Notes under the pieces: model-generated | Database searches by the model: none | Told to the model about the DNA's origin: nothing | The model's input: only the letters and a program-made list of their open reading frames with translations | Made by a program: the position numbers and the translations under genes | Part shown: positions 1-64,000 of the stretch, piece after piece | How positions within the stretch are numbered: position 1 is the first letter of the stretch | How the letters are laid out: each line of letters opens with the position of its first letter | Assembly (NCBI RefSeq): GCF_030544485.1 | Contig: NZ_CP130610.1 | Location: 1,550,001 to 1,614,000, forward strand | DNA length: 64,000 nt | Source: Halomonas sp. HAL1 | Lineage (GTDB): Bacteria > Pseudomonadota > Gammaproteobacteria > Pseudomonadales > Halomonadaceae | Direction: 5' to 3'

Positions 1-1
1 C

Positions 2-616
2 ATCTCAATTCAAGGTGGGGATATCGGCACCGCCCTTGAGCGCCTAGACCAGCCTGTGGCCATGCGCAGCCGCAGCACCGATGTGGTGGCCTCGCTGGAT
101 TGGCCGGGCGCCCCCTGGCAACTAGCGTTAAGGCATGCCGATGGCTATATCAGCACCGACATTCGTGACGGCAGCTTCGTCACCCTGGAATCGGCACCGG
201 CGCGGTTAATCGGCTTGCTCAATTTCGATAACATCTTACGACGGCTGCGCTTGGATTTTTCTGACGTTACCGGCCAGGGCACTGCATTTGACCGTGTCAA
301 CGGTACCGCCGATGTAACCGGTGGACTGTTAACCCTTCGCGGCCCATTGCAAATTGACGCCCCGGCCACCACCCTAACGTTGACAGGCAACGTCGATCTT
401 GTAACGCGTGAACTTGACCAGCGGCTTGGCGTCACACTGCCAGTGACGCAAAGTTTGCCGATTGCGGCCATTGCCGTTGGTGCGCCCATCGTCGGCGGCG
501 CGCTATTCCTCGCCGATCAACTGTTTGGCGACGCCCTAGATCGCGCCACAACGCTTCATTATCGCGTGCGAGGCCCTTGGACCTCGCCGCAGGTTACTTT
601 AGAAGGCCCCCAATGA
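2..616 (+). CDS. yhdP: YhdP family AsmA-like protein, C-terminal end (5' partial)
   Basis: The reading frame is open from base 2 and ends in TGA at 614-616, so only the last 204 residues of a much larger protein are present. The family (AsmA-like, over 1000 residues) spans the periplasm and is implicated in phospholipid transport to the outer membrane. The visible part matches the family C-terminus: a region reading [15 protein letters not shown], a beta-rich stretch, then a hydrophobic segment ([21 protein letters not shown]) and the closing HYRVRGPW. The stop overlaps the tldD start as ATGA, so the two genes are likely translationally coupled. The start lies upstream of the window. Confidence 0.9.
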
Positions 617-2064
617 CCGCATATAAAAGTGATGTAGATACCGCTGCAGCCATCCTGTTGACTCCCGGAGGGTTGGATTTAGACGCTCTGGAAACAGGGC
701 TGGGCTACGCCATGGGCGCGGGTATTGACTACGCCGACCTTTATTTTCAGCGGACTTGGCAAGAGGGCTGGGTGCTGGAAGATAGCGAGGTAAAAGAGGC
801 CAGTTATAATATCGATGGCGGTGTCGGCGTGCGTTCGCTGGCGGGTGAGAAGACCGGTTTTGCCTACTCCAACCAAATTACCGCTGATGCATTGATGGAT
901 ACCGGCCGCACCGCGGCTGGCATTGTGCGCAGTGGTAAGCGCTTGCCTGGGCAGCTGGTTAGTCCGGTGTCCGCCATGTCGCGCTATGCAGGGATTGATC
1001 CCTTGGCCGGCCTGAGTGCTGAAGAAAAAGTCGCCATGCTGAAACAGGCTGACCGTGTGGCGCGTGCTGCCGATCCCAGTATTAGCCAGGTAAGTGCCTC
1101 CTTATCGGGCACTTATGAAGTGGTTTTGGTAAGGGCTAGTGATGGCACGTTGGCGGCCGATATCCGCCCGCTGGTGCGCTTCAATGTCAGCGTGATTGCA
1201 GTTAAGAATGGGCGTCGCGAACGCGGCAGCGCCGGTGGTGGCGGTCGTTACTCCATGGCTAAACTGCGCGATGATCAAGTGGCGGAGCATTACGCCAAAG
1301 AGGCGGTGCGTCAGGCATTGGTCAACCTGGAAGCCATCGATGCACCCGCAGGGCAAATGCCTGTGGTGTTGGCATCCGGCTGGCCGGGGATCTTGCTGCA
1401 TGAAGCGGTAGGGCACGGCCTGGAAGGTGATTTCAATCGTAAAGGCAGTTCCGCCTTTGCCGGCAAGATGGGCGAGCGCGTGGCCGCTAAAGGCGTCACC
1501 ATTGTCGATGATGCGACGATATCGGATAGCCGTGGCTCGATGAGCGTGGATGACGAAGGGACACCGGGTCAGTATACGCCGCTTATTGAAGACGGCATTT
1601 TAACGGGCTATATGCAGGATAAGCTCAATGCCCGATTAATGGGCATGGCGCCCACAGGAAACGCGCGACGTGAATCTTTCGCCCACTTGCCGATGCCACG
1701 CATGACCAATACGGTCATGCTGGCTGGTCAGGATGAGCCTAGCGATATTATCAAAAGCGTAAAGCGCGGTATTTACGCGGTCAGCTTTGGCGGCGGCCAG
1801 GTGGATATTACCTCGGGTAAATTCGTGTTCTCCGCCAGCGAAGCCTACCTCATTGAAGATGGCAAAGTAACGGCGCCGGTGAAAGGAGCCACGTTAATTG
1901 GTAACGGCCCAGAAGCGATGCAGCGGGTATCCATGATTGGTCATGATATGGCGTTGGATACTGGTATTGGCGTGTGCGGTAAAGAGGGGCAGGGCGTGCC
2001 GGTCGGTGTCGGCCAGCCTACCCTCAAATTGGATGAGCTGACCGTTGGCGGCACGCAGTCTTAA
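613..2064 (+). CDS. tldD: TldD, metalloprotease subunit of TldD/TldE
   Basis: This 483-residue protein is the catalytic half of the TldD/TldE (PmbA) heterodimeric zinc protease. The known roles of the complex are proteolysis of modified peptides such as microcin B17 precursor and degradation of CcdA in E. coli. The zinc motif HExxxH is visible as H263-E-A-V-G-H268, and the length is normal for the family. A longer frame opens at 577, but the ATG at 613 begins the conserved protein and overlaps the yhdP stop (ATGA). The partner gene pmbA lies 640 bp downstream, separated by the oppositely oriented darP. No peptide precursor gene was seen nearby. Confidence 0.95.
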
Positions 2065-2075
2065 AAAAGTTTTTT

Positions 2076-2597
2076 TTAAAGCGCTAAGGTTTCGCGAAGG
2101 TGTTTGAAGAGCTTACGCGAGCTGGTCGGTGGTTTGCCCTGCTCGCGCTCCCGCTGGGCGTTGCGAATTAATTGACGCAGCGTTTGGCGGTCCGCATCGG
2201 GATGCTCCGCCATGAACAGGTCAACAGCATCATCGCCTTCGTCAATTAAGCGTTCACGCCATTTTTCGAGACGGTGAAACGCGTGGTCGCGCTGTTCCTG
2301 CTCTTGATCAATGGAGTCGAACACGCCTTGGATGGCGGCGAGGTCCTCTTTACGGATAAGTTTGCCGACGTACTGCATATGGCGGCGGCGGCCTTCATGA
2401 GAACGAATGCGCGAGGTTTCCTCGATAGCGCGCAGCATATCGTCAGAAAGGGGAAAGCGGGCGCGCTCTGCCGGTCGCATAGCGATTAACGTTTCCCCAA
2501 GTGCCTGTAAGGCATGCATTTCGCGTTTGAGTTGCGACTTGCTTGGGCGTTCTTCCTGCTCTTCTACTTCAACGGGGTCGGGACGTTGCTTACGCAT
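2076..2597 (-). CDS. darP: DarP (YjgA/DUF615), 50S assembly-associated protein
   Basis: A 173-residue, highly charged, helical protein of the YjgA/DUF615 family, now named DarP. In E. coli it binds the 50S subunit and assists late assembly of the peptidyl transferase centre. It has a basic and acidic N-terminus (MRKQRPDPVEVEEQEE), then the conserved SKSQLKREMHALQALGE block. The frame can be extended upstream to 2705, but the ATG at 2597 begins the conserved region. It is transcribed against tldD and pmbA, so it separates the two protease subunits. In many gammaproteobacteria yjgA is likewise adjacent to pmbA. The T-rich run at 2069-2078 between its stop and that of tldD may help both transcripts end. 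Confidence 0.92.
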   Translation of the reverse strand: MRKQRPDPVEVEEQEERPSKSQLKREMHALQALGETLIAMRPAERARFPLSDDMLRAIEETSRIRSHEGRRRHMQYVGKLIRKEDLAAIQGVFDSIDQEQEQRDHAFHRLEKWRERLIDEGDDAVDLFMAEHPDADRQTLRQLIRNAQREREQGKPPTSSRKLFKHLRETLAL

Positions 2598-2705
2598 AGT
2601 GTGGCTCACAGATAAAATTCGTTGCGGCATTATACCAGCTGCGAGTACAACATTGATTCGCCGAAGACATTCTCTTGGAGACATTCGGTTGAGAAAGGAG
2701 GCCAT

Positions 2706-4046
2706 ATGGCACAGGCATTTGATGCATCCGCGCAGCAGTCGTTACTAACCGCGCGGGCCGAAGAGGCGCTAGCGTTGGCAAAGCGCTTGGGCGCGGATGC
2801 TGCCGAAGTAGGCGCAAGCGTCGATCAGGGAATAGGTGTTAGCGTACGCCAGGGTGAAGTTGAGACGGTTGAGTTATCCCGTGATCAGGGCATCGCCGTG
2901 ACGCTTTACGTAGGCCAGCGTAAAGGTAGTGCCTCATCAACGGATGCTAGCAGTGCCTCGATCCAGGCTGCGGTAGAAAAAGCGCTGGCGATTGCCCGCT
3001 ATACCGGAGAAGATCCGGCCGCCGGGTTGGCCGATGCATCGTTGATGGCCACCGAGTTACCCGATCTGGAAGTGCATTACCCCTGGGCACTCACAACCGA
3101 TGAGGCGATCGAGCTAGCGCTTGCTTGCGAGCAGGCGGGGCGTGATGTTGACGGTATCTCTCAGTCGGATGGCGCATCACTTTCGAGTGGCGAAGGCGTG
3201 CGCGTTTATGCTAATAGCCACGGCTTTTTAGGCACCCAAAAGGGCAGTAGTCACTCTCTTTCATGCATGCTGATTGCCCAGGATGCGAGCGGTATGCAGC
3301 GCGACTACGACTACACTTCTGCACGTGATCCCAAGGCACTGCGCGACCCCGCTGCAGTAGGGCGCGAAGCTGCCGAGCGTACGCTGCGCAGGCTCGGCGC
3401 AAAACGTCCGCCCACGGGTACCTTTCCAGTGCTATTTGACCCGTCGCTGTCCAGTGGCTTGATTGGTCATTTACTGAGTGGTTTAGCCGGTGGTGCTTTA
3501 TATCGCCAAGCCTCGTTTCTGTGTGACCGGCTTGGCACGCCGCTGTTTCCCGATTGGTTCAGCCTTGAAGAACGTCCAATGGAAATCGGTGCCACAGCGA
3601 GTTCGCCGTTTGATGGCGAGGGCGTGCAAACCCGTAATAATCGTTTTATCGATCAGGGTAGCATTGCCAGCTATATGCTCTCTTCCTACAGCGCTCGTCG
3701 GCTGGGTATGCAAACCACGGGTAATGCCGGTGGGGCACGAAATGTGCGTTTGGTGGCACCACTGCAATCCCGTGACAGTCTATTAAAAGAGATGGGCCGG
3801 GGGATTTGGGTAACCGAGCTGATGGGGCAGGGCGTTAACGGCGTGACCGGTGATTACTCACGTGGCGCTGCAGGGTTTTGGGTAGAGGATGGAAAAGTAC
3901 AGTACCCGATCGAGGAGTTTACGATCGCCGGGAACCTGGAGCGGATGTTTGCCGGGTTAGTGGGGATTGGCGATGACACCGATACCCGTGGCAGTGTTCA
4001 CACGGGTAGTTGGTTAATTGATGCCATGACCGTAGCGGGAGATTAA
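2706..4046 (+). CDS. pmbA: PmbA/TldE, non-catalytic subunit of TldD/TldE protease
   Basis: This 446-residue protein is the TldE (PmbA) partner of TldD. It shares the U62 peptidase fold but, as known for the family, lacks the HExxxH zinc motif, and none is visible here. Conserved C-terminal features include the LVGIGDDTDTRGS block. The start at 2706 is preceded by AAAGGAGGCCAT, an excellent ribosome binding site; a longer in-frame extension to 2622 is rejected for that reason. Its 3' end lies only 3 bp from the convergent ptsO stop, so there is no room for a dedicated terminator between them. Confidence 0.94.
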   Translation: MAQAFDASAQQSLLTARAEEALALAKRLGADAAEVGASVDQGIGVSVRQGEVETVELSRDQGIAVTLYVGQRKGSASSTDASSASIQAAVEKALAIARYTGEDPAAGLADASLMATELPDLEVHYPWALTTDEAIELALACEQAGRDVDGISQSDGASLSSGEGVRVYANSHGFLGTQKGSSHSLSCMLIAQDASGMQRDYDYTSARDPKALRDPAAVGREAAERTLRRLGAKRPPTGTFPVLFDPSLSSGLIGHLLSGLAGGALYRQASFLCDRLGTPLFPDWFSLEERPMEIGATASSPFDGEGVQTRNNRFIDQGSIASYMLSSYSARRLGMQTTGNAGGARNVRLVAPLQSRDSLLKEMGRGIWVTELMGQGVNGVTGDYSRGAAGFWVEDGKVQYPIEEFTIAGNLERMFAGLVGIGDDTDTRGSVHTGSWLIDAMTVAGD

Positions 4047-4049
4047 AAG

Positions 4050-4319
4050 CTACTGATCTTCTTCAAAACGAGCATCGAACAGCGCTTGAATAGCATCAAG
4101 CGCCTGTTCGGCGTCATCGCCTTCAGCGTTGATGGTTAGCTCGGTACCGCAAGGGGCGGCGAGCATCAGCAGTGACATGATGTTGGCGGCGTCAGCGACC
4201 TGTTGCTGTTTTTGAACACGTATTGTCGCCGTGAACTGTTGGCCGCATTTTACCAGTTTGGTCGCCGCGCGTGCATGCAGGCCGCGTTGATTGGTAAGTG
4301 TGAGAATTCTTTCTGGCAC
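4050..4319 (-). CDS. ptsO: NPr, HPr-like phosphocarrier of the nitrogen PTS
   Basis: An 89-residue HPr-family protein, the phosphocarrier NPr of the nitrogen-related PTS (PtsP-PtsO-PtsN). The phosphorylated histidine is His15 in the motif RGLHARAA. The length matches NPr/HPr (about 85-90 residues). It is the last gene of the minus-strand operon kdsD-kdsC-lptCAB-rpoN-hpf-ptsN-rapZ-ptsO, the same order as in E. coli and pseudomonads. The cytoplasmic phosphorelay reports nitrogen and carbon status and controls potassium transport and other targets through PtsN. Confidence 0.95.
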   Translation of the reverse strand: MPERILTLTNQRGLHARAATKLVKCGQQFTATIRVQKQQQVADAANIMSLLMLAAPCGTELTINAEGDDAEQALDAIQALFDARFEEDQ

Positions 4320-4364
4320 CCTGGTTCCTTTTCGCCGAGTGGTGTCATTAATGGATAGAAGCGC

Positions 4365-5297
4365 TTAAGAAGTTGCTTGCTGCTCGTCGGTTTGGGATGT
4401 GCTGGCGGGCGGAGCAGCTAGCTGTTCATTTAATGTGTACTGCAAGCCTAACTCGCGATGACGTAATTGAATTTCGCCCATACTGTGTACTAATCGCTCT
4501 GCTAGCTGTTCGACCATATAGACCGAGCGGTGTTGCCCACCGGTGCAGCCAATCGCGATAGTCATGTAGCTACGCTGGCTATCTTGGTAAGCGGGCAGCC
4601 AGCGCTCAAGCCAAGCCTGAATATCGTTAGTCATGGCGTCTACGATAGGATAACCGCTTAAGAAGGCCACTATGTTCGCATCGCGGCCTGTGAATTGGCG
4701 TAGCGTTGGGTCCCAATATGGGTTTGGCAGGCAGCGCACGTCGAAAACCAAATCAGCATCCAACGGTACACCGCGCTTATAACCAAACGACTCAAGCGTC
4801 AGCGTGAGCTTGTCGCGCCGCTGATGGGCGACTTGGTCGGTAATGCGACGACGCAAATCGTGAACTGATAGCCGCGAGGTATCGATCAATAAATCGGCTA
4901 GATCACGAATGTCGAGCAGCGTTTCTTCTTCTTTATTGATAGCCTCTTCAAGCGTCATTTCGCTATCGCGCGTCAGCGGGTGCCGCCGCCGTGTTGCGGA
5001 GTAACGCTCAAGTAAGATGCGCGCATCAGTGGTCAGATAGATCACTTGAAAATCAATTTTACGTTGCCGCAAATCCTCTAATAAAGAGGGCAGTCGTGCC
5101 AGGGCGCCAGGCAAGTTACGGGCATCAATACTGACCGCCAAATGGGCGCGGTCGCCCTGGTCGCGTAATTCGTCCACCAACGACCCCAGCAACATGGCAG
5201 GGAGGTTATCAATCGCATAGTAGCCAAGATCTTCAAGCGCTTGTAAGGCGATAGATTTACCTGACCCAGAGCGGCCGCTAATGATCACAAGTTGCAT
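4365..5297 (-). CDS. rapZ: RapZ, RNase adapter protein
   Basis: A 310-residue P-loop protein of the RapZ (YvcJ) family. In E. coli RapZ binds the sRNA GlmZ and guides RNase E to it, controlling glucosamine-6-phosphate synthase and so envelope precursor supply. The Walker A motif GRSGSGKS is at residues 8-15, and the C-terminal domain carries the IAIGCTGGQHRSVY block typical of the family. The ATG at 5297 starts the conserved MQLVIISG; the in-frame ATG at 5321 adds eight residues with no family support. It lies between ptsN and ptsO in the rpoN operon. Confidence 0.95.
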   Translation of the reverse strand: MQLVIISGRSGSGKSIALQALEDLGYYAIDNLPAMLLGSLVDELRDQGDRAHLAVSIDARNLPGALARLPSLLEDLRQRKIDFQVIYLTTDARILLERYSATRRRHPLTRDSEMTLEEAINKEEETLLDIRDLADLLIDTSRLSVHDLRRRITDQVAHQRRDKLTLTLESFGYKRGVPLDADLVFDVRCLPNPYWDPTLRQFTGRDANIVAFLSGYPIVDAMTNDIQAWLERWLPAYQDSQRSYMTIAIGCTGGQHRSVYMVEQLAERLVHSMGEIQLRHRELGLQYTLNEQLAAPPASTSQTDEQQATS

Positions 5298-5386
5298 AGA
5301 GTCTCTCTTTGCTTTGATCAAGCTGCGTTAAGGGTGGCGAGCGCAAAACAACCTGCCGTTGAGTACCGCTTGGCAGGTTTAGGCTT

Positions 5387-5857
5387 TCAGGAGGTTGTTT
5401 GCTCACGAATTTTAGCGGTAAGCAACTCAAGTAGTTCGCGCTGGCTGCCTGCTTTACGCAGTTTCTGACGCGTATCCGCATCGTTCATGATGGTAGCTAC
5501 CTGGCCGAGCAGAGAGAGATGTGTGTCATCAGCCTCTTCTGGAACTAGCAATACAAACACCAGATCCACCGGGTCGCCGTCGATAGCATCAAAATCAATC
5601 GCTTCTGCGAGTTTTAAAAAACCAGCAATCGGGGCCGAGCAGTGAGGACTACGCGCATGGGGAATAGCCACGCCGTTACCAATCCCGGTACTGCCTAAGC
5701 GCTCACGGCCAATTAAACGGCTAAACACTTCTTGGCTGTCCAGACTGGGGATATTTTGGGCAATAAAGGTGCTGAAAAATTCCAGCACCCTTTTTTTGCT
5801 GCCCCCGGGTACGTCAAAGAGAACCCGTTCCGGGGGGAGTATGGTTTCCAACGTCAT
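5387..5857 (-). CDS. ptsN: PtsN, EIIA-Ntr of the nitrogen PTS
   Basis: A 156-residue EIIA domain protein of the fructose/mannitol type, the terminal regulator of the nitrogen PTS. The phospho-acceptor histidine is His67 in GNGVAIPHARSP. The start at 5857 gives MTLETILPPERVL, matching family length; the frame extends further upstream only through the neighbouring hpf gene. Four bases separate its start from the hpf stop, so translation is probably coupled. In E. coli PtsN in its dephosphorylated form acts on potassium transport (TrkA, KdpD). Confidence 0.95.
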   Translation of the reverse strand: MTLETILPPERVLFDVPGGSKKRVLEFFSTFIAQNIPSLDSQEVFSRLIGRERLGSTGIGNGVAIPHARSPHCSAPIAGFLKLAEAIDFDAIDGDPVDLVFVLLVPEEADDTHLSLLGQVATIMNDADTRQKLRKAGSQRELLELLTAKIREQTTS

Positions 5858-5861
5858 TGAA

Positions 5862-6170
5862 TTAACGCACGCCTGCGCCTTGGGCGCGAGCTTGTGCTTT
5901 TTCCTTATGTTTAACGAGTTGCCGATCAATTTTGTCCGCTAATGCGTCAATAGCGGCGTACATATCACTGTCTAGGGCTTCCGCATGTAAATCAGCACCT
6001 GCTGCGTGCAGTGTACAGGCGGCCTGCTGGCGCTCTTTCTCCACAGATAAGGTGACTTGCACCGTGGTTATGTTGTCGTAATGGCGCTCTACACGTTCAA
6101 GCTTTTCGTTGACATAGTCACGCAAGGCGTCAGTCAGTTCTACGTGATGACCAGTGATATTAACTTGCAT
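5862..6170 (-). CDS. hpf: Hpf, short-form ribosome hibernation promoting factor
   Basis: A 102-residue protein of the HPF/YfiA family, which binds the decoding centre of the 30S subunit in stationary phase and promotes 100S dimers or protects idle ribosomes. The start at 6170 gives MQVNITGHHVELTDALRDYV, the typical N-terminus, and is preceded by a good SD (AAGGAG). There is no C-terminal extension, so this is the short form. It lies directly downstream of rpoN, where it has long been known as the rpoN-linked sigma-54 modulation protein. Confidence 0.95.
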   Translation of the reverse strand: MQVNITGHHVELTDALRDYVNEKLERVERHYDNITTVQVTLSVEKERQQAACTLHAAGADLHAEALDSDMYAAIDALADKIDRQLVKHKEKAQARAQGAGVR

Positions 6171-6268
6171 TGACGTACTCCTTATCCATCGGACTGTACT
6201 TCGATTGTAACCCTTTTTGCCGCGTTGCAAAGCCCTTGTCGAGAGTTTCCCTAAAACGTTGATTTGTG

Positions 6269-7678
6269 CTAGCGCAAACGACGTCGCTCGCTAGAGGAGG
6301 GAATGCCCATGGCTTCACGGTATTTAGCCACCGTTCGACGCGCTACTTGAATTCCCCCCTCTCCTAATAGCGTGACTAAGCGGCTATCAGAAAGCGGCTT
6401 GCCTGGCGGCTCCTCTTGAACCAATTTCTTAAGCCGAGCGCGGATAGCGGTGCTTGAATGGCTGTCTCCATCCTGGCCGCTGACTTGGCTTGAGAAAAAG
6501 TATTTGAGTTCAAATACGCCGCGAGGCGTATGAATAAATTTCTGAGTGGTTACCCGGGAAATAGTCGATTCGTGCATTTCCACGGCCTCGGCGATATCGG
6601 CCAATATGAGCGGCTTCATGGCTTCTTCGCCGTGTTCTAAAAAGCCAATTTGCCGGGTGATAATCTCGCGTCCAACGCGCAGTAGCGTATCGTTGCGGCT
6701 AGAGAGGCTCTTGATCAGCCAGCGTGCTTCCTGCAAGTGTTCTTTTAAAAACTGATTGTCCTGACTTTTATCCGCACGCTTTATTAAGCTTGCGTAGTCG
6801 GGCTGAATGCGCAGCCTTGGCAATGCCTCAGGATTGAGCTCTAAGTGCCAGCCTTCGTGGTCATGGCGTACGACCAGGTCGGGCGTTACATAACTATCAT
6901 CGGTATCGCCATAGGCGCTGCCCGGGCGTGGATCAAGGCTACGAATGAGGAGAATGACATCAGCCAGCTGGTTATCATCGAGTCCCAGGCGGCGTTTTAG
7001 TAAGCGCATGTCATCTTTGCCGAGCGCTTCCAGAAACTGCCGTACTAAGCGGCGGGCAGGAACCAGCAACGGCGTATCATCGGGAAGAGTGGCCAGCTGC
7101 AGCATCAGGCACTCCCGCAGGTCGCGGGCGAATATTCCTGTTGGCTCAAATTGCTGAAGCTTAAGCAGAATGGTTTCTACTTCGCGCTGGCTAAGCCCGT
7201 CGATACCTTGAGCGCGAAGCCCTTCACGTATGTCGTTGAGCGGCTGAGTTAAATAGCCATTAGCATCTAACGCGTCGATAAGACTTTCTGCGACAAGTTG
7301 CTCTCGCGCGCCAAAATCAGTCATGGCTAGCTGCCACAGCAAGTGCCCATGAAGACTCTGGCCAGCCGCTTGGCGCTCAAAATCAGGTCCTTCGCTGCTG
7401 GTGCCACCGTGACTGCCCATATCTTGGTAGGTATCAGACCAGTCACTATCTACCGAGAGCTCGGTGGGAATGCTCTCTGACCACTCTTCCTCTTTGGGCT
7501 CGCTGACAGCCTGTTCGCCAAATTCATCCTCTTGTTCCAGCATGGGGTTGGCATCTAGGGCCTGCTGAATTTCTTGACGTAAGTCCAGCGTTGATAGCTG
7601 TAACAGGGCAATGGCCTGCTGCAGCTGAGGTGTCATGGTCAGCTGTGTGCCCATGCGCAGTTGAAGAGAAGCTTTCAT
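6269..7678 (-). CDS. rpoN: RpoN, RNA polymerase sigma-54 factor
   Basis: A 469-residue sigma-54 factor that directs RNA polymerase to -24/-12 promoters and depends on AAA+ activators. It has the glutamine- and leucine-rich region I (LQLRMGTQLTMTPQLQQAI), an acidic region II (about 50-110), a core-binding middle, and the C-terminal RpoN box read as ARRTVAKYRE about 20 residues from the end. The start at 7678 gives the conserved MKASLQLRMG; an ATG two codons upstream (7684) has slightly better SD spacing and cannot be excluded. It sits between lptB and hpf in the classic rpoN operon. Confidence 0.96.
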   Translation of the reverse strand: MKASLQLRMGTQLTMTPQLQQAIALLQLSTLDLRQEIQQALDANPMLEQEDEFGEQAVSEPKEEEWSESIPTELSVDSDWSDTYQDMGSHGGTSSEGPDFERQAAGQSLHGHLLWQLAMTDFGAREQLVAESLIDALDANGYLTQPLNDIREGLRAQGIDGLSQREVETILLKLQQFEPTGIFARDLRECLMLQLATLPDDTPLLVPARRLVRQFLEALGKDDMRLLKRRLGLDDNQLADVILLIRSLDPRPGSAYGDTDDSYVTPDLVVRHDHEGWHLELNPEALPRLRIQPDYASLIKRADKSQDNQFLKEHLQEARWLIKSLSSRNDTLLRVGREIITRQIGFLEHGEEAMKPLILADIAEAVEMHESTISRVTTQKFIHTPRGVFELKYFFSSQVSGQDGDSHSSTAIRARLKKLVQEEPPGKPLSDSRLVTLLGEGGIQVARRTVAKYREAMGIPSSSERRRLR

Positions 7679-7807
7679 GACCATCTGAGAACCACTCGTT
7701 AATCAGAATGCTCCACCCTAGTGCGAGTAGGTCTCAGGTGCAAGTGCAATAAGCATGCCATTGGTAGTAAAGTTGTTGTAGAGCGCTAATTAGAAGTGAA
7801 AAATAAG

Positions 7808-8557
7808 CTAGAGGCGGAAATCAGCGCCTAAATAAACCTCCCTCACTTTCTGGTTAGTGAGTATCGAGGCTGGAGAGCCGCTGGCGATGATTTGACCATC
7901 GCCCACGATGTAGGCGATATCACAAATATCCAGGGTTTCGCGAACGTTGTGGTCGGTAATCAGTACGCCGATGTGGCGCTGCTTTAATGCCCGAATAATG
8001 GTTTTGATCTCGCCCACCGAAATGGGGTCTACGCCAGCAAAGGGCTCGTCCAGCAGAATGAATGCGGGTTCTGTCGCCAGTGAGCGAGCAATCTCCACAC
8101 GCCTGCGTTCACCGCCTGAAAGGCTCATGCCCAGGTTGTCGCGAATATGGGTAATGTGAAAATCTTCAAGTAGCGCTTCCAGGCGCTGCTCGCGGTCGCT
8201 ACGGCTGAGTTCTTTGCGTGTTTCGAGTATCGCCATAATATTATCGGCAACCGATAATTTACGAAAAATAGACGCTTCTTGCGGAAGGTAGCCGATACCC
8301 GCCGCAGCGCGTTCATGCATTGGGGCGCGGGTTAGATCTACATCGTCGATACCCACTTTGCCAGCATCGGATTTCACCAGCCCCACAATCATATAAAACG
8401 AGGTGGTTTTGCCCGCGCCGTTAGGGCCCAGTAAGCCCACGATGCTGCCTTGGGAGATCTCTAAATTGATGTCTTTAACGACTCGACGTCGCTTATAGCT
8501 TTTGGCCAAGTGATGGGCATATAGGGTTTTGATTGGCGCAGTGTCTGTAGTTGCCAA
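7808..8557 (-). CDS. lptB: LptB, ATPase of the LPS export transporter
   Basis: A 249-residue ABC ATPase that powers extraction of LPS from the inner membrane with LptF, LptG and LptC. Walker A is GPNGAGKTT (residues 44-52), the signature LSGGE is at 146-150, and Walker B FILLDEP at 166-172 is followed by the ITDHN switch histidine. Length and motifs fit LptB better than the amino acid ABC ATPases. It follows lptA with 11 bases between the genes and precedes rpoN. The lptFG permease genes are not in this window. Confidence 0.96.
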
Positions 8558-8568
8558 GGCTTGGCTCC

Positions 8569-9078
8569 CTATTGTTCAGGCTGAAGGGTCATACGTATGC
8601 GCTGGGGCTCGCTGCCGTCAACGTCAGAGCGTGCTTGAATCACTTCACGGTCAATAAAATACTCAAGGCGCCCGCCGGTGAACGTATCCTCGAGCTGGAT
8701 CAGCTCGGCTTGGTCAATCAGCTCTACGCGGCGCTCAGCGACGTGATAAATAATCCGTCGCGCCCAGCCTTCAGTGGGGCCATCTTGGCCTTCAACTTGA
8801 TGACGCAGGTAGGCGCGTTCGCCGGTGGATGTCGCTTTCGATAGTTCGCCAGCCTCGTTGCGTTCGATCTCTACCCGTTCGCCTCGCAACTGCATTTCGC
8901 CTTGGCGAATATCTACATCCCCGGTGTAAACGGCGGTGCCCGCCCGCTGGTCCAGATCTAAGCGGTCGGCTTCTACTTCTACAGGGGCTTGTTGTGACGT
9001 TTGGGCCATTGCCGATAACGGCATCGTGAGGGCAAAAAGAGTGGTGGAGAAAAGGGCTGTATAAATAATGGCTTTCAT
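8569..9078 (-). CDS. lptA: LptA, periplasmic LPS bridge protein
   Basis: A 169-residue protein with a clear signal peptide ([19 protein letters not shown], cleavage probably after AMA near residue 25). The OstA/LptA beta-jellyroll follows, with repeated [10 protein letters not shown] and [18 protein letters not shown] strands. LptA polymers form the periplasmic bridge that carries LPS from LptC to LptD. The length is close to the usual 160-185 residues. It lies between lptC and lptB, with an 11-bp gap on each side, as expected for a co-translated operon. Confidence 0.94.
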
Positions 9079-9089
9079 GGCGGCTCCTC

Positions 9090-9659
9090 TTAAGGTTGCG
9101 TGGCCGGGGGGTGTGTGCCGCGCACATTATCATTTAGGCGGACCTGGCTGGTGTTAAGCCACGCGTCCATACGTGAAGCGCTCATTTGCTGGGGTGGTTG
9201 CTGCAGTAATACCGGTGTTTCACTCCAAGCATGTTGATTAAGGCCATCATAATGCAATAGCTCGGTATCAAGCTGCCAGCCTTCATCCGGGGCGATCAGT
9301 CTGGCCGAGCCAGACATCAGCAGGGCCTGTGTAACAGTGTTGAGCGTGCCTACTTCGGCGCTAGCCAGCCACTGACGATTCTCACTATCATACAGTACCG
9401 CTTGAGGTTCTTCCGTCCAGGTTTCGCTTCGCTGCGGCGTATGAATAAGCCGCGGCGTTTTTAGCGACTGCATAACGTTGCCGTTATCGCCGAACAGGGT
9501 GATTTCAGCATTTTCCAGTACGTGGCCTGGCTCTTGAGCCTGCGCGTCGGGATCGATGCTAATGTCTTGAGGCCCGCGGGGGTCAAGCCATACCAATAAA
9601 GCCCCTAAGGCAATCACCAGTCCGGCTAACCAGATGCGTACTTTAAAGCGTTTAACCAT
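9090..9659 (-). CDS. lptC: LptC, membrane-anchored LPS transport protein
   Basis: A 189-residue bitopic inner-membrane protein. It has one N-terminal transmembrane helix (about residues 8-25, IWLAGLVIALGALLVWL) and a periplasmic LptC beta-jellyroll (ENAEITLFGDNG, LLHYDG). It receives LPS from LptBFG and hands it to LptA. The start codon follows the kdsC stop immediately (stop codon at 9660-9662), so kdsC and lptC are tightly coupled. Confidence 0.92.
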   Translation of the reverse strand: MVKRFKVRIWLAGLVIALGALLVWLDPRGPQDISIDPDAQAQEPGHVLENAEITLFGDNGNVMQSLKTPRLIHTPQRSETWTEEPQAVLYDSENRQWLASAEVGTLNTVTQALLMSGSARLIAPDEGWQLDTELLHYDGLNQHAWSETPVLLQQPPQQMSASRMDAWLNTSQVRLNDNVRGTHPPATQP

Positions 9660-10202
9660 TTAATTGCGGCCGTGCAGGTAGGTGTCGAGCACCGCGCTCC
9701 AGTGCCCTTGAGCTTCAAGCAGCGTATCGCAGATTTCGCGGACGGCACCGTGGCCACCTAGACGTTCCGTGGTCCAGTCGGCGTGGGTATGCATGTAATC
9801 GGGCGCATTAGGGACGGTAATGCCGACGCCGCAACGCTTAATAGCGGCCAAGTCAGGTAGGTCGTCACCACAGTAGGCCACCTGCTCTAACTCTATATCG
9901 AGACGCTGGCAAAGCCCGCGCAGGATGGCAAGCTTGTCTTCACAGCCTTGATGGACCAGGTCGATGCCCAGTGATGCGGCGCGCTGGCTCACCATGGGAG
10001 AGTCGCGGCCCGTCACCAGCGCTACATGTATACCCACTCGCTTGAGAAGCTTCAGCCCATGACCATCCTGAGTATGAAATGCTTTGATTTCGATACCGTC
10101 AGCCTGGAAGTAGAGGCGGCCGTCGGTCAGTACGCCGTCAACATCCAACGCTAATAGGCGCACGCGGCGGAGTCGATCAAGTAGCGCATTAGGTAAGGTC
10201 AT
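9660..10202 (-). CDS. kdsC: KdsC, Kdo-8-phosphate phosphatase
   Basis: A 180-residue HAD-superfamily phosphatase of the C0 (capless) type. It hydrolyses Kdo-8-phosphate to Kdo, the inner-core sugar of LPS. HAD motif I is D20-V-D22 in LALDVDGVLTDG; motif II is in VALVTGRDS and motif IV in YCGDDLPDL. The start is preceded by AAGGAGG, a near-perfect SD. It lies between kdsD and lptC, linking Kdo synthesis with LPS transport. Confidence 0.95.
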   Translation of the reverse strand: MTLPNALLDRLRRVRLLALDVDGVLTDGRLYFQADGIEIKAFHTQDGHGLKLLKRVGIHVALVTGRDSPMVSQRAASLGIDLVHQGCEDKLAILRGLCQRLDIELEQVAYCGDDLPDLAAIKRCGVGITVPNAPDYMHTHADWTTERLGGHGAVREICDTLLEAQGHWSAVLDTYLHGRN

Positions 10203-10265
10203 AGAACCTCCTTATCAATAAATTCGTAAAGCGGGTCGGTAATATTGCTGAATGACGCCGCTGTC

Positions 10266-11252
10266 TTAAATAACGCCGCTGGCAAGCAGGTCATGCATAT
10301 GTAGCGCCCCGATAGGACGCTGTTGTTCATCAACCACTGCTAGCGCCGTAATGCGGCTCTCTTCCATGATGCGTACCGCTTCCGCCGCAAGGATATCGGG
10401 GCCGATGCACTTGCCCGGCCGGGTCATTACATCGTCAACGATGACATCGCGCAGGTTGTGAAACTGGTCGAGCGTGCGTCGAAGGTCACCGTCAGTGTAT
10501 ACCCCGGCCAGGCGGCCATCGCTATCTACCACGCAGGTAAAGCCTAGCCCTTGACGGGTGATTTCCAATAACGCGTCGCGCAGCGGGCTTCCCAGGGGGA
10601 CTTGGGGCAGTCGCTCACCGTCGTGCATAAGATCTCTAACGCGCAGCAGCAAGCGTTTGCCTAAGCTGCCACCAGGGTGGGAAAGGGCAAAATCTTCAGC
10701 GGTAAAGCCGCGCGCTTCCAGCAGCGCCACAGCCAGAGCGTCGCCCAGGGCGAGCGCCGCCGTGGTGGAGCTGGTGGGGGCCAGGTCGAGCGGGCATGCC
10801 TCACGCTCTACGCCGCTGTTCAGGTGCGCATCAGCGTGTTTAGCCAGCGTGGAGTTGGGGCGGCCTGTCATACTGACTAGCGGCGTACCCAGGCGTTTAA
10901 GCAGCGGTAAGAGCGCAGTGACTTCGGCGGTTTCACCCGAGTTAGACAGCGCCAATACCACATCGGAACGGGTGATCATGCCTAAATCGCCGTGGCTGGC
11001 TTCACCAGGGTGAACGAAAAAAGCTGGTGTGCCTGTGCTGGCAAGTGTGGCCGCCAGCTTACCTGCGATATGCCCCGACTTGCCCATGCCGGTCACCACC
11101 ACGCGGCCTTGGCAGGCGAGAATTAGCTCGCAGGCACGGTCAAAACTTTCGTCTAGTTTGGCTTGAAGGCCGCCAATGGCTGCCTGCTCAATTTGCAGCG
11201 TACGCAATGCACTTTCGCGTAGTAGGCTGGGTGGAGCGAGAGGCTGGCGCAT
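10266..11252 (-). CDS. kdsD: KdsD, arabinose-5-phosphate isomerase
   Basis: A 328-residue isomerase that converts ribulose-5-phosphate to arabinose-5-phosphate, the first step of Kdo synthesis. An N-terminal SIS domain (about 35-180, with VVVTGMGKSGHIAGK and SNSGETAEV) is followed by two CBS domains (about 205-328), the standard KdsD layout. It is the first gene of the long minus-strand operon that runs to ptsO. It is transcribed divergently from mlaF across a 317-bp intergenic region. Confidence 0.95.
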   Translation of the reverse strand: MRQPLAPPSLLRESALRTLQIEQAAIGGLQAKLDESFDRACELILACQGRVVVTGMGKSGHIAGKLAATLASTGTPAFFVHPGEASHGDLGMITRSDVVLALSNSGETAEVTALLPLLKRLGTPLVSMTGRPNSTLAKHADAHLNSGVEREACPLDLAPTSSTTAALALGDALAVALLEARGFTAEDFALSHPGGSLGKRLLLRVRDLMHDGERLPQVPLGSPLRDALLEITRQGLGFTCVVDSDGRLAGVYTDGDLRRTLDQFHNLRDVIVDDVMTRPGKCIGPDILAAEAVRIMEESRITALAVVDEQQRPIGALHMHDLLASGVI

Positions 11253-11569
11253 AGCGTTTTCTCTTAATCCTTGAACATATAAAAAGTAGTAACCACCAAG
11301 AATAACATCTTGGCACCCTTTATAGGCAGTCGTTGAGATAGTAGTTGGAGACGTTAGCCCGGGTGCGTTTTGACGATAAGGCGGCCTGCTACCGGTTCGC
11401 TATCAATAAATGGGTAGGCCAGTAGAAACACTCAAGCGTACCGACGTGTTTTGTAGCGTTATAGTACAATGTTTGATAATGTTTTAGAAACACTGTTTTA
11501 TAATCGCGATAGCCGCAAGTAGGGTATGATGGCTAACCCAAGTGCGCCTCGTTAAGAGTCAACTGATCC
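11253..11569. promoter_or_regulatory. Divergent kdsD/mlaF intergenic region
   Basis: This 317-bp AT-rich region separates the kdsD operon (minus) from the mla operon (plus) and must hold promoters for both. For mlaF the clearest element is a perfect TATAAT at 11499-11504, about 65 bp before the ATG. The best upstream hexamer (TTGATA, 11473-11478) is 20 bases away, which is long. A second TACAAT lies at 11465-11470. A short inverted repeat CCAAGA/TCTTGG is at 11296-11313. No ORF was found. The exact start sites are inferred. Confidence 0.45.
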
Positions 11570-12391
11570 ATGATAGATGCTCCATTTATTGAAATTGAAG
11601 ACCTCCATTTTTCACGTGGCGATCACGAGATTTTTCGCGGCATAAATATGACGATTCCTCGCGGCAAAGTAACCGCGATTATGGGGCCAAGCGGTACTGG
11701 TAAAACCACACTGCTTAAGCTAATCGGCGGGCAGTTGACCCCTGAGCGTGGGCGGATAGTGATTGATGGGCAAGATGTTCATCGGCTATCTCGTAAGGCG
11801 CTATTTACGTTACGTAAGAGAATGGGAATGCTATTTCAAAGTGGCGCGCTGTTTTCCGATTTAGATGTATTCGAAAACGTTGCCTTTCCGTTACGCGTAC
11901 ATACTGATTTGCCCGATACCATGGTGCGCGACCTAGTGCTACTTAAGCTGCAGGCGGTCGGGCTGCGCGGTGCGCGTCACTTGACGCCCGCAGAACTGTC
12001 GGGAGGCATGGCGCGTCGGGTCGCACTGGCTCGCGCCGTGGCGCTGGATCCGGAGTTGATCCTGTATGACGAACCTTTCGTTGGTCAGGATCCCATCTCT
12101 ATGGGCGTTTTAGTGCAGCTTATCAAGCGCCTTAATCAAGCGCTGCAACTCACCTCTGTGGTGGTATCTCACGATATTAAAGAAACTCTGAGCATTGCAG
12201 ACTATCTCTATTTAATTGCTGATGGTCAGGTGGTTGCCCATGGTACGCCGCAAACCTTAGATACGAATCAAGATCCCAGGGTTAGCCAGTTTATTCATGG
12301 CGAGCCCGATGGCCCAGTGCCGTTTCACTATCCCGCTGAGGCGTTTTATCGCGATATTTTGGGCGAGCCCCCGATGGCAAAGACAGGCTAA
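11570..12391 (+). CDS. mlaF: MlaF, ATPase of phospholipid transporter MlaFEDB
   Basis: A 273-residue ABC ATPase of the Mla system, which maintains outer-membrane lipid asymmetry by moving phospholipids between the membranes. Walker A is GPSGTGKTT (39-47); the signature LSGGMARRVALAR and Walker B LILYDEPF follow, with the DPISMG motif typical of MlaF. It heads the plus-strand operon mlaFEDCB-ibaG-murA, the usual order in gammaproteobacteria. A C-terminal tail after the ATPase core is known in the family to contact a neighbouring subunit. Confidence 0.95.
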   Translation: MIDAPFIEIEDLHFSRGDHEIFRGINMTIPRGKVTAIMGPSGTGKTTLLKLIGGQLTPERGRIVIDGQDVHRLSRKALFTLRKRMGMLFQSGALFSDLDVFENVAFPLRVHTDLPDTMVRDLVLLKLQAVGLRGARHLTPAELSGGMARRVALARAVALDPELILYDEPFVGQDPISMGVLVQLIKRLNQALQLTSVVVSHDIKETLSIADYLYLIADGQVVAHGTPQTLDTNQDPRVSQFIHGEPDGPVPFHYPAEAFYRDILGEPPMAKTG

Positions 12392-12427
12392 TGGCTTCAA
12401 TGCAGGGTAAATACAGGGCAAGGACAA

Positions 12428-13228
12428 ATGCAGTCAAAATTTTCTAACGGTACCGCGCGTATTACCCGATTGGGGCGTCGAGGGTGCGATTTAATGGAAG
12501 CATTAGGCCGTGCGGGGGTGTTTCTCTTCCAATCCGCTGTCGGTGTGCCATCCCGTGCGGGTTGGCGCTTATGGTTGCATCAGATGCATTTTGTCGGTGT
12601 GCTTTCGCTTGCCATCGTGTTGGTGTCTGGGCTGTTTATCGGCATGGTGCTGGCACTGCAGGGCTATACCATTCTGGTCGATTTCGGCGCTGAACAGGCG
12701 CTTGGGCAGATGGTGGCGCTGTCATTGCTGCGTGAGCTTGCGCCTGTGGTGGCCGCGCTGCTGTTTGCTGGCCGTGCGGGCTCGGCATTGACTGCTGAGA
12801 TTGGCTTGATGAAAGCCACCGAGCAGCTCACCAGTATGGAGATGATCGGTGTTGATCCGCTGCGCCGGGTGGTCGCTCCGCGGCTATGGGCGGGCTTTGT
12901 ATCGCTACCCATTCTAACCGTAGGTTTTAGTGTGGTGGGTATCTGGGGTGGCTACTTGGTGGGCGTAGAGTGGTTGGGTGTTTTTGAGGGCTCCTACTGG
13001 AGCAACATGCAGGCCAATGTGGCTTTTGTCAGTGATATTGGCAATGGCATGATCAAAAGCGCTGTGTTTGCGCTGGTGGTGACCTGGATTGCTGTCTTTC
13101 AGGGCTACGACCTGGTGCCGACCTCAGAAGGCATATCTCGTGCTACCACACGCACGGTAGTGTATTCGTCGCTTGCAGTTCTGGGGCTTGATTTTGTGTT
13201 GACTGCCGTCATGTTTGGCGGCCTTTAA
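12428..13228 (+). CDS. mlaE: MlaE, permease of phospholipid transporter MlaFEDB
   Basis: A 266-residue inner-membrane permease of the MlaE/YrbE family with about five or six hydrophobic segments. The conserved central block is visible ([20 protein letters not shown], then [17 protein letters not shown]), as is the closing [18 protein letters not shown]. It forms the membrane core that couples MlaF ATP hydrolysis to lipid movement through the MlaD ring. It lies 36 bp downstream of mlaF and 16 bp before mlaD. Confidence 0.95.
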
Positions 13229-13244
13229 TGGGTGGAGCAGTTTC

Positions 13245-13709
13245 ATGAGACGCAGTAAAACCATGGAGTTCGGTGTTGGCCTGTTTATGATTGCTGGCAT
13301 TTTGGGACTTGTATTCCTCGGCTTGCGTGTTAGTGGGCTGACACTCTCCGCACCCGCTCAGTCGTTTCAGTTGGAGGCCAATTTTGCCAATATTGGCAGC
13401 TTAAAACCTCGCGCCCGGGTCACTATGGCGGGGGTGACGGTGGGGCGCGTTGAATCTATTGAGTTGGATACGCAGTGGTTCGATGCACGGGTGGTGCTAA
13501 GCCTGGACAGCGAGCTGGAAGGCCAGCTCTCCAGAGACACGATAGCGTCTATTCTTACTGCTGGCTTATTAGGTGAGCAGTATATCGGCCTTAGCGTAGG
13601 CGGTGACCCTGAGGTGTTGGAGGAGGGTGACACGATTCGTGATACCCAGTCGGCGCTGGTGTTGGAAGAACTTATCCAGCAATTTGTGTCCAACATGGCA
13701 AGTAATTAA
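13245..13709 (+). CDS. mlaD: MlaD, MCE-domain lipid-binding subunit
   Basis: A 154-residue MCE protein with an N-terminal membrane anchor (about 8-28, FGVGLFMIAGILGLVFLGL) and one periplasmic MCE domain containing the NIGSLKPRARVTMAGVTVGRV block. It forms the hexameric ring of the MlaFEDB complex. An in-frame ATG at 13215 overlaps mlaE, but the ATG at 13245 gives the conserved MRRSKTMEF and has a GGAG element 8 bases upstream. The stop forms TAATG with a possible alternative mlaC start. Confidence 0.95.
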   Translation: MRRSKTMEFGVGLFMIAGILGLVFLGLRVSGLTLSAPAQSFQLEANFANIGSLKPRARVTMAGVTVGRVESIELDTQWFDARVVLSLDSELEGQLSRDTIASILTAGLLGEQYIGLSVGGDPEVLEEGDTIRDTQSALVLEELIQQFVSNMASN

Positions 13710-13783
13710 TGTTTCAAATAATGAGACACGAACCCAGTGCATTAACGGGTCGGGAGATAATGGTTATGAAAGGAGTAAACGGG

Positions 13784-14425
13784 ATGGTAAGTCGTTGGTT
13801 GCTGGTGGGTATGATCATGGTGGGGTTAGTGGTGCCGCTACAGGCCCTAGCACAGAGCCAGTCCCCTGAAGCATTGGTTCGCGATAATGTTGAATCACTA
13901 ATGGAAGACCTTGAGGGTCGTAAAGATTATTACGCTAATAATCTTGGTGAGCTTGAGGCATTAGTGGATAGAAATCTCGATCAAGTGGCTGATTTTCGCT
14001 ATATCGGTGCCAGTGTGATGGGTAATTATTTCCGTAACGCCACCCCAGAGCAGCGCAGCCGTTTTGCCGATGTGTTTCGTCAAACATTGATTGATACCTA
14101 TACCCGTGGACTGGTGACATTTGATTATGACGAGCTGCGAGTGCTGGATGCCCAGCAAGCACAGCGCTATGACGATCAAGCCAGTGTCGCGATGGAAGTG
14201 GTGGCGAATAACGGGCAAGTATATCCCGTGAGCTATAGCTTAAGGCTTTCTAATGGCGAGTGGCGGGTGGTCAATGTGATCGTAAATGGCATTAACCTGG
14301 GCTTGACGTTCCGCAATCAGTTCGACCAAGCCATGCGTGATAATAATCGCGATTATGATGTTGTCATCGACGGTTGGTCGCCTGAGGTGGGTGTTGAAGA
14401 GCTTGAGCAGGGGGGCGATGCGTGA
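13784..14425 (+). CDS. mlaC: MlaC, periplasmic phospholipid carrier
   Basis: A periplasmic protein that shuttles phospholipids between the outer-membrane MlaA complex and MlaFEDB. The frame is open from ATG 13709 (238 residues), but the ATG at 13784 has AAGGAG 8-9 bases upstream and gives a textbook signal peptide (MVSRWLLVGMIMVGLVVP, cleavage likely after ALA), with a 213-residue precursor of normal length. The Tol-Tol-Ttg2D fold is indicated by MGNYFRNATPEQRSRFADVF. The three upstream in-frame ATGs (13709, 13760, 13766) would bury the signal peptide and are less likely. Confidence 0.92.
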   Translation: MVSRWLLVGMIMVGLVVPLQALAQSQSPEALVRDNVESLMEDLEGRKDYYANNLGELEALVDRNLDQVADFRYIGASVMGNYFRNATPEQRSRFADVFRQTLIDTYTRGLVTFDYDELRVLDAQQAQRYDDQASVAMEVVANNGQVYPVSYSLRLSNGEWRVVNVIVNGINLGLTFRNQFDQAMRDNNRDYDVVIDGWSPEVGVEELEQGGDA

Positions 14426-14760
14426 CAACCCTTTTTTCACGCCCCGGTGTCACGGTGGATGCTGAAGACGCTACCTTGCAGGTAGTCGGTGATGTGGATG
14501 TGACGTTGGCGGCCGATTTGGCCGCCAGCGGCGTTACGTGGCTCAAGCAAGCCGAGTTAACTTCACTAACACTGGATTTTAGCCGCGTTGAAAAAGCCAG
14601 CAGTGCTGCCATCAGCGTGCTGTTTGAATGGTTGCGCACGTGCCGGCAGCGTGAAATCCAGGTTCAGGCTATCCGCTTTTCAGCCCCTCTACGCCGACTT
14701 GCCTCATTAGCCGAACTGGATGCATTAATTGATCATCCATCAGCGACCTTGGCTGTTTAA
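14422..14760 (+). CDS. mlaB: MlaB, STAS-domain subunit of MlaFEDB
   Basis: A 112-residue STAS-domain protein, the small cytoplasmic subunit that stabilises MlaF. It begins with GTG at 14422, overlapping the mlaC stop as GTGA. The STAS core is seen in LTLDFSRVEKASSAAISVLFEWLR, here cited only by its ends LTLDFSRV and SAAISVLFEW. Its position as the last mla gene before ibaG fits the family. The identification rests on context and the STAS fold. Confidence 0.88.
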   Translation: MTTLFSRPGVTVDAEDATLQVVGDVDVTLAADLAASGVTWLKQAELTSLTLDFSRVEKASSAAISVLFEWLRTCRQREIQVQAIRFSAPLRRLASLAELDALIDHPSATLAV

Positions 14761-14853
14761 AGCTACGCCATCGCCAAGCGCGTTGCTTTTCTTTATTATG
14801 TCGACCCAATTACGTTTATTAATATCGACGACCCCAAAGGAGTTTTTTGCGCC

Positions 14854-16378
<1,525 letters not shown>

Positions 16379-16409
16379 ACTATGCGACCAAACTCGCTTG
16401 CTACTAATT

Positions 16410-16435
16410 CTGCATGCTACTGGCGCTGCATGCTA
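16410..16435 (+). repeat. Direct repeat CTGCATGCTA in the murA-hisG gap
   Basis: Two perfect copies of CTGCATGCTA occur at 16410-16419 and 16426-16435, 16 bases apart start to start, each containing the palindrome GCATGC. They lie in the 76-bp gap between murA and hisG, 19 bases before the hisG ATG. Function is unknown; they could be a binding site or a slippage duplication. Confidence 0.4.
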
Positions 16436-16454
16436 TTAACCACTGGCCTAAACG

Positions 16455-17108
16455 ATGAGTAAGCAACTGATTTTAGCCCTCTCGAAGGGCCGCATTCTGG
16501 AAGAAACGCTGCCACTGCTGGCCGATGCGGGCATCACGCCCGTCGAGGATCTGAGCAAAAGCCGTAAGCTGCTGTTTGACACCAACTTGCCAGACGTCAA
16601 GCTGGTGATTATCCGCGCAACCGACGTGCCCACCTACGTTCAGTTGGGTGCCGCGGATGTCGGTATCGCTGGGAAAGATGTACTGCTTGAGCACGGCGCT
16701 GAAGGGTTATACGAGCCGCTGGATTTGGAGATTGCTCGCTGTAAGTTGATGACGGCGGGCGTTACCGGCCAGTTGCCTGCGCGTGCCCGGCGCCGGGTAG
16801 CCACTAAGTTTGTGAATGTGGCCCGTCGCTATTACGCCGAGCAGGGCATTCAAGCCGAAGTGATCAAGCTTTATGGCGCCATGGAGCTTGCGCCCCTGAT
16901 GAACCTAGCGGACGAAATTGTCGATATCGTTGATACCGGCAATACATTGCGGGCGAATGGTATGGAGCCGCGTGAGCTAATCGCCCATATCAGCACCCGA
17001 CTAGTAGTGAATAAGGCGGCCATGACCATGAAGCATGAGCGCATTAAGCCGTTACTGGCTCGCCTAGACAGCGCGGTCAAAAAGCGTCAGGCACAGCTTG
17101 CTGAATGA
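16455..17108 (+). CDS. hisG: HisG, ATP phosphoribosyltransferase, short form
   Basis: A 217-residue short-form ATP phosphoribosyltransferase that joins ATP and PRPP in the first step of histidine synthesis. Motifs include [14 protein letters not shown] at the N-terminus and the PRPP loop [13 protein letters not shown]. It lacks the C-terminal ACT-like regulatory domain of the long form (about 300 residues). As known for the short form, it should need the HisZ subunit, which is not in this window. It is followed 13 bp later by hisD. No strong SD is seen before the ATG. Confidence 0.95.
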
Positions 17109-17121
17109 CATGAGGTGACCC

Positions 17122-18438
17122 ATGAGCGAACAACGTAATGCCACCATTTCACGCCTGTCGACAAGCGATGCAGACTTTAACCATCAGCTTGATGCGCTGT
17201 TAGATTGGGAAGGGGTGTCAGACAAAGCAGTTCAGGCGCGCGTAGAAGAAATTCTTGCCAGTGTTAAACAGCGAGGCGACGCCGCAGTAATTGAAGCTAC
17301 CAACCGCTTTGATCGGCTTTCTGTTAGCTCAATGGACGAATTGCAACTCACACCTGAGCAGTTGAAGCAGGCGTTTGATCACCTGCCTTCTGAACAGCGT
17401 GAGGCGCTATCCAGTGCCGCCGAGCGCATTAAGCAGTATCACGAGCGCCAAAAGCCCAGCTCCTGGCAATACGAAGAGGCTGACGGCACGGTGCTGGGGC
17501 AGAAAGTCTCACCACTGGATCGCGCCGGTATCTATGTGCCGGGTGGAAAGGCGGCTTACCCCTCTTCGGTGCTGATGAATGCGATTCCTGCCCATGTGGC
17601 CGGTGTACGTGAGATCGTCATGGTAGTACCTACGCCGGATGGCGTGCTCAATGAGTTGGTGCTGGCGGCGGCCCATCTGGCCGGGGTCGACTATGTGTTC
17701 ACGATTGGTGGGGCTCAGGCGGTGGCTGCGCTTGCTTATGGCACAGAAACAGTGCCTCGCGTCGACAAGATAGTGGGCCCAGGCAATATTTATGTAGCCA
17801 CGGCTAAGCGCGCGGTGTTTGGTCAGGTGGGGATCGATATGATTGCCGGCCCTTCGGAAATCATGGTGGTGTCCGATGGGCTGACTGATCCTGATTGGTT
17901 GGCAATGGATCTGTTCTCCCAGGCCGAACACGACGAAGATGCTCAGGCGATCTTGGTGAGCTGGGATAAAGCGCACTTAGCTGCCGTTGAGGCCGCGATT
18001 GAGCGCCTACTGCCGACTTTAGAGCGCGAAGAGATTGTGCGTGAATCGCTGCGCCGACGTGGAGCGCTAGTACACTGTCAGGACGCCCAAGAAGCGATTA
18101 CGCTAATTAACCGGATCGCCCCTGAGCATCTGGAGCTTTCGGTGGCTGAGCCAGGCACTTGGTTGGACGATATTCGTCACGCCGGGGCGATCTTTATGGG
18201 ACGTTACACTGCCGAAGCGCTGGGAGATTATTGCGCGGGCCCCAATCACGTGCTGCCTACCTCTGGAACGGCACGTTTCTCGTCACCGCTGGGTGTCTAT
18301 GATTTCCAGAAGCGCTCTTCGATTATTCACTGCTCGGCAGGCGGTGCGTCTGAGCTGGGTAAAATTGCCTCGGTATTGGCGCGGGGCGAGTCATTAACCG
18401 CCCACGCCCGCTCAGCTGAGTACCGTATTCGCGATTGA
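17122..18438 (+). CDS. hisD: HisD, histidinol dehydrogenase
   Basis: A 438-residue zinc enzyme that oxidises histidinol to histidine in two NAD-dependent steps. The family signature is visible as [15 protein letters not shown] with [13 protein letters not shown]; the catalytic Glu-His pair lies in APEHLEL. The ATG at 17122 follows a GAGGTGACCC ribosome binding site. In pseudomonads hisC normally follows; here the gene ends 41 bp from the convergent AlgW/DegS-type protease gene and no hisC is present. Confidence 0.96.
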
Positions 18439-18479
18439 TGCCCCCCTAGCACCTTGTCAACGCGCTCAAGCTGTTACCG

Positions 18480-19745
18480 CTATGAGTCGCGTTGGCCGGG
18501 CACCTCTTCATTAATCGGAATAGCGGGAAGCGGGCGTTCGCCTACTTCCAGTGTCATTTCCATACGCTCACCGCTGCGCACAATGGTTAATGGTAGCGAC
18601 GTGCCGGGCGGTATTGAGGCGATCTCGCTCATCGTGGAGCGAGCATCCAGAATGGGCTCTCCGTCCACGGCGAGTAGTACATCGCCAGGCTCTAGGCCTG
18701 CTAGCGCAGCCGGGCCGCCGCTGACGACACCGGCAACAATAACGCCTTGAGGTGTTTGCAGCCCAAAGGAGGCCGCTAGCTCACGTGACAGCGCTTGTGC
18801 CTCTATACCCAGCCAGCCACGAATCACACGCCCTTGCGTAACCAGTTCATCTAGGATGCTGTGGGCAAGGTTGGCGGGGATCGCAAACCCAATACCCTGG
18901 GAGCCACCTGAACGTGAGAAAATGGCGGTATTAATACCCACCATGGCACCGTCAGGGTTGACCAGCGCGCCGCCAGAATTGCCTGGATTGATCGCAGCAT
19001 CTGTCTGAATAAAATCTTCATAGGCGTTGAGCCCTAGATGATTACGCCCCGTGGCGCTAATAATGCCCATGGTGACGGTTTGGCCGACCCCAAAAGGGTT
19101 ACCAATGGCCAGCGCTACGTCGCCCACTGCTACATCGGCAGAATCGGTCAGTTCAATAACCGGCAAGTCGTCCAAATTAATGCGCAGCACGGCTAAATCA
19201 CTTTCAGGGTCGGTGCCAATCACTTCGGCCAACGTTTCGCGCCCATCACGTAACGCCACCTGAATTTCGTCGGCGCCATTGATAACGTGGTGATTGGTTA
19301 ATACGTAGCCGTCTTCACTCACAATAACCCCAGAGCCTAGGCTGGAAAGCATCCGCTGGTGAGTCGTCGCATCGTCGCCCTGGCTATCAAAAAATTGCTG
19401 GAAGAAGGGGTCCGACATCAGTGGGTGCTGATCGCGTTCCACAATACGTGATGAATAAATGTTAACCACGGCCGGCGCTGCTTGTTCGACTGCTCGTGAA
19501 TAGCTCACCGGGCCCTTATTGCGGGATAGAGGTGCAGCTTGGTGTATTTCTGGAGCTGGGCGATTAGGGTTGGGTTCCACTGCCGCTGGGACCGTAGAGA
19601 TCACCGGGGCCGGAGATTGAGGCGCCTGTGGCGGTGAATCACGAAATGGGTTGGGAAGTTGCTCGGGGAGCGCAAACAGAATCACCACAGCGAGCAGTAC
19701 GCCAGTAACAACAGGCCATAGGTAAGGCAGCACATAGCGTCGCAT
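18480..19745 (-). CDS. DegS/AlgW-type periplasmic serine protease
   Basis: A 421-residue HtrA-family protease anchored in the inner membrane by a single N-terminal helix (about 8-26). The catalytic triad is visible: H153 in TNHHVI, D183 in ESDLAVL and S257 in GNSGGA. One PDZ domain follows (about 285-390). A single PDZ and an N-terminal anchor point to the DegS/AlgW group, which senses misfolded outer-membrane proteins and cleaves an anti-sigma factor (RseA/MucA). It is about 65 residues longer than E. coli DegS, mostly through a proline-rich linker at 33-75. The position next to hisD matches algW of pseudomonads. Confidence 0.9.
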   Translation of the reverse strand: MRRYVLPYLWPVVTGVLLAVVILFALPEQLPNPFRDSPPQAPQSPAPVISTVPAAVEPNPNRPAPEIHQAAPLSRNKGPVSYSRAVEQAAPAVVNIYSSRIVERDQHPLMSDPFFQQFFDSQGDDATTHQRMLSSLGSGVIVSEDGYVLTNHHVINGADEIQVALRDGRETLAEVIGTDPESDLAVLRINLDDLPVIELTDSADVAVGDVALAIGNPFGVGQTVTMGIISATGRNHLGLNAYEDFIQTDAAINPGNSGGALVNPDGAMVGINTAIFSRSGGSQGIGFAIPANLAHSILDELVTQGRVIRGWLGIEAQALSRELAASFGLQTPQGVIVAGVVSGGPAALAGLEPGDVLLAVDGEPILDARSTMSEIASIPPGTSLPLTIVRSGERMEMTLEVGERPLPAIPINEEVPGQRDS

Positions 19746-19874
19746 GTAATAAATTCCTTAACGAGTCAGTCTCACTGTTCGCGATAAAAAGCCGCGAGTT
19801 TTACAATGTTTTAATGGTAACACTTTCTTAGCAAGTTCCTCACGGGTGCAGTTAAATCAATAAAAGGACGCAAT

Positions 19875-20636
19875 ATGATTCATCGTGACCAATTAGTGGC
19901 AGCCTGTGACCATCAGCTGCGCGCTGCTCAGTTTAAAGATTATACGATTAATGGTTTGCAAGTGGCGGGTAGTGAGCACGTTAAACGCGTTATGACGGGA
20001 GTGACAGCCTGTCAGGCTTTGCTGGACGAAGCCGTTGCTTGGCAGGCGGATATGGTGTTGGTCCATCATGGCTATTTCTGGAAAAACGAACCCGTTGCGA
20101 TCACCGGTATGAAGCAGAAGCGGATTAAAACACTGCTTGATAATGATATCAGCCTGCTGGCGTACCACCTACCGTTGGATGCTCACGCCGAAATGGGCAA
20201 TAACGCCGAATTGGCCAGGCGCCTAGGCTGGAAAGTGGAGGGGTGTATTGATGGCGAGCTAGGAGAAGGGCTTTTATGGTCAGGACGTTTAGCGCAGCCA
20301 CTTTCTGTACAGGATCTCGCAGCGCAAGTTGCGCACACCCTTCAGCGTGAGCCTTTGGTCATTGAAGCCCCGCAGGTGGGTGATATTGAGCGCATTGCCT
20401 GGTGCACCGGTGGGGCGCAAGACATGATTACGGCAGCCTTTGAAGCGGGGGCGCAGGTTTTCGTGTCGGGTGAAATATCAGAGCGAACCACCCACTTGGC
20501 GCGCGAAATGGGAATCCATTACATCGCTGCTGGCCATCACGCTACCGAGCGTTATGGAATCCAGGCCATGGGTGAGTGGTTAAGCGATGAGTATGATGTT
20601 GAGCATCGCTTTGTGGATATTGATAATCCTGCTTAA
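19875..20636 (+). CDS. Nif3-like dinuclear metal centre protein (YbgI family)
   Basis: A 253-residue Nif3/YbgI family protein that forms hexameric toroids with a di-metal site. Candidate metal ligands include the paired histidines in VLVHHGYFW and the C-terminal AAGHHATERYG. The family is annotated as GTP cyclohydrolase 1 type 2 homologue, but its physiological role is not settled. An SD (AAAAGGAC) precedes the ATG at a spacing of about 6 bases. It is divergent from the AlgW/DegS-type protease, as in pseudomonads. Confidence 0.9.
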   Translation: MIHRDQLVAACDHQLRAAQFKDYTINGLQVAGSEHVKRVMTGVTACQALLDEAVAWQADMVLVHHGYFWKNEPVAITGMKQKRIKTLLDNDISLLAYHLPLDAHAEMGNNAELARRLGWKVEGCIDGELGEGLLWSGRLAQPLSVQDLAAQVAHTLQREPLVIEAPQVGDIERIAWCTGGAQDMITAAFEAGAQVFVSGEISERTTHLAREMGIHYIAAGHHATERYGIQAMGEWLSDEYDVEHRFVDIDNPA

Positions 20637-20688
20637 CACATTAAGCGCCCCGAAAGATCGTTGACGAGAATCGGGGCAGCTTACTGTG

Positions 20689-20724
20689 GTTTGGTTACTT
20701 AATGTTGTCGTTTAGTTACTTAAT
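20689..20724 (+). repeat. 15-bp direct repeat at the zapG 3' end
   Basis: GTTTGGTTACTTAAT (20689-20703) and GTTTAGTTACTTAAT (20710-20724) differ at one base. The second copy contains the zapG stop codon (minus strand, 20720-20722). They look like a local duplication. A 7-bp inverted repeat GCCCCGA/TCGGGGC at 20647-20677 lies nearby in the convergent gap but has no T-tract. Confidence 0.4.
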
Positions 20725-21178
20725 AGCGAGGTGGTTGAGGCGTTGCCACCTCATTACTTTTCAAGCCAAAATCCTCAGATAGCGTGCCGCCTTTACCGTC
20801 GGCATAGTCGCGCGGGGTAGCGGGAGCCGCTGTATCAGCCTGTGCCTGCTGTTCAGAGGTAGAATTGATGCCAGAAAGATCAAGGCTTGGCTGAATCGCC
20901 GCATCGCGAATATCCCATTCCTCAGCGTCCTCTTTTAGCTGAAGTTCTAGTTGGTTGGCTTCATCGCGAATATTGCTGAGTCGCTGATAGATCCCGGTCA
21001 AATGGCTGCCCACGCTGTTCTTCATTTCAGCGATTTGATGTTCGCGTTCGAGTAGCTTTTGACGCATGGAAGCAGCCTCACGCTGGCTTTTGCTGAAGAG
21101 GCGGTAACTGCCCAATCCAACGATTAAACCGACGATAAAACCGATAATGGCAAAGGTTAATGGTGAGCTTGCGTCCAC
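20720..21178 (-). CDS. zapG: ZapG (YhcB/DUF1043), envelope and division protein
   Basis: A 152-residue protein of the YhcB/DUF1043 family. One N-terminal transmembrane helix (about 5-22, LTFAIIGFIVGLIVGLG) is followed by a coiled coil (about 30-90) and a disordered, Ala/Pro-rich tail. The family affects division and envelope synthesis in gammaproteobacteria. The GTG at 21178 is chosen because GGGAG lies 6-7 bases upstream and the helix then starts at once; the ATG at 21253 would add 25 unlike residues. It is divergent from zapE. Confidence 0.85.
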   Translation of the reverse strand: MDASSPLTFAIIGFIVGLIVGLGSYRLFSKSQREAASMRQKLLEREHQIAEMKNSVGSHLTGIYQRLSNIRDEANQLELQLKEDAEEWDIRDAAIQPSLDLSGINSTSEQQAQADTAAPATPRDYADGKGGTLSEDFGLKSNEVATPQPPRY

Positions 21179-21251
21179 AGTGTTCTCCCTGGCGCCTTGA
21201 ATATAACCGCAGACTGCATTAGCCAGCAGCTTTTGAATTAAACAGGCTGCC

Positions 21252-21282
21252 ATTATAGGCGTCAGTCTGCCAGTTGGGTCAA
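21252..21282 (-). promoter_or_regulatory. Putative zapG promoter
   Basis: On the minus strand TTGACC (21282-21277) and a perfect TATAAT (21257-21252) are separated by 19 bases. This would start transcription about 65 bases before the zapG GTG. A plus-strand TATAAT at 21313-21318 lies in the same divergent region and may serve zapE, but it lacks a convincing -35. Confidence 0.5.
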
Positions 21283-21385
21283 TCCACTCATGCGCTTAGA
21301 CGTCTCTACGGGTATAATCGCAGCCTTCTTAGGGTTGCCAGTCATTGTGCTGGCTGCTGCCTTACATGCTGTGGGAGGCGATTGC

Positions 21386-22570
21386 ATGTCATCAACATCT
21401 GCGGATAGGGCAATGTCCAAAACACGCCCGGCATCGCCTATTGAGCGCTACCGCGCGGATTTAGAGCGTGAGGATTTTCAATATGATGCGGCGCAGGAAT
21501 CAGCAGTAAAACATTTGCAGCGGCTTTATGATGAGCTTGTAGCTGCACCTACGACCGTGCCAAAAACCTTGGTTGCCCATAAGGGCTTGAAAGCCAAAAT
21601 GGCCGGCTTAATGGGTAAAAAATCTTCCTCTGCCGATAAACCGGTCTTGCCTCAGGTAAAAGGGCTCTATTTTTGGGGAGGGGTAGGGCGTGGTAAAACC
21701 TATTTAGTGGACACGTTTTACGAATCCCTTCCTTTTCCTGACAAAATGCGTACCCATTTCCATCGCTTTATGCAGCGCGTCCATAATGAGCTGACACACT
21801 ACAAGGGTGAAAAAAATCCCCTCACGCTGATTGCGGGTAAATTTGCCACTGAGGCGCGTGTGATTTGCTTTGATGAATTTTTCGTCAAAGATATTACCGA
21901 TGCTATGATACTTGCCAACCTGCTGGAGGCGCTTTTTGAGCGCGGGGTGGTGCTGGTGGCAACCTCAAATATCGTGCCTGATGACCTGTATAAAGAGGGT
22001 CTGCAGCGGGCCCGTTTTCTGCCTGCCATTGAGCTTGTCAACCGGCATTGCAGCGTGGTGAACGTCGATTCAGGCGTTGATTATCGTCTGCGCGCACTTG
22101 AGCGGGCTGCTATTTTTCACTCACCGCTGGAAGAAGCGGCTGAGCATGAACTTTCGCGTAGCTTTCGTGAAATAGCGGGGCAGGCGGGCGAAGTAGATGC
22201 GTCGCTAGAAATTAACCATCGTGTGCTTAAAGCCCGCCGTTTGCATGATGATATTGTTTGGTTTGAATTTCTTGAGTTGTGTGACGGGCCGCGTAGTCAA
22301 AATGACTATATTGAGCTGGCCCGTGAGTTTCACACCGTGTTGGTCTCCAATGTAATGCGAATGGATGCAAAAAAAGATGATCAGGCGCGCCGTTTCATCA
22401 ATATGGTCGATGAATTTTATGACCGTGGCGTAAAGCTGCTGATGTCGGCGGAAGTGCCAATTGAGCAGCTTTACAGCGATGGCAAGCTGACGTTTGAGTT
22501 CCAGCGCACGCTTTCCCGGCTACAGGAAATGCAGTCGAAAGAATACTTGGCGTTGGCGCATAAACCCTAG
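21386..22570 (+). CDS. zapE: ZapE, AFG1-like ATPase of cell division
   Basis: A 394-residue AFG1/ZapE family AAA-like ATPase. In E. coli ZapE associates with the division ring late in constriction and destabilises FtsZ polymers under stress. Walker A is GGVGRGKT (residues 98-105) and Walker B includes VICFDEFFV. The ATG at 21386 is preceded by GGGAGG at a 7-base spacing; the longer frame from 21290 has a hydrophobic N-terminus that is not part of the family and is judged spurious. It lies just upstream of rplM, the same neighbour as in E. coli. Confidence 0.93.
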   Translation: MSSTSADRAMSKTRPASPIERYRADLEREDFQYDAAQESAVKHLQRLYDELVAAPTTVPKTLVAHKGLKAKMAGLMGKKSSSADKPVLPQVKGLYFWGGVGRGKTYLVDTFYESLPFPDKMRTHFHRFMQRVHNELTHYKGEKNPLTLIAGKFATEARVICFDEFFVKDITDAMILANLLEALFERGVVLVATSNIVPDDLYKEGLQRARFLPAIELVNRHCSVVNVDSGVDYRLRALERAAIFHSPLEEAAEHELSRSFREIAGQAGEVDASLEINHRVLKARRLHDDIVWFEFLELCDGPRSQNDYIELAREFHTVLVSNVMRMDAKKDDQARRFINMVDEFYDRGVKLLMSAEVPIEQLYSDGKLTFEFQRTLSRLQEMQSKEYLALAHKP

Positions 22571-22614
22571 AAGGCAAAGAGTCTATCGGGCAAGTAAAAA
22601 AGTCACGATACGGC

Positions 22615-22643
22615 TTAACTTGTCGCTGTCCTTACTGTAGAAT
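22615..22643 (+). promoter_or_regulatory. Putative rplM-rpsI promoter
   Basis: TTAACT (22615-22620) and TAGAAT (22638-22643) are separated by 17 bases, followed by a GC-rich discriminator (GCCGCC). Such a discriminator is typical of stringently controlled ribosomal promoters. The predicted leader is about 105 bases long. Confidence 0.5.
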
Positions 22644-22714
22644 GCCGCCTCGCTACATGTTGCTTGCGTAAGCTGGCAACCAAAAAGAATAGGGATGGTG
22701 CTTCGCCGTATAGC

Positions 22715-22749
22715 GGTGTGAGTCACCCAATACATTTAATCTGGTGATT
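22715..22749 (+). promoter_or_regulatory. rplM leader with mutually exclusive hairpins over the SD
   Basis: The rplM SD is GGTGA at 22743-22747, 8 bases before the ATG. It can pair with TCACC at 22723-22727, giving a stem of five Watson-Crick pairs extended by a G-U and an A-U (22721-22727 with 22743-22749). The same CACC can instead pair with GGTG at 22715-22718 (loop of 5), which would free the SD. Known biology: L13 represses its own operon through the leader in E. coli. Whether these hairpins form here is inferred. Confidence 0.4.
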
Positions 22750-22755
22750 TTATCC

Positions 22756-23184
22756 ATGAAGACGTTCAGTGCTAAGCCGCAGTCCGTCCAGCGCGACTGG
22801 TATGTTGTCGACGCTAAGGACAAAACGCTCGGTCGCCTGGCAACCGAGATTGCTCGTCGCCTACGCGGCAAGCATAAGCCCGAATTTACCCCTCACGTTG
22901 ATACCGGCGACTACATCGTTGTTATCAACGCAGAGAAAGTCCATGTGACCGGCAACAAGGCGAAGGCTAAAACCTACTACCGCCACACTGGTTACCCGGG
23001 CGGTCTGCGCTCTATGACGTTCGACAAAATGCTTGATCATGCGCCCGAGCGCATCATTGAGTCTGCCGTTAAAGGCATGTTGCCGAAAGGTCCTTTGGGT
23101 CGCGCCATGTACACTAAGTTAAAAGTGTACGCCGGTGCCGAGCATCCGCATGCTGCCCAACAGCCGCTTGAACTAGACATCTGA
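22756..23184 (+). CDS. rplM: Ribosomal protein L13 (uL13)
   Basis: A 142-residue large-subunit protein that binds 23S rRNA early in assembly. Family features include [18 protein letters not shown] at the N-terminus, the central [20 protein letters not shown] region and [10 protein letters not shown]. The ATG at 22756 starts the conserved MKTFSAKP; the ATG four codons upstream is not preceded by a better SD. It forms the universal rplM-rpsI operon with the next gene, 13 bp downstream. Confidence 0.98.
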
Positions 23185-23197
23185 GGAAATCTTCGCC

Positions 23198-23587
23198 ATG
23201 ACACAGCAGTATTACGGTACCGGGCGCCGCAAGACTTCCACCGCTCGCGTGTTTATGAAGCCAGGCTCTGGCAAAATTACTGTCAATAACCAAGACCTAG
23301 ACCTTTACTTTGGTCGCGTTACTGGTCGTATGGTTGTTCGTCAGCCGCTTGAGTTGACCGAAACGCTAAGCCAGTTTGACATCTTCGTGACTGTCGCTGG
23401 CGGCGGTGGCTCATCTCAAGCAGGTGCTATTCGTCACGGCATTACACGTGCCCTGATGAACTACAATGAAGACCTGCGTCCTTCGCTACGTGCCGCTGGT
23501 TACGTAACGCGTGATGCTCGTCAAGTTGAACGTAAGAAAGTCGGCCTGCGCAAAGCACGTCGTCGTCCGCAGTTCTCTAAGCGTTAA
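23198..23587 (+). CDS. rpsI: Ribosomal protein S9 (uS9)
   Basis: A 129-residue small-subunit protein whose basic C-terminal tail reaches the P-site tRNA. The family motifs [13 protein letters not shown] near the start and the closing [17 protein letters not shown] are visible. It is preceded by GAGGAAAT and followed by a strong intrinsic terminator, so the rplM-rpsI transcript ends here. Confidence 0.98.
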
Positions 23588-23609
23588 TTCTTTACGCTAT
23601 GCGGCAAAA

Positions 23610-23638
23610 CGCCCAGGTCATCGACCTGGGCGTTTTTT
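23610..23638 (+). terminator. Intrinsic terminator after rpsI
   Basis: A perfect 10-bp stem CGCCCAGGTC/GACCTGGGCG (23610-23619 and 23623-23632) with loop ATC is followed by six T residues (23633-23638). It ends the rplM-rpsI operon 23 bp after the stop codon. Confidence 0.9.
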
Positions 23639-23796
23639 ATTGAAATATCATAAAATTATATTGCTCGTACCACTATGGTCACGGGCGGTTGTTCTTGTGC
23701 ATAGCGCTTTGTTTTTTTACCATAGAGCGTATTTGATATTCGTCGCCGCAAGACGCCTTTGCGGCGAAGCGGGTAAGCTGATGGGAGAAACCTGAA

Positions 23797-24396
23797 ATGG
23801 CAGATAACGGCGTAAACAAAGGCCGACGCCGTTTCCTCGTAGGCGCCACCTCCGTTGTGGGTGCGGTAGGTGCTGTCGGGGTTGCGGTACCCTTTGTGGC
23901 TTCTTGGCAGCCTAGTGCCAGGGCAAGAGCGGCGGGTGCTCCTGTTCAAGCGGATATATCGAGGCTTGAACCAGGACAGCGTATGACCGTTGAGTGGCGT
24001 GGTCGTCCTATATGGATTATCAATCGTACACCAGAGATGATTGAGCGCACTGAATCGCTGGGTAGTGACCAGTTAGCTGATCCTGATTCGGAAGTGCCAC
24101 AACAACCTGCGTACATTGATGGTGGGTTGCGGTCGATTCGACCTGAGATTGGGGTGCTGATTGGTATCTGTACACACTTAGGTTGCTCGCCACTTTTTCG
24201 CCCTGAGCCTGATGCAGAGGGCGTAGGCGTCGATAATTGGCCGGGTGGTTTCTTCTGTCCTTGCCATGGTTCTCGCTTTGACTTAGCTGGTCGTGTGTTC
24301 AGTAACGTTCCTGCGCCGACTAACCTCGAGGTTCCACCCTACCGCTTTGAGAATGACGACATCATTGTCATCGGCGAAGATGAGGAGAGTGCCTAA
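23797..24396 (+). CDS. petA: Cytochrome bc1 Rieske iron-sulfur subunit
   Basis: A 199-residue Rieske protein of the ubiquinol:cytochrome c reductase. Cluster ligands are C125 and H127 in CTHLGC and C154 and H157 in CPCHGS; C130 and C156 form the family disulfide. The N-terminus has a twin-arginine motif (GRRRFLVGA) and a hydrophobic helix (about 15-35), fitting Tat-dependent export with a retained anchor. An SD (GGGAGA) lies upstream. The stop overlaps the petB start (TAATG). Confidence 0.97.
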   Translation: MADNGVNKGRRRFLVGATSVVGAVGAVGVAVPFVASWQPSARARAAGAPVQADISRLEPGQRMTVEWRGRPIWIINRTPEMIERTESLGSDQLADPDSEVPQQPAYIDGGLRSIRPEIGVLIGICTHLGCSPLFRPEPDAEGVGVDNWPGGFFCPCHGSRFDLAGRVFSNVPAPTNLEVPPYRFENDDIIVIGEDEESA

Positions 24397-25655
24397 TGGG
24401 TAACCCGAATAAAGCCAAAGCGGAAAAGGGCGTCATGCGGTGGGTAGATGATCGGTTTCCTGCGACTCAAATGTGGCAAGAGCATCTATCTAAATATTAC
24501 GCGCCAAAAAACTTCAACTTCTGGTACTTCTTTGGCTCGTTAGCGCTGCTGGCGCTAGTTAACCAAATCCTAACCGGGGTTTGGCTGACGATGAGCTTTA
24601 ATCCCTCGGCTGAAGGTGCGTTTGATTCTGTCGAATACATCATGCGCGATGTGGAGTGGGGCTGGTTGATCCGCTATATGCACACCACCGGCGCCTCTGC
24701 TTTCTTTCTCGTTGTTTACCTGCATATGTTCCGTGGCCTGTTATACGGTTCTTACAAAGCCCCCCGCGAGTTAGTGTGGGTCTTTGGCATGACGATTTAC
24801 CTGGTGCTAATGGCGGAAGCCTTTATGGGCTACCTGCTTCCTTGGGGCCAAATGTCCTATTGGGGCGCGCAGGTTATCATTTCGCTATTCTCTGCCATTC
24901 CCGCTATTGGCCCTGATTTAGCGCAGTGGGTGCGCGGTGACTTCCTGATCTCAGGGATTACCCTTAACCGTTTCTTTGCGCTGCACGTGGTGGCCCTGCC
25001 CATCGTTATTTTGGCGCTTGTAGTGCTGCATATCATTGCCCTGCATGAAGTGGGTTCAAATAACCCCGACGGTATTGATATCAAGCAGAAGAAGGATGAG
25101 GCCGGTGTTCCGTTGGACGGAATTCCTTTCCATCCCTACTACACGGTTAAAGACTTGGTAGGTGTCGCGGTATTCCTGTTTGTTTTCTGTGTGGTGGTGT
25201 TCTACTTCCCAGAAGGCGGAGGCTACTTCATTGAGCGGCCTAACTTTGATCAGGCTAACCCGCTGCAAACACCTGACCACATTGCGCCCGTTTGGTACAT
25301 GACGCCGTTTTACGCCATTCTTCGTGCGATTACTTTCTCGGTGTTTGGCTTAGACGCTAAGTTCCTGGGCGTTATCTTTATGGGCGCGGCGATTGCCATA
25401 TTGTTTGTGCTGCCTTGGTTGGATCGTAGTCCGGTGCGCTCTATGCGTTATAAAGGCTGGATGTCGAAAGTGATGTTGCTGCTGTTTGCCATCAGCTTCG
25501 TTATTCTCGGTGTTTTAGGTGTGTTGCCATCAACGACAGGGCGAACCATTCTGGCGCAAACATGCACCGTGATTTATTTCGCCTTCTTTGTCTTGATGCC
25601 TGTCTACACCAAGCTTGAGAAGACTAAACCCGTTCCAGAAAGGGTGACTGGCTAA
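24396..25655 (+). CDS. petB: Cytochrome b subunit of bc1 complex
   Basis: A 419-residue integral membrane protein with about eight to nine helices that carries two b-type haems and the Qo and Qi sites. Family features include the histidines in RYMHTTGASAFF and in FFALHVVALP and LHIIALHEVGS, and the Qo-site PEGG at residues 269-272 (variant of PEWY). The ATG overlaps the petA stop, and its own stop overlaps the petC start as TAATG, so the three subunits are translationally coupled. Confidence 0.96.
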   Translation: MGNPNKAKAEKGVMRWVDDRFPATQMWQEHLSKYYAPKNFNFWYFFGSLALLALVNQILTGVWLTMSFNPSAEGAFDSVEYIMRDVEWGWLIRYMHTTGASAFFLVVYLHMFRGLLYGSYKAPRELVWVFGMTIYLVLMAEAFMGYLLPWGQMSYWGAQVIISLFSAIPAIGPDLAQWVRGDFLISGITLNRFFALHVVALPIVILALVVLHIIALHEVGSNNPDGIDIKQKKDEAGVPLDGIPFHPYYTVKDLVGVAVFLFVFCVVVFYFPEGGGYFIERPNFDQANPLQTPDHIAPVWYMTPFYAILRAITFSVFGLDAKFLGVIFMGAAIAILFVLPWLDRSPVRSMRYKGWMSKVMLLLFAISFVILGVLGVLPSTTGRTILAQTCTVIYFAFFVLMPVYTKLEKTKPVPERVTG

Positions 25656-26422
25656 TGAAAAAGCATCTATTAGGACTCCTTTTCGCCTTAGTGCCAGTAA
25701 CCGCGATGGCTGCAGGGGGGGCAAGTGTGCCTCATTCGATGGAGCCTGATCTTCACGATCAAGCCTCGCTGCAAAACGGCATGAAGCTCTACGTTAACTA
25801 CTGCATGGGTTGCCACTCGCTTCAGTACCAGCGTTTTGCCCGTGCGGCTGACGACTTGGGGATGCCTCAGGATTTGGTGGAAGAGAATCTGATTTTTTCA
25901 CCTGAGTTGGCCTATAACGATCAAATGCACATTGCTATGGACAGTGGCGATGCAGAGGGTTGGTTTGGTGCGCCGCCGCCTGATCTGTCGCTGAAAACAC
26001 GTGTGCGAGGAACCGATTGGATCTACTCCTATCTGCTCGGTTTTTATAAAGATCCCAGCCGTCCAACCGGCGTCAACAACACGGTATTCGATTTGGTAGC
26101 AATGCCTAACGTGTTGGAGCCTCTGCAGGGCGTGCAAGAGCTGGTGTGCGCTGAAACGGATCATCCGGTAGAAGGGCAAGAGCCGGATGCGCTATCAGGT
26201 AAGTATCAGTCTTGTGACGTGCTGCAAGTCACAGAGCCTGGTGAGCTCGAGCCTGCTGAGTTTGAGGAAGCGGTGTATGATCTTACTAACTTCCTGGCTT
26301 ATGTAGGCGAGCCCTCCAAGCTCCAGGCCCAGGCACTGGCGCCTAAGGTGCTGATCTTTATTTTCATTTTTGGTGTGATTGCTTACCTGCTCAAGCGTGA
26401 GTATTGGCGAGATATCCACTAA
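25655..26422 (+). CDS. petC: Cytochrome c1 subunit of bc1 complex
   Basis: A 255-residue membrane-anchored c-type cytochrome. The haem motif is C50-M-G-C53-H54. A signal peptide covers about 1-20 (LLGLLFALVPVTAMA) and a C-terminal anchor helix about 231-247 (VLIFIFIFGVIAYLL). It passes electrons from the Rieske protein to soluble cytochromes. It is the last gene of petABC and is followed by an intrinsic terminator. Confidence 0.96.
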   Translation: MKKHLLGLLFALVPVTAMAAGGASVPHSMEPDLHDQASLQNGMKLYVNYCMGCHSLQYQRFARAADDLGMPQDLVEENLIFSPELAYNDQMHIAMDSGDAEGWFGAPPPDLSLKTRVRGTDWIYSYLLGFYKDPSRPTGVNNTVFDLVAMPNVLEPLQGVQELVCAETDHPVEGQEPDALSGKYQSCDVLQVTEPGELEPAEFEEAVYDLTNFLAYVGEPSKLQAQALAPKVLIFIFIFGVIAYLLKREYWRDIH

Positions 26423-26446
26423 TTAGTAGTAGCTGATCGTCAGTAG

Positions 26447-26475
26447 GGCGCACGGCGTGAGCTGTGCGCCTTTTT
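26447..26475 (+). terminator. Intrinsic terminator after petC
   Basis: GGCGCACGGC (26447-26456) pairs with GCTGTGCGCC (26461-26470), with one G-T wobble and a GTGA tetraloop, followed by five T residues. It lies 24 bp after the petC stop. Confidence 0.85.
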
Positions 26476-26532
26476 CTTGTCAGCATGACAATAAAGCAAA
26501 GCAAGCTAGCTTCCCCTAAGGGTGTGCTGGCG

Positions 26533-26541
26533 TGTTATTAT
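26533..26541 (+). promoter_or_regulatory. Putative extended -10 promoter of sspA
   Basis: TGTTATTAT (26533-26541) fits an extended -10 (TGn plus TATTAT) 30 bp before the sspA ATG. No good -35 was seen, as is common for extended -10 promoters. A perfect palindrome AAGCTAGCTT lies just upstream at 26503-26512 and could be an operator. Confidence 0.4.
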
Positions 26542-26571
26542 CCAAGATTGTTTTGAAGTGAGGATGCTTTC

Positions 26572-27198
26572 ATGGGTGTTGTGGCCAAGCGGTCGTCGAT
26601 GATCTTTTACTCAGGTGGTGATGATCATTTCAGTCATCGTGTGCGCATTGTGCTGGCCGAGAAGGGGGTCGCCGTTGATATCGTCGATGTTCTCGACGAA
26701 AAACCACCAGAAGAGCTGGCAGACCTCAATCCGTACAACAGTGTACCGACACTGTTAGATCGTGACCTGGTGCTTTATGAGTCCAAAGTCATGATGGAGT
26801 ATCTGGATGAGCGTTTCCCGCATCCTCCGTTGTTGCCTGTTTACCCAGTGGCTCGGGCGCAAAGTCGTCTATGGATGCACCGCATTGAGCGTGAGTGGTG
26901 TCCAATGGTTGATCAGATTCGCAGCGGTGGAAAGAAAGAAGCGGATAAAGCGCGTAAAGAGCTACGCGAAAGCTTAATTGGTATATCACCAATTTTTGAA
27001 GATATGCCGTATTTCATGAGCGAAGAGTTTACGCTAGTGGATTGCTGTTTAGCGCCTGTGTTGTGGCGTTTGCCGGATCTCAATATTGAACTGCCTGAAA
27101 AGCAGGTTAAGCCGTTGCTGGCATATATGTCACGTGTATTTGAGCGTGAAGCGTTTAAGGCATCTTTAAGTGAGCGTGAAAAAGAGATGCGCGCTTGA
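26572..27198 (+). CDS. sspA: SspA, stringent starvation protein A
   Basis: A 208-residue protein with a glutathione S-transferase fold that binds RNA polymerase as a transcription regulator during starvation and acid stress. Family features are the thioredoxin-like N-domain ([32 protein letters not shown]) and the [16 protein letters not shown] segment carrying the conserved surface proline motif. It is followed by sspB, the standard pair, and sits downstream of petABC as in pseudomonads. Confidence 0.95.
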
Positions 27199-27264
27199 AT
27201 TCATTCGGCTCCCGTTCGCTTGTTAGAGGCAGGGAGCCTTACTTGTAAGGAGGAGGGAGTCTAG

Positions 27265-27756
27265 ATGAAATCGAGTCGCCCCTATCTCGCCAGAGCGCTT
27301 TATGAGTGGCTGCTGGATAATGAGCTAACGCCTTATCTGGTGGTGGATGCTACTTTGCCAGGCGTCGAGGTGCCTCGCCAGTTTGTTCAGAATGGCCAGA
27401 TCGTTTTGAACGTGGCACCTACTGCCGTGCGCGATCTTTTTATGGAGAATCAGGCAATAGGCTTTAATGCCCGCTTTGGTGGGCAGCCGATGCAGGTGAT
27501 GATTCCGACGCCGGCTTTGATTGCTATCTATGCCCGGGAAAATGGCGCTGGAATGGTTTTTGGCCATGAGCCTGAGCTGGGTGAAGACGCCGAATCTTTT
27601 GGGGATATTGAGGACGACGAGAAAGCCTCTGGTAAGCCTGAGCTTTCAGTCACTGAGCCAGTTCATGATGAACATGGCGATCCCAAAACTTCAGCCGAAA
27701 CCTCTGATAAAGCTTCTAAAGCTAAGAAAAAACCAACGCTACGGGTTGTTAAATAA
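27265..27756 (+). CDS. sspB: SspB, ClpXP protease adaptor
   Basis: A 163-residue adaptor that binds ssrA-tagged proteins and delivers them to ClpXP. The N-terminal substrate-binding domain (about 1-110) has the family YLARALYEWLLDNELTPY and the FNARFGGQP block. A disordered acidic and lysine-rich linker follows, ending in a ClpX-binding type tail (KPTLRVVK). The ATG is preceded by AGGAGGGA, a very strong SD. A bidirectional terminator follows. Confidence 0.95.
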   Translation: MKSSRPYLARALYEWLLDNELTPYLVVDATLPGVEVPRQFVQNGQIVLNVAPTAVRDLFMENQAIGFNARFGGQPMQVMIPTPALIAIYARENGAGMVFGHEPELGEDAESFGDIEDDEKASGKPELSVTEPVHDEHGDPKTSAETSDKASKAKKKPTLRVVK

Positions 27757-27790
27757 CGTGAGTTAAATAACGCCAGTGGAGTGGATTAAA

Positions 27791-27821
27791 AAGCCTCGCT
27801 TTTATCAAGCGAGGCTTTTTT
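27791..27821. terminator. Bidirectional terminator between sspB and dolP
   Basis: A perfect 11-bp stem AAGCCTCGCTT/AAGCGAGGCTT (27791-27801 and 27807-27817) with a 5-base loop is followed by T residues to 27821. A-rich sequence on the other side would give a T-tract on the minus strand. It therefore can serve sspB and the convergent dolP. Confidence 0.88.
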
Positions 27822-27851
27822 ATGCGAGTTGGCAATAAAAGTACGTACAGA

Positions 27852-28424
27852 TTAGTCGATGTAGTCAAACACCTTGACGATTCGTTGTACGCCGCCAACT
27901 GCGGAGGCTGCATTGACGATGCGGTCGGCTTCTGCACGCGTCACGCTACCCATCAGATAAACGCTGGCGTTTTCTGTAGTCACTTTTAGTTTAGAAGAAT
28001 CAATATGGTCATTAGTTGCCAGTTGGCTGATGACGTTGGTGGTTAGCCATGTGTCCGTCAGGCGCTGGCTGGCCGGTAGGCGAGCGGCAATGGTGAGTTC
28101 GTTATGAACTTCATTGACCCCACGTAAGCTGCTGGTGACTTCGCCCGCCATCGCGCGAAGCTCTTCACTAGGCACTTGTCCCACCAATAGCACCACACCG
28201 TTATAGGCATGGGCGCGGATACGAGCGTCGCCGAGTCGCGCATCGGCACGCTCAAGTGCGTCGTCAACTTCGCGCTCTATGGTGGCATCAATGGCTTCAA
28301 CGTCGTCGCTACGTTGGGCATAGTTTGACTGATTGGAAGCGGAGTTATTGGCACAGCCGCTGATAAACATTACCGCGCAAAGCGCAGCAGCGATAAAACC
28401 GCGAGAGGAGAGGTGCTGGGGCAT
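27852..28424 (-). CDS. dolP: DolP (YraP), BON-domain outer-membrane lipoprotein
   Basis: A 190-residue lipoprotein with lipobox ISGC (Cys24) and two BON domains (about 45-115 and 125-190), as in DolP. DolP localises to division sites and supports outer-membrane integrity and BAM function in enterobacteria. A short hydrophobic signal (GFIAAALCAVMF) precedes the lipobox. It lies at the end of the minus-strand lpoA-yraN-diaA-dolP group, the same order as in E. coli. Confidence 0.92.
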   Translation of the reverse strand: MPQHLSSRGFIAAALCAVMFISGCANNSASNQSNYAQRSDDVEAIDATIEREVDDALERADARLGDARIRAHAYNGVVLLVGQVPSEELRAMAGEVTSSLRGVNEVHNELTIAARLPASQRLTDTWLTTNVISQLATNDHIDSSKLKVTTENASVYLMGSVTRAEADRIVNAASAVGGVQRIVKVFDYID

Positions 28425-28509
28425 CGGTATGGCTCCTTGGTGCTAGCTAGCTGTTAAAAATTAATCAAAGTCCGTTTATGTTAACGCTATAAACAAGGAC
28501 TGCTGGTGT

Positions 28510-29118
<609 letters not shown>

Positions 29119-29148
29119 TTAAAGTGTAAAGACCGTTTTTAAAGACAG

Positions 29149-29520
29149 TCAAAAGGCATCAAAAGCAGCTTTCACCCAGTGAAAATCAAGATCGGGGGAC
29201 TTGCCAGTAATCGCCAGGATATCAAAGCGGGATGGCGATGAAAGCCCACCGCGAGCGATATATAACCTGGCTGCACGAACCAATCGCTGCTGTTTCTGGT
29301 GGGTGACCGTTTCTAGAGGATGTCCATAGCGCGTCGTCGTGCGATGTTTAACTTCGACAAAGACGAGAATATCGCCATCTCGCATTACCAAGTCAAGCTC
29401 ACCCCCTTTCACGTGATGATTCTGCGTGACGAGGGTGAGTCCCTGTTGGCGCAGCCATTGAGCAGCTATCTGCTCAATGGCTGCGCCGCGGGCACGAGCG
29501 GTATGGGCGTTATTCGTCAC
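29149..29520 (-). CDS. yraN: YraN, UPF0102 endonuclease-like protein
   Basis: A 123-residue UPF0102 protein with a restriction-endonuclease-like fold: GELDLVMRDGDILVFVEVKHR carries the D-ExK-type core, here cited as E-L-D-L and V-E-V-K. The function is unknown; DNA processing is suspected from the fold. The first codon is GTG at 29520, and the gene overlaps the lpoA stop by 11 bp, which points to translational coupling with lpoA. Confidence 0.92.
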   Translation of the reverse strand: MTNNAHTARARGAAIEQIAAQWLRQQGLTLVTQNHHVKGGELDLVMRDGDILVFVEVKHRTTTRYGHPLETVTHQKQQRLVRAARLYIARGGLSSPSRFDILAITGKSPDLDFHWVKAAFDAF

Positions 29521-31015
29521 TGACGTTACGGTTAGGGATCAAAATAGGCGATGGAACACCGTTTTGGAATTTTGCCCAAGGCAGCTCACGGTAAATGCGG
29601 CCGTCGTCGTTTAAGTAAAGCATGCCGGTACTGCCGTTCAAGCCGTTGAGCTCGTTAAGATTTGAGAAGCGAATTGCCAGCTCGTAAGCATCAACACCCA
29701 TGGCCATTAGGCGGAACATAGACGCATCCGATTCATCGCGTAGGCTCTGATAGGTGGATGCAAAAGGAAGCGCTTCTTCACCACCAACCGCAGCATCGGG
29801 GATTTGCCAGGGGATATCCATAAACATGACATCGTTTAAATCTTGATCAAGGCGCGTTTGCAAGCGGCCTTCATGTAAATGCGATGTGGCATAAATTGGC
29901 AGATCGGGGGCGTAATAATAGTCCATGGTGGGCGGCACTTGGCGCGCATATTCCGGTAACGCGAGTAGGAAAAGTGCGTCAATATTGCTTAGGCGGGCGC
30001 GTTCGCCGCTGACATTGAGAGCGGTTTGTACCGCATTAGAGACTGAGCTATCAGGGTTATAGCGTACGGCGTTGGCAACTTCACCGCCTTGGCTATGCCA
30101 CTCATTCCAAAAGGCTTCACCTACGCGGCGCCCCCAGTCGTTATCAGGCACCATCATGGACATTTGGCGGTGGCCATCCTGCCACGCACGGCGAGCCGCT
30201 TGGCGTGCTTCATCTTCAGCGGAGAGGCCGTACTGGAATAGCCGCTGTGCTTGGTTGTTATCGCCACTGCCATAGTTGAGCGCCAGCGTAGGAAGGGGAA
30301 CACTATCGCGTTGCTCTAGCTGGGTGACTTGGCTTTTATCTAATGGGCCAATCATTAGTTGCGCGTTCATTTGCTGGGCGCGGTCATAGAGCTCATCAAG
30401 TGAGTAGCGCGACGCGTCGAGAAAGCTGAGTTCGGTATTGCCGCCTTTAACATCATGGTGCTGACGCATGGCGGTAGCGATGGTGTTAGCGACGCTGCTA
30501 AGTGGGCCAGATTCGGGCAGTGCAACCACGATACGGCGTATTGCCTGACCTTCAAGCTCAGGCAGTGCGACCGTTACCGCGCCAGGTTGGTCAAGCGCTT
30601 CACGAGCCCAGCGCTGACGCTCTGCAAGCCTCTCTTGCTGGCTAGCCTGCATTGGTAGTTCGTCGTCGAGTACTTGTGTGGCGCGTAACACGGCGCGTGG
30701 TTCGTCCAGTGCGCGGGCAAGTTCGGAAAATAGCAACGCCCAGCGCACACGATCAGGCTCTGATAGCAGGCTTTCATCGATTCCGTCGGCGGTTTCAAAG
30801 GCTCTGTCGCGCTCACCCTGCCTCGCCAGAATGTTGGCTGCTTCCAGGCGCGTTTTAGCTGCTTGTTCGGGTGCCTGCTGTTCCGCTTGGTTGAGTAATT
30901 GACCTGGGTCTTCAACAGGCACGCGGTCTACCACGCTTGGCGACTGCATCGCACAGCCAGCAACGAGAAATGCCACAAGGGCAGCGGCGAGTAAGCCACG
31001 TAATGACTGTTTCAT
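29510..31015 (-). CDS. lpoA: LpoA, lipoprotein activator of PBP1A
   Basis: A 501-residue outer-membrane lipoprotein (lipobox LVAGC, Cys21) that activates the penicillin-binding protein PBP1A. The C-terminal part (about 170-500) resembles the periplasmic-binding fold of LpoA (LPESGPLSSVANTIATAM, DWGRRVGEAFWNEW). The N-terminal helical (TPR-like) region is much shorter than in E. coli LpoA (678 residues in total). The ATG at 31015 is chosen for the signal sequence and an AAGGAAGG site; the frame extends to 31093 without support. Confidence 0.92.
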   Translation of the reverse strand: MKQSLRGLLAAALVAFLVAGCAMQSPSVVDRVPVEDPGQLLNQAEQQAPEQAAKTRLEAANILARQGERDRAFETADGIDESLLSEPDRVRWALLFSELARALDEPRAVLRATQVLDDELPMQASQQERLAERQRWAREALDQPGAVTVALPELEGQAIRRIVVALPESGPLSSVANTIATAMRQHHDVKGGNTELSFLDASRYSLDELYDRAQQMNAQLMIGPLDKSQVTQLEQRDSVPLPTLALNYGSGDNNQAQRLFQYGLSAEDEARQAARRAWQDGHRQMSMMVPDNDWGRRVGEAFWNEWHSQGGEVANAVRYNPDSSVSNAVQTALNVSGERARLSNIDALFLLALPEYARQVPPTMDYYYAPDLPIYATSHLHEGRLQTRLDQDLNDVMFMDIPWQIPDAAVGGEEALPFASTYQSLRDESDASMFRLMAMGVDAYELAIRFSNLNELNGLNGSTGMLYLNDDGRIYRELPWAKFQNGVPSPILIPNRNVSDE

Positions 31016-31129
31016 GTATCCTTCCTTAAGTTTCCATTTGCGCTGTCGCTGCTTGCCAGCGTTTGCCGAGGCTACGGCACAAGCATAGCGCACCGATAGA
31101 GCAAGCCATCAACGAATTGAGAGTCAACA

Positions 31130-31987
31130 ATGCCAGACCATAATCCGGGTACATTGTACGTGGTTGCCACGCCAATTGGGAATTTGGACGACTTAACCGC
31201 ACGTGCCGCTCGGGTATTAGGGCAAGTCGCGCGGGTTGCAGCTGAAGATACCCGCCATAGCGGCCGCCTGTTGGCGCACTTAGGCTTGAATAAGCCGATG
31301 GTCTCCTTACACGAACACAATGAAGCGCGTCGTGTGGATACCTTGGATAGCTATCTCGCCGCAGGAGAAGATATTGCCTTAATCAGCGATGCAGGAACAC
31401 CGTTGATTAGCGATCCAGGTTTTGTGTTGGTTCGTGAGCTGCGGGCGCGAAACCGCCATATCGTGCCGATTCCTGGCCCCTGTGCGTTGATCACCGCGCT
31501 GTCAGGAGCCGGGCTGCCCACCGACCGATTCGTATTTGCTGGCTTTTTGCCCGCTAAGCCAGGTGCTCGACGTCAAGCACTAGAAGGCTGGAAAACCCGT
31601 GAAGAGACGTTGGTGTTTTACGAGTCGCCTCACCGTATTGTGCACACCCTTGAGGCGCTGCAGGAGCAAATGGCCGGGCGGGATGTGGTATTAGCGCGTG
31701 AGCTAACCAAAACTTTTGAGACATTTTTGCACGGAACGCCTGAGAGTTTGCTTGAGCAGTTGGCGGCTGACCCTAATCAAGCTCGCGGCGAATTCGTCAT
31801 TATTGTGGCTGGCGCTCCGCCGGTTGAGCAGAGTGAACATCAGAATATATCAGCGGAGGCCTTGCTAGAGGCACTGCTGGCAGAGGGCGTGGGCGTTAAG
31901 CAGGGCGCTGCGATTGCCTCGCGAATGCTCGGTGGGCGTAAGCAAGCTTGGTACGCTCGTTTGCAAGCAATTAAAGGCGAGCATTGA
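31130..31987 (+). CDS. rsmI: RsmI, 16S rRNA 2'-O-methyltransferase
   Basis: A 285-residue SAM-dependent methyltransferase that 2'-O-methylates C1402 of 16S rRNA in the decoding centre. The tetrapyrrole-methylase type fold is shown by GTLYVVATPIGNLDDLTARA, AAEDTRHSGRLL and LISDAGTPLISDPG. It is divergent from lpoA. The last codons carry the rnpB promoter -35 element (31984-31989), and rsmH, which methylates the same nucleotide, lies just downstream of rnpB. Confidence 0.95.
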   Translation: MPDHNPGTLYVVATPIGNLDDLTARAARVLGQVARVAAEDTRHSGRLLAHLGLNKPMVSLHEHNEARRVDTLDSYLAAGEDIALISDAGTPLISDPGFVLVRELRARNRHIVPIPGPCALITALSGAGLPTDRFVFAGFLPAKPGARRQALEGWKTREETLVFYESPHRIVHTLEALQEQMAGRDVVLARELTKTFETFLHGTPESLLEQLAADPNQARGEFVIIVAGAPPVEQSEHQNISAEALLEALLAEGVGVKQGAAIASRMLGGRKQAWYARLQAIKGEH

Positions 31988-32012
31988 GGCAAGTCGAGGG
32001 CGCTGGTATGCT
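31984..32012 (+). promoter_or_regulatory. rnpB promoter
   Basis: TTGAGG (31984-31989) and TATGCT (32007-32012) are separated by exactly 17 bases. The start site is expected about 7 bases later, at 32019-32020, where the first strand of RNase P helix P1 begins. The -35 hexamer overlaps the rsmI stop codon (TGA at 31985-31987). Confidence 0.72.
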
Positions 32013-32019
32013 TGCCGCC

Positions 32020-32386
<367 letters not shown>

Positions 32387-32401
32387 CCCATTTCCACATC
32401 A

Positions 32402-32425
32402 GGGCGTGCATGCACGCTCTTTATT
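32402..32425 (+). terminator. Possible rnpB terminator
   Basis: GGGCGTGCATGCACGCTC can fold into an 8-bp hairpin (with flanking A-T and one G-T) and a CATG loop, followed by TTTATT. The T-tract is poor. It lies 15 bases after rnpB and 33 bases before the rsmH ATG, so it might also be a processing site. Confidence 0.4.
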
Positions 32426-32457
32426 ACGTTGTCTCTAACATCTTGTGTGAGAAAAAA

Positions 32458-33414
32458 ATGCCTTCTCCTGACGCTGAACAGGTTGCTTCCCGCTTTCGCC
32501 ATACCAGCGTACTACTGGAAGGTGCTATTGATGCCCTGGTGCATGACGATCAAGGCGTCTATTTAGACGGTACTTTCGGGAGAGGCGGTCACTCAAGGGT
32601 AATTCTTGACCGTCTGACCGAGCAAGGTCAGCTGCTCGCCATGGATCGCGACCCCCAAGCCATTGCCGCAGCGGCTGACATTGATGATTCGCGTTTCCAG
32701 ATTACCCAGCGTGAGTTTGCCCAGCTTGCCGAGTTTGCTCGTGAGCAAGGCGTGTTCGGTAAGCTTTCAGGGGTGCTGCTTGATGTAGGCGTTTCCTCCC
32801 CTCAGCTTGATGATCCCGAGCGCGGTTTTAGTTTTATGCGTGATGGCCCGCTGGATATGCGCATGGATCCTACCCAGGGACAAAGTGTTGCTGAATTCTT
32901 GGCGCGTGCCAGTGAGGCTGATATTGCCTACGTGTTTAAAACCTATGGTGAAGAGCGTTATGCCAAGCGTTTAGCCCGGGCGGTGGTCGCTCGTCGAGTC
33001 GAGAAGCCATTCACCCATACGGTGGATTTGGCTGAAGTACTTAAAGTTGCTCACCCCGCCTGGGAAAAAGGGCGTCACCCAGCCACCAAAGCGTTCCAAG
33101 GGCTGCGTATATTCGTCAACGGCGAGCTTGAGCAGTTAGACAGTGCGCTTGATGCGGCGCTTGAGGCGCTTGCCCCCGGCGGTCACTTAGTGGTGATCAG
33201 TTTTCACTCGCTGGAAGATCGCCGCGTGAAGCGTTTTATCCGTCATCATGTGCGCGGTGACACTGACCTTCCGCGTGGGGTGCCTATTCGCGACGATCAA
33301 ATGAATCGGCGTCTTGAGGCGTTAGGTAAAGGCGTGCGGCCAAGTGAGGAAGAAGTGGATGCTAATCCTCGCGCACGAAGTGCCGTCATGCGGGCTGCAC
33401 GCAAGCGGATGTAA
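32458..33414 (+). CDS. rsmH: RsmH (MraW), 16S rRNA m4C1402 methyltransferase
   Basis: A 318-residue SAM-dependent enzyme that N4-methylates C1402 of 16S rRNA. Motifs include the SAM site [25 protein letters not shown] and [13 protein letters not shown]. The frame is open back to 32281 inside rnpB, but the conserved FRHTSVLL requires only the ATG at 32458. It is the first gene of the dcw cluster; the usual preceding gene mraZ is missing. The stop lies within the first of three 12-bp repeats leading to ftsL. Confidence 0.96.
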
Positions 33415-33441
33415 TCACGGATGTCATCACGGATGTAATCA
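33406..33441 (+). repeat. Triplicated 12-mer across the rsmH-ftsL junction
   Basis: Three tandem units CGGATGTAATCA, CGGATGTCATCA and CGGATGTAATCA (33406-33417, 33418-33429, 33430-33441) run from the last rsmH codons into the ftsL start. The first unit holds the rsmH stop (TAA 33412-33414); the A of the ftsL ATG is the last base of the third. No clear SD precedes ftsL. Confidence 0.8.
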
Positions 33442-33776
33442 TGAGCATGGATCGGATTGAGCAGTGGGCAACCACGCTACGCACCGAATGGCCTTTCAAG
33501 CTACGTCTGCGCGCCTGGCCACTGGTTATTAGCCTGCTATTTTTACTCTGCATGGCCTCTGGGTTAGCTGTTGTCATTACTACGCATATGACGCGGGTGC
33601 AATTTGCTCAGCTGCAACAGCTAGAGCAAGAAGAGAACCAGCTGCAAACAGAGTGGGGGCAGCTGCTGCTTGAAGAGGGCGCATGGTCAACGCCCGCCCG
33701 CATTGAGCAAATTGCCACTGAGCGCTTGGGCATGAGAATCCCCGATGTCCATGATGTTGAGGTGATTAGGCCATGA
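33441..33776 (+). CDS. ftsL: FtsL, division protein
   Basis: A 111-residue bitopic division protein that forms the FtsQLB complex and activates FtsWI. There is a cytoplasmic tail (1-27), one helix (about 28-46, LVISLLFLLCMASGLAVVI) and a periplasmic coiled coil with the C-terminal ERLGMRIPDVHDVEVI block typical of FtsL. It overlaps ftsI as ATGA. The ftsL ATG lies at the edge of a triplicated 12-mer and has no strong SD, so its translation may depend on ribosomes finishing rsmH. Confidence 0.93.
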   Translation: MSMDRIEQWATTLRTEWPFKLRLRAWPLVISLLFLLCMASGLAVVITTHMTRVQFAQLQQLEQEENQLQTEWGQLLLEEGAWSTPARIEQIATERLGMRIPDVHDVEVIRP

Positions 33777-35479
33777 GAAGCGAGCGTCGCGGAGGCACCT
33801 CTCGTCAGGCCCCGATTGCACCTCCTCTTGGAGGCGGCCGGTTCGTATTTATTTTATTGGCGATTGGTTTGGCATCCGCTATTTTAATCGGCCGCATTAC
33901 GCTGCTTCAGGTTATTGACCGCCCCTTTCTGCAAAGCCAGGGCGACGCACGTACTCTTCGTCACGAAACTATCCCCGCCCACCGCGGCATGATTACAGAC
34001 CGCAATGGCGAACCGTTGGCGATTTCCACGCCAGTGGTCACCCTCTGGGCCAATCCGCAAGAACTGCCCGACGATGCTATACAGCGTGTAATGCTAGCCC
34101 AGGCGTTAGGGATGACGCTGGATGACTTTGAGTCGCGTGTAGCACGCTTTAGCGAGCGTGAATTTATGTACTTACGCCGCCAAATGACGCCCGCCGCGGC
34201 CCAGCAGATCCTTAATCTACGGACCCCCGGTGTCTATCCCCAGCGTGAATACAAGCGCTACTATCCTGCTGGTGAAGTGGCGGCGCAATTATTGGGCGTC
34301 ACCAATGTTGATGACATTGGACAAGAAGGTTTAGAACTCTCCTATCAGCCCTATTTGGCCGGCCACCCTGGACAGCGACGGGTAATTAAAGATCGCCGCG
34401 GGCGTCTGGTGCGTGAGCTTGGCGTGATTAACGAAGCCCAGCCGGGGGGGGGGCTCACCTTGGCTATCGATCAACGTATTCAGTATATGGCCTACCGCGA
34501 GCTGCGCGCGGCGGTTGCTGAGAATGAGGCTGATGGTGGCGTGCTGGTAATGATGGATGCGCGCACGGGGGAAGTGTTGGCAATGGCGAATTTGCCCTCC
34601 TATAACCCTAATAACCGGGCAGGACTCGATCCGCGTGGGTTACGTAACCAAGCACTGGTGGATGTATTTGAGCCTGGCTCGGTCATGAAGCCGCTGGCCA
34701 TGGCAGCTATTTTGGAAAGCGGGGTGGTAGACCGCGATGCCATAGTGGATACATCGCCCGGTTGGATGCGGCTGGACCAATTTACGATTCGCGATTTTCG
34801 TAACTATGGCAAGTTGGATCTGGCCGGTATCCTGGAGAAGTCATCGAATATCGGTATGTCACGCTTAGCGCTGCAACTGAGCGATACTGCCCTTTGGGAA
34901 AAATATAACCAGTTAGGGTTAGGACAAGCGCCCGGTACAGGCTTTCCTGGTGAGTCGACGGGTAGTTTGCCCGCACCGGTGCGCTGGTCGCGCAGTGAGC
35001 GAGCGGCGCTCTCTTATGGCTATGGACTCTCTGTTTCCGCGGTGCAGCTAGCGAGTGCTTACACAGCGTTAGCTAATGATGGTGTTCGTTTGCAGCCCTC
35101 TCTTTTACGCCTTTCTGAACCCCCTCAGGGCATTCCTGCTATATCGCCTACGGTTGCGAATGATCTGCTCAATATCTTGGAAACCTCGGTAGCCGCTTAT
35201 ACCGGTGGTCGGCGAGCCCGTGTGGAAGGTTATCGCGTGGGAGGGAAAACGGGCACCGTGCGTAAGACCGGACAGCAAGGCTATACCACCGATGCTTATC
35301 GCAGTGTGTTTGCAGGGATTGCGCCTATTTCTGATCCGCGTATCGTCACTGTAGTCATGATTGATCACCCCAAGGCCGGCGAATTTTATGGTGGTGCTGT
35401 TGCCGCCCCGGTTTTTTCCAGCGTAACGGGTAATGCTTTGCGCTTATTGGATGTTCCGCCGGATCACGATGCCGAGTAG
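33773..35479 (+). CDS. ftsI: FtsI (PBP3), septal peptidoglycan transpeptidase
   Basis: A 568-residue class B penicillin-binding protein that cross-links septal peptidoglycan. One membrane anchor (about 24-42) is followed by the pedestal domain and the transpeptidase domain with S303-V-M-K306, the SSN motif (KSSNIG) and KTG (GGKTGT). The active serine sequence FEPGSVMKP differs slightly from the common STVKP. It overlaps ftsL by 4 bp and precedes murE. Confidence 0.96.
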   Translation: MRSERRGGTSRQAPIAPPLGGGRFVFILLAIGLASAILIGRITLLQVIDRPFLQSQGDARTLRHETIPAHRGMITDRNGEPLAISTPVVTLWANPQELPDDAIQRVMLAQALGMTLDDFESRVARFSEREFMYLRRQMTPAAAQQILNLRTPGVYPQREYKRYYPAGEVAAQLLGVTNVDDIGQEGLELSYQPYLAGHPGQRRVIKDRRGRLVRELGVINEAQPGGGLTLAIDQRIQYMAYRELRAAVAENEADGGVLVMMDARTGEVLAMANLPSYNPNNRAGLDPRGLRNQALVDVFEPGSVMKPLAMAAILESGVVDRDAIVDTSPGWMRLDQFTIRDFRNYGKLDLAGILEKSSNIGMSRLALQLSDTALWEKYNQLGLGQAPGTGFPGESTGSLPAPVRWSRSERAALSYGYGLSVSAVQLASAYTALANDGVRLQPSLLRLSEPPQGIPAISPTVANDLLNILETSVAAYTGGRRARVEGYRVGGKTGTVRKTGQQGYTTDAYRSVFAGIAPISDPRIVTVVMIDHPKAGEFYGGAVAAPVFSSVTGNALRLLDVPPDHDAE

Positions 35480-35497
35480 TTTTTCTAAGGAGTTTGC

Positions 35498-36982
35498 ATG
35501 ACGCTGAGTTCAGTCGATGTGGTGTCGGCGCTTGCGCACGTATGGCCTAATTCACCACTGCCCGCCGACCTGCCTGATCGAGTACGCATAGAAATGGATT
35601 CCCGCAAGCTACAAACGGGCGATGTTTTTGTGGCAGTACCGGGCAGCCAGCGTGATGGTCGCGATTTTATCGAGCAAGCGCTCGAGGCGGGTGCTGCGCT
35701 TGTGTTAGCGCAAGGCGAGCCCGGTCAGGTGTTGCTTGAAGGCCGCGTGCTGAAACTGCCGCATCTTTCGGTGCGCTTGGGTGAGTTAGGGCGCGCCATG
35801 TTTAAAGTGCCTAATGATCTTGAAGTGATTGGCGTGACCGGTACCAACGGTAAAAGCTCCGTCACTCATTATATCGCTGCACTTAGCGAGACATTAGGAA
35901 CGCCCACCGGACTGATTGGTACGTTGGGTGTAGGGCGCCCCGGTGAGTTGCGCGATAGCGGCTTAACCACGCCTGGCTCCTTAGCGCTGCAGGCGACATT
36001 GGGTGAGCTTGCCAGCCAGGGTGTGCGGCGTGTGGCGCTTGAGGCCTCTTCCCATGCGCTGGATCAGTACCGCTTGGAAGCGGTAAACGTAAGCGTAGGC
36101 GTGTTTACCAATCTGACTCGCGACCATTTGGACTACCACGGCAGTATGGCCGCCTATGCGGCATCCAAAGCGAAGCTTTTCCGGCGCTCTGAGCTCCGTC
36201 TAGCGGTAGTCAATGGCGATGACCCCTTAGCACGCTTAATGCTGGCAGGTTGCAACAGTAATGTACGGGTGCTGGCGACGGGTAAAGATGAAGCCGTTAC
36301 CTTGCGCGTGCTGGACTGGCAGCCCTCTGAGCAGGGGCAGCAGGCAATGATTGCGACACCCGATGGCGAGAAAATGCTCAGCTTAGGCTTAATGGGGCGT
36401 TTTAATTTAGATAACGTGCTGTTAGCGATGGCTGTGTTGTACGGATTAGGCGAATCACTCGACGACCTCTTCTCCTCCGCCTCTTCGCTGACGCCGGTGC
36501 CGGGCAGGATGGAGCGCTATGGTGATGACAGCACGCCTACCGTGGTGGTGGATTATGCGCACACGCCGGATGCGCTTCATAGCGCGCTACAAGCGCTGCG
36601 TGCCCATCTGGGTGATGCTGGCAAATTGTGGTGTGTATTCGGCTGCGGGGGAGAGCGTGATACGGGTAAACGAGCCGAAATGGCTAAAGCTGCCGAGGCG
36701 CTGGCCGACCACATTATCGTTACCGATGACAATCCTAGGCACGAGTCCGCTGAGCAAATCCGCCAACAGATTTTGTCTGGGTTCTCTGATACCGCGCACC
36801 CTATTGAAATGGGGGACCGCCAGAAGGCCGTGGCCACCGCTGTTCAGCAGGCGGCTGTTCAGGATGTCGTGCTTATCGCCGGAAAAGGCCATGAGGCGTA
36901 TCAGGATATCCAAGGGGTTCGCCATGCCTATGCCGATAGCGAAGAGATCCAGCGTGCCTTCGCTGGGCGGAGAAGCGACTAA
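35498..36982 (+). CDS. murE: MurE, UDP-MurNAc-tripeptide synthetase (meso-DAP)
   Basis: A 494-residue Mur ligase that adds meso-diaminopimelate to UDP-MurNAc-L-Ala-D-Glu. The P-loop GVTGTNGKSSVTH and the DNPR signature (VTDDNPRHES), which marks the DAP-adding type, are both visible. The SD AAGGAG lies 8 bases before the ATG. The stop overlaps the murF ATG (TAATG). Confidence 0.97.
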   Translation: MTLSSVDVVSALAHVWPNSPLPADLPDRVRIEMDSRKLQTGDVFVAVPGSQRDGRDFIEQALEAGAALVLAQGEPGQVLLEGRVLKLPHLSVRLGELGRAMFKVPNDLEVIGVTGTNGKSSVTHYIAALSETLGTPTGLIGTLGVGRPGELRDSGLTTPGSLALQATLGELASQGVRRVALEASSHALDQYRLEAVNVSVGVFTNLTRDHLDYHGSMAAYAASKAKLFRRSELRLAVVNGDDPLARLMLAGCNSNVRVLATGKDEAVTLRVLDWQPSEQGQQAMIATPDGEKMLSLGLMGRFNLDNVLLAMAVLYGLGESLDDLFSSASSLTPVPGRMERYGDDSTPTVVVDYAHTPDALHSALQALRAHLGDAGKLWCVFGCGGERDTGKRAEMAKAAEALADHIIVTDDNPRHESAEQIRQQILSGFSDTAHPIEMGDRQKAVATAVQQAAVQDVVLIAGKGHEAYQDIQGVRHAYADSEEIQRAFAGRRSD

Positions 36983-38334
36983 TGCAGTGGACACTTGGCC
37001 AGCTCGCCTCTGTGCTGGGTATTGAGGCGCCTGCTGATAAGGCGCAGCTGCTAGTCAGTTCAGTCGTAACTGATAGCCGCAAGATCGAGCCTGGCTGCCT
37101 GTTTGTTGCCCTTAAAGGCCCCCGCTTTGACGGTCATGATTTTGTTGCGCTTGCCCACGAGCTCGGTGCCGTAGCGGCATTGGTAGAGGCGCCCGTTGCT
37201 GTCGACTTACCCCAGCTGGTATGTCCGGATACACGTTTGGCCCTGGGGCTGATTGCCGGTGCGCACCGGCGCGCATGGCATGGTCCCGTGGTAGCCGTCA
37301 CCGGCAATAGCGGTAAGACGACCGTCAAAGAGATGTGTGCTGCTCTGCTAGCGCCTTTAGGCGACGTATTAGCCACTCAAGGTAATCTGAATAACGACTT
37401 TGGCGCGCCGCTGACCTTATTACAATTGCGGCCGCATCATCAAGCCGCGGTGATTGAGCTGGGCGCTAATCATTTAGGTGAAATCGCCTGGACAGCCCCG
37501 CTGTCCAAGCCCGATGTGGCGATTATTACCAATGTCACCGGTGCCCATGTGGGCGAGTTCGGAGGCATGGGGCAGATTGCCCAGGCGAAAAGTGAGCTGC
37601 TGGTCGGGCTGGGCGAGCAGGGTACTGCTGTTCTGAATAGGGATGATCACTATTTTACGTTTTGGGCTGCTCGTGCGGCTCCGCGGCGGGTGGTGAGCTT
37701 TGGTTTTCACCCCGAGGCGGATGTGAGCGCCGCAGCGCTTTCCTGTGATTCGCAAGGGCGGTATGCTTTCACGCTATTGCAGCATGGTCGAGCGCTGGGC
37801 CAAGTGCGTTTGCCGTTACTGGGCAAGCACAATGTCAGTAATGCGTTGGCCGCTGCAGCTGCGGCATTAATGCTCGGCGTGCCGGAAGAGCAAGTTATAT
37901 CACGCCTGGAATCGCTGCAAGCGCTTGCCGGTAGGTTGGTCGTGGTATCCGGATTGCGGGGTGGCACTGTGCTGGATGACACTTATAATGCCAATCCTGG
38001 CGCGGTCAAAGTGGCCCTGGATACCTTGGCCAGCTTTCCTCCGCCACGCTGGTGTGCGTTAGGGGCGATGGGCGAACTGGGGGAAGCATCGGCTGCGCTG
38101 CACGCCGATATCGGCCACTACGCCGCCGAGCTTGGTATTGATGAGCTGTTAACGCTGGGCGAGGCCGCACGTCCCGCCAGCGAAGCCTTTGGTCGTGGGC
38201 TGCACTTTAACGATCACGAGACGCTAACGCGTTATGTCACTCATACTTTGCCGCCTGACACCACGTTGCTGGTGAAAGGGTCGCGCAGTGCGGGCATGGA
38301 ACATGTCGTCAATGCACTGCGTTCGGATAAATAA
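36982..38334 (+). CDS. murF: MurF, D-Ala-D-Ala-adding ligase
   Basis: A 450-residue Mur ligase that adds D-Ala-D-Ala to the UDP-MurNAc-tripeptide. The ATP-binding loop is AVTGNSGKTTVKEM, and the later DDTYNANPGAVK motif is typical of MurF. The ATG overlaps the murE stop. The D-Ala-D-Ala substrate is made by the ddl product of the same cluster. Confidence 0.96.
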   Translation: MQWTLGQLASVLGIEAPADKAQLLVSSVVTDSRKIEPGCLFVALKGPRFDGHDFVALAHELGAVAALVEAPVAVDLPQLVCPDTRLALGLIAGAHRRAWHGPVVAVTGNSGKTTVKEMCAALLAPLGDVLATQGNLNNDFGAPLTLLQLRPHHQAAVIELGANHLGEIAWTAPLSKPDVAIITNVTGAHVGEFGGMGQIAQAKSELLVGLGEQGTAVLNRDDHYFTFWAARAAPRRVVSFGFHPEADVSAAALSCDSQGRYAFTLLQHGRALGQVRLPLLGKHNVSNALAAAAAALMLGVPEEQVISRLESLQALAGRLVVVSGLRGGTVLDDTYNANPGAVKVALDTLASFPPPRWCALGAMGELGEASAALHADIGHYAAELGIDELLTLGEAARPASEAFGRGLHFNDHETLTRYVTHTLPPDTTLLVKGSRSAGMEHVVNALRSDK

Positions 38335-38348
38335 GGTAAACGCCGTTC

Positions 38349-39431
38349 ATGTTACTTCACTTGGCGAATTTTCTGTCGCAGTACCAATCTGATTTTCAGG
38401 TCGTTAACTATTTAACCCTTCGCGTAATTTTAGGCGCTCTCACGTCGTTAATGCTCTGCTTATGGCTGGGGCCATGGATGATTCGGCGCCTGGTGGAAGG
38501 GCAGATCGGGCAATCCGTGCGTGACGATGGGCCGCAGTCCCACCTCTCAAAAGCGGGCACCCCCACCATGGGTGGGGCAATGATTTTGCTGGCCATTGCC
38601 ATCAGCACCTTGTTATGGGGTGACTTAACCAACCTTTATATCTGGGTGGTGCTAGGCGTCACGCTCGGCTTCGGCGCCATCGGTTGGGTCGATGATTACC
38701 GCAAAGTAGTGGAAAAAAATCCACGCGGTTTACCCGCTCGCTGGAAGTATTTCTGGCAGTCGGTGGTGGGTTTGGGGGCGGCGCTGTTGCTCTATTTAAC
38801 CGCCTCCACGCCGGTCGAGACCAGCCTGCTGGTGCCGCTGTTCAAAGAGGTGGCGCTGCCGCTCGGGGTCTTCTATATCGTGCTTACCTATTTCGTGATT
38901 GTAGGGAGCTCCAACGCCGTCAATCTAACTGATGGCTTAGATGGCCTAGCTATTATGCCGACGGTGCTCGTGGCCATGGGCTTATCGGTATTCGCTTATG
39001 CCAGTGGCAACACCGTTTTCGCCGAATATCTGCATATTCCGTTTATTGCCGGAACCGGTGAATTAGCCGTGTTCTGCGCAACGATTGCTGGCGCTGGGCT
39101 GGGGTTTTTATGGTTTAACACTTATCCCGCCCAGGTCTTTATGGGCGACGTAGGTGCCTTGGCGTTAGGGGCTGCGCTGGGTGTGGTGGCCGTGATCGTA
39201 CGCCAGGAGATTGTGCTGTTTATCATGGGCGGTGTTTTTGTCATGGAAACGGTGTCGGTCATCCTTCAGGTGGGATCCTACAAGCTCACCGGGCGTCGTA
39301 TCTTCCGAATGGCGCCTTTGCATCATCACTATGAATTGAAAGGCTGGCCTGAGCCACGGGTCATTGTCCGTTTTTGGATTATTACCGTGGTGCTAGTGCT
39401 GCTTGGTCTCGCAACGCTCAAAGTTCGTTAA
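38349..39431 (+). CDS. mraY: MraY, phospho-MurNAc-pentapeptide translocase
   Basis: A 360-residue integral membrane enzyme with about ten helices that makes lipid I on undecaprenyl phosphate. Family motifs are [46 protein letters not shown] with the catalytic aspartates, and the histidine-rich [12 protein letters not shown]. It is the membrane entry of the peptidoglycan pathway and lies between murF and murD, the universal order. Confidence 0.97.
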
Positions 39432-39489
39432 TGCATCTGACCATGAGTGCGTCGACTGATCGTTGGCATGATGCGAGAGGGAGCTTGTA

Positions 39490-40878
39490 ATGGTTCAAGT
39501 AGCTAAGGGAGTAACGCTGGTTGTCGGGCTGGGGCTTTCCGGTCGGGCGATCTGCCGTCATTTAAGTCGCTTAGATGTACCTTACATGGTAGCGGACACG
39601 CGGGCCGAACCGCCGGGGCTTGATGATTTTCGCGCCGCGCATCCGGGGGTGGAAATTCACTGCGGCTCGCTTACTGAGCTGGACCTGCGCGATGTGGAAG
39701 AGGTAGTGGTAAGCCCTGGGCTTGACCCAAGAATGCCGGGCTTAAAAGAGCTGGCGGATCAGCTAAATCCTCGCACTGGGGAGCCGATGGTGGTGGGTGA
39801 GATGGCCCTGTTCGTGCGTGCCGCGAAGGCGCCCATTGCTGCTATCACCGGTTCTAATGCGAAGTCGACGGTGACCACACTGCTCGGTGAAATGGCAGCG
39901 GCGGCAGGCGTGAATGCGGCAGTGGGCGGTAATTTGGGCACCCCCGCGCTGGACTTGTTGGCCAGCCACCCGGATGCCGCGCTCTATATCCTTGAACTCT
40001 CGAGCTTTCAGCTGGAGACGACTCCTTGTCTGGGGGCGAGCTGTGCCGCGTTCCTGAACCTGTCCGAAGACCACCTTGATCGTCACGGTGATATGCAAGG
40101 TTATCGAGCTGCAAAACAGCGTATCTTTATCGGCGCCCAGCACGCGGTGGTGAATGGGGATGACCCTCTGACATGGCCTGACTATCCCGTTGACCAAGTG
40201 GCCTACTTTTCCCATGACGCTCCGGTGGAGGGCCAGTGGGGGCTGGCGCGTGATCAAGGTGAGTTAATGCTGATGCAGGGTGACACGCCCTGGTTGAGCA
40301 TTGACAAGTTACGCATGACTGGGCAGCACAATTACCTTAATGCACTGGCTGCGCTGGCGATGGGGCAGGCATTAGGGTTTGCAGCGGCGCCCATGTGTCG
40401 CGCACTGCGTGACTTTAAAGGGCTGGCACATCGCAGCGAAATGATAGCGCGTATCAACGATGTCACCTGGGTTAACGACACCAAGGGCACCAATGTGGGC
40501 GCTACTCTGGCGGCCATCAATGGCATTGGCGTTACGCTGGAAGGACGTTTGATTTTATTGGCCGGTGGGGTTGGCAAGGGCGCGGACTTTACCCCGTTGG
40601 CCGGGCCTTTGAAGAAGTGCGCGCGTCATGTGCTGCTGTTTGGGTTGGATGCTCCGCGATTGGCGGAGGCGTTGGATGGTCACGTAACGACTCAGCAAGT
40701 AGACGATCTAACTCAGGCCATGCAAGCAGCGTTTGAAATCGCTCAGCCTGGAGACTGCGTGCTGCTATCACCTGCCTGTGCAAGCCTGGATCAGTTTGCT
40801 AATTACCAAGAACGCGGCGAGGTATTTCGCCGCTGGGTGCACCAACAGGCAGCGTCCACTACTGGGGGAGCGTCATGA
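39490..40878 (+). CDS. murD: MurD, UDP-MurNAc-L-Ala:D-Glu ligase
   Basis: A 462-residue Mur ligase that adds D-glutamate to UDP-MurNAc-L-Ala. The N-terminal Rossmann domain reads VVGLGLSGRA. The ATP loop is ITGSNAKSTVTT, with alanine (Ala124) where Mur ligases usually have glycine in GxxGK[ST]. The remaining motifs (ELSSFQLE, NLSEDHLDRHG, VNDTKGTN) look intact. An SD (GAGGGAG) precedes the ATG. The stop overlaps ftsW (ATGA). Confidence 0.95.
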   Translation: MVQVAKGVTLVVGLGLSGRAICRHLSRLDVPYMVADTRAEPPGLDDFRAAHPGVEIHCGSLTELDLRDVEEVVVSPGLDPRMPGLKELADQLNPRTGEPMVVGEMALFVRAAKAPIAAITGSNAKSTVTTLLGEMAAAAGVNAAVGGNLGTPALDLLASHPDAALYILELSSFQLETTPCLGASCAAFLNLSEDHLDRHGDMQGYRAAKQRIFIGAQHAVVNGDDPLTWPDYPVDQVAYFSHDAPVEGQWGLARDQGELMLMQGDTPWLSIDKLRMTGQHNYLNALAALAMGQALGFAAAPMCRALRDFKGLAHRSEMIARINDVTWVNDTKGTNVGATLAAINGIGVTLEGRLILLAGGVGKGADFTPLAGPLKKCARHVLLFGLDAPRLAEALDGHVTTQQVDDLTQAMQAAFEIAQPGDCVLLSPACASLDQFANYQERGEVFRRWVHQQAASTTGGAS

Positions 40879-42056
40879 GCCGACTTCAGCGTCTGCGTAC
40901 TGTTCTTTCCACGCGGGATTTGCCCTGTGATATCTGGCTGGTGATGGCGGCAGTAGCCTTAGCGGGTTTGGGCTGGGTAATGGTGAGTTCGGCATCAATT
41001 GGCTTACTGGAAGATACTTACCACTACTCCCGCCAGCACGGCGTTTTCCTAGTACTCGCTATCATGGCATGTGTATTTATGCTCTGTGTGCCGCTGGAAG
41101 CCTGGCGCCAGAATGCTGCGCTTATTCTGCTTGCCTCTATCTTTCTGTTGGTTCTAGTACTGATTATTGGACAGGAAATTAACGGCAGTAAGCGCTGGAT
41201 AGCATTGCCGGGGCCATTGCCTAGTTTGCAGGTCTCTGAATTTGCCAAAATCGGGCTGATTTTTTATATGGCGGCGTTCATGTCGCGTTTTACTTATGAC
41301 CTGCGTCGCCGGGCGTTCAGTATGTGGCGCCCGCTTGCCGTGCTGGCAGTGCCTGTTGGGCTGCTTTTCTTAGCGCCTGATTTTGGCGGCATGGTGGTCT
41401 TTACCATTTGTGTGATTGGCATGCTGATGATGTGCGGTGCGTCGTTGGTGCTGTTAATGGGTAGCGGGTTGTTGCTAGGTTCTGGTGCGGTTGTGATGGT
41501 GTTGATTGAACCCTATCGGCTAGCGCGTTGGACCAGTTTTTTGGATCCCTGGGCCGATCAATTTGCGACTGGCTACCAATTAACCCAGGCGTTGATTGCT
41601 TTTGGGCGGGGCCATGTAACCGGTACGGGTCTGGGTAACAGCGTTCAGAAATTGCACTACCTGCCTGAGGCGCATACCGACTTTATCTTTGCGGTGATCG
41701 CCGAAGAGTTGGGTATGATCGGCGCGATTATTGTCGTGCTGCTGTTTACGCTATTTATTGCGCGCGCTATGTGGGTAGGGCGCAAAGCGGAGATGGCCGG
41801 GCATCTTTTTGGCGCTTATGTAAGTTACGGCATTGGGTTTGTTGTGGCTGCGCAGGCATTTATTAATATGGCGGTAAGTTCGGGGCTGTTGCCAACCAAA
41901 GGTTTAACATTGCCGCTAATGAGCTATGGCGGTTCTAGTCTATTGGTAACTGGCGTGATGGTGGGGCTGCTGCTGCGCACGGATGCCGAAACGCGTCATC
42001 GCCCCCGACGTGCGTCCACCCCGTATAAATCGCGCCATGAACCGCGTTTATCGTAA
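40875..42056 (+). CDS. ftsW: FtsW, septal peptidoglycan polymerase
   Basis: A 393-residue SEDS-family protein with about ten helices that polymerises glycan strands together with FtsI. Motifs include GSKRWIALPG, the RLARWTSFLDPWAD loop with the catalytic-type aspartate region, AHTDFIFAVIAEELG and LPLMSYGGSSL. It overlaps murD by 4 bp. Its C-terminal tail is short and basic. Confidence 0.96.
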   Translation: MSRLQRLRTVLSTRDLPCDIWLVMAAVALAGLGWVMVSSASIGLLEDTYHYSRQHGVFLVLAIMACVFMLCVPLEAWRQNAALILLASIFLLVLVLIIGQEINGSKRWIALPGPLPSLQVSEFAKIGLIFYMAAFMSRFTYDLRRRAFSMWRPLAVLAVPVGLLFLAPDFGGMVVFTICVIGMLMMCGASLVLLMGSGLLLGSGAVVMVLIEPYRLARWTSFLDPWADQFATGYQLTQALIAFGRGHVTGTGLGNSVQKLHYLPEAHTDFIFAVIAEELGMIGAIIVVLLFTLFIARAMWVGRKAEMAGHLFGAYVSYGIGFVVAAQAFINMAVSSGLLPTKGLTLPLMSYGGSSLLVTGVMVGLLLRTDAETRHRPRRASTPYKSRHEPRLS

Positions 42057-42089
42057 CGTTATGCCGCTTGGTGCTATCAGGAGTTTGAT

Positions 42090-43187
42090 GTGAAGACTAA
42101 TGTTAGGCGACGAGTGCTGATAATGGCAGGTGGCACCGGCGGCCATGTGTTCCCAGCGCTTTCACTCGCTAAAGCACTGCAGGCGCAGCAGGTGGATGTT
42201 GAGTGGCTGGGCAGCCCCAGAGGGATTGAGAACCGACTGGTGCCTGAAGCGGGTATTAAATTACATACTATTGCCATTAGCGGGCTACGCGGCAACGGCA
42301 TAGCCGGCTGGCTGAAGGCGCCGTTGAACCTCTCCCGTGCAGTCTTAGAAGCGCGGACGGTGATTCAAGAGTTCAAACCGCATGTTGTGGTTGGCCTGGG
42401 TGGTTTTGCCAGTGGCCCAGGCGGGTTAGCGGCTTGGTTGACACGTATCCCCCTGGTTATCCATGAACAGAACGCTGTGGCAGGGCTGACAAATCGCGTT
42501 TTATCGCGACTGGCTAAGCGTACCTACGCCGCCTTCCCAGAAGCCTTTGGCTCGCGCGCCGAAGTGATTGGTAATCCCGTACGTGACGATATTGCTGCCT
42601 TGGGTAGTACACCGCGGAATGTTGACGAGCTCTCTGCACGGCCACTGCGTCTGCTAGTGGTGGGGGGCTCGCTTGGCGCAGTGGCACTAAACGAACGCTT
42701 GGCGCCAGCGCTTGCTGCACTGCCTGTTGAGCAGCGACCCGAGGTCCGCCATCAGGCGGGTAATGATCGTGATGTTGCGACTGCCGAAAATTATCAGCAG
42801 CACGGCGTAAACGCTGAGGTTAGTCCCTTTATTGATGATATGGCTGCTGCTTATGAGTGGGCCGATTTAGTGGTATGCCGCTCTGGTGCGCTCACCGTGG
42901 CCGAGCTGGCTGCCGCCGCCAAGCCTTCACTGCTGGTGCCTTTTCCCTTTGCGGTCGATGACCATCAGCGTATCAACGCGCAGGTGTTAGTTAAGGCGGG
43001 CGCCGCCAAGTGCGTTGTACAGTCTGAGTTGACGGTTGAGCGTTTAAGCGACTTTTTAAATGAATTGCTCGTCCCCAATACCCTGGCTGCGATGGCGGCG
43101 AACGCCCGTCAGGCCGCGCATTTGGATGCGACTCAGCGCTTGGCTGAAGGGTGTTTGGCGATGATAAAGCTAGGAGATTCTGCGTGA
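42090..43187 (+). CDS. murG: MurG, lipid II-forming GlcNAc transferase
   Basis: A 365-residue GT-B glycosyltransferase that adds GlcNAc to lipid I. The glycine-rich loops [13 protein letters not shown] and [12 protein letters not shown] are visible, with the donor-site [14 protein letters not shown]. The start is GTG at 42090, with AGGAG 6-7 bases upstream; an ATG at 42088 is out of frame. Its stop overlaps the murC GTG (GTGA). Confidence 0.96.
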
Positions 43188-44653
43188 TCGATAAAGACAA
43201 ACCCACGGCACCCTCACGTGGCACTCCCGCTGGCCCAGGCATGCGTCGCATTCGACGCATTCATTTTGTGGGTATAGGTGGCGCCGGTATGTGCGGTATC
43301 GCAGAGGTGCTAGCCAACCAGGGCTACATCGTCAGCGGTAGTGATATGAAAAACTCTTCAGTCGTAGAGCGGCTGCGCCAATGCGGTGTATGCGTGGCGA
43401 TCGGTCATGCTGAAGAAAACGTAGAAAGCGCCGACGTGGTGGTGGTGTCTAGCGCAATCGATGAAACCAACCCTGAAATTCGCTGGGCCCACGAGCATCG
43501 TGTACCGGTCGTGCGCCGGGCTGAGATGCTCGCCGAGCTGATGCGCTTCCGTCACGGTATTGCCGTGGCGGGTACCCATGGTAAAACCACCACGACCAGT
43601 TTGACGGCGACGCTGCTGGCAGAGGGGGGGTTAGACCCGACCTTTGTTATCGGCGGCAAGCTGACCAGCGCCGGTACTAATGCTCGCCTGGGCGAGGGCG
43701 ACTATCTTGTTGCCGAAGCCGATGAGTCCGATGCCTCATTTCTGCACCTGCAGCCAATGGTATCCATCGTTACCAATATCGATGCTGACCATATGGCGAC
43801 CTATGGCGGTGATTTTGAGCGGCTGAAAAGTACCTTTATCGAATTTCTGCATAATCTACCGTTTTATGGCCTGGCGGTGCTGTGTATCGATGACCCGCAT
43901 GTCCGTGTGCTGTGCGATCAGGTGAAGCGGCAATTTGTGACCTATGGGTTTGATAGCGATGCTGACTATCGCATTGTCGATTTTGCCCAGCGCGAAGGAG
44001 AAGTTTCGTTTACTGCGTTACGCCCAGGTGGCGCTGAGCCGCTAGCGGTACGCTTGGCCATGCCTGGGCGGCACAATGCTCTCAACGCCATGGCGGCCAT
44101 TGTGGTGGCTACTGATGCAGGCGTCAGCGATAGTGCAATTTTGAGTGGGTTGGCGAGCTTTGCAGGCGTGGGTCGTCGGTTTCAGGTGCATGGGCATTTC
44201 CCTGCACCTAAAGGCGGCGGCGACATCATGCTGGTGGATGACTACGGTCACCATCCGCGTGAAGTCGACATGGTTATTCAGGCCGTTCGCGCTGGGTGGC
44301 CCGAGCGCCGCCTGGTGATGCTTTACCAACCCCATCGCTATAGCCGTACCCGCGATTTGTATGAAGACTTTGTACGCGTACTTTCCCAAGTCGATACGTT
44401 GGTGCTGCTCGATGTTTACAGCGCCGGTGAAGCTATTATTCCTGGTGCCGAGGGAAGGACCCTGGCCGGGTCGATTCGCCAGCGCGGAGAAGTCGATCCA
44501 CTCTTTGTCGAGCATAAGCACGAGTTACCGGTGCTGTTAGCCAATGTGTTACGGCCAGGCGATATTTTAATTACCCAGGGTGCTGGTGATGTGGGGGGGA
44601 TTTCCCTGCGTCTGGCACAGGCACAGCTAGCGATGAACGAGGTAGACTTGTGA
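43184..44653 (+). CDS. murC: MurC, UDP-MurNAc:L-Ala ligase
   Basis: A 489-residue Mur ligase that adds the first L-alanine to UDP-MurNAc. It shows [17 protein letters not shown], the ATP loop [12 protein letters not shown] and [10 protein letters not shown]. The start is taken as GTG 43184, with TAGGAG seven bases upstream and overlap with the murG stop; an ATG at 43151 lies inside murG and adds residues unlike the family. The stop overlaps the ddl GTG in the same way. Confidence 0.95.
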
Positions 44654-45591
44654 GCGTTGACGTAACAACCCCTGAGTCGCATGGAAAAGTCGTTGTCGTT
44701 TACGGCGGTACGTCTGCTGAACGCGAGGTATCGCTTAAAAGCGGGGCGGCAATACTTGAGGCCCTTCAGCGTAAGGGCGTCGATGCCTGTGGTTATGACC
44801 CCCGCGAAAGCGGCCTGGTGGGATTAGAGCAGTTGGCTCCTTCAGTGGTCTTCGTTGCCTTGCATGGGCGCGGCGGTGAAGACGGCACGCTGCAGGGGGC
44901 GTTGGAGTTACTCAATATCCCTTACACCGGTAGCGGAGTGCTCGCTTCAGCGCTGGGCATGGATAAGCAGCGCACCAAGCAGGTATGGAGTGCGGTTGGC
45001 TTGCCGACACCCGAGAGCATCATGCTGGATGCCGGTTCGGATTGGTCAGCCGTGGTCGCCCGGCTTGGCTTGCCGCTGATTGTGAAGCCCGTGCATGAAG
45101 GCTCAACGCTAGGTATTAGCATTGTCAAAAGTCAGGCGGCGCTTGAGGCTGCGTATCACGAGGCGGCGCAGTTCGACGCACGCGTAATGGCAGAGCGCTT
45201 TATCGTCGGCGACGAGTACACGGTCGCGCTGCTGGGTAGCCAGGTATTGCCAGCGATTCGCGTTGAAGTGCCGGGCGGTTTCTACGACTACGAAGCGAAA
45301 TATATCGCCAATACCACTCAATACCATTTGCCGTGTGGGCTGCCCACGGAGCAGGAGGCGGCGTTAGCGGATATATGCCAACAGGCGTTTGCCGCGATTG
45401 GCGGCGTTGGCTGGGGGCGAGTGGATGTCATGCGCGATAGCGAAGGGCGTTTCTGGCTGCTGGAAGTTAATACCGTGCCTGGGATGACCGACCATAGCTT
45501 GGTTCCCCAGGCAGCGGCACATGCGGGTATCTCATTTGACGAGCTAGTGATGGAAATTTTGAATACCGCTGGCAGGCAGTTATCGCTATGA
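44650..45591 (+). CDS. ddlB: D-alanine--D-alanine ligase (DdlB type)
   Basis: A 313-residue ATP-grasp enzyme that joins two D-alanines. Family features are [48 protein letters not shown] and [17 protein letters not shown]. It starts with GTG at 44650, overlapping the murC stop as GTGA. The position between murC and ftsQ is that of ddlB in E. coli and pseudomonads. Confidence 0.96.
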
Positions 45592-45615
45592 CGAGTTTGT
45601 TATGAAGGGTGCCTT

Positions 45616-46329
45616 ATGAAAAGGCGTAATGCCTGGTTGGGCGTTATTCTATTAGCCTTGCTGATGGGCGCCGGTGGCCGGGCGCTTTGGTTGTGGCTAG
45701 ACCGCCCGATTGAGCGGGTGTCAATTCGCGGTGAATGGGAATATGTCAGCGCTGACTATCTGCGTACCCAATTGGCGCCCTTGGTGGTCGATGCCACCTG
45801 GCTTTCGGCGGATCTGGGTGAGCTGCGCGACCGCGCTTTGCAAGTGGGCTGGTTAAATGAAGTGCGTATTACCCGTGAGTGGCCCAATGCGTTAGTCTTT
45901 GAACTAATTGAACAACAGCCGGTCGCACGCTGGAATGATGATTTTTTACTTAACCCAGAAGGCGAGCCTTTCGCATTTGCCCCCTTAAACCCGCCCTCAG
46001 GTTTGCCTGATTTGGCCGGTCCCGGCGGTAGCAGTGAAGAAGTGTTAACCTATTATCATCGTCTAAAGCGTCACTTTGAGCAGTTATCGCTTGATCTTAC
46101 GCAACTCCGTTTAGAGCCACGCGGCGCATGGCGGCTGCAATTAAATGAAGGCGCTTGGGTGATGTTAGGACGTCGGCAGCATGAAGTCCGTTTGGCACGT
46201 TTATCGGCTTCATGGCAACGCGAGTTGAATTCGCTAAGCGAGCAAATTCGCTATATAGATCTGCGTTACCCTAATGGTGTCGCTGTCGCTTGGCACGGAG
46301 AAAGTGAATTTGCTGTGCAAGATGAGTAA
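45616..46329 (+). CDS. ftsQ: FtsQ, division protein
   Basis: A 237-residue bitopic division protein that binds FtsB and FtsL. After a short basic N-terminus there is one helix (about 7-27, AWLGVILLALLMGAGGRALWLWL), a POTRA domain (IERVSIRGEWEYVSADYLRTQL, cited by its ends IERVSIRG and YLRTQL) and the beta domain (VMLGRRQHEVRLARL, YIDLRYPNGVAVAW). It is somewhat shorter than E. coli FtsQ (276). Unusually, 313 bp separate it from ftsA. Confidence 0.93.
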   Translation: MKRRNAWLGVILLALLMGAGGRALWLWLDRPIERVSIRGEWEYVSADYLRTQLAPLVVDATWLSADLGELRDRALQVGWLNEVRITREWPNALVFELIEQQPVARWNDDFLLNPEGEPFAFAPLNPPSGLPDLAGPGGSSEEVLTYYHRLKRHFEQLSLDLTQLRLEPRGAWRLQLNEGAWVMLGRRQHEVRLARLSASWQRELNSLSEQIRYIDLRYPNGVAVAWHGESEFAVQDE

Positions 46330-46642
46330 CTCTTCTATTACTTGATGCAAATAAGGTGTAAAAGTGAGTGGTTGCCATCGTTGAAAAAGCCAATAATCGG
46401 CTTTAAATTGCTTTCTATGCCTATTATTGTGGGTTGATGCTAGTCGTATTGCGACTATTGTTTCTATACTATGGGCCAGACGCTGGTTAAGTGGTTTTTA
46501 ATTTCAGCTATTTGTAATTAGTGAGTGTCAGAAAAAACCACTGTTTATTTTGGATAGCACGCTTTCAATGTTAAGCGCTGGATTAAGCGGCACCCAATTA
46601 ATATTTATTTTTTAACAATCACGCAAGGAGATTTCCCGACTC
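46330..46642 (+). promoter_or_regulatory. AT-rich ftsQ-ftsA intergenic region
   Basis: These 313 bp are clearly more AT-rich than the flanking genes and hold no convincing ORF. Visible elements are a weak hairpin AAAGCC/GGCTTT (46386-46404), a 6-bp inverted repeat TAGTCG/CGACTA (46441-46457), a -10-like TATACT (46465-46470) without a matching -35, and a strong SD AAGGAG (46625-46630) 12 bases before the ftsA ATG. It may carry a separate ftsA-ftsZ promoter. Confidence 0.5.
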
Positions 46643-47932
46643 ATGGCAGGCTCACCCAACGCATCCAATATGGTGGTCGGGCTGGACATTGGAACGTCCA
46701 AGGTCGTCGCGATAGTCGGTCAACCCACCGATGACGGCGGAATTGAAATTGCCGGTATTGGTTCGCACCCTTCGCGTGGTATGAAGCGTGGTGTTGTGAT
46801 CAATATTGAATCAACGGTGCAGTCTATCCAGCGCGCAGTTGAAGAAGCCGAGTTGATGGCTGGCTGTGATATCCATTCAGTATATGTTGGCGTGGCCGGT
46901 AGTCATATCAGTTCAATGAACTCTGACGGTGTTGTTGCTATTAAAGAGCGTGAAGTGACACCTTCTGATATTGAGCGCGTTATTGATTCTGCTCGGGCGC
47001 GCGCTATTTCTGAAGGCCAGCGGGTATTGCATGTATTGCCCCAAGAGTTTTCGATTGATGCTCAGGGGGGGATTCGCGAGCCGCTAGGCATGTCCGGGGT
47101 GCGCTTGGAAGCTCAAGTGCATTTAGTGACGGCCGCCTTAAACGCAGTGCAGAATATAGAGAAATGCGTACGTCGCTGCGGGCTAGAGGTAGATGCTATT
47201 ATTCTGGAGCAGCTAGCCTCAAGCATGGCAGTGCTGACAGAGGATGAGCGTGAGCTGGGCGTCTGTATGGTGGATATCGGCGGCGGCACGACTGATATGG
47301 CTATTTTCAGTGAAGGCGCCATACGTCACACGGCGGTTATACCTATTGCTGGTGACCAAGTGACTAACGATATTGCCATGGCCCTGCGAACGCCAACCCA
47401 ACACGCTGAAGAGATTAAAGTTAAATACGCTTGCGCGCTAACTCACTTAGCGTCAAGCGATGAAATGATTAAAGTACCTAGCGTAGGTGATCGACCTGCG
47501 CGTGATCTATCGCGCCAAGCACTGGCTGAAGTGGTAGAGCCGCGCTACGAAGAGCTATTTACGCTAGTAAGAGATGAATTGCGCCGAAGTGGCTATGAAG
47601 ACATGGTGGCTGCTGGGATTGTACTTACCGGTGGAACCTCGCGCATGGAAGGGGTTAGCGAATTGGCGGAAGAGATTTTTCATATGCCGGTTCGCATCGC
47701 ATGTCCGCAGAATGTAAGAGGTTTGGCGGACGTGGTTCGTAACCCAATTTATGCGACGGGCGTAGGTCTGCTGCATTATGCCTTGCAGGAAACGCGTTAT
47801 GGGCAAGGCCTAAAAAACCACGGGGGAGTGGTTGCTGCCCATAAGGGGCGCAATGAGCTTTCCCGGCGTGATATCAAGGAAGACCATTCGGCGCTGGCTA
47901 GAATTAAAGGCTGGTTCAAAGGAAATTTCTGA
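46643..47932 (+). CDS. ftsA: FtsA, actin-like division protein
   Basis: A 429-residue actin-like ATPase that tethers FtsZ to the membrane. Features are the phosphate-1 loop [16 protein letters not shown], the SHI/1C domain region, [13 protein letters not shown] and [12 protein letters not shown], and the amphipathic C-terminal membrane-targeting helix ending [11 protein letters not shown]. It precedes ftsZ by 34 bp, the standard pair. Confidence 0.97.
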
Positions 47933-47966
47933 CAGGGCCGCAAGCGCGGTTCAGGAGACGGGGCTT

Positions 47967-49142
47967 ATGTTCGAATTGGTAGATAACGCACCCTCGAGCA
48001 GTGCGGTCATCAAAGTGGTTGGTGTTGGCGGCGGTGGCGGCAATGCTGTTAACCACATGGTCGAAAGCAATATTGAAGGCGTTGAGTTTATCTGCGCTAA
48101 CACTGACGCTCAGGCGCTTAAACGCTGTTCAGCAAAAACCGTGCTGCAGCTGGGTAGCGAAATCACTAAAGGATTAGGCGCAGGTGCCAATCCCGACGTG
48201 GGACGCCAGGCGGCTATGGAAGACCGTGAGCGTATCGCGGAATTGCTGGTAGGCGCTGATATGGTGTTTATCACTGCTGGCATGGGCGGGGGTACCGGCA
48301 CTGGTGGTGCTCCTGTAGTGGCACAGGTCGCCAAAGAGCTAGGGATTCTCACCGTCGCGGTGGTGACTCGCCCCTTCCCCTTTGAAGGGCCGAAGCGAAT
48401 GCGTGCCGCTGAGGAGGGCATGAAAGAGCTTTCCGAGCATGTTGATTCGTTGATCACTATCCCTAACGAGAAGCTGCTTTCCGTGCTGGGCAAAAATGCG
48501 ACATTGCTAACGGCTTTCAGTGCGGCTAACGACGTGCTGCTGGGCGCTGTGCAAGGTATCGCAGAGCTGATTACCAGCCCAGGTATCATTAACGTCGATT
48601 TTGCTGATGTTCGCACCGTGATGTCTGAAATGGGCATGGCGATGATGGGTACCGGTGGGGCGACGGGCGAGAATCGTGCTCGTGAAGCTGCCGAAAAAGC
48701 CATTCGCAGCCCGTTGCTGGAAGATATCGATCTTCATGGCGCACGGGGTATTCTGGTCAACATCACCGCTGGCCCTGACTTGTCCATCGGCGAATTCAAT
48801 GACGTCGGTGCCACTGTTCAAGAGTTTGCGTCTCCGGATGCAACTATAGTGGTGGGCACCTCCATAGATATGGAAATGTCCGACGAGCTACGTGTAACCG
48901 TTGTGGCTGCTGGTTTAGATGGGCAAAAACCTAAGGCTTCTTCGCGCGAGCCTGCCCGTCGGTCAGCCGCAGAATCCTCGGATTACCGCAAGCTACAACA
49001 GCCAACGGTAATGCGTCAGCAGGCGACAGCGCGCGCTGAAGCAACCGAAACTGCCGCTAAACCTCGTCCTGAAAAGCGTCGCTCTACTGAAGCCGATGAC
49101 TATTTGGACATCCCCGCGTTTTTACGCCGTCAGGCGGATTGA
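47967..49142 (+). CDS. ftsZ: FtsZ, tubulin-like division GTPase
   Basis: A 391-residue tubulin homologue that forms the Z ring. The GTP signature [12 protein letters not shown], the N-terminal [16 protein letters not shown] and the T7 loop NVDFADVR are visible. A variable linker (about 320-375) leads to the conserved C-terminal peptide [15 protein letters not shown] that binds FtsA and ZipA. The frame extends upstream into ftsA, but the ATG at 47967 has AGGAG at a 9-base spacing. Confidence 0.98.
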
Positions 49143-49172
49143 TTCTACAAAACAGCTTTATTGCAACAGTTG

Positions 49173-49201
49173 GCGAGCGTTTTATTGGCTAAAACGCTCG
49201 C
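49173..49201 (+). terminator. Perfect 12-bp hairpin between ftsZ and lpxC
   Basis: GCGAGCGTTTTA (49173-49184) and TAAAACGCTCGC (49190-49201) are perfect inverted repeats with a 5-base loop. The following TTGCTGTT is only moderately T-rich, so this may be a partial terminator or attenuator that lowers lpxC transcription from the dcw promoters. It could also be an RNA processing site. Confidence 0.55.
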
Positions 49202-49276
49202 TTGCTGTTAAAGTGAACACTGTTTGATAACTTTTTCTCTACGGTCACTGCCGTCACCAGAGTTCGATTACTGCCC

Positions 49277-50188
49277 ATGATCAGACAACGCACCCTACAA
49301 AACGTCATTCGCGCCACCGGAGTGGGCCTGCATTCTGGCAAAAAAGTCCACTTAGCGTTGCGTCCGGCGCCCGCCAATACTGGGATTGTGTTTGTTAGAA
49401 CCGATCTGGATCCTGTCGTACACGTGCCAGCGCGCGCTGAATTGGTTGAAGATACCAAGCTGTGTACAGCACTCTCCAATAATGGGGTTAAGGTTGCTAC
49501 CGTTGAGCACCTTATGTCGGCTTTTGCAGGGCTGGGGATTGATAACGCTTATGTGGACGTAAGCGAACCTGAAGTGCCGATTATGGATGGAAGTGCTAGC
49601 CCGTTTGTATTTTTGATTCAGTCAGCGGGTATTTTGGAACAGGATGCTGCGAAGAAATTTATTCGCATCAAGCATCGTGTAGCGGTTACCGATGGTGATA
49701 AAGAGGCTGTTTTCTTGCCCCACCAAGGTTTTAAAGTCTCGTTTGCGATTGATTTTGACCACCCCGTTTTTGAACAGCAGAAACAGACGGCGCTGATCGA
49801 TTTTTCGACCACATCTTTTGTCAAAGAAGTGTCGCGCGCGCGTACCTTTGGTTTTATGCGTGATTTAGAGTTTTTACGCTCTAACAATTTGGCATTAGGC
49901 GGCAGTTTAGACAATGCGATCGTGGTAGACGATTACCGCATTGTTAACGAAGGTGGTTTGCGCTACGAAGATGAGTTCGTCAAGCATAAAGTATTAGATG
50001 CCATCGGGGATTTATACCAGTTGGGTTACAGTCTGATTGGTGAGTTTCGTGGTGTTAAGTCAGGACATGCGCTGAATAATCAGCTGTGTCGTGAGCTGAT
50101 GGCTCAGCCTGACGCTTATGAAATAGTGACGTTTGAAGAAGATAAGGCCGTGGCGCCGATCTCTTATGCTGCGCCCGCAATGGCATAA
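49277..50188 (+). CDS. lpxC: LpxC, UDP-3-O-acyl-GlcNAc deacetylase
   Basis: A 303-residue zinc deacetylase, the committed step of lipid A synthesis. Zinc ligands H78 (VEHLMSAF), H237 and D241 (HKVLD) and the catalytic-region H264 (SGHALN) are visible. Its place after ftsZ at the end of the dcw cluster is conserved. In E. coli LpxC is degraded by FtsH through its C-terminal tail; here the tail ends in hydrophobic and small residues (ISYAAPAMA). Confidence 0.97.
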
Positions 50189-50190
50189 TA

Positions 50191-50214
50191 TAGCCGCTTA
50201 TAGAAAAGCGGCTA
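50191..50214 (+). terminator. Hairpin directly after lpxC
   Basis: TAGCCGCTT (50191-50199) and AAGCGGCTA (50206-50214) form a perfect 9-bp stem with a 6-base loop, two bases after the lpxC stop. The tail TTAGCTAAT is weak in T. A second, stronger hairpin follows at 50263. Confidence 0.45.
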
Positions 50215-50262
50215 TTAGCTAATAAGGTAGTCCGAAGAGTTATCGTAGCAATGGTAATATCA

Positions 50263-50297
50263 ATAAAGCATCGCTTAGGCGGTGCTTTATGCATTTT
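50263..50297 (+). terminator. Probable terminator of the dcw-lpxC operon
   Basis: ATAAAGCATCGC (50263-50274) pairs with GCGGTGCTTTAT (50279-50290) over 12 bp with one T-G wobble and a TTAG loop. GCATTTT follows. It lies 75 bp after the lpxC stop and before the convergent dciA gene, whose stop is at 50371. Confidence 0.65.
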
Positions 50298-50370
50298 GCC
50301 GCCAGCATACGTTTTACGCCAAGAGCGTTATAGCCGGTAAATTTGTTTGCCATAGCCCTTATGGCAACTG

Positions 50371-50835
50371 TTACTCGTTGGGTGGCCGAGCATGAGAGGC
50401 AAGCCGTTCAAGGGCGCGCTTTAACGTGGGATTGGTCGTGTCTTCAGCGCATTCAGCCAGTGTTTTGCCTGCATCTGCTGAAAGGCTGCGTGTATTACGT
50501 GGCGGGGGCACGATAGGGTGCACTGGGCGCACTTTAAAGGTAAAGCCGCTCACGCTTTCAAAGCCAGGTAACTGATGAAGTAGCTCTAATAGGCGACGCT
50601 GCTCAAAACGTAACCAGGTTAGCCAGCCTGCTTGACCACTGATCAGTGTTAAGCGACCTTCGCGAAAGCCACCGACAAAAATATGTTCACGCATCTCTTC
50701 GGGCAGGTGCGCGCGAAGATGCTGCTGCGCCTGGTCAATTAAACGAGATAGGCGCATTAACTGACTAATATCGCCCGACTTTGAGAGTAGGCGGGCAATG
50801 GGCTGTGCGCGAGAACGCTTAACCTTTATACTCAT
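50371..50835 (-). CDS. dciA: DciA, DnaB helicase operator (DUF721)
   Basis: A 154-residue DUF721 protein, the DciA family that loads or recruits the replicative helicase DnaB in bacteria that lack DnaC. The N-terminal KH-like domain (about 20-110) shows LPEEMREHIFVGGFREGRLTL and AGWLTWLRFEQRRLL; the C-terminal tail is charged and likely flexible. It lies between lpxC and secA as in pseudomonads and is divergent from the small ORF upstream of secA. Confidence 0.88.
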   Translation of the reverse strand: MSIKVKRSRAQPIARLLSKSGDISQLMRLSRLIDQAQQHLRAHLPEEMREHIFVGGFREGRLTLISGQAGWLTWLRFEQRRLLELLHQLPGFESVSGFTFKVRPVHPIVPPPRNTRSLSADAGKTLAECAEDTTNPTLKRALERLASHARPPNE

Positions 50836-50947
50836 ACGCTTAATTCCTAGGGCACCGCTATCCTAGGGTGCCGCTAATGATGACGTCGGAGACATTAACC
50901 GATCTCATTTTAGCAGATTTTACCACGCTCAGGAGCCGGTCTACAGC

Positions 50948-51310
50948 ATGTCACCTACGCTTGATGTTCAATCAGCTTTGCCGCGGCGCCATCGCCGCTA
51001 TGGCTTAGCGCGTTGGTGGCTGGCCGGCTTGTTAGTGAGCTGCCTATTACCCGCGAGTTTAAGCCCCGCGGATGCTTTTCGCAGTGGCGAACGCAGCGTT
51101 ACTATCTGTTTATGGGTACCCGCGATTTTACGTGCGCAGTCGCACTGGGTTGCTAAACGGCAGCGCGCCCTGCGCCGTTGGGCTCAACGCCCTAGGCGCT
51201 TTGCCCCGGTGCGGCGTCTAAGCAGTTGGCTTGCGCCGATGGCCCTGCTGGTGGCAGCGCGCGATGTCTTGACTCAGCGCGGCCCTCCTACCCATCAAGT
51301 ATGCCGTTAA
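50948..51310 (+). CDS. Small secreted-type ORF upstream of secA, candidate arrest peptide
   Basis: I do not recognise a named family for this 120-residue protein. It has an arginine-rich N-region (RRHRRYGLAR), a hydrophobic stretch (about 23-37, WWLAGLLVSCLLPAS) and a probable signal cleavage after ADA (43). The middle is basic (RQRALRRWAQRPRR). Near the C-terminus it reads TQ-R111-G-P-P114, followed by only six residues (THQVCR). Position before secA, an export signal and an R-x-P-P/RAGP-like motif are the hallmarks of secretion-monitor arrest peptides (SecM; RAPP-type ApcA, ApdA, ApdP). An AGGAG lies 12 bases before the ATG. The coding call is moderate; arrest function is inferred. Confidence 0.7.
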   Translation: MSPTLDVQSALPRRHRRYGLARWWLAGLLVSCLLPASLSPADAFRSGERSVTICLWVPAILRAQSHWVAKRQRALRRWAQRPRRFAPVRRLSSWLAPMALLVAARDVLTQRGPPTHQVCR

Positions 51311-51410
51311 GATACTTACTTTGTCCCTACGCTGGTAGGTAAAAGACCTGAAGAAAAAGGGTCTGCCGTATATAGGCAAAGTCCGATGGGTTGTTCGTGA
51401 ATACTTGGAT
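51294..51410 (+). promoter_or_regulatory. Candidate secA leader switch
   Basis: ATCAAGTAT (51294-51302), 5 bases after the last Pro codon of RGPP, can pair with ATACTTGGAT (51401-51410) through nine base pairs with one bulged G. The latter contains the only SD-like GGA of secA, 6 bases before its ATG. Between them lie hairpins CCTAC/GTAGG (51326-51339) and AGACC/GGTCT (51344-51364). AAGTAT can also pair locally with ATACTT at 51312-51317, a competing 6-bp hairpin. A ribosome stalled at RGPP would cover 51294-51302 and free the SD. Confidence 0.45.
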
Positions 51411-51415
51411 ATTTC

Positions 51416-54148
51416 ATGCTTAATAATTTATTACGTAAAGTCGTTGGTTCTAAAAATGACCGCGATGTTAAACGCATGCACAAAAATGTGCCTCAGATTA
51501 ATGCCCTAGAAGCAGAGTTTGAGGCATTAAGTGACGCTGATTTGCAGCAAAAAACAGCGCAATTGCGCGAACGCCTGGCGTCAGGTGAGCCACTCGATGC
51601 GCTGTTAGCTCCCGCCTTTGCAATCGTCCGCGAGGCCAGTAAGCGCGTTATGGGCATGCGCCACTTTGACGTGCAGATGGTGGGTGGTATGACCCTGCAC
51701 CGTGGCCGTATTGCAGAAATGAAAACCGGTGAAGGTAAAACCCTGGTGGCAACGCTGGCGGTGTATCTGAATGCGCTGACGGAGAAAGGCGTTCACGTGG
51801 TGACCGTGAACGACTATTTGGCCCGTCGTGATGCTGAGTGGATGCGGCCGTTGTATGAATTTCTAGGCCTTTCCATTGGTGTTATTTTCTCCGGCCAGTC
51901 TGGCGAAGAGAAGCGTCATGCCTATCAGTGCGATATTACCTACGGTACCAATAACGAGTTCGGCTTTGATTATCTACGCGATAACATGGCGTTTTCGTTA
52001 GAAGACAAAGTGCAGCGTGGCTTGCATTTTGCGATTGTCGATGAAGTTGACTCGATTCTTATCGATGAAGCGCGTACGCCGCTGATTATTTCGGGCGCGG
52101 TAGACGAAAATACGGATCTCTATAAAGTCGTTAATCAGTTGGCTCAGCAGCTTGAGAAAGGCGAAGAGAGTGAAGATGACGATGCCCCGGTGGTCGGCGA
52201 CTTCTTAGTTGACGAAAAGCAGAAACAGGTAGAGCTAACGGAACAGGGGCATAACAAAGTTGAAGAGCTAATGCGCGGCGAGGGTTTATTGGGCGATGAA
52301 GAGTCGCTCTATGCCGCGCAAAACCTCAATTTGCTTCAGCATATGCATTCGGCCCTGCGCGCCCGCTACCTCTATAATCGTGATGTCGATTATATCGTTT
52401 CTGAAGGTCAGGTAGTCATCGTCGACGAACACACTGGCCGTTCTATGCCAGGGCGCCGTTGGTCGGAAGGCTTGCACCAGGCTGTAGAAGCCAAAGAGGG
52501 CGTTACGGTACAGCGCGAAAGCCAAACGCTTGCCTCGACCACCTTCCAGAACTATTTCCGTCTGTATGAGAAGTTAGCCGGTATGACCGGTACAGCGGAT
52601 ACTGAAGCCTTTGAATTTCGTCAAATTTATGGCCTCGACGTGGTGGTTATTCCTACCAACCGTCCATTGGCACGTAAAGACCTGAACGATCTGGTCTATT
52701 TGAGCGCTGAAGAGAAATACGAAGCGATCATTAAAGATGTCAAAACTGAGACAGAAGCTGGGCGCCCTGTGCTGGTTGGTACGGCCTCAATTGAAACATC
52801 GGAGTACCTTGCCAACCTGATGCGAGAGGCCGGCCTCGCGTTCAACGTGCTTAACGCCAAACAGCACCAGAGTGAAGCCGAAATTATCGCTCAGGCAGGC
52901 CGCCCAGGGGCAATTACCATCGCCACCAACATGGCTGGCCGGGGTACCGATATTGTGCTGGGCGGCAATTGGGAGGCTGAATCGGCCAAGCTACAAAACC
53001 CAAGCCAAGAGCAGGTTGATGCGTTAAAGGCTGAGTGGCAGGCACGCCACGATGCTGTGTTGGCCGCCGGCGGCTTACATGTGGTGGGGTCTGAGCGCCA
53101 TGAGTCTCGGCGTATCGACAATCAGCTGCGTGGCCGTGCTGGTCGCCAGGGCGACCCCGGCTCCACGCGGTTCTTCTTGTCGCTTGAAGACAGCCTGATG
53201 CGTCTGTTTGGCTCTGATCGTGTTAAGCGCTTGATGCAGGCGTTAGGGCTTGAGCATGGTGAAGCCATTGAGCATAAGATGGTCTCCAATGCGGTTGAGC
53301 GTGCCCAGAAAAAAGTCGAAGGGCGTAACTTCGATATTCGTAAGCAGCTGCTTGAGTACGATGACGTTGCCAACGACCAGCGCCGGGTGATCTACGACCA
53401 GCGTAATGAAATTCTCGCCGCGGACGATGTGGCTGATGCCGTTATCGGTATTCGTGAAGAGGTAATGGAAACGGCAATTAGCAGCTATGTTCCTCCTCAG
53501 AGCCTGCCCGAACAGTGGGATTTGCCCGGTTTGGAAGCGCACCTGAAAACAGAGTTTAATCTTGATGCGCCCGTGGTTAAGTGGGCTGCTGAGGATGATC
53601 GCTTTAGCGAGGAGCAGTTACGCGAGCGACTGCAGACCATGCACCGTGAAGCCTATGCGGCAAAAGTGGCTGCAGCGGGCGAGAAACTGATTCGTCGCTT
53701 TGAGAAGCAAGTCATGCTGCAGGTGTTGGATACGCGCTGGAAAGAGCACCTTCAGTCAATGGATCATCTGCGCCGTGGTATTCACCTGCGTGGCTATGCC
53801 CAGAAAAACCCCAAGCAAGAGTACAAGCGTGAATCGTTTGAGCTCTTCCAACACCTGCTTGACCATATTAAAGAAGATGTAACGCGCATTCTGAGCCACG
53901 TTCAGGTTCGCCAGCCCGAGGAAGTGGATGCCCTTGAGCGTCAACGCCGCGAAGCGCTGGAGCGCGAAACCGCCACCGCCGCTAGTCGCCATGACGCCCC
54001 GGCCCCTGAGCAGACTGAGAGCGAACATGAGACGTCAGGCAGTGAAGGGCGTCCGGTGCGTCGCGAAGGCCCCAAAGTGGGCCGTAACGACCCCTGTTTT
54101 TGTGGTTCAGGTAAAAAGTACAAGCAGTGCTGTGGAAAATTAAGCTAA
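51416..54148 (+). CDS. secA: SecA, preprotein translocase ATPase
   Basis: A 910-residue motor ATPase that drives proteins through SecYEG. Walker A is MKTGEGKT (102-109) and Walker B is [12 protein letters not shown]; the helicase-type motifs ([25 protein letters not shown]) are intact. The C-terminal zinc-binding SEC-C motif that contacts SecB and ribosomes has C894, C896, C905 and C906. The SD is weak (TTGGAT), which suggests regulated translation from the leader ORF upstream. Confidence 0.98.
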
Positions 54149-54202
54149 CGGCGATTGTGTCTGAGATAGCGTCTGACCAAGGTTTGCCTAAAGGAGAGAA
54201 TC

Positions 54203-55432
54203 ATGGCAGTGGGAAACACTCCCTTTCCAGAGTTGCCACCCCTGCAAGGGGTGCGCCTTGGGGTTGCAATGGCGGGTATCAAAAAGCCGAATCGTCGTGA
54301 TGTGGTGGTGATTGAACTGCCCGACACAGCGACGGTGTCGGGGGTTTTTACCCGTAACGCCTTTTGTGCAGCGCCGGTAGTAGTGGCCAAGCAGCACCTT
54401 GAACAGCGCCGTGCGGAGCACCGCTCTCCGCGTTATTGGTTGATCAATACCGGCAACGCGAACGCGGGCACTGGCGAGGCAGGCTTGCGCGATGCGCGGG
54501 CATGCTGTGCTGAGCTTGCCAAGCAGGTGGGAGTTGCGACTGAAGATATAATGCCATTCTCAACCGGTGTGATTGGTGAACCGCTGCCAATGGAGAAACT
54601 GCTAGCGGGATTAGCACCGGCGCTTGAAAGTTTGTCCAGCGACAGTGTTGCCTGGGAGCACGCAGGCGAGGGCATTTTAACCACTGATACCCGGGCCAAA
54701 GGGGCCAGTGTCACGGTTGAAATAGGTAATCAGCAGGTAACGATTAACGGCATCACGAAAGGGTCGGGCATGATCAAGCCCAACATGGCGACCATGTTGG
54801 GCTTTGTGGTGACCGATGCAGCTATCGAGGCACCGCTACTGGATCGGCTTCTGCGTGAAACCGTCGACCGCTCGTTTAACTGCATCACGGTGGATAGCGA
54901 TACCTCTACCAATGACGCCTGTATGTTGGCAGCGACTGGCACAGGCCCTCGAATCGCTGATGAAGCGCAGATAGCCGCGTTCAGTAACGCTTTACAACGG
55001 GTAATGACCGAGCTGGCGCAAGCGATCATTCGCGATGCTGAAGGGGCGACCAAGTTCGTTACCCTGCAGGTTGGCGAAGCGCAAAGTCGTCAAGAAGCAC
55101 TTGATGTAGCTTTCACCGTTGCTCACTCGCCGCTGGTCAAAACAGCGCTGTACGCTTCTGATGCCAACTGGGGGCGAATTCTAGCAGCCGTCGGGCGGGC
55201 GCCGGTGAACGACTTTGACGTTAACCGCGTGGTGATTGACTTAGGCGATGTGCGTTTAGTCGAACAAGGCGGACGCGCGGCAGGTTACACCGAAGCAGCA
55301 GGAAGCGCTGTCATGGCGCAGTCAGAAATTACCATTCGCATTAACTTGGGGCGCGGCGAAGAGAGTGCCACGGTGTGGACCTCTGACCTCTCTCATGACT
55401 ATGTGTCTATCAACGCGGATTACCGTAGCTAG
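54203..55432 (+). CDS. argJ: ArgJ, ornithine acetyltransferase
   Basis: A 409-residue enzyme that transfers the acetyl group from N-acetylornithine to glutamate, and in bifunctional forms also uses acetyl-CoA. It is made as a precursor that cleaves itself before the nucleophile Thr197 in MATML. GITKGSGMIKPN and the closing SADYRS-like DYVSINADYRS are typical. An SD AAAGGAGAG lies 8 bases before the ATG. It follows secA as in pseudomonads. Confidence 0.96.
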   Translation: MAVGNTPFPELPPLQGVRLGVAMAGIKKPNRRDVVVIELPDTATVSGVFTRNAFCAAPVVVAKQHLEQRRAEHRSPRYWLINTGNANAGTGEAGLRDARACCAELAKQVGVATEDIMPFSTGVIGEPLPMEKLLAGLAPALESLSSDSVAWEHAGEGILTTDTRAKGASVTVEIGNQQVTINGITKGSGMIKPNMATMLGFVVTDAAIEAPLLDRLLRETVDRSFNCITVDSDTSTNDACMLAATGTGPRIADEAQIAAFSNALQRVMTELAQAIIRDAEGATKFVTLQVGEAQSRQEALDVAFTVAHSPLVKTALYASDANWGRILAAVGRAPVNDFDVNRVVIDLGDVRLVEQGGRAAGYTEAAGSAVMAQSEITIRINLGRGEESATVWTSDLSHDYVSINADYRS

Positions 55433-55471
55433 TCGGTCGCTCTCAGCCGAGGGCATTGGTTGGCAGGGGTA

Positions 55472-55549
55472 ATGGACACACGCAGCGAGATAGCGCCGAT
55501 GGCAAAAGCGTTGGTGCGCGCAGTGGATCAAGACGTAACGAGTATATGA
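55472..55549 (+). other. Possible 25-codon leader ORF before mutT
   Basis: An ATG at 55472, with AGGGG about 2-5 bases upstream, opens 25 codons (starting MDTRSEIAPM) and ends in TGA at 55547-55549, four bases before the mutT ATG. The mutT start has no SD of its own; the preceding sequence is the short repeat AGTATATG. Coupled translation would explain that. It is not a recognised gene. Confidence 0.3.
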
Positions 55550-55553
55550 GTAT

Positions 55554-56510
55554 ATGAGCATAAAGGTAAAACGACGGGTTCACGTCGCGGCAGCTGCGAT
55601 TATCAGCGCCGATCAACAGCAAGTACTGATCGCCCGTCGGCCGTCAAACGTTGATCATGGCGGACTGTGGGAGTTTCCAGGTGGCAAACTAGCACCTTAT
55701 GAGACCGGTCTTGAAGGATTAAAGCGAGAACTGCATGAAGAGCTGGGCGTCGAGATTGTTTGTGCTCAGCCGTTGATTCGCGTTCACCATGAGTATCCTG
55801 ACAAGCATATCCTGCTTGATGTCTGGCAGGTGCATGAGTTTGCCGGAGAGCCTTTTGGCCGTGAAGGGCAGGCCGTGCGCTGGGTGCCTATGAGCGAACT
55901 CTCCAACTATCCTTTCCCGGCAGCAAATTTACCGATACTGCGGGCGGTAAGGTTGCCTACCGAGTATTTGATCACCAACGAAGAGGCTGATGAAGCGCGT
56001 TTTGATGCGTTTTTGGAGCGCGCGCTGCGTGAAGACAAGATTCGCTTGGTGCAGCTGCGTGCCAAGCAGTTGGACGAAGCGGCTTATCTCGCCCGTGCTC
56101 AGCGAGCTCTGACCCTATGCCGTGAGTACGGCGCGCGGCTGCTGCTTAATGGTGAGCCTACTCTGCTGGATCATATTGACGCTGATGGCATTCATTTGAC
56201 CAGCGAGCGTTTGATGCAGCTTGAACGTCGTCCGATTGCTGAAAATAAATGGCTTTCCGCATCGACGCACAACCAGAAGCAGCTTACCCAAGCAGCCGTA
56301 TTAGGCTGTGACTTTGTCAGCCTGTCGCCGCTGCGCACCACGCCATCGCACCCTGAAGTCGCTCCGCTCGGTTGGCATGACTTTCAACAGTTGGTCGAGC
56401 GTGCTGGTATGCCGGTGTTTGCATTAGGCGGTATGACGCGCTTTGATGCCAATCACGCTCGTGCCGTAGGCGCTCAAGGGATCGCCTCAATTCGCGATTT
56501 CTGGAAGTAA
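55554..56510 (+). CDS. mutT: Nudix hydrolase (MutT)/ThiE-like fusion
   Basis: A 318-residue two-domain protein. Residues 1-130 form a MutT-type Nudix domain with the box G44-x5-E50-x7-R58-E59-L-x-E62-E63-x-G65; MutT removes 8-oxo-dGTP from the nucleotide pool. Residues 150-318 resemble a thiamine phosphate synthase (LVQLRAKQLDEAAYLARA, DGIHLTSERL, FVSLSPLRTTPSHP, FALGGMTRFDA). This fusion is known in pseudomonads. The ThiE-like part lacks some usual pyrophosphate-site residues, so activity is uncertain. No SD is seen before the ATG. Confidence 0.92.
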   Translation: MSIKVKRRVHVAAAAIISADQQQVLIARRPSNVDHGGLWEFPGGKLAPYETGLEGLKRELHEELGVEIVCAQPLIRVHHEYPDKHILLDVWQVHEFAGEPFGREGQAVRWVPMSELSNYPFPAANLPILRAVRLPTEYLITNEEADEARFDAFLERALREDKIRLVQLRAKQLDEAAYLARAQRALTLCREYGARLLLNGEPTLLDHIDADGIHLTSERLMQLERRPIAENKWLSASTHNQKQLTQAAVLGCDFVSLSPLRTTPSHPEVAPLGWHDFQQLVERAGMPVFALGGMTRFDANHARAVGAQGIASIRDFWK

Positions 56511-56540
56511 TACGCTGCGTTAATCGGTCGTGGGTCATCA

Positions 56541-56579
56541 AAAACGCCTGCCTGAGTATTGATCCCAGGCAGGCGTTTT
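56541..56579. terminator. Bidirectional terminator between mutT and aguB
   Basis: A perfect 14-bp stem AAAACGCCTGCCTG/CAGGCAGGCGTTTT (56541-56554 and 56566-56579) with an 11-base loop is flanked by A and T tracts. It can end both the mutT transcript and the convergent aguB transcript. Confidence 0.88.
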
Positions 56580-56597
56580 GTTTTCTAGGGGGCGGGG

Positions 56598-57499
56598 TTA
56601 GTCGCGGTAACGGCGAGTTAGATCCCCATAGGCATCTACTCGACGATCCCTCAGGTAGGGCCAAATGCGGCGTGTGTTTTCACTGCGCGCCATATCAAGC
56701 TCAACGACTAACTGTTCAGTCTCTTCCCCCGCATGGTCCAATAGTTCACCTTGCGGCCCACAGACAAAACTACCCCCCAGAACTGAATGCCATCGCCGAC
56801 TTCGGAGTGATCTGCCTCAAAACCAACCCGGTTAGCTACCAGCACGGGTAAACCGTTGGCTACGCCGTGGGCGCGCTGAATTACTGTCCAGGCATCTTTC
56901 TGGCGTGCCTTTTCAGCGGCACCGTCATTGGGATCCCAGCCAATCGCAGTGGGGTAGAGCAGTAAGTCCGCACCGGCCAGGGCCATCAATCGGGCGGCTT
57001 CCGGATACCACTGATCCCAGCAGACCAGTACGCCAAGACGACCTACGGATGTCTCAATGGGTGTAAAGCCTTCACCGCGGGCGCTGTCATGGTCGCCTGG
57101 CGTAAAATAGAACTTCTCATAAAACCCAGGATCATCGGGAATGTGCATCTTGCGGTACTGCCCAACGCGCCCCTTGGCGCGGTCATAGACCACGGCGGTA
57201 TTGTGGTAAAGCCCTGGGGCGCGGCGTTCAAACAACGAACCGACCAGGACAATGTCCAGCTCCTTAGCGAGTGCTGCAAGACGCTGGCCGGTCGGGCCAT
57301 CCAACGGCTCTGCTAGGTCAAACAGCGAAGGGTCTTCGAACTGGCAAAAGTAATGAGTGGCATGCAGTTCTTGCAGCAGTACCAACTGAGCGCCTTGCTC
57401 AACGGCACTGCGAATACCTGCTTCACTGGTAGCCAGGCTTTGCGCTTTATCAGGCCACGCAGGTTGCTGCACAACAGCGACGGTTAGTGTCGTCGACAT
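56598..57499 (-). pseudogene. aguB: AguB, N-carbamoylputrescine amidase, frameshifted
   Basis: A nitrilase-family amidohydrolase that converts N-carbamoylputrescine to putrescine. The catalytic triad E44, K117 and C160 is intact (LQELHATHYF, YRKMHIPDD, LVCWDQWYPE). The first frame stops at 56708 (263 residues). After GIQFWG the true reading continues in another frame, giving SFVCGPQGELLDHAGEE, RRIWPYLRDRRVDAYGD and stop at 56598-56600. The break is at a run of six C (56773-56778; G on the coding strand); seven would restore the family sequence. This is a real mutation or a homopolymer sequencing error. Confidence 0.88.
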
Positions 57500-57509
57500 G
57501 GTGACTCCT

Positions 57510-58577
57510 TTAGCAAATAGCGGTCGCAGAAAACGTACTCTGGGTAAGCGTGCCTTGTGGAAGCTGCATGGTTAAGCAGTGCAGGCTGCCATGTTGGCGA
57601 ATAACGCTGACGCACTCAATCGGAATTAGGGTGTGTTCGGGAAATGCACTTGCCAGCGCGTGTAGCGCGGTGACATCCGCCGGGTCGCCGTAAGTAGGAA
57701 CCAGTACGGCTTGATTGATGATCAGAAAATTAGCGTAAGTGGCTGGCAGGCGGTGGCCGTCATCAGGGTCGAAGCAGGCCTGGGGCCAAGGTAGCGCGAT
57801 TAAACGGTAGGGTTCACCATTGCGTTGTCGAAACGCCTGTAACGCCTGCTCCATCGCCGCCAGTGCCGGATAATGAGGATCATTGGGATCATCGCAGCGT
57901 ACATAGGCGATGGTGGTTGGATCGCAAAAACGGGCAAGCGTATCGATATGACTGTCGGTATCGTCGCCTTCTAAATGACCATTGGCCAGCCACAATACGC
58001 GGTCAACACCAAAATCTTGGGCGAGCTGGGCTTCTACATCTTCTCGCGATAGCGTTGGGTTGCGGTTGGGATTAAGCAGGCATGCTTCTGTAGTGAGCAG
58101 AGTGCCTTCTCCATCGGTTTCGATACCGCCACCTTCCAGCACTAAATTCCGTGTCGCTACCGGGCAAGCCCAAACGCCCGCCTCGGCAAGCCACTGGGTA
58201 AGCCGATTATCACGCTCAGCGGGGAATTTACCGCCCCAGCCGGTGAAGGTGTAATCAAGCATCAGCATCTGGCCCTGGTCGTCGATAACACTGATCGGCC
58301 CATGGTCTCTCGCCCAGGTATCATCAGTGGGTGCGACAATAAGCTGCAGCCGGGAAGCAGGCACGCCGTAAGCGTCAAATGTAGTGGCTAAGCGTTGTTG
58401 CGTTAACTCATCGGGCACACAAATCAGCACGCGCTGAAAGCGTGTCGTGGCGATCACAATGCGTTCCAGGGTGGCTTCGATGCGAGCAAGCAAGGGCGCC
58501 CAATCGCCGTCTGGCCGCGGCCAGGTCAATTGTATTCCGTCTTGGGGATACCATTCGGGTAGCAAACGATAAGTCAT
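57510..58577 (-). CDS. aguA: AguA, agmatine deiminase
   Basis: A 355-residue enzyme of the peptidyl-arginine-deiminase fold that hydrolyses agmatine to N-carbamoylputrescine and ammonia. Motifs are WARDHGPISVID, LEGGGIETDGEGTLLTTE, NGHLEGDDTDSHIDTLARF and the catalytic Cys334 in SLHCLTMQLP. It lies 10 bp upstream of aguB, so both steps from agmatine to putrescine are in one operon. It is divergent from lolC across 180 bp. Confidence 0.95.
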   Translation of the reverse strand: MTYRLLPEWYPQDGIQLTWPRPDGDWAPLLARIEATLERIVIATTRFQRVLICVPDELTQQRLATTFDAYGVPASRLQLIVAPTDDTWARDHGPISVIDDQGQMLMLDYTFTGWGGKFPAERDNRLTQWLAEAGVWACPVATRNLVLEGGGIETDGEGTLLTTEACLLNPNRNPTLSREDVEAQLAQDFGVDRVLWLANGHLEGDDTDSHIDTLARFCDPTTIAYVRCDDPNDPHYPALAAMEQALQAFRQRNGEPYRLIALPWPQACFDPDDGHRLPATYANFLIINQAVLVPTYGDPADVTALHALASAFPEHTLIPIECVSVIRQHGSLHCLTMQLPQGTLTQSTFSATAIC

Positions 58578-58757
58578 AAAAGCGCAGGCCCACGGTCAGC
58601 AGTAAATCGGCGCAATGTAGGCGGTGGCGGGGCAAGTTGCAAGCATAAGGTTTTTAATCTGAACGCTCGCAGGGCTGATCGCTCTAATGGCCGTTTGGAA
58701 CATGCAGCGAGACTAAAAAAACCGTACCATGAGCGCTTATTGATAAGGAATGACGCC

Positions 58758-59999
58758 ATGCTTGATCGTTTGCCTTTCCTGGTGGGGCTGCGCTACGTGC
58801 GCGCTAAACGCCGGAACCACTTTATTTCGTTTATTTCGCTTACCTCAATGCTGGGGTTAATGTTAGGGGTCGCCGTACTTATTCTGGTGTTGTCGGTAAT
58901 GAACGGCTTTGACCATGAGCTAAGGACGCGCATTTTAGGCATGGTTCCACACGCCAAAATTGAGTCCCGTGTGGGAATGGTCGAATGGGAGTCTCTTGCC
59001 GAAGAGCTGATGCAGCGAGAGCGGGTCATTGGCGCGGCGCCTTTTGTCGAGCAGCAGGGCATGTTTTCGGTCGGTGGCCACAATCAGGGTGCCATGGTGA
59101 ATGGTATTAATCCCGATTGGGAAGACCGTGTCTCCATTATTGGCGAACATATGAGCCAAGGTGCATTAGCCGATTTGGTGCCCGGTGAGTGGAATGTAGT
59201 GCTGGGGTCGATGCTGGCGCGCAGCCTGGGTGTTGGCGTTGGGGACCGCGTGACGCTGTTGGTGCCTGAGGCTTCGATTACCCCGGCTGGGGTGTTCCCG
59301 CGCTTAAAGCGCTTCACCGTTAGCGGTATTTTTAGTGTCGGTGCTGATTTAGACGCCAACCTGGCCTACGCCAATATTGAAGATATGCAGACGCTTGCCC
59401 GCTTGGGTGACGCCATTGGCGGGCTTCGCCTACAGCTCGACGACCTGTTTGCTGCTAGTAGCGAAACTCAGGCCATTCTCAACGAGCTTGGCCCTGAGTA
59501 CCTTGGCAGCGACTGGACGTTCTCTCATGGCAATTTGTTCCAGGCGATACAGATGGAAAAGCGCATGATTGCGCTGCTATTAACCGTCATTATCGCCGTG
59601 GCAGCGTTTAATATCGTCTCTACGCTGGTCATGGTAGTCACCGACAAAAGCGCGGATATCGCCATTCTGCGTACGATAGGTGCTAAGCCGAGCTCGATTA
59701 TGGGGATTTTTATTGTTCAGGGCATGGCCATTGGGCTGATTGGTATCGCCATGGGGGTGGCCGTTGGTGTACTGCTGGCGCTGACCATCGCTGATCTGAT
59801 TGGCTGGGTGGAAGGGACATTGGGCATTCAGTTCTTGGATGCTGGGGTTTACTTCATTAGCGATTTACCTTCTCGCTTACAGTGGGATGATGTTAGCCGT
59901 ATCGTATTGGCAGCCTTTGGGCTGACATTCCTGTCCACGCTCTATCCTGCTTGGCGTGCGGCGCGGGTTCAGCCAGCGGATGTATTGCGCTATGAATAA
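58758..59999 (+). CDS. lolC: LolC/LolE-type lipoprotein-releasing permease
   Basis: A 413-residue ABC permease with one N-terminal helix, a periplasmic MacB-like domain (about 45-265) and three C-terminal helices. It starts with LPFLVGLRYVRAKRRNHFISF, typical of LolC/E. It releases lipoproteins from the inner membrane to LolA. Only one such gene is seen next to lolD, so it may be a LolF-type protein that works as a homodimer, or lolE may lie elsewhere. An upstream ATG at 58695 is not supported. Confidence 0.92.
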   Translation: MLDRLPFLVGLRYVRAKRRNHFISFISLTSMLGLMLGVAVLILVLSVMNGFDHELRTRILGMVPHAKIESRVGMVEWESLAEELMQRERVIGAAPFVEQQGMFSVGGHNQGAMVNGINPDWEDRVSIIGEHMSQGALADLVPGEWNVVLGSMLARSLGVGVGDRVTLLVPEASITPAGVFPRLKRFTVSGIFSVGADLDANLAYANIEDMQTLARLGDAIGGLRLQLDDLFAASSETQAILNELGPEYLGSDWTFSHGNLFQAIQMEKRMIALLLTVIIAVAAFNIVSTLVMVVTDKSADIAILRTIGAKPSSIMGIFIVQGMAIGLIGIAMGVAVGVLLALTIADLIGWVEGTLGIQFLDAGVYFISDLPSRLQWDDVSRIVLAAFGLTFLSTLYPAWRAARVQPADVLRYE

Positions 60000-60024
60000 T
60001 GGCTTCAGGAATAAGGATGACATG

Positions 60025-60753
60025 ATGTCTACGAATACGGTGTCTACCCACGCACAAACAGACGCAGCCATTATGCTCGATTGCCAAGCGCTGACTAAGA
60101 CTTACAGCGAAGGCCCTCAGGATCTAACGGTGCTCGATAAGCTCAGCCTGCAAGTGCGCGCTGGAGAGCGGGTGGCTATCGTCGGCAGTTCGGGCTCCGG
60201 TAAGACCACATTGCTGAATCTGCTGGGAGGGCTCGACCGCCCCAGCGAAGGCAGTGTGGTGATCGCTGGTGAGCCGCTATCGGGTTTGAATGAAGCGGCG
60301 CTGGGCAGCTTTCGAAACCGCTACATTGGGTTTGTGTATCAGTTTCACCACCTGCTGGCGGAGTTCACCGCCGTAGAAAATGCGGCGTTGCCGCTGATTA
60401 TTCGCGGCCAGTCGAAAAAGGCGGCCGAGCAGCGGGCGATGCAGATATTGGAGCGAGTGGGCATGCAGCCGCGTGCCGACCATAAGCCAGGTGAGCTTTC
60501 TGGTGGTGAGCGTCAACGCGTGGCGATTGCCCGGGCACTGGTTACCGACCCCAGCTTGGTGCTGATGGATGAACCCACGGGTAACCTTGATCAGACCACT
60601 GCAGCGACTATTTTGGCGCTGATGGATGAGCTGGCCAAAGAGAGCGCCTGTGCCTTTGTGATTGTGACCCACGATGTGAGCCTTGCCGCTCATCAGGATC
60701 GTGTGCTTAAGCTGGATGCAGGTAGGTTGGTCGAGCAAACGCCAGCGCGTTAA
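60025..60753 (+). CDS. lolD: LolD, ATPase of the lipoprotein release complex
   Basis: A 242-residue ABC ATPase with Walker A GSSGSGKTT (54-62), the signature LSGGERQRVAIARAL, Walker B LVLMDEPTGNLD and the characteristic QFHHLLAEFTAVENA segment of LolD. ATG codons at 59992 (overlapping the lolC stop), 60022 and 60025 are possible; AAGGA lies 7 bases before 60025, which is chosen. It forms an operon with the permease upstream. Confidence 0.94.
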   Translation: MSTNTVSTHAQTDAAIMLDCQALTKTYSEGPQDLTVLDKLSLQVRAGERVAIVGSSGSGKTTLLNLLGGLDRPSEGSVVIAGEPLSGLNEAALGSFRNRYIGFVYQFHHLLAEFTAVENAALPLIIRGQSKKAAEQRAMQILERVGMQPRADHKPGELSGGERQRVAIARALVTDPSLVLMDEPTGNLDQTTAATILALMDELAKESACAFVIVTHDVSLAAHQDRVLKLDAGRLVEQTPAR

Positions 60754-60776
60754 CGATGGAGATAGGCTCTTAAAGC

Positions 60777-61328
60777 TTAATCATCAAATTCTGCTTCAAT
60801 CTGCGCACGCCGCTGCCGACGTTTTTGGCGGCGGCGTTTCCAATTATGGGAGACGTGCCAGCGCCAGATTAAGCGGATACCGATATTGACGACGATCGCT
60901 AATATCAACGCTGTCACCAGCGAGCCAACGATCAGAGGCGGCATAATGTCGTGCATCTGTTCGGCAATCCAGCGCGTTGAAATACGCGAGGGGGCTTCTC
61001 GTACAGGCGCACCGAGTATGAAAGTGCCAATCCGATAATTGCCGTAAAAAATGAGCGGCATTGTTAAAGGGTTAGTGATCCATACCAAACCGATCGAAAG
61101 GGCTAAGTTGCAGCGCGTTAAGCGAGCACCCAGCGCAGCGACCACCATCTGAAAAGGGATGGGGAGCATGGCGCAAAACACGCCCACGCTAAACGCATTG
61201 GCAACGCTTCGGCGAGTTAGTAGCCACAAACCCGGGTCTGCAATCAGCGGTGCCATAAAGCGTAGCGAGCGCTGTTTTCTGATGGTGTCGGGTTTGGGCA
61301 TGTAGCGCTGCAGGAACCTGCGCGGCAT
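60777..61328 (-). CDS. DUF2062 membrane protein
   Basis: A 183-residue DUF2062 protein with an arginine-rich start (MPRRFLQRYMPKPDTIRKQ), two or three hydrophobic segments (AFSVGVFCAMLPIPFQMVVAA-type region near 47-67, TNPLTMPLIFYGNYRIG, and IVGSLVTALILAIVVNIGI near 136-155) and a very basic tail (KRRRQKRRQRRAQ). The function is unknown. It separates lolD from comEC on the opposite strand, the same neighbourhood as in pseudomonads. Confidence 0.88.
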   Translation of the reverse strand: MPRRFLQRYMPKPDTIRKQRSLRFMAPLIADPGLWLLTRRSVANAFSVGVFCAMLPIPFQMVVAALGARLTRCNLALSIGLVWITNPLTMPLIFYGNYRIGTFILGAPVREAPSRISTRWIAEQMHDIMPPLIVGSLVTALILAIVVNIGIRLIWRWHVSHNWKRRRQKRRQRRAQIEAEFDD

Positions 61329-61425
61329 GACGGATACTCTTACCTATCGATGCTGCCCATTATCCATATAGCGTTGCCCTTCGGCTATGCTAGGCCATCA
61401 ATGAACATTCGACAGGGAGAGTTCT

Positions 61426-63693
61426 ATGCGGTTAGGGGTCGCCATGCCCGCTGCACTTGCAGCTCTCGCTGGAGGGATTTTGGCATGGTACAGCCATGCC
61501 GCTGGGATGACCTCCAATGCGTTCGGATGGGTGCTGGTAGCCGCGTTGTTGATAGTGGCGTGGCAACCCCGCCGAGGTATATGGCTACTGATGGGTCTAT
61601 GGGTATTTGCAGGCGTTCAGCAGCAATGGGCGAGCCGTTTGCCGACAGGCCTGAGTGGTGAGGATATAGTTGTTGAAGCCACTGTGCTTAACGCTCAGCC
61701 GTCGGGAGACGCAACGCGTCTGATCCTGCGTGTTGATAGCTGCCAAGGCCCGGCACAACGACCACGTTGCGCGGTGATAAACAAGGTGCGGGTAACGGCT
61801 TATAGCGATCAAGCTTTTTATCCCGGTGAACAGTGGCGAATGACGCTACGTTTGCGGCCTCCCAGTGGTTTTGCCAACCCCGGTACGTTTGATTATGAGC
61901 AGTGGCTATGGCGTGAGGGAATTCACGCCACTGGGTATCTGCGCCAAGATCCACCGCCGGTTCGGCTAGCTTCCGCCGGGCCATCGCTGCGTCAGTTGGG
62001 GGTGGGTTTTTTAGCCCAGCAGGCGCTGGATGAGCGCACTAAACGCTGGTTGGCGGCGCTGACACTGGGTGATAGCGAACAGCTTACCCAAGATGACTGG
62101 TCGTTGTTGAATGCGACCGGCACCACCCATCTGGTCGTTATTTCAGGCTTACACGTTGGGCTGGTGACGTCATTTGTATTGATGCTTGCCAAGCTCGGTG
62201 CGCGCTTAACGACGCCTACCAACTGGCGCATGCGCGCTTGGCCTTGGTGGGTGGCGGCAGTAGCCTGCATCAGTTACGCCACGCTTGCCGGGATGGCACC
62301 GCCCGCTATGCGTGCCATGGTGATGACGTTGATTGGCCTGTGGGTGCTTAGTGGTCGACATGCACCAAGCCCATGGCAAGGGTGGTGGTTGGCCATTGCG
62401 CTGGTGCTCCTCGTTGATCCGTTGGCTCTGTGGCGGCCCGGTATGTGGCTGTCATTTGTGGCGGTGGCATGGTTGATCACTATTTGGCAGGGGCGGCGGC
62501 GCCCTCGGGGAATTAAGGGCTGGTGTTGGGCGCTGGTCAGATCGCAGTTACTGCTTGCACCGTTAATGGCCGCCGCTGTGCTGGTAGCATTTGGGCGCAT
62601 AGCGCCCGCCGCCCCGCTGATTAACCTAGTGGCCGTGCCGTGGGTGAGTTCCATCATGGTGCCTACGGCGTTACTGGGTTGGTTATTATCGCCGGTGCCT
62701 TTTCTAGGCCATGCTTTGTGGTGGCTGTTTGAGGCTGCGCTTAATATTTTCCATTTACTGTTGAGCCTCTCTGTCCAGCACTGGCCGCTATGGGAGCCTG
62801 ATCGGCCATTAACTTATCCGCTGGCCTTTGCGCTGTTGCTACTGTCACTCTGTTGGGGAGTGCCTGCGGTGCTGCCGGGGATGCGGCTAGCCGCTACAGC
62901 ATTGGTGGTGGCGCTGCCTTTGTGGTCGCTATCGTCAATGACTCCCCAGCAGGGGCTTCGAGTGAGTGTGCATGATGTGGGGCAAGGGCAGTTGATAGAG
63001 CTGCGCAGTGAACATTATCGACTGCTTTATGACACTGGACCGCGCTTTCGCGGCGGTTTTATGCCGCTGGAAACGCTGTGGTCGCCGGGTCAGCGCTTTG
63101 ATCAGGTGATCGTTAGTCACGCCGATAACGACCATGCGGGTGGCGTTAATGCGTTATTAGCCGAGCATCAGGTTAAACAGTGGATAGCGCCCGCTGGTGA
63201 GACTCTGTCAATAGACAGCCGGGCGTGCCAGCGAGGTCAAACTTGGCAGCGCGATGGCGTTAATTATCGCTTTTTATGGCCGCCAGCGGGCGCTAATGCT
63301 TTGTCGCCCAATGATCGATCCTGCGTGTTGGAAGTCAGTGTAGGCGAGCATCGGCTGCTCATCACGGGGGATGTGAGTACCGAGATAGAGCGACGCTTTT
63401 TGCGTGAAGTGGATTCGCCTGTCTCTATGCTTGTCGCGGGGCATCACGGCAGTGGAACGAGTTCGGGTATTCAGTTCGTACGTCATACCGCCCCTGAACA
63501 TGTTGTTTTTAGCGCAGGACGTGATAATCCTTTTCAGCATCCTGGAGATGCCGTCGTGCGCCGTTTTCGTGATCAGGAGAGCTGTTTGTGGAGTACGGCC
63601 CAAGACGGCGCACTGCGTTTTTGGCTGGAAGCTGCTCGTCCTTTTGAGGTTAGAACGACGCGACCACGGTCAAGTCGACGCAATCGGTGTTGA
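61426..63693 (+). CDS. comEC: ComEC/Rec2 family DNA-uptake channel protein
   Basis: A 755-residue polytopic membrane protein. An N-terminal soluble domain (about 60-200, IVVEATVLNAQPSG, NPGTFDYEQWLWREGI) is followed by the Competence membrane domain (about 215-510, TGTTHLVVISGLHVGLV) and a C-terminal metallo-beta-lactamase-like domain (about 520-740, VHDVGQGQ, VSHADNDHAGG, AGHHGSGTSS). It is the proposed channel for single-stranded DNA entry in natural transformation. The SD GGGAGAG precedes the ATG. No other competence gene is near. Confidence 0.95.
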   Translation: MRLGVAMPAALAALAGGILAWYSHAAGMTSNAFGWVLVAALLIVAWQPRRGIWLLMGLWVFAGVQQQWASRLPTGLSGEDIVVEATVLNAQPSGDATRLILRVDSCQGPAQRPRCAVINKVRVTAYSDQAFYPGEQWRMTLRLRPPSGFANPGTFDYEQWLWREGIHATGYLRQDPPPVRLASAGPSLRQLGVGFLAQQALDERTKRWLAALTLGDSEQLTQDDWSLLNATGTTHLVVISGLHVGLVTSFVLMLAKLGARLTTPTNWRMRAWPWWVAAVACISYATLAGMAPPAMRAMVMTLIGLWVLSGRHAPSPWQGWWLAIALVLLVDPLALWRPGMWLSFVAVAWLITIWQGRRRPRGIKGWCWALVRSQLLLAPLMAAAVLVAFGRIAPAAPLINLVAVPWVSSIMVPTALLGWLLSPVPFLGHALWWLFEAALNIFHLLLSLSVQHWPLWEPDRPLTYPLAFALLLLSLCWGVPAVLPGMRLAATALVVALPLWSLSSMTPQQGLRVSVHDVGQGQLIELRSEHYRLLYDTGPRFRGGFMPLETLWSPGQRFDQVIVSHADNDHAGGVNALLAEHQVKQWIAPAGETLSIDSRACQRGQTWQRDGVNYRFLWPPAGANALSPNDRSCVLEVSVGEHRLLITGDVSTEIERRFLREVDSPVSMLVAGHHGSGTSSGIQFVRHTAPEHVVFSAGRDNPFQHPGDAVVRRFRDQESCLWSTAQDGALRFWLEAARPFEVRTTRPRSSRRNRC

Positions 63694-63749
63694 ACCACGT
63701 CGCCATCAGGTAGAATTCACCGCATTGCACACTATTGCCGGGAGCGCGT

Positions 63750-64000
63750 GTGGCTGATTCAAGTTGGGGTATTTACAAGCGGTTATTGGGCTATGTTAAG
63801 CCACATTGGCGCGCGTTTGCGCTGGCGCTGGTGGGGTTTGTGGTATATGCCGCGTCGAGTACCGCACTGGCGGAAATGATGAAGCGGCTGATTGATGGCA
63901 TTCAAAACCCGGATGCGGCCTTCCGGTTCTTCTTGCCGCTGTTTGTCATTATTATGTTCTCCGCCCGCGGGGTAGGCACTTTTTTAAGTACTTACTTTAT
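63750..64000 (+). CDS. msbA: MsbA, lipid A-core flippase (3' partial)
   Basis: An open frame runs from a GTG at 63750, with GGAG five bases upstream, to the window end (83 codons). It reads WGIYKRLLGYVKPHW, then a first membrane helix (FALALVGFVVYAASSTALAE) and MMKRLIDGI, the family N-terminus of the ABC exporter MsbA. The second helix (FFLPLFVIIMFSARGVGTF) begins near the end. MsbA flips lipid A-core across the inner membrane. The comEC-msbA order is known in gammaproteobacteria. Confidence 0.88.
   Translation, partial: MADSSWGIYKRLLGYVKPHWRAFALALVGFVVYAASSTALAEMMKRLIDGIQNPDAAFRFFLPLFVIIMFSARGVGTFLSTYF

Follow-up and report, generated by a model that had tools for sequence, protein, structure and literature searches.

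A conserved RGPP-containing reading frame upstream of secA in Halomonadaceae as a probable Sec-monitoring arrest peptide

Introduction

Why does a short reading frame without annotated function stand before secA in Halomonas sp. HAL1, and could its product be one of the nascent chains that hold up their own ribosome? The DNA analyzed here, referred to as the window, is a stretch of 64,000 nucleotides from contig NZ_CP130610.1. We find that the 120-codon frame before secA is a real and strongly selected gene, and by analogy with assayed peptides its product very probably jams its own ribosome to sense protein export.

Arrest peptides encoded by upstream open reading frames (uORFs) of secA, secDF and yidC were screened by Fujiwara et al. 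(2024; PMC10987492), who named an “RQH family” among them. Since this class is already in print, the kind of thing that the uORF described below represents is not new. What is possibly new is the homology of the protein body over some twenty genera, an invariant hydrophobic core and a narrow distance between signal and stall site, none of which was found in the main-text parts of that paper considered here.

The uORF and its Neighborhood

The uORF occupies positions 50948-51310 on the + strand, starts with ATG and encodes a candidate nascent-chain arrest peptide of the RGPP type, 120 residues in length. A stretch CAGGAG (50930-50935, +), its likely Shine-Dalgarno sequence, is spaced 12 nt from the start codon, and most of 37 orthologues have this stretch, or one that differs little from it, before their own start. 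The presumed regulated gene, secA, follows on the same strand (51416-54148, ATG at 51416). An earlier note on this DNA had placed the frame immediately upstream of secA; the frame itself is as described there, but the two genes are separated by a leader of 105 nt (51311-51415, +) that carries a weak secA Shine-Dalgarno sequence, TTGGA.

The gene order in the window is murC-ddl-ftsQ-ftsA-ftsZ-lpxC, a divergent dciA (50371-50835, − strand, match to DciA PF05258), the uORF, secA and an argJ-like gene. Profile matches gave the names lpxC, dciA and secA, and the remaining ones (murC, ddl, ftsQ, ftsA, ftsZ, argJ-like) are those we take the genes to have from their sequences. A simple scan returned no sigma-70-like promoter, with 1.2 expected by chance.

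The uORF product gave zero matches to Pfam or NCBIfam at E<=1. Its nearest named relatives, at 98% identity, are from Vreelandella maris and V. glaciei, and where relatives carry a database name at all it is “hypothetical protein” or “Uncharacterized protein”, apart from one UniRef “Secreted protein”.

Conservation of the RGPP Core

The motif R111-G-P-P114, which the earlier note had pointed out near the C-terminus, is confirmed at codons 111-114 (51278-51289, +), and six further residues follow before the stop. By analogy with PMC10987492, the predicted P-site residue is Pro113 and the A-site residue Pro114. In 200,000 shuffles of the frame's own residues, R[AG]PP arose anywhere in 2.0% and within the last 20 residues in 0.3%; such odds alone are modest, and it is conservation that settles the reality of the motif. 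RGPP is found in 37/37 same-genus genomes, among which all four glycine and all four proline codons are in use, and the synonymous sites of the hydrophobic segment are equally free. Because synonymous codons vary freely at both elements, selection acts on the peptide, and we reject a constraint at the nucleotide level as the reason why the signal is invariant.

From 228 overlapping records (37 + 30 + 80 + 3 + 78) we obtained 178 distinct signal-to-arrest cores, of which 175 carry RGPP and three RAPP. Thirty of the records are genomes from other genera (27 RGPP, 3 RAPP), and 80 are named loci, taken from GTDB species genomes whose titles all place them in Halomonadaceae; 79 of these loci hold RGPP. 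Retrieved with the pattern RWWLAGLL, the named loci are silent on signal variation, and together with the database relatives, found through shared words, they lean to conserved members. A check set beforehand asked whether orthologues keep the body and lose R-x-P-P: the motif is kept in all 178, and the two records without it in frame, L170 and P0049, are both frameshifted and were left out of the 178. L170, the one exception among the named loci (Halomonas olivaria TYRC17, AP019416.1), is frameshifted relative to its relatives with RGPP in another frame, which may be an assembly error or a real loss.

Conservation is uneven along the protein. Mean majority identity among the 37 is 1.00 for RGPP, 0.96 for the hydrophobic segment (residues 23-38) and 0.82 for residues 101-110, and it falls to 0.48 in the spacer (66-100), which has zero invariant columns, and to 0.24 in the tail. 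Directly before the motif, codons 103-110 (51254-51277, +) read A-A-x-D-V-L-T-x, with D106 at 96%; farther upstream, a second semi-conserved element covers codons 51-65 (51098-51142, +), with P58 at 97%, R62 at 97% and A63 at 91%. That RGPP gives way to no other core than RAPP among the 178 distinct sequences lends evolutionary support to a laboratory result on these two cores, which are reported to support arrest in varied contexts, RGPP most robustly (PMC12992588).

Distribution and Linkage to secA

A profile of the family, built from 34 members, matches 234 of 250 sampled Halomonadaceae genomes and 20 of 24 genera, the 234 matches having been read residue by residue in part. The uORF is present in all 37 same-genus genomes, that of HAL1 included, each time with secA downstream, and is absent from the other genomes of the order in the set of relatives (0/21). 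Of the 30 genomes read from other genera, between one and three for each of 19 genera, secA follows in 30/30. A protein search returned 78 relatives, and all of those with a source organism name are assigned to Halomonas, Vreelandella or Halovibrio. For most of the Halomonadaceae, among which are industrially used halophiles, the uORF supplies a defined candidate regulator of secA that mostly stands in databases as a hypothetical protein.

The gap between uORF and secA ranges from an overlap (-4) to 207 nt. At the overlapping extreme, L037 (genome G009) has a tail of 44 residues past RGPP and its uORF overlaps the secA start by 4 nt, a geometry of translational coupling.

Relation to the Published RQH Family

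One RQH group, uA_RQH_Pseudomonadales, is defined by motif and order, lies upstream of secA and carries R109GPP; its tested member stalls both E. coli and B. subtilis ribosomes, with an arrested fraction >0.9 in both PURE systems, and in the RQH family the third motif residue occupies the P site at the stall (PMC10987492). The Halomonadaceae uORF has the same general features: it is a short, unannotated same-strand uORF before secA that encodes a small protein without annotated function; hydropathy and charge indicate an N-terminal secretion signal or transmembrane segment; and a RAPP-like motif at the C-terminus (175 RGPP and 3 RAPP among 178) is kept among relatives of the same order. Its spacer is long, with 76-85 residues from the conserved Cys to the P site, where the published definition asks for >30 residues between the signal and the end of the motif (PMC10987492). 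The GTDB order is also the same, as most of the former Oceanospirillales are placed in Pseudomonadales with Halomonadaceae among the merged families (PMC7498684).

Among 80 genomes of the order in which the DNA before secA was inspected, a signal-bearing RGPP uORF occurs in the three Halomonadaceae and in 0/76 usable genomes from 43 other families; one further locus, L129, lies outside the 76 with only 100 nt upstream of secA in its contig. Among the other families, L300 holds three RAPP/RGPP strings, all of them in short frames that lie >300 nt from secA and leave fewer than 45 residues between a Met and the motif. In one genome an ORF contains LPPP but lacks a hydrophobic segment. Arg at position 109 itself is found in two Halomonadaceae uORFs, L195 and L267. 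Because the order matches, because the count elsewhere is 0/76 and because R109 occurs in these two members, the published group is very probably the Halomonadaceae uORF family, the main text naming no species for the tested member. The string “halomona” has 0 occurrences in the main text of PMC10987492. Among the literature matches listed, none linked Halomonas with “arrest peptide” or “monitoring substrate”, and Halomonas with SecM gave only unrelated work.

Comparison with SecM and Other Arrest Peptides

The E. coli gene secM lies between lpxC and secA, and its product combines a signal with a C-terminal stall motif and feeds back on secA; the Halomonadaceae gene shares the place directly upstream of secA, the general layout and the presumed feedback, but in the window dciA stands between lpxC and the uORF, which is not so in E. 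coli. The earlier note's view that the peptide bears no other likeness to SecM and would form a separate lineage held up. Comparison of E. coli SecM with the uORF family by hhalign gave a probability of 0.2%, and the SecM family PF06558 is missing from the six Pfam families to which the 34 members gave matches at E<=10, a search whose filters drop most weak matches. Neither the arrest motif F-x4-WI-x4-GIRAGP nor RAGP occurs in the 67 uORF sequences (0/67 for each). The SecM profile had no match in the HAL1 genome, with the E. coli control positive, and none in a class-wide search of 114 genomes, so that the comparison is with E. coli SecM only. On these results membership in SecM is rejected.

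ApdA and ApdP (RAPP) and ApcA (RAPG) share the R-A/G-P core, RAPP being the core of 3/178 Halomonadaceae uORFs. By description, ApdA and ApcA belong to Actinobacteriota and ApdP to Alphaproteobacteria, which sets them apart from the Halomonadaceae uORF; ApdP is linked to secDF and ApcA to yidC, whereas the Halomonadaceae uORF has secA downstream (PMC10987492). VemP and MifM, monitoring substrates too, exert feedback on genes of sec or yidC type (PMC10987492), but differ from the Halomonadaceae uORF in both arrest sequence and downstream gene.

Proposed Mechanism and the Signal-to-Stall Distance

A Sec-type signal at the N-terminus, another claim of the earlier note, is borne out by hydropathy and charge, on which alone the signal was judged: residues 1-22 have a net charge of +4, and residues 23-38 are uncharged and hydrophobic, with a best 15-residue Kyte-Doolittle window of 1.91. 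This hydrophobic segment, WWLAGLLVSCLLPASL (codons 23-38, 51014-51061, +), is invariant at 10/16 columns in the 37 genomes, and Cys32, Leu33 and Pro35 are invariant in 178/178 distinct sequences, no record having been dropped for lacking any of them. A signal core of 16 residues in LolA, used as a yardstick in 30 same-genus genomes, shows a mean identity of 0.75 and 1/16 invariant columns, as against 0.96 and 10/16 in the uORF, although the LolA figure is lowered by some uncertain starts.

Given these features and the precedents above, we consider it highly probable that the uORF product is an arrest peptide of the RAPP/RGPP type that monitors Sec function and feeds back on secA. Judging from assays of related peptides, the ribosome would stall on the uORF with Pro113 in the P site and the prolyl-tRNA for codon 114 in the A site. 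The ribosomal tunnel holds 35-40 residues, and with a spacing of 76-85 residues the signal should therefore be well outside at the stall, where segment 23-38 could engage the export machinery. A pull from active SecA/SecYEG would then release the ribosome. Slow export would prolong the stall, keep the ribosome over codons able to pair with the secA leader and so allow more translation of secA, a step on which the RNA calculations below are mixed. Longer stalling under slow export would thus mean that low Sec capacity raises SecA, as with SecM in E. coli but through an unrelated peptide lineage; this direction of control follows the precedents of SecM and the published uDF_RQH_Enterobacterales group (PMC10987492).

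What the peptide would sense depends on its geometry. The distance from Cys to the predicted P site is 76-85 residues in the 178 cores (mean 81.2, SD 1.7), while the length from start to Cys, with starts set by rule or taken from databases, varies from 18 to 69 and the tail from 1 to 44; in the window, 75 residues separate residue 38 from residue 113. Part of this near-constant stretch is a basic spacer (codons 66-100, 51143-51247, +) whose sequence is unconserved, and the residues between Cys and P site are on average 20% basic (Arg/Lys) and 5% acidic in 67 sequences. Arrest peptides linked to secA and secDF, taken as a class, in most cases vary widely in the spacing from signal to stall, whereas this spacing is narrow in the Halomonadaceae family; MifM has a narrow distance too, with a median of 54 (PMC10987492).

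The family might accordingly act as a molecular ruler of fixed length, in which the hydrophobic segment with its unchanging Cys and Pro would have to lie some 81 residues away from the stall site. Release would then mark a single step on the way out, either engagement of the signal or insertion of a hairpin, and not translocation in bulk, the basic part past the segment hindering complete export. That the peptide senses insertion into the membrane, or the early engagement of its signal, is in our view possible but doubtful. A basic stretch of near-constant length with an unconserved spacer sequence and a hydrophobic segment more conserved than the LolA signal core, with the uncertainty in LolA starts mentioned above, speak for it. 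Against it, the basic start suggests an N-in orientation, for which the distance may vary (PMC10987492), and the body is homologous, so that inertia may account for part of the constancy. The near-constant distance offers a direct test of the point during export at which release of an arrest peptide takes place.

The Leader RNA and the Presumed Control of secA

How a stalled ribosome would raise secA translation was approached by folding calculations. Averaged over 37 genomes, the cost of opening the secA start region is 6.4 kcal/mol in the free RNA, 5.4 with a stalled ribosome and 6.0 with the upstream part shuffled; the cost falls by >0.5 kcal/mol with a stalled ribosome in only 20/37 genomes and exceeds the shuffled control in only 21/37. 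With synonymous recoding as the control, the start region gave a mean z of +0.39, positive in 18/36 genomes, and in the leader the real codons pair slightly more strongly (mean z +0.84, positive in 24/36). Taken together, the stalled-ribosome and recoding calculations leave simple masking of the secA start region unsupported in general.

Two clades, of 11 and 13 of the 37 genomes, were folded with RNAalifold, and their consensus folds differ. In the predicted fold of the 13 genomes that include the window, codons 106-108 of the uORF pair with the secA Shine-Dalgarno sequence and codons 110-113 with the leader, and a ribosome stalled at codon 113 could reach every pair of this long-range helix; compensatory changes are seen in 0/22 of its pairs within that clade. 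The sister clade, of 11 genomes, favors a local hairpin that precedes the Shine-Dalgarno sequence instead. In one clade, 3/8 pairs of the local leader hairpin carry compensatory changes (6 cells), with 0/500 shuffles reaching its covariation score and 59/500 its number of compensated pairs. The hairpin on average surpasses shuffled sequences in stability (mean z -1.18, with 21/37 genomes below -1), yet that of the window is weak (-2.7 kcal/mol, z +1.41). The leader has no Rfam match. In the leader of one clade (L014-L024), a TTGCCTTATAT-like stretch is conserved some 45-65 nt before the secA ATG and could be the -10 element of a secA-only promoter or part of a hairpin.

These results bear on whether the stall would act by unmasking the ribosome-binding site at all. 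It may instead affect how stable the mRNA is, how transcription and translation are coupled, or Rho-type termination in the stretch between uORF and secA, as the inconsistent masking across the 37 genomes, the wide spread of intergenic lengths and the weak local hairpin in the window would allow. We judge this unlikely, given that E. coli SecM works by unmasking the secA Shine-Dalgarno sequence (PMC10987492), that a long-range helix including this sequence is predicted in the window's own clade and that terminator-like sites between 50180 and 51480 are at chance level (3 found against 2.2 expected).

A Secreted or Lipid-Anchored Product as an Improbable Reading

The segment L-V-[S/G]-C that ends at the invariant Cys32 (51041-51043) resembles a lipobox. 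The residue preceding Cys is Ser in 113, Gly in 61 and Thr in four of the 178 sequences, so that Ser or Gly precedes it in 174. Thr is a non-canonical residue at this place, which weakens the lipoprotein reading. It is highly improbable that the gene simply encodes a small protein of ordinary kind, secreted or lipid-anchored, that matters for its product and carries RGPP incidentally, for in spite of the signal-like N-terminus and the lipobox-like segment, RGPP is nearly invariant while spacer and tail are poorly conserved, the gene sits before secA and no domain match rises above the cut-off.

Loci without the uORF and a Neighboring Frame

Sixteen Halomonadaceae genomes, from four genera, are without a profile match. 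Ten of these were inspected, and nine (L131-L139) carry a 309-residue ORF upstream of secA that resembles an M23 peptidase, named from its sequence; one has neither ORF. By a simple pattern, an M23-peptidase-like ORF stands before secA in 25/80 loci of the order, and the uORF may fill the slot of this ORF in the rest of the Halomonadaceae. Farther along the window, at 55554-56510 (+), a single frame joins a Nudix (MutT)-like domain with a thiamine-phosphate-synthase-like domain, as read from the sequence alone.
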